Part shown: piece after piece, positions 1 to 6,539 of the stretch | Numbering within the stretch: position 1 is the first letter of the stretch | Layout of the letters: the number at the start of each line of letters is the position of its first letter | DNA from: Fibrobacter sp. | Lineage (GTDB): Bacteria; Fibrobacterota; Fibrobacteria; Fibrobacterales; Fibrobacteraceae | Assembly (NCBI GenBank): GCA_017550445.1 | Contig: JAFZOV010000069.1 | Coordinates: forward strand, 1-6,539 | Reading direction: 5' to 3' | DNA length: 6,539 nucleotides | Notes under the pieces: generated by a model | What the model was told of the DNA's origin: nothing | Databases searched by the model: none | The model's input: only the letters and a program-made list of their open reading frames with translations | Translations under genes and position numbers: made by a program

Positions 1-375
1 ATTGTTATGTCGCGCAAGGGAAATGTGGGGCAATGTTCGGTTTTCCCAGATTCTTTTGAAAATGGAATTATTCATTCTGATGTGCTGAGATTGAGACTGG
101 ATTATAACAAAGCGAATTCTATCTTTATGATGTATCAACTTCATCTTAGTGATAGCATCAAACATCAAATTCAGCTTGTGAGTTCTGGTGCAATAATGCC
201 GGGAATCAATGTTACTAAGTTGAAAAATATAAAGGTCCAAGTTCCGCCCCTCGCTCTCCAGCAATCCTTTGCCGAAAAAATCCAGTCCATCGAAAAGCAA
301 AAAGAAACCATCCGCGCTTCCATCGCCGACACGCAAAAGCTCCTCGACTATACTATGGACAAATATTTCGGCTAA
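1..375 (+). CDS. hsdS: Type I restriction-modification specificity subunit HsdS, C-terminal fragment
   Basis: This is the 3' end of an hsdS gene. The frame is open from base 1, so the true start lies upstream and the ATG at 7 is internal. HsdS carries two target-recognition domains and positions the HsdM methylase and HsdR on DNA. The 124 residues in the window cover the end of the second recognition domain, with an RKGNVG stretch like the 'RKGxxG' turn of this family and a V..GAIMPGIN stretch before the conserved end. They then reach the PPLALQQSFAEKI motif (about residues 82-94) and the long C-terminal helix (EKQKETIRASIADTQKLLDYTMDKYF) that packs against its partner helix and HsdM. The last helix is intact and the stop (TAA at 373) is natural. 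The domain body is AT-rich, and the helix-coding end is richer in GC. hsdR follows one gene downstream. Confidence 0.88.
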   Translation: MVMSRKGNVGQCSVFPDSFENGIIHSDVLRLRLDYNKANSIFMMYQLHLSDSIKHQIQLVSSGAIMPGINVTKLKNIKVQVPPLALQQSFAEKIQSIEKQKETIRASIADTQKLLDYTMDKYFG

Positions 376-400
376 TTTTCGCAAAAATCGGCATTTTCTA

Positions 401-492
401 ATTATTTCTTTGGAAAATATCCAAAAATATAAAATTATTTGTTTGGAAAATTACAAAAATTGACTATATTTTTCTTTGGAAAACATCAAAAA
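401..492. repeat. Three degenerate tandem repeats, 33-bp period
   Basis: The string TTTGGAAAA occurs at 409, 442 and 475, exactly 33 bp apart each time. Each copy is preceded by an AT-rich stretch (ATTATTTC, ATTATTTG, TATTTTTC) and followed by a loose (T/C)(A/T)(T/A)C(A)AAAAA block. The third unit runs into the ribosome binding site of the ATPase gene. The period is close to three helical turns, so the cores would lie roughly on one face of the DNA. This could be a set of operator sites or simply a slippage-derived AT-rich spacer. No function is shown. Confidence 0.6.
443..470 (+). promoter_or_regulatory. Candidate sigma-70-type promoter for the ATPase gene
   Basis: TTGGAA (443-448) and TATATT (465-470) are separated by 16 bp. 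Transcription would start near 477, giving a leader of about 27 nt that contains the AAGGAG site. The -35 box overlaps the second repeat core and the start region overlaps the third, so a protein bound to these repeats could affect initiation. In such AT-rich DNA chance matches are likely. Confidence 0.33.
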
Positions 493-496
493 GGAG
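491..496 (+). promoter_or_regulatory. Ribosome binding site of the ATPase gene
   Basis: AAGGAG is followed by 7 nt and then the ATG at 504. It is the only clear Shine-Dalgarno sequence among the three complete genes in the window, and it fixes the start of the ATPase gene. Confidence 0.75.
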
Positions 497-503
497 TCTG
501 GAG

Positions 504-1868
504 ATGTATTTTGAGCGAAAAATAGACAGATTCTTGCTGGAATGGTCCAAACAAAAAGACCACAAGCCGCTACTGCTGCGTGGGGCACGCCAAGTGGGAA
601 AATCAAGTTCGGTGGAGCATCTGGGCGAACATTTCGGAAATTGCGTCAGCATCAATTTCGAAAAGAATCCGGAATACAAAGAGGTGTTCTGCAAGAATCT
701 AGACGTAAATAGAATCGTGTCGGAAATTTCCGCCATGAGTGCCAAGCCTATTGTTCCCGGCCAGACTCTCCTTTTTTTAGACGAGGTCCAGCTTTGTGCC
801 GAAGCGATTATGTCGCTCCGTTTCTTCAAAGAAGACTTGCCTGATTTGCATGTGATTGCCGCCGGGTCGCTGTTGGAATTCGCCCTGCAGGAACTCCCGA
901 CCTTTGGCGTTGGCCGCATCCATTCTATGTTCATGCACCCCATGACTTTTGACGAGTTTGCGCTTGCAAACGGTTTTGACAAGCTTTTGGAAATTCGGAA
1001 CGCGGCATCTTTTGCAAATCCGTTGCCGGCTCCAATTCACGGCAAGTTCGTGGAGCTTTTCAGGACTTACCTCATGGTTGGCGGAATGCCGGAAGCGGTT
1101 GCCAAATGGGTGGACAGCAGAGATTATCTGCAGTGTCAATCTATCCAAGACGATATCCTGATTTCGTACGAAGACGACTTTGCAAAATACAAGAAGAATG
1201 TTGACCCCGTGCTGCTTCGGTCCGCGTTCCGGAGTGCCGCATTGCAGATTACAAAGAAATTCACGTATGCCAAGGTGGGGCACGGCTACAGGACAGAAAA
1301 AATCCGTGAAGCCATGCAGTTGCTTACCCTTGCAGGTATTATCATTCCCGTAACGCATACTGCAGCAAACGGGCTCCCCTTGGGGAGCGAAGCGGATTCG
1401 TCTTATCAGAAGTACTTGCTTCTCGATTCCGGTTTGCAGCTGCGGCTAATGAATATGTCTCTTGGCGACATTTCAGAAACAGTCACTGCAATTCTTACTG
1501 CAAGTGCGGCAGATCTTGTGAACAAGGGGTCTTTGGCCGAAATGGTCGCGGGGCTTGAACTTTTGCGGAACAAAACTCCAAACATGCGTCATGAAATGTT
1601 CTACTGGACGCGGATGCAAAAGAATAGCCTGGCCGAGGTGGATTACATAGAAACCCTTGGCGGGAAAGTCATGCCTATCGAGGTCAAGGCCGAGGTTCAA
1701 GGGGGAATGAAGAGTCTGTGGTCTATGATGCGCGAAAAAAAACTCACGAATGCCTACCGGCTTTCCCTGGAAAACTTTGGCCAGCTGGACTATTGCGATA
1801 CCGAAGCCGAAAACGCAATCCGGCACGTTCAAATTTGCCCGCTCTATGCGATTTCGTTGATAAAATAG
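504..1868 (+). CDS. AAA-family ATPase with C-terminal DUF4143 domain
   Basis: A complete protein of 454 residues, a usual length for the AAA_14/DUF4143 family. The N-terminal half is a P-loop ATPase: Walker A GARQVGKSS (residues 27-35), Walker B LLFLDEVQ (89-96, D93 and E94), and a sensor-like AAGSLLE (119-125). The motif YLMVGGMPEAV (189-199) is typical of the family and marks the link region. The C-terminal half is the DUF4143 domain. It carries E346, then AEVDYIE (377-383) and PIEVKA (391-396), an arrangement resembling the E, D, ExK pattern of PD-(D/E)xK nuclease folds. Whether it cuts DNA is unknown. No signal peptide or membrane segment is seen, so it is probably cytoplasmic. It lies 128 bp after hsdS and 47 bp before hsdR, on the same strand. 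Many relatives are lone genes of unknown role, so a part in restriction is only suggested by position. The start is set by AAGGAG 7 nt upstream. Confidence 0.85.
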   Translation: MYFERKIDRFLLEWSKQKDHKPLLLRGARQVGKSSSVEHLGEHFGNCVSINFEKNPEYKEVFCKNLDVNRIVSEISAMSAKPIVPGQTLLFLDEVQLCAEAIMSLRFFKEDLPDLHVIAAGSLLEFALQELPTFGVGRIHSMFMHPMTFDEFALANGFDKLLEIRNAASFANPLPAPIHGKFVELFRTYLMVGGMPEAVAKWVDSRDYLQCQSIQDDILISYEDDFAKYKKNVDPVLLRSAFRSAALQITKKFTYAKVGHGYRTEKIREAMQLLTLAGIIIPVTHTAANGLPLGSEADSSYQKYLLLDSGLQLRLMNMSLGDISETVTAILTASAADLVNKGSLAEMVAGLELLRNKTPNMRHEMFYWTRMQKNSLAEVDYIETLGGKVMPIEVKAEVQGGMKSLWSMMREKKLTNAYRLSLENFGQLDYCDTEAENAIRHVQICPLYAISLIK

Positions 1869-1870
1869 GC

Positions 1871-1899
1871 TTGGTTACACGAAAATCTTGAAATATATT
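1871..1899 (+). promoter_or_regulatory. Candidate promoter for hsdR
   Basis: TTGGTT (1871-1876) and TATATT (1894-1899) are separated by 17 bp. Transcription would begin near 1906, only about 10 nt before the hsdR ATG at 1916, and no Shine-Dalgarno sequence is visible there. This suggests separate expression of hsdR from a very short leader, but the -35 box is a weak match. Read-through from the ATPase gene is equally possible because the gap is only 47 bp. Confidence 0.3.
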
Positions 1900-1915
1900 A
1901 TTTATATTGAAAACG

Positions 1916-4789
1916 ATGGCTAAACCTGACGACATCGATGGAACGCCCGAGTCCGAGGCGGAAACCCGCAGGGTCCTGATTGACCGCATGCTCCGCGAGG
2001 CGGGGTGGACTGTGCTTACGGCCAAGGGGGTCGTGAAGCCTTCGAAGGCGTGTATCGAAGTCGAAGTGGATGGGATGCCGAACGGGGAGGGTGTCGGTTT
2101 TGCCGATTACGTGCTTTTCGGTGCGGACGGGCTCCCGCTGGCTGTAATCGAGGCAAAAAAGACGACGGTTTCGCCAATAAAGGGCAAGCACCAGGCGGAA
2201 CTTTATGCGGACTGCCTCGAAAAGCAGTATGGCCGCCGCCCTGTAATCTATTACACCAACGGTTACGAGACGAACATTATCGACGGTCTTGGCTACCCGC
2301 CGAGGCGGCTCTATGCGTTCCATACCGAGGGCGACCTGGAACTCCTGATTCAGAAGCGGAGCCGCAAGGACATCAGCGACTTTAGCGTGAAGGGCTACAT
2401 TACCGACCGCCATTACCAGAAGATGGCCATCAAGTCCGTGTGCGAATGGTTCAACGGCAAGCACCGCCGCGGTCTCTTGGTGATGGCAACTGGTACGGGC
2501 AAGACCCGTGTCGCGATTTCTACGGTAGATGTGCTCATGCGGAACGGCTGGGTCAAGAATGTGCTGTTCCTTGCCGACCGTACGTCGCTGGTGAGCCAGG
2601 CGAAGAAGAATTTTGCGAAGCTACTGCCGAATACCCCTGTTGCCGTTTTGAGCGATTCCAGTGATGAAAACATTATTCGTGATAAAAACGGCGAAGTGGT
2701 CGAGGTCAATGCCCGAATCGTGTTCAGCACCTACCAGACGATGATCAACTGCGTCGATACCGAGAAGAAGCCCTTCTCGGTGGGGCGATTCGACCTGATT
2801 ATCATTGACGAGGCGCACCGCAGTATTTTCGGCAAGTTCGGCGCTATCTTCAACTATTTCGACAGCCTGCTGCTCGGGCTTACGGCGACCCCTCGCGATG
2901 AGGTGGACAAGAGCACCTACGATATTTTCGAGATGGAGAACGGCTGCCCGAATTACGCCTACGAACTCGATGATGCCGTGGCTGACGGCTTCTTGGTAAA
3001 TTATCACGGGTTCAAGCGCGGCTCCATGATTCTGAAAGACGGAATCAAGTACAGCGACCTTTCGGAAGAGGAAAGGGAACAGCTGGAGCAGGTGTGGGAT
3101 TACGAAGAGACTCTGCAGGAACTTGGCTCGGGTGCGGTGCCGCCGGAAGCGGGCGGGAATACCCGCGGGCGCGATATCGGCAGCGAGGAAATCTTCAAGT
3201 ACATCTACAACGAAGGTACGGTGGATAACGTGCTGCAGGACCTGATGAAGAACGGCCTGAAGGTACAGAGCGGCGAACGTATCGGCAAGAGTATTATTTT
3301 CGCATACAACCACAAGCATGCCGAACTGATTGTAGAACGGTTCCACAAGCTTTATCCTGAATACGGCTCCGATTTTTGCACGCTGATTGATAACTACGTG
3401 ACCTATTCGCAGGATTTGATTGACAAGTTCGAAGTTCGCGACGGGAATCCGCAGGTCGCCGTGTCTGTGGATATGCTGGATACGGGAATCGACGTGCCCG
3501 ATGTACTGAACCTTGTGTTCTTCAAGCCGGTCAAGTCGAAAATCAAGTTCTTGCAGATGATTGGCCGTGGCACGCGTCTTTCTGAAGATATCTACGGGGC
3601 AGGCAAGGACAAGGAATGTTTCTACATCTTTGACTGGTGCAGGAATTTCGAATACTTCGAGCAGAATCCGGACGGCAAGATTGTGCAGCAGAGTATGTCG
3701 CTGACGGAGCGCCTGTTTGCCCTGCGTGCCGAGGTGGCGTTCTATCTGCAGCACCAGACGTACCAGGAAGATGAATTTGTGAAAAGCCTTCACGACGATT
3801 TGAAGGCTGGCCTGAAAGCGCAGGTTGTTTCGCTGTCGGATGCCCACATTTCGGTGCGGAACCGCTGGGCCGCCGTTTGCCATTTCAAGAGTGACGATGC
3901 GTGGGTATGCTTGACTGCTGGCGATGTGCAGACCCTGAAGTTTGATATTGCACCGCTGTTGCCGCACAACACGCAAGACGAAAATGCCAAGAAGTTCGAC
4001 GTGCTTGTGCTAGCGATTGAACTTGAATTCGTGAATAGCGAATACAATGCGAGCAGGCCTGTTGCAAGTGTGTGCGGGCTTGCCGAACGCCTGCTTTCCA
4101 AGGCGACTATTCCGCAGGTGGTTGCCAAGATGGGGACCATCAAGGAAGTGCTGAACCGGACCTCTTGGGAAAACAGGAGCCTGCAGTGGCTCGAGAAGGT
4201 GCGCACCGAACTCCGCGACCTCATGAAGTTCCTGGTGGGCGATGGCGGCCAGACTTTCACGATTGACATCGACGATGTCGTTACCGACGACGGCGAAAGC
4301 GCCGGCGTAGAGACCCGCGTGACCTACAGGCAGAAGGTGATGGATTACCTTGCACAAAAGGATTACAATCCCGTGCTCCAGAAAATCTACAACCTGGAGC
4401 CGCTCACGAATGACGACGTTCTGGAACTGCAACGCATAATGTGGTCTGAATTGGGTAGCAAGGAAGATTTCGAGAAGTTTGCCGACGGCAGGCCCTGTGA
4501 CGGGAATGTGGCCATATTGATTCGTTCGTTTATTGGTGTTGACCGCAAGCAGGCGCTGGAACGGTTCAACGCGTTCCTCTCGGGGAGCAAACTCAATTCC
4601 GACCAGGAAGAATTCTTGAACGACATTATCTCGTATGTTTGCGAGAATGGCGATATAAGGCCGGAAACCGTCGTGAACGACGCTCCGTTTGACGAGCGTC
4701 TGGAAGTGTTCAACGACAAGATGATACCGCTAAGGCGTTATCTCGAGAATATCCACGAAGTTGTTGACCCCGCAGGAATGCAGGGGTAG
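1916..4789 (+). CDS. hsdR: Type I restriction enzyme R subunit (nuclease and DNA translocase), EcoEI-like
   Basis: A complete protein of 957 residues. HsdR is the motor and nuclease of the type I complex: it pumps unmethylated DNA using ATP and cuts at a distance. The N-terminal HSDR_N nuclease domain shows D64 and then IEAKK (E79, K81), the PD-(D/E)xK signature. The superfamily 2 helicase motor follows: YQ near residue 167, motif I ATGTGKT (191-197), motif II DEAH (298-301), motif III TAT (323-325), a motif V region [14 protein letters not shown] (516-529) and motif [10 protein letters not shown] (547-554). The remaining 370 or so residues fit the EcoEI-type C-terminal domain, which contacts the methylase core. 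All key residues are present, so it should be active. The start chosen is ATG 1916. A TTG nine bases upstream (1907) is the alternative and would add only three residues. Neither has a good ribosome binding site. hsdM is outside the window. Confidence 0.93.
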
Positions 4790-4795
4790 GTGAAC

Positions 4796-4829
4796 TGTCA
4801 TTCTGGAGCGCGAAGCGCGATAGAATCCA
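4796..4829. repeat. Half-copy of the TGTCATTCTGGAG palindromic repeat
   Basis: A 34-bp unit starting 6 bp after the hsdR stop. It has the left-arm start TGTCATTCTGGAG and the AGAATCCA end, with no matching right arm. It can fold by itself: ATTCT (4800-4804) pairs with AGAAT (4822-4826), and GCGC (4808-4811) with GCGC (4815-4818) around a GAA loop. The hairpin just after hsdR may protect or end the transcript, but no T-run follows. An identical unit lies at 5365-5398. Confidence 0.8.
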
Positions 4830-4837
4830 CCCTGCTT

Positions 4838-4914
4838 TGTCATTCTGGAGGCCCATCGGCCGATAGAATCCATGGTCCCTATCGGTCATCCTACGGATTC
4901 CCTCCAGGGTGACA
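4838..4914. repeat. Palindromic repeat, gene-less copy B (77 bp)
   Basis: The ends are inverted: TGTCATTCTGGAGG (4838-4851) against CCTCCAGGGTGACA (4901-4914), 12 of 14 positions complementary. Nested inside are CCGATAG (4860-4866) and CTATCGG (4879-4885), which pair around a loop centred on CCATGG, plus the self-complementary ATCGGCCGAT (4855-4864). GAATCC (4866-4871) is also mirrored by GGATTC (4895-4900). It carries no gene. It is one of three short full-length copies here and differs from copy D mainly in the stretch before the right end. Confidence 0.85.
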
Positions 4915-4961
4915 ACTGGAATGTCATTCTGGAGCGGAACGCAGTGTAGCGATAGAATCCA

Positions 4962-4990
4962 TTGTTTTTCCAGAATAGATTTTGTATTTT
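4962..4990 (+). promoter_or_regulatory. Candidate promoter for the GIY-YIG gene
   Basis: TTGTTT (4962-4967) and TATTTT (4985-4990) are separated by 17 bp. Transcription would start at about 4997, the first base of the chosen ATG, so the message could be leaderless. No Shine-Dalgarno sequence is visible. The candidate begins at the point where the palindrome's left arm ends, so the gene may carry its own promoter. Confidence 0.3.
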
Positions 4991-4996
4991 ACACTC

Positions 4997-5284
4997 ATGC
5001 AAAAGAGGGGATACACTTATATCTTGTTCAACAAGAAGAACGGCACATTGTATGTCGGCGTTACGAGTAATTTAAAAGAACGTATTGCTCAACACAAGCA
5101 AAAAATCTTTGAGGGCTTTACCCAAAAGTACGGCATAGACAAGTTAGGGTACTTTGAAGAGCATACGGATATGCGTCACGCCATAGAACGTGAAAAGTCC
5201 ATGAAGAACTTGTTAAGAGCCAAAAAGATTGAATTGATTCAATCAATGAATCCCGAATGGGAAGATTTGTTCTTTAAACTGTAG
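4997..5284 (+). CDS. Small single-domain GIY-YIG nuclease family protein (COG2827/YhbQ-like)
   Basis: A complete 95-residue protein, the normal size for single-domain COG2827 members. The GIY-YIG pattern is clear: YTYI (residues 6-9), LYVG (18-21), then NLKERIAQH with the expected arginine R29 and H33. The helix AIEREKSMK (62-70) holds the likely metal-binding glutamate E66. The family ending NPEWEDL (85-91) is intact. All expected catalytic positions are filled, so it is probably an active DNA nuclease or nickase, although the biological role of this family is poorly known. No other domain, signal or membrane segment is present. The ATG at 4997 is chosen because the family start (a few residues before Y[TV]YIL) fits it. 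A TTG at 4982 would add five residues. The gene sits between the two arms of a palindromic repeat, which suggests a link between the protein and the repeats. Confidence 0.85.
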   Translation: MQKRGYTYILFNKKNGTLYVGVTSNLKERIAQHKQKIFEGFTQKYGIDKLGYFEEHTDMRHAIEREKSMKNLLRAKKIELIQSMNPEWEDLFFKL

Positions 5285-5339
5285 AGGACTGGACCCTATC
5301 GCATCGGCCAGCGGCCTCGCTCCAGGGTGACAACTGGAA

Positions 5340-5364
5340 TGTCATTTTGGATTTTTTTCTCCAA
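5340..5364. repeat. Degenerate repeat end with T-run
   Basis: TGTCATTTTGGA (5340-5351) resembles the standard left end TGTCATTCTGGA and, like it, follows ACTGGAA. It decays at once into a run of seven Ts and CTCCAA. TTGGA (5347-5351) can pair with TCCAA (5360-5364) around the T-rich loop. It is best read as a broken repeat copy. The Ts could aid termination of the GIY-YIG transcript, but the hairpin comes in the wrong order for a standard terminator. Confidence 0.5.
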
Positions 5365-5398
5365 TGTCATTCTGGAGCGCGAAGCGCGATAGAATCCA
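5365..5398. repeat. Half-copy of the palindromic repeat (identical to 4796-4829)
   Basis: It is identical, base for base, to the 34-bp half-unit just after hsdR, including the GCGC-GAA-GCGC hairpin and the eight-base CCCTGCTT linker that follows it. It opens the second long direct repeat. Confidence 0.85.
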
Positions 5399-5406
5399 CC
5401 CTGCTT

Positions 5407-5479
5407 TGTCATTCTGGAGGCCCATCGGCCGATAGAATCTATGGTCCCTATCGGTCGTTACACTCCCTCCAGGGTGACA
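5407..5479. repeat. Palindromic repeat, gene-less copy D (73 bp)
   Basis: It has the same inverted ends as copy B (TGTCATTCTGGAGG and CCTCCAGGGTGACA) and the same inner stem CCGATAG/CTATCGG. The right arm contains GTTACACTC where copy B has a 13-bp stretch, and the centre reads AATCTATGG instead of AATCCATGG. No coding potential. Confidence 0.85.
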
Positions 5480-5486
5480 ACTGGAA

Positions 5487-5564
5487 TGTCATTCTGGAGC
5501 GGAACGCAGTGTAGCGATAGAATCTATGGACCCTATCGGTCGTTGCACTCCCTCCAGGGTGACA
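5487..5564. repeat. Palindromic repeat, gene-less copy E (78 bp), 'empty' counterpart of the GIY-YIG element
   Basis: The left arm (5487-5527) matches the left arm of the gene-bearing element with a single base change. At the centre it passes directly from AATCTAT to GGACCCTATCG, the sequence that begins the right arm of the gene-bearing element at 5290. The remaining right arm (GTTGCACTC then CCTCCAGGGTGACA) resembles that of copy D rather than that of the gene-bearing element. Confidence 0.85.
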
Positions 5565-5656
5565 GCAGGATTTATTCCCACGGCGCTTTCACTTTGTTCA
5601 AGCGCGTGTTCGCGCGGCTCGGTTATAGGTCTGCAAGCAGCCCTGCAACACTCGCC
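5565..5656. other. Intergenic stretch between repeats and guaA, with a small hairpin
   Basis: No gene is seen here. GCGCG (5602-5606) and CGCGC (5611-5615) can form a short stem with a TGTT loop, about 40 bp beyond the guaA stop on the minus strand. No T-run follows on either strand, so it is at best a weak terminator. The end of guaA transcription may instead fall in the palindromes further on. Confidence 0.3.
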
Positions 5657-6539
5657 TTACTCCCATTCAATAGTTCCGGGCGGCTTGTGCGTTACGTCGT
5701 ACCACAGGCTGCCAGCGCCTTCGGCTTCGAACTTGCGCCAGAGACCGGCGAGCATTCCCTGGTCGATTTCGGCGAAGTTTGCCGTCATGGCTTCGGTGGA
5801 GTTCACTGGGCGCATCACGATGCAGGGCTTGTTTGCCGTGCGGAGCGGGACGAGCACAACCGGCATCTGCCAAATCTTTTCGTAGAGGTCGTTAGCCTGC
5901 AGGAATTCGGTACAGATGTTGTCGAACTTGCGGAGCGTGTCGAAGTTTTCGCGTGTGGCAAACTGTTCTACAAGCTTCGGATCTTCGTCAGCGACGCTAC
6001 CAATCTGGTAGATGACGCGGTTGATGGCCTTGAAGCGGTTGGCAAGTTCAGTAGAGAACTTTTCGCAGTCTTTCCAGCTTAAGCCCGGAGTGGTGATGAG
6101 GAACGGCTGTGCGTAAGTACGACCGTCGCCCTGCACGCCCACGCTCTTGATGGGGAGTATGCGGCCCGCGATGTTGTTCGCCTTCAGGTAGTCGGCGAGG
6201 GAGCCGCCCTGAGAATCGCGGACATCTTCGAACTTCACCATGTCATCGCCGAGCTTGCCGTCGCTGCAGAGCAGGCGAACGCCGAGACCCGGGCCCGGGA
6301 ACGGGTGACGCCACACGAGGTTGTGCGGGATGCCGAGTTCTTCGCCGAGGGCACGGACTTCGTCCTTGTACAAATCGGCGAGCGGTTCCAAGACGAGGCC
6401 CTTTTCCATGAGGTCCAAGACTTCTTGCACGCGGTTGTGGTGCGTCTTGATCTTGTCGGCGTTCTTGGTGCCGCCGCTTTCGATGGTGTCGGGGTAGATG
6501 GTGCCCTGCGCCATCATCCACTGGTTCGGATCGAGGTTG
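5657..6539 (-). CDS. guaA: GMP synthase (glutamine-hydrolysing), C-terminal part, extended form
   Basis: This minus-strand gene runs off the right edge: the last 293 residues and the TAA stop (5657-5659) are inside. The frame stays open to base 6538, so the ATG at 6517 is internal. GMP synthase turns XMP into GMP with ATP and glutamine-derived ammonia, the last step of guanine nucleotide synthesis. Visible signatures are AQGTIYPDTIESGG (about residues 10-23 of the fragment), KIKTHHNRV and WRHPFPGPGLGVRLL from the ATP-pyrophosphatase domain, then KSVGVQGDGRTY and the C-terminal KPPGTIEWE of the dimerisation domain. The amidotransferase domain and the SGGVDS P-loop lie beyond the window. Between GVQGDGRTY and the end it has a longer region, with KIWQMPVVLVPL and an IVMRPV strand before the terminus, resembling the human enzyme more than that of E. 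coli. It is convergent with hsdR and the GIY-YIG gene. Confidence 0.93.
   Translation of the reverse strand, partial: NLDPNQWMMAQGTIYPDTIESGGTKNADKIKTHHNRVQEVLDLMEKGLVLEPLADLYKDEVRALGEELGIPHNLVWRHPFPGPGLGVRLLCSDGKLGDDMVKFEDVRDSQGGSLADYLKANNIAGRILPIKSVGVQGDGRTYAQPFLITTPGLSWKDCEKFSTELANRFKAINRVIYQIGSVADEDPKLVEQFATRENFDTLRKFDNICTEFLQANDLYEKIWQMPVVLVPLRTANKPCIVMRPVNSTEAMTANFAEIDQGMLAGLWRKFEAEGAGSLWYDVTHKPPGTIEWE

Follow-up and report, generated by a model that had tools for sequence, protein, structure and literature searches.

A small GIY-YIG nuclease gene enclosed by CGTC-type REPs in Fibrobacter: a candidate autonomous repeat element with relatives in at least six phyla

Sequence comparison tied a family of GIY-YIG nuclease genes specifically and strongly to CGTC-type REPs. 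The association extends over at least six phyla: Fibrobacterota, Bacteroidota, Pseudomonadota, Cyanobacteriota (with Gastranaerophilales), Elusimicrobiota, and Campylobacterota, with a single record for each of the last two. The member analyzed in most detail lies in a stretch of 6,539 nucleotides from Fibrobacter sp. (contig JAFZOV010000069.1; referred to as the window) and is enclosed by two inverted REPs (Table 1). We consider it probable that this REP-gene-REP unit is an autonomous REP element, whose spread would be driven by the nuclease. The best reading of the family as a whole is that the GIY-YIG enzyme may be the dedicated nuclease of the CGTC-like REP superfamily, a putative counterpart of RAYT with an unrelated fold; such an enzyme could supply the partner that a widespread class of bacterial repeats has seemed to lack. 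Cleavage of the REP by the nuclease and mobilization of the unit are both putative.

Table 1. Positions of the gene-bearing unit and of neighboring REPs in the window
Feature	Position	Strand	Description
Single REP	4796..4829	+	
Gene-less REP dimer	4838..4914		Axis CCATGG
Whole REP-gene-REP unit	4922..5332	+	411 bp; like boundaries in some dispersed copies elsewhere
Left REP of gene-bearing unit	4922..4961	+	TGTC head, stem ATTCT/AGAAT, CCA tail facing gene
GIY-YIG nuclease gene	4997..5284	+	95 amino acids; ATG at 4997, stop at 5284
Right REP of gene-bearing unit	5290..5332	-	TGTC head outward, stem ACCCT/AGGGT, tail facing gene
Single REP	5365..5398	+	Opens second, gene-less array
Gene-less REP dimer	5407..5479		Axis CTATGG
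Gene-less REP dimer	5487..5564		Axis CTATGG; left arm as in gene-bearing unit except one base

The arrangement proposed in the preliminary description, a gene lying between two matched inverted arms with gene-less forms of the repeat adjoining it, was confirmed. The outer arms, TGTCATTCTGGAGCG (4922) and CGCTCCAGGGTGACA (5318), were complementary with two mismatches in 15, and the inner GCGATAG (4949) and CTATCGC (5296) were exact complements; an equally good 15-mer appeared in 0/200 mononucleotide shuffles of the flanks. Each arm also formed a hairpin of its own (ATTCT/AGAAT on the left and ACCCT/AGGGT on the right, read from the head inwards), and the right REP, inverted relative to the left, ended with GACA at 5332. 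The two sides had further been said to carry variants that differ from neighboring copies in step. Both arms of the gene-bearing copy did match each other, but the left variant (GGAGCG/GCGATAG) was not special, being common to four of the six plus-strand copies in the window (4796, 4922, 5365, and 5487), and the right variant was unique within the window only: an identical right arm occurred in a gene-less dimer of a relative (L001). The gene has an alternative start (TTG at 4982) and is neighbored by a type I restriction HsdR-like gene on one side and the end of guaA on the other; the identical 95-residue protein (100%) was encoded in two Fibrobacter genome records. An Rfam search of the region gave a single sub-threshold miRNA match, which was judged to be due to chance.

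Gene-less dimers of the same REPs were present next to the gene as well as away from it. Where the unit bears the gene, the latter interrupts the axis of the dimer (CCA, gene, TGG), and this axis was CCATGG or CTATGG, with a constant gap, in 6/6 distinct short dimers, namely those listed by the strict scan in the window and in three related loci (L001, L002, and L058). Two dimers in another locus (L060) differed in their axes, their gaps being 26 and 29 nt. The left REP recurred with one base changed at 5487. The array at 4796-4961 was repeated at 5365-5525, in blocks 99% and 98% identical, and the third unit of the array contained the gene in the first copy and lacked it in the second. A separate feature of the window, at 393-492, is a set of three 34-bp direct repeats (similarity to the first 76-79%) with TTTGGAAAA, which precedes a DUF4143 ATPase gene.

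The gene product matched Pfam PF01541 (E 4.9e-17) and, besides this, only PF10544; the intron-endonuclease model of NCBIfam, TIGR01453, matched below its cut-off. Tyr8, Tyr19, Gly21, His33, Glu66, and Asn85 were invariant in both alignments, and Arg29 was invariant in one alignment and almost so in the second. Such positions are those expected of a catalytic GIY-YIG enzyme. The superfamily domain and the conserved residues were intact in the protein of the window. The AlphaFold2 model (pLDDT 94) was closest to two solved structures of UPF0213 proteins, 1zg2 (the best match) and 1ywl, followed by a weak fold match to Slx1, a branched-DNA nuclease (E 0.017 and up). Small GIY-YIG proteins of the UPF0213 type, which we take to be YhbQ-like, resemble the enzyme in structure and, as described below, differ from it in genomic context.

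Relatives were gathered by protein similarity alone. A profile built from 22 diverse rows found 225 distinct full-length genes in the loci examined, and their scores were split by a gap: 206 genes scored high (above 95 bits) and 19 low. The latter consisted of 13 YhbQ-like or other divergent genes from Fibrobacterales, one from Bacteroidota, and five degenerate genes from the Gastranaerophilales class. The strict definition of a REP required GTCA, five perfect outer pairs, and T followed by C; it was applied to flanks of 300 bp, for which eight short-flank genes were excluded (206 to 198). An outward-facing REP, with the GTC head directed away from the gene, was present on at least one side of 166 of the 198 genes and on both sides of 93, many of the 198 being related, so that these counts are not independent events; the expectation that related genes are usually bounded by inverted arms was borne out. 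By taxon group, as named from the record titles, the values for at least one side and for both sides were 94/101 and 48/101 in Fibrobacterales, 27/31 and 17/31 in the Gastranaerophilales class, 25/35 and 18/35 in Bacteroidota, and 18/29 and 8/29 in Alphaproteobacteria; the single records of Elusimicrobia and Campylobacteraceae both had outward REPs on both sides (2/2).

By the same strict test within 300 bp, outward REPs flanked 0/19 of the low-scoring GIY-YIG relatives, including 0/13 of those in Fibrobacterales, most of which are of the UPF0213/YhbQ-like type. Reversed flanks never had REPs on both sides. Inward-facing heads also occurred, mostly in Bacteroidota (any side, 25/35), as expected wherever repeats are clustered. 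Among other ORFs in long loci, an outward REP was found on any side of 32/270 and on both sides of 4/270, and REPs numbered 6.2 per kb in the 300 bp nearest the gene versus 0.18 per kb beyond 2 kb. No REP was recognized by the strict test at 32 of the 198 genes, including 11/29 in Alphaproteobacteria. A second set, drawn from multi-copy genomes and sharing some of its 69 genes with the first, gave 45/69 (at least one side) and 31/69 (both); here, one genome of Alphaproteobacteria had no REP at 6 of its 10 copies. A relaxed detector found matches at 4/19 of the control genes (both sides at one), 45/270 of the other ORFs, and 7% of shuffled flanks, and because of this background the counts above use the strict detector.

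Among 11 loci examined from 33 matching named records, eight had the gene beside such repeats. In Azospirillum lipoferum 4B, the gene and two REP dimers lay between sufB and sufC; CGTC/TGTC repeats flanked the gene in Sinorhizobium meliloti, Rhizobium CIAT894, Shinella, Sphingobium, Aeromonas caviae, and Planktothrix, the right arm being decayed in S. meliloti and Shinella; and in Neisseria gonorrhoeae, dRS3-type repeats in either orientation surrounded the gene. No REP was found within 300 bp by the strict test in a Photobacterium or in two Rhizobium plasmid records of one lineage. This plasmid lineage (L258 and L259) keeps the gene at one site without a recognizable REP. On the Planktothrix plasmid (L257), the gene stood in a defence neighborhood, between an MmeI-type restriction enzyme and DISARM drmA, which resembles the context of the HsdR-like gene in the window.

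Different clades of the nuclease lay between different repeats in Fibrobacterales: GTCATTCTGGAG, GTCATTGCGAG, GTCATCCTGAG, GTCATCCTCCG, GTCATGCCGGAC, and others. The matching of clades as such covers Fibrobacterales. The following comparisons, of left with right arms and of proteins with repeats, use the relaxed detector. Over the nine bases after GTC, the left and right REPs of one gene agreed at 7.19 positions versus 5.07 when the right repeats were dealt randomly, the highest of 10,000 permutations being 5.93 (n = 54, from 103 genes with both repeats by that detector); the values for 28 non-redundant genes were 7.18 and 5.08. The two arms of a gene were thus more alike to each other than to those of other genes. 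Among paralogs of the same genome, the gene's own right REP was the better match in 27/34 cases, equal in four, and worse in three. Protein identity correlated with the similarity of the left repeats (Mantel r 0.32, permutation maximum 0.156, n = 48). Around one gene (L005), both heads were GTCTTTC rather than GTCATT, alike on the two sides, and an additional inverted repeat of about 20 bp lay further inside.

The same relationship was found between genomes. In 113 Fibrobacterales genomes, the presence of the gene went with the number of repeats (odds ratio 13.9), and in 198 Bacteroidota genomes, it went with five or more GTCATTGCGAG heads (odds ratio 14.6, P 1e-11), P values here and below treating the genomes as independent although they are related; because of this, clade-wise tests were added. 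Motifs and identity of the proteins served to delimit the clades, at a stage when the flanks were already known: set A comprised eight genomes encoding a protein at least 72% identical to that of the window (one with a broken gene), and set B, the GCGAG clade, comprised 20 genomes, 19 of them within the pool of 83 REP-rich Fibrobacterales genomes. In this pool, the window's clade (eight genomes) was enriched in its own repeat class (median 68 versus 16, P 7e-4) and not in that of the GCGAG clade (19 versus 30); conversely, the GCGAG clade (19 genomes) was enriched in its own class (51 versus 24, P 2e-5) and not in that of the window's clade (16 versus 21). The gene was absent, as counted, from 22 of the 83 genomes, four genomes with only low-scoring or fragment matches being scored as lacking it, and six Bacteroidota genomes with five or more REP heads had no match. 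REP-rich genomes of this kind may reflect incompleteness, loss, or REPs spreading without the enzyme. One of the six Bacteroidota genomes (G124) had 602 GTCATTGCGAG heads and no GIY-YIG match at E 1e-10.

The stems of the repeats were compared by picking copies by their inner motifs only, with the two outer bases left free. These bases were complementary in 72/73 copies of the CTGGAG class, where three pair types occurred (27 on average and at most 39 in shuffles), in 158/164 of the GCGAR class (143 and 150), and in 69/88 of the CTGAG class (33 and 45). Judged from these repeats, the pairing of the REP hairpin is maintained through compensating change.

Signs of movement were sought among ten non-tandem pairs of genes at least 80% identical within the same genome. 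In one genome (G574), two genes 99.3% identical lay on different contigs, and their homology ended at TGTC and GAC(A/T), one copy carrying an extra repeat inserted inside. In four further pairs (G404, G196, G004, and one pair of G309), one flank broke within 3 nt of the head. A break within 3 nt of a REP head was therefore found in 5/10 pairs, at both flanks in only one of them, and the shared block ended elsewhere in the remaining five (three of them in G038). Breaks at a REP head being limited to half of the dispersed pairs, our confidence in the explanation as an autonomous element was slightly lowered. Tandem genes with repeats between them were present in three genomes (three genes in G188; also G077 and G214), another (G175) had three copies within 7 kb, and up to 11 matches per genome were found, some copies carrying stops. 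In four loci (L369, L367, L368, and L385), two or three GIY-YIG genes were arranged in tandem or a short distance apart, separated by REPs, with a period of about 420 bp in L369. No target-site duplication was recognized by eye in the four loci inspected (L370, L371, L087, and L088). The last two had been taken as transposed copies, and this was rejected: the loci are orthologous, and the breaks in homology are repeat indels beside REPs. At the corresponding site of a third locus (L303), about 490 bp encoded an acetyltransferase-like ORF; because this ORF stands there, L303 is not a clean empty site. The ORF follows a small upstream ORF, and the approximately 490 bp are missing in L087 and L088, which carry the REP-gene-REP unit at this site; the arrangement is reminiscent of a toxin-antitoxin type pair disrupted where the element stands.

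Orthologous sites without the gene were also compared. Between sufB and sufC, five other Azospirillum records had neither a GIY-YIG match nor a strict REP, and the same applied to two Shinella records at the Shinella site; the gene and the strict REPs were thus jointly absent in 7/7 records (the relaxed detector gives chance matches in four of these). A comparison of this kind had been proposed in the preliminary description. Downstream of guaA, 30 relatives had no GIY-YIG match, and 26 of them had no strict repeat within 900 bp, two of the 26 having flanks of only 120 and 385 bp. The other four comprised two with one strict repeat each (L282 and L300), one with several (L287), and one with a single chance-like match (L292). 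The boundaries of these sites are blurred by divergence, so that exact junctions and duplications are not fixed there. The four copies of the gene downstream of guaA (in the window, L001, L002, and L058) represent one orthologous site and, because of this, say nothing on movement. The REP-gene-REP unit is likely to be mobile now or to have been so formerly.

CGTC REPs have been described in five phyla, in species including S. meliloti, A. lipoferum, and the Neisseriae, and as dRS3 in Neisseria and RPE-4/RPE-6 in Rickettsia (Di Nocera and colleagues, PMC3733652). The accessible text of that study, from 2013, gives them a stem of 8-9 bp and a loop of 4-5 nt, states that they "apparently lack a dedicated transposase" (transposase genes were examined), and leaves their mode of spreading open. 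The REPs of the window share with them the unpaired start (TGTC here, TGTC or CGTC in our other classes), the stem mostly from AT, the CCA-type tail, and the inverted dimers. The left arm of the unit conforms to this with its AT-initial stem and CCA, whereas the right arm differs at the second base of the stem. The CTGGAG repeats of the window are also longer (33-42 nt), with an outer stem of 5 bp and a longer inner part, whereas other classes flanking relatives of the gene do fit the 8-9 bp stem and 4-5 nt loop. The gene was found beside such repeats in species named in the same text, which reports no associated transposase gene, whereas a GIY-YIG gene is associated here.

RAYTs, or TnpA-REP, are HUH/Y1 tyrosine transposases (Transposase_17 in PMC2817692). 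According to the same paper, they lie between two GTAG REPs of opposite orientation, and the trees are congruent. On sequence grounds, the unit in the window is REPtron-like in layout and is not a RAYT. The analogy with RAYTs, already drawn from the window, holds for this layout: the gene lies between two inverted REPs, solo REPs and gene-less dimers are dispersed, and enzyme and REP co-vary. It differs in the enzyme, GIY-YIG instead of HUH tyrosine transposase, in the head, CGTC/TGTC instead of GTAG, and in activity, which is reported for TnpA-REP, a cutter of single-stranded REP (PMC8266576), and putative for the GIY-YIG enzyme. A survey of Caulobacter mentions three COG2827 genes of unknown role (PMC1839093), and PMC9465073 lists a RAYT and a GIY-YIG gene, which its accessible part does not link. 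No paper linking GIY-YIG genes to REPs was among the matches listed, most subscription journals and all preprints lying outside the coverage.

GIY-YIG enzymes include intron homing endonucleases of the I-TevI type, and a homing-type gene would provide another explanation of the unit: the enzyme would cut the CCATGG axis of the gene-less dimer, and repair with the gene-bearing copy as template would write the gene in, so that it would spread through dimers already present, the REPs spreading otherwise. The gene splits exactly the axis seen in the six short dimers, the window holds two copies of one REP array with and without the gene, and TIGR01453 matched, albeit below its cut-off. On the other hand, the two dimers of L060 have other axes and gaps, the two empty sites retain no dimer without the gene, REPs and gene being jointly absent there, and most gene-less relatives at the guaA site lack strict REPs. 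We regard this explanation as unlikely. In comparison with I-TevI-type endonucleases, the unit shares the catalytic domain and a gene that splits a repeated site; it has no intron, and 95 residues leave little room for an extra DNA-binding domain.

The enzyme could instead be a domesticated host nuclease trimming REP hairpins or cruciforms in replication or repair, with the REPs as substrate and not as vehicle. The fold match to Slx1, the synteny of some copies across several Fibrobacterales genomes, as expected of a kept host gene, and an SOS box at one of the three C. crescentus COG2827 genes (in the available text of PMC1839093) are consistent with this role, which we nevertheless consider improbable in view of the patchy distribution, the high copy number in some genomes, the clustered and dispersed copies including those with stops, and the sufB-sufC position being occupied in one of six Azospirillum records compared. 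Least probable, and already disfavored, is that REPs gather around many short dispensable genes, with this one a passenger having no functional tie to them. REPs do cluster in intergenic DNA and adjoin some unrelated ORFs, including 9/29 of the ORFs neighboring a GIY-YIG gene, but flanking on both sides was far more frequent for the nuclease gene than for other ORFs (93/198 versus 4/270), and the nuclease clade matches the REP class, also inside single genomes, with co-occurrence class by class.

For the autonomous element that we favor, the nuclease would recognize its cognate REP as a hairpin, cruciform, or inverted dimer and nick or break the DNA at or near the GTC heads, and host repair or replication would then copy the unit. 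The dimers that lack the gene would derive from the unit and depend on it for movement in trans, as has been proposed for REPINs and RAYTs. GIY-YIG enzymes are nucleases that act by hydrolysis, which is why homing-like break and repair appears likelier than the action of a strand-joining transposase. A broader proposal, to which we give slightly less than an even chance, is that hydrolytic GIY-YIG nucleases of about 95 residues are dedicated to mobilizing all of the CGTC REP superfamily, across six phyla or more, as a second, independent kind of REPtron with gene-less dimers as its non-autonomous progeny. If so, autonomous units of about 400 bp would be among the smallest self-coding mobile DNAs, and partnerships between REPs and enzymes would have arisen at least twice, with unrelated catalytic folds. 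A clade-matched nuclease makes the question of how CGTC REPs spread directly testable with one 95-residue protein and one oligonucleotide.

These results also suggest a likely biology for a common group of genes, whose records (those examined, including 120 of 621 homologs listed) bear the names 'GIY-YIG nuclease family protein', 'putative endonuclease', 'hypothetical protein', and 'excinuclease ABC subunit C'. A relative carried by genomes of the Gastranaerophilales class (L248-L252) has an altered tyrosine of the YIG motif and changes at other conserved positions (LIIGVTSN.LMHMHEIKN), and is perhaps catalytically dead and domesticated.
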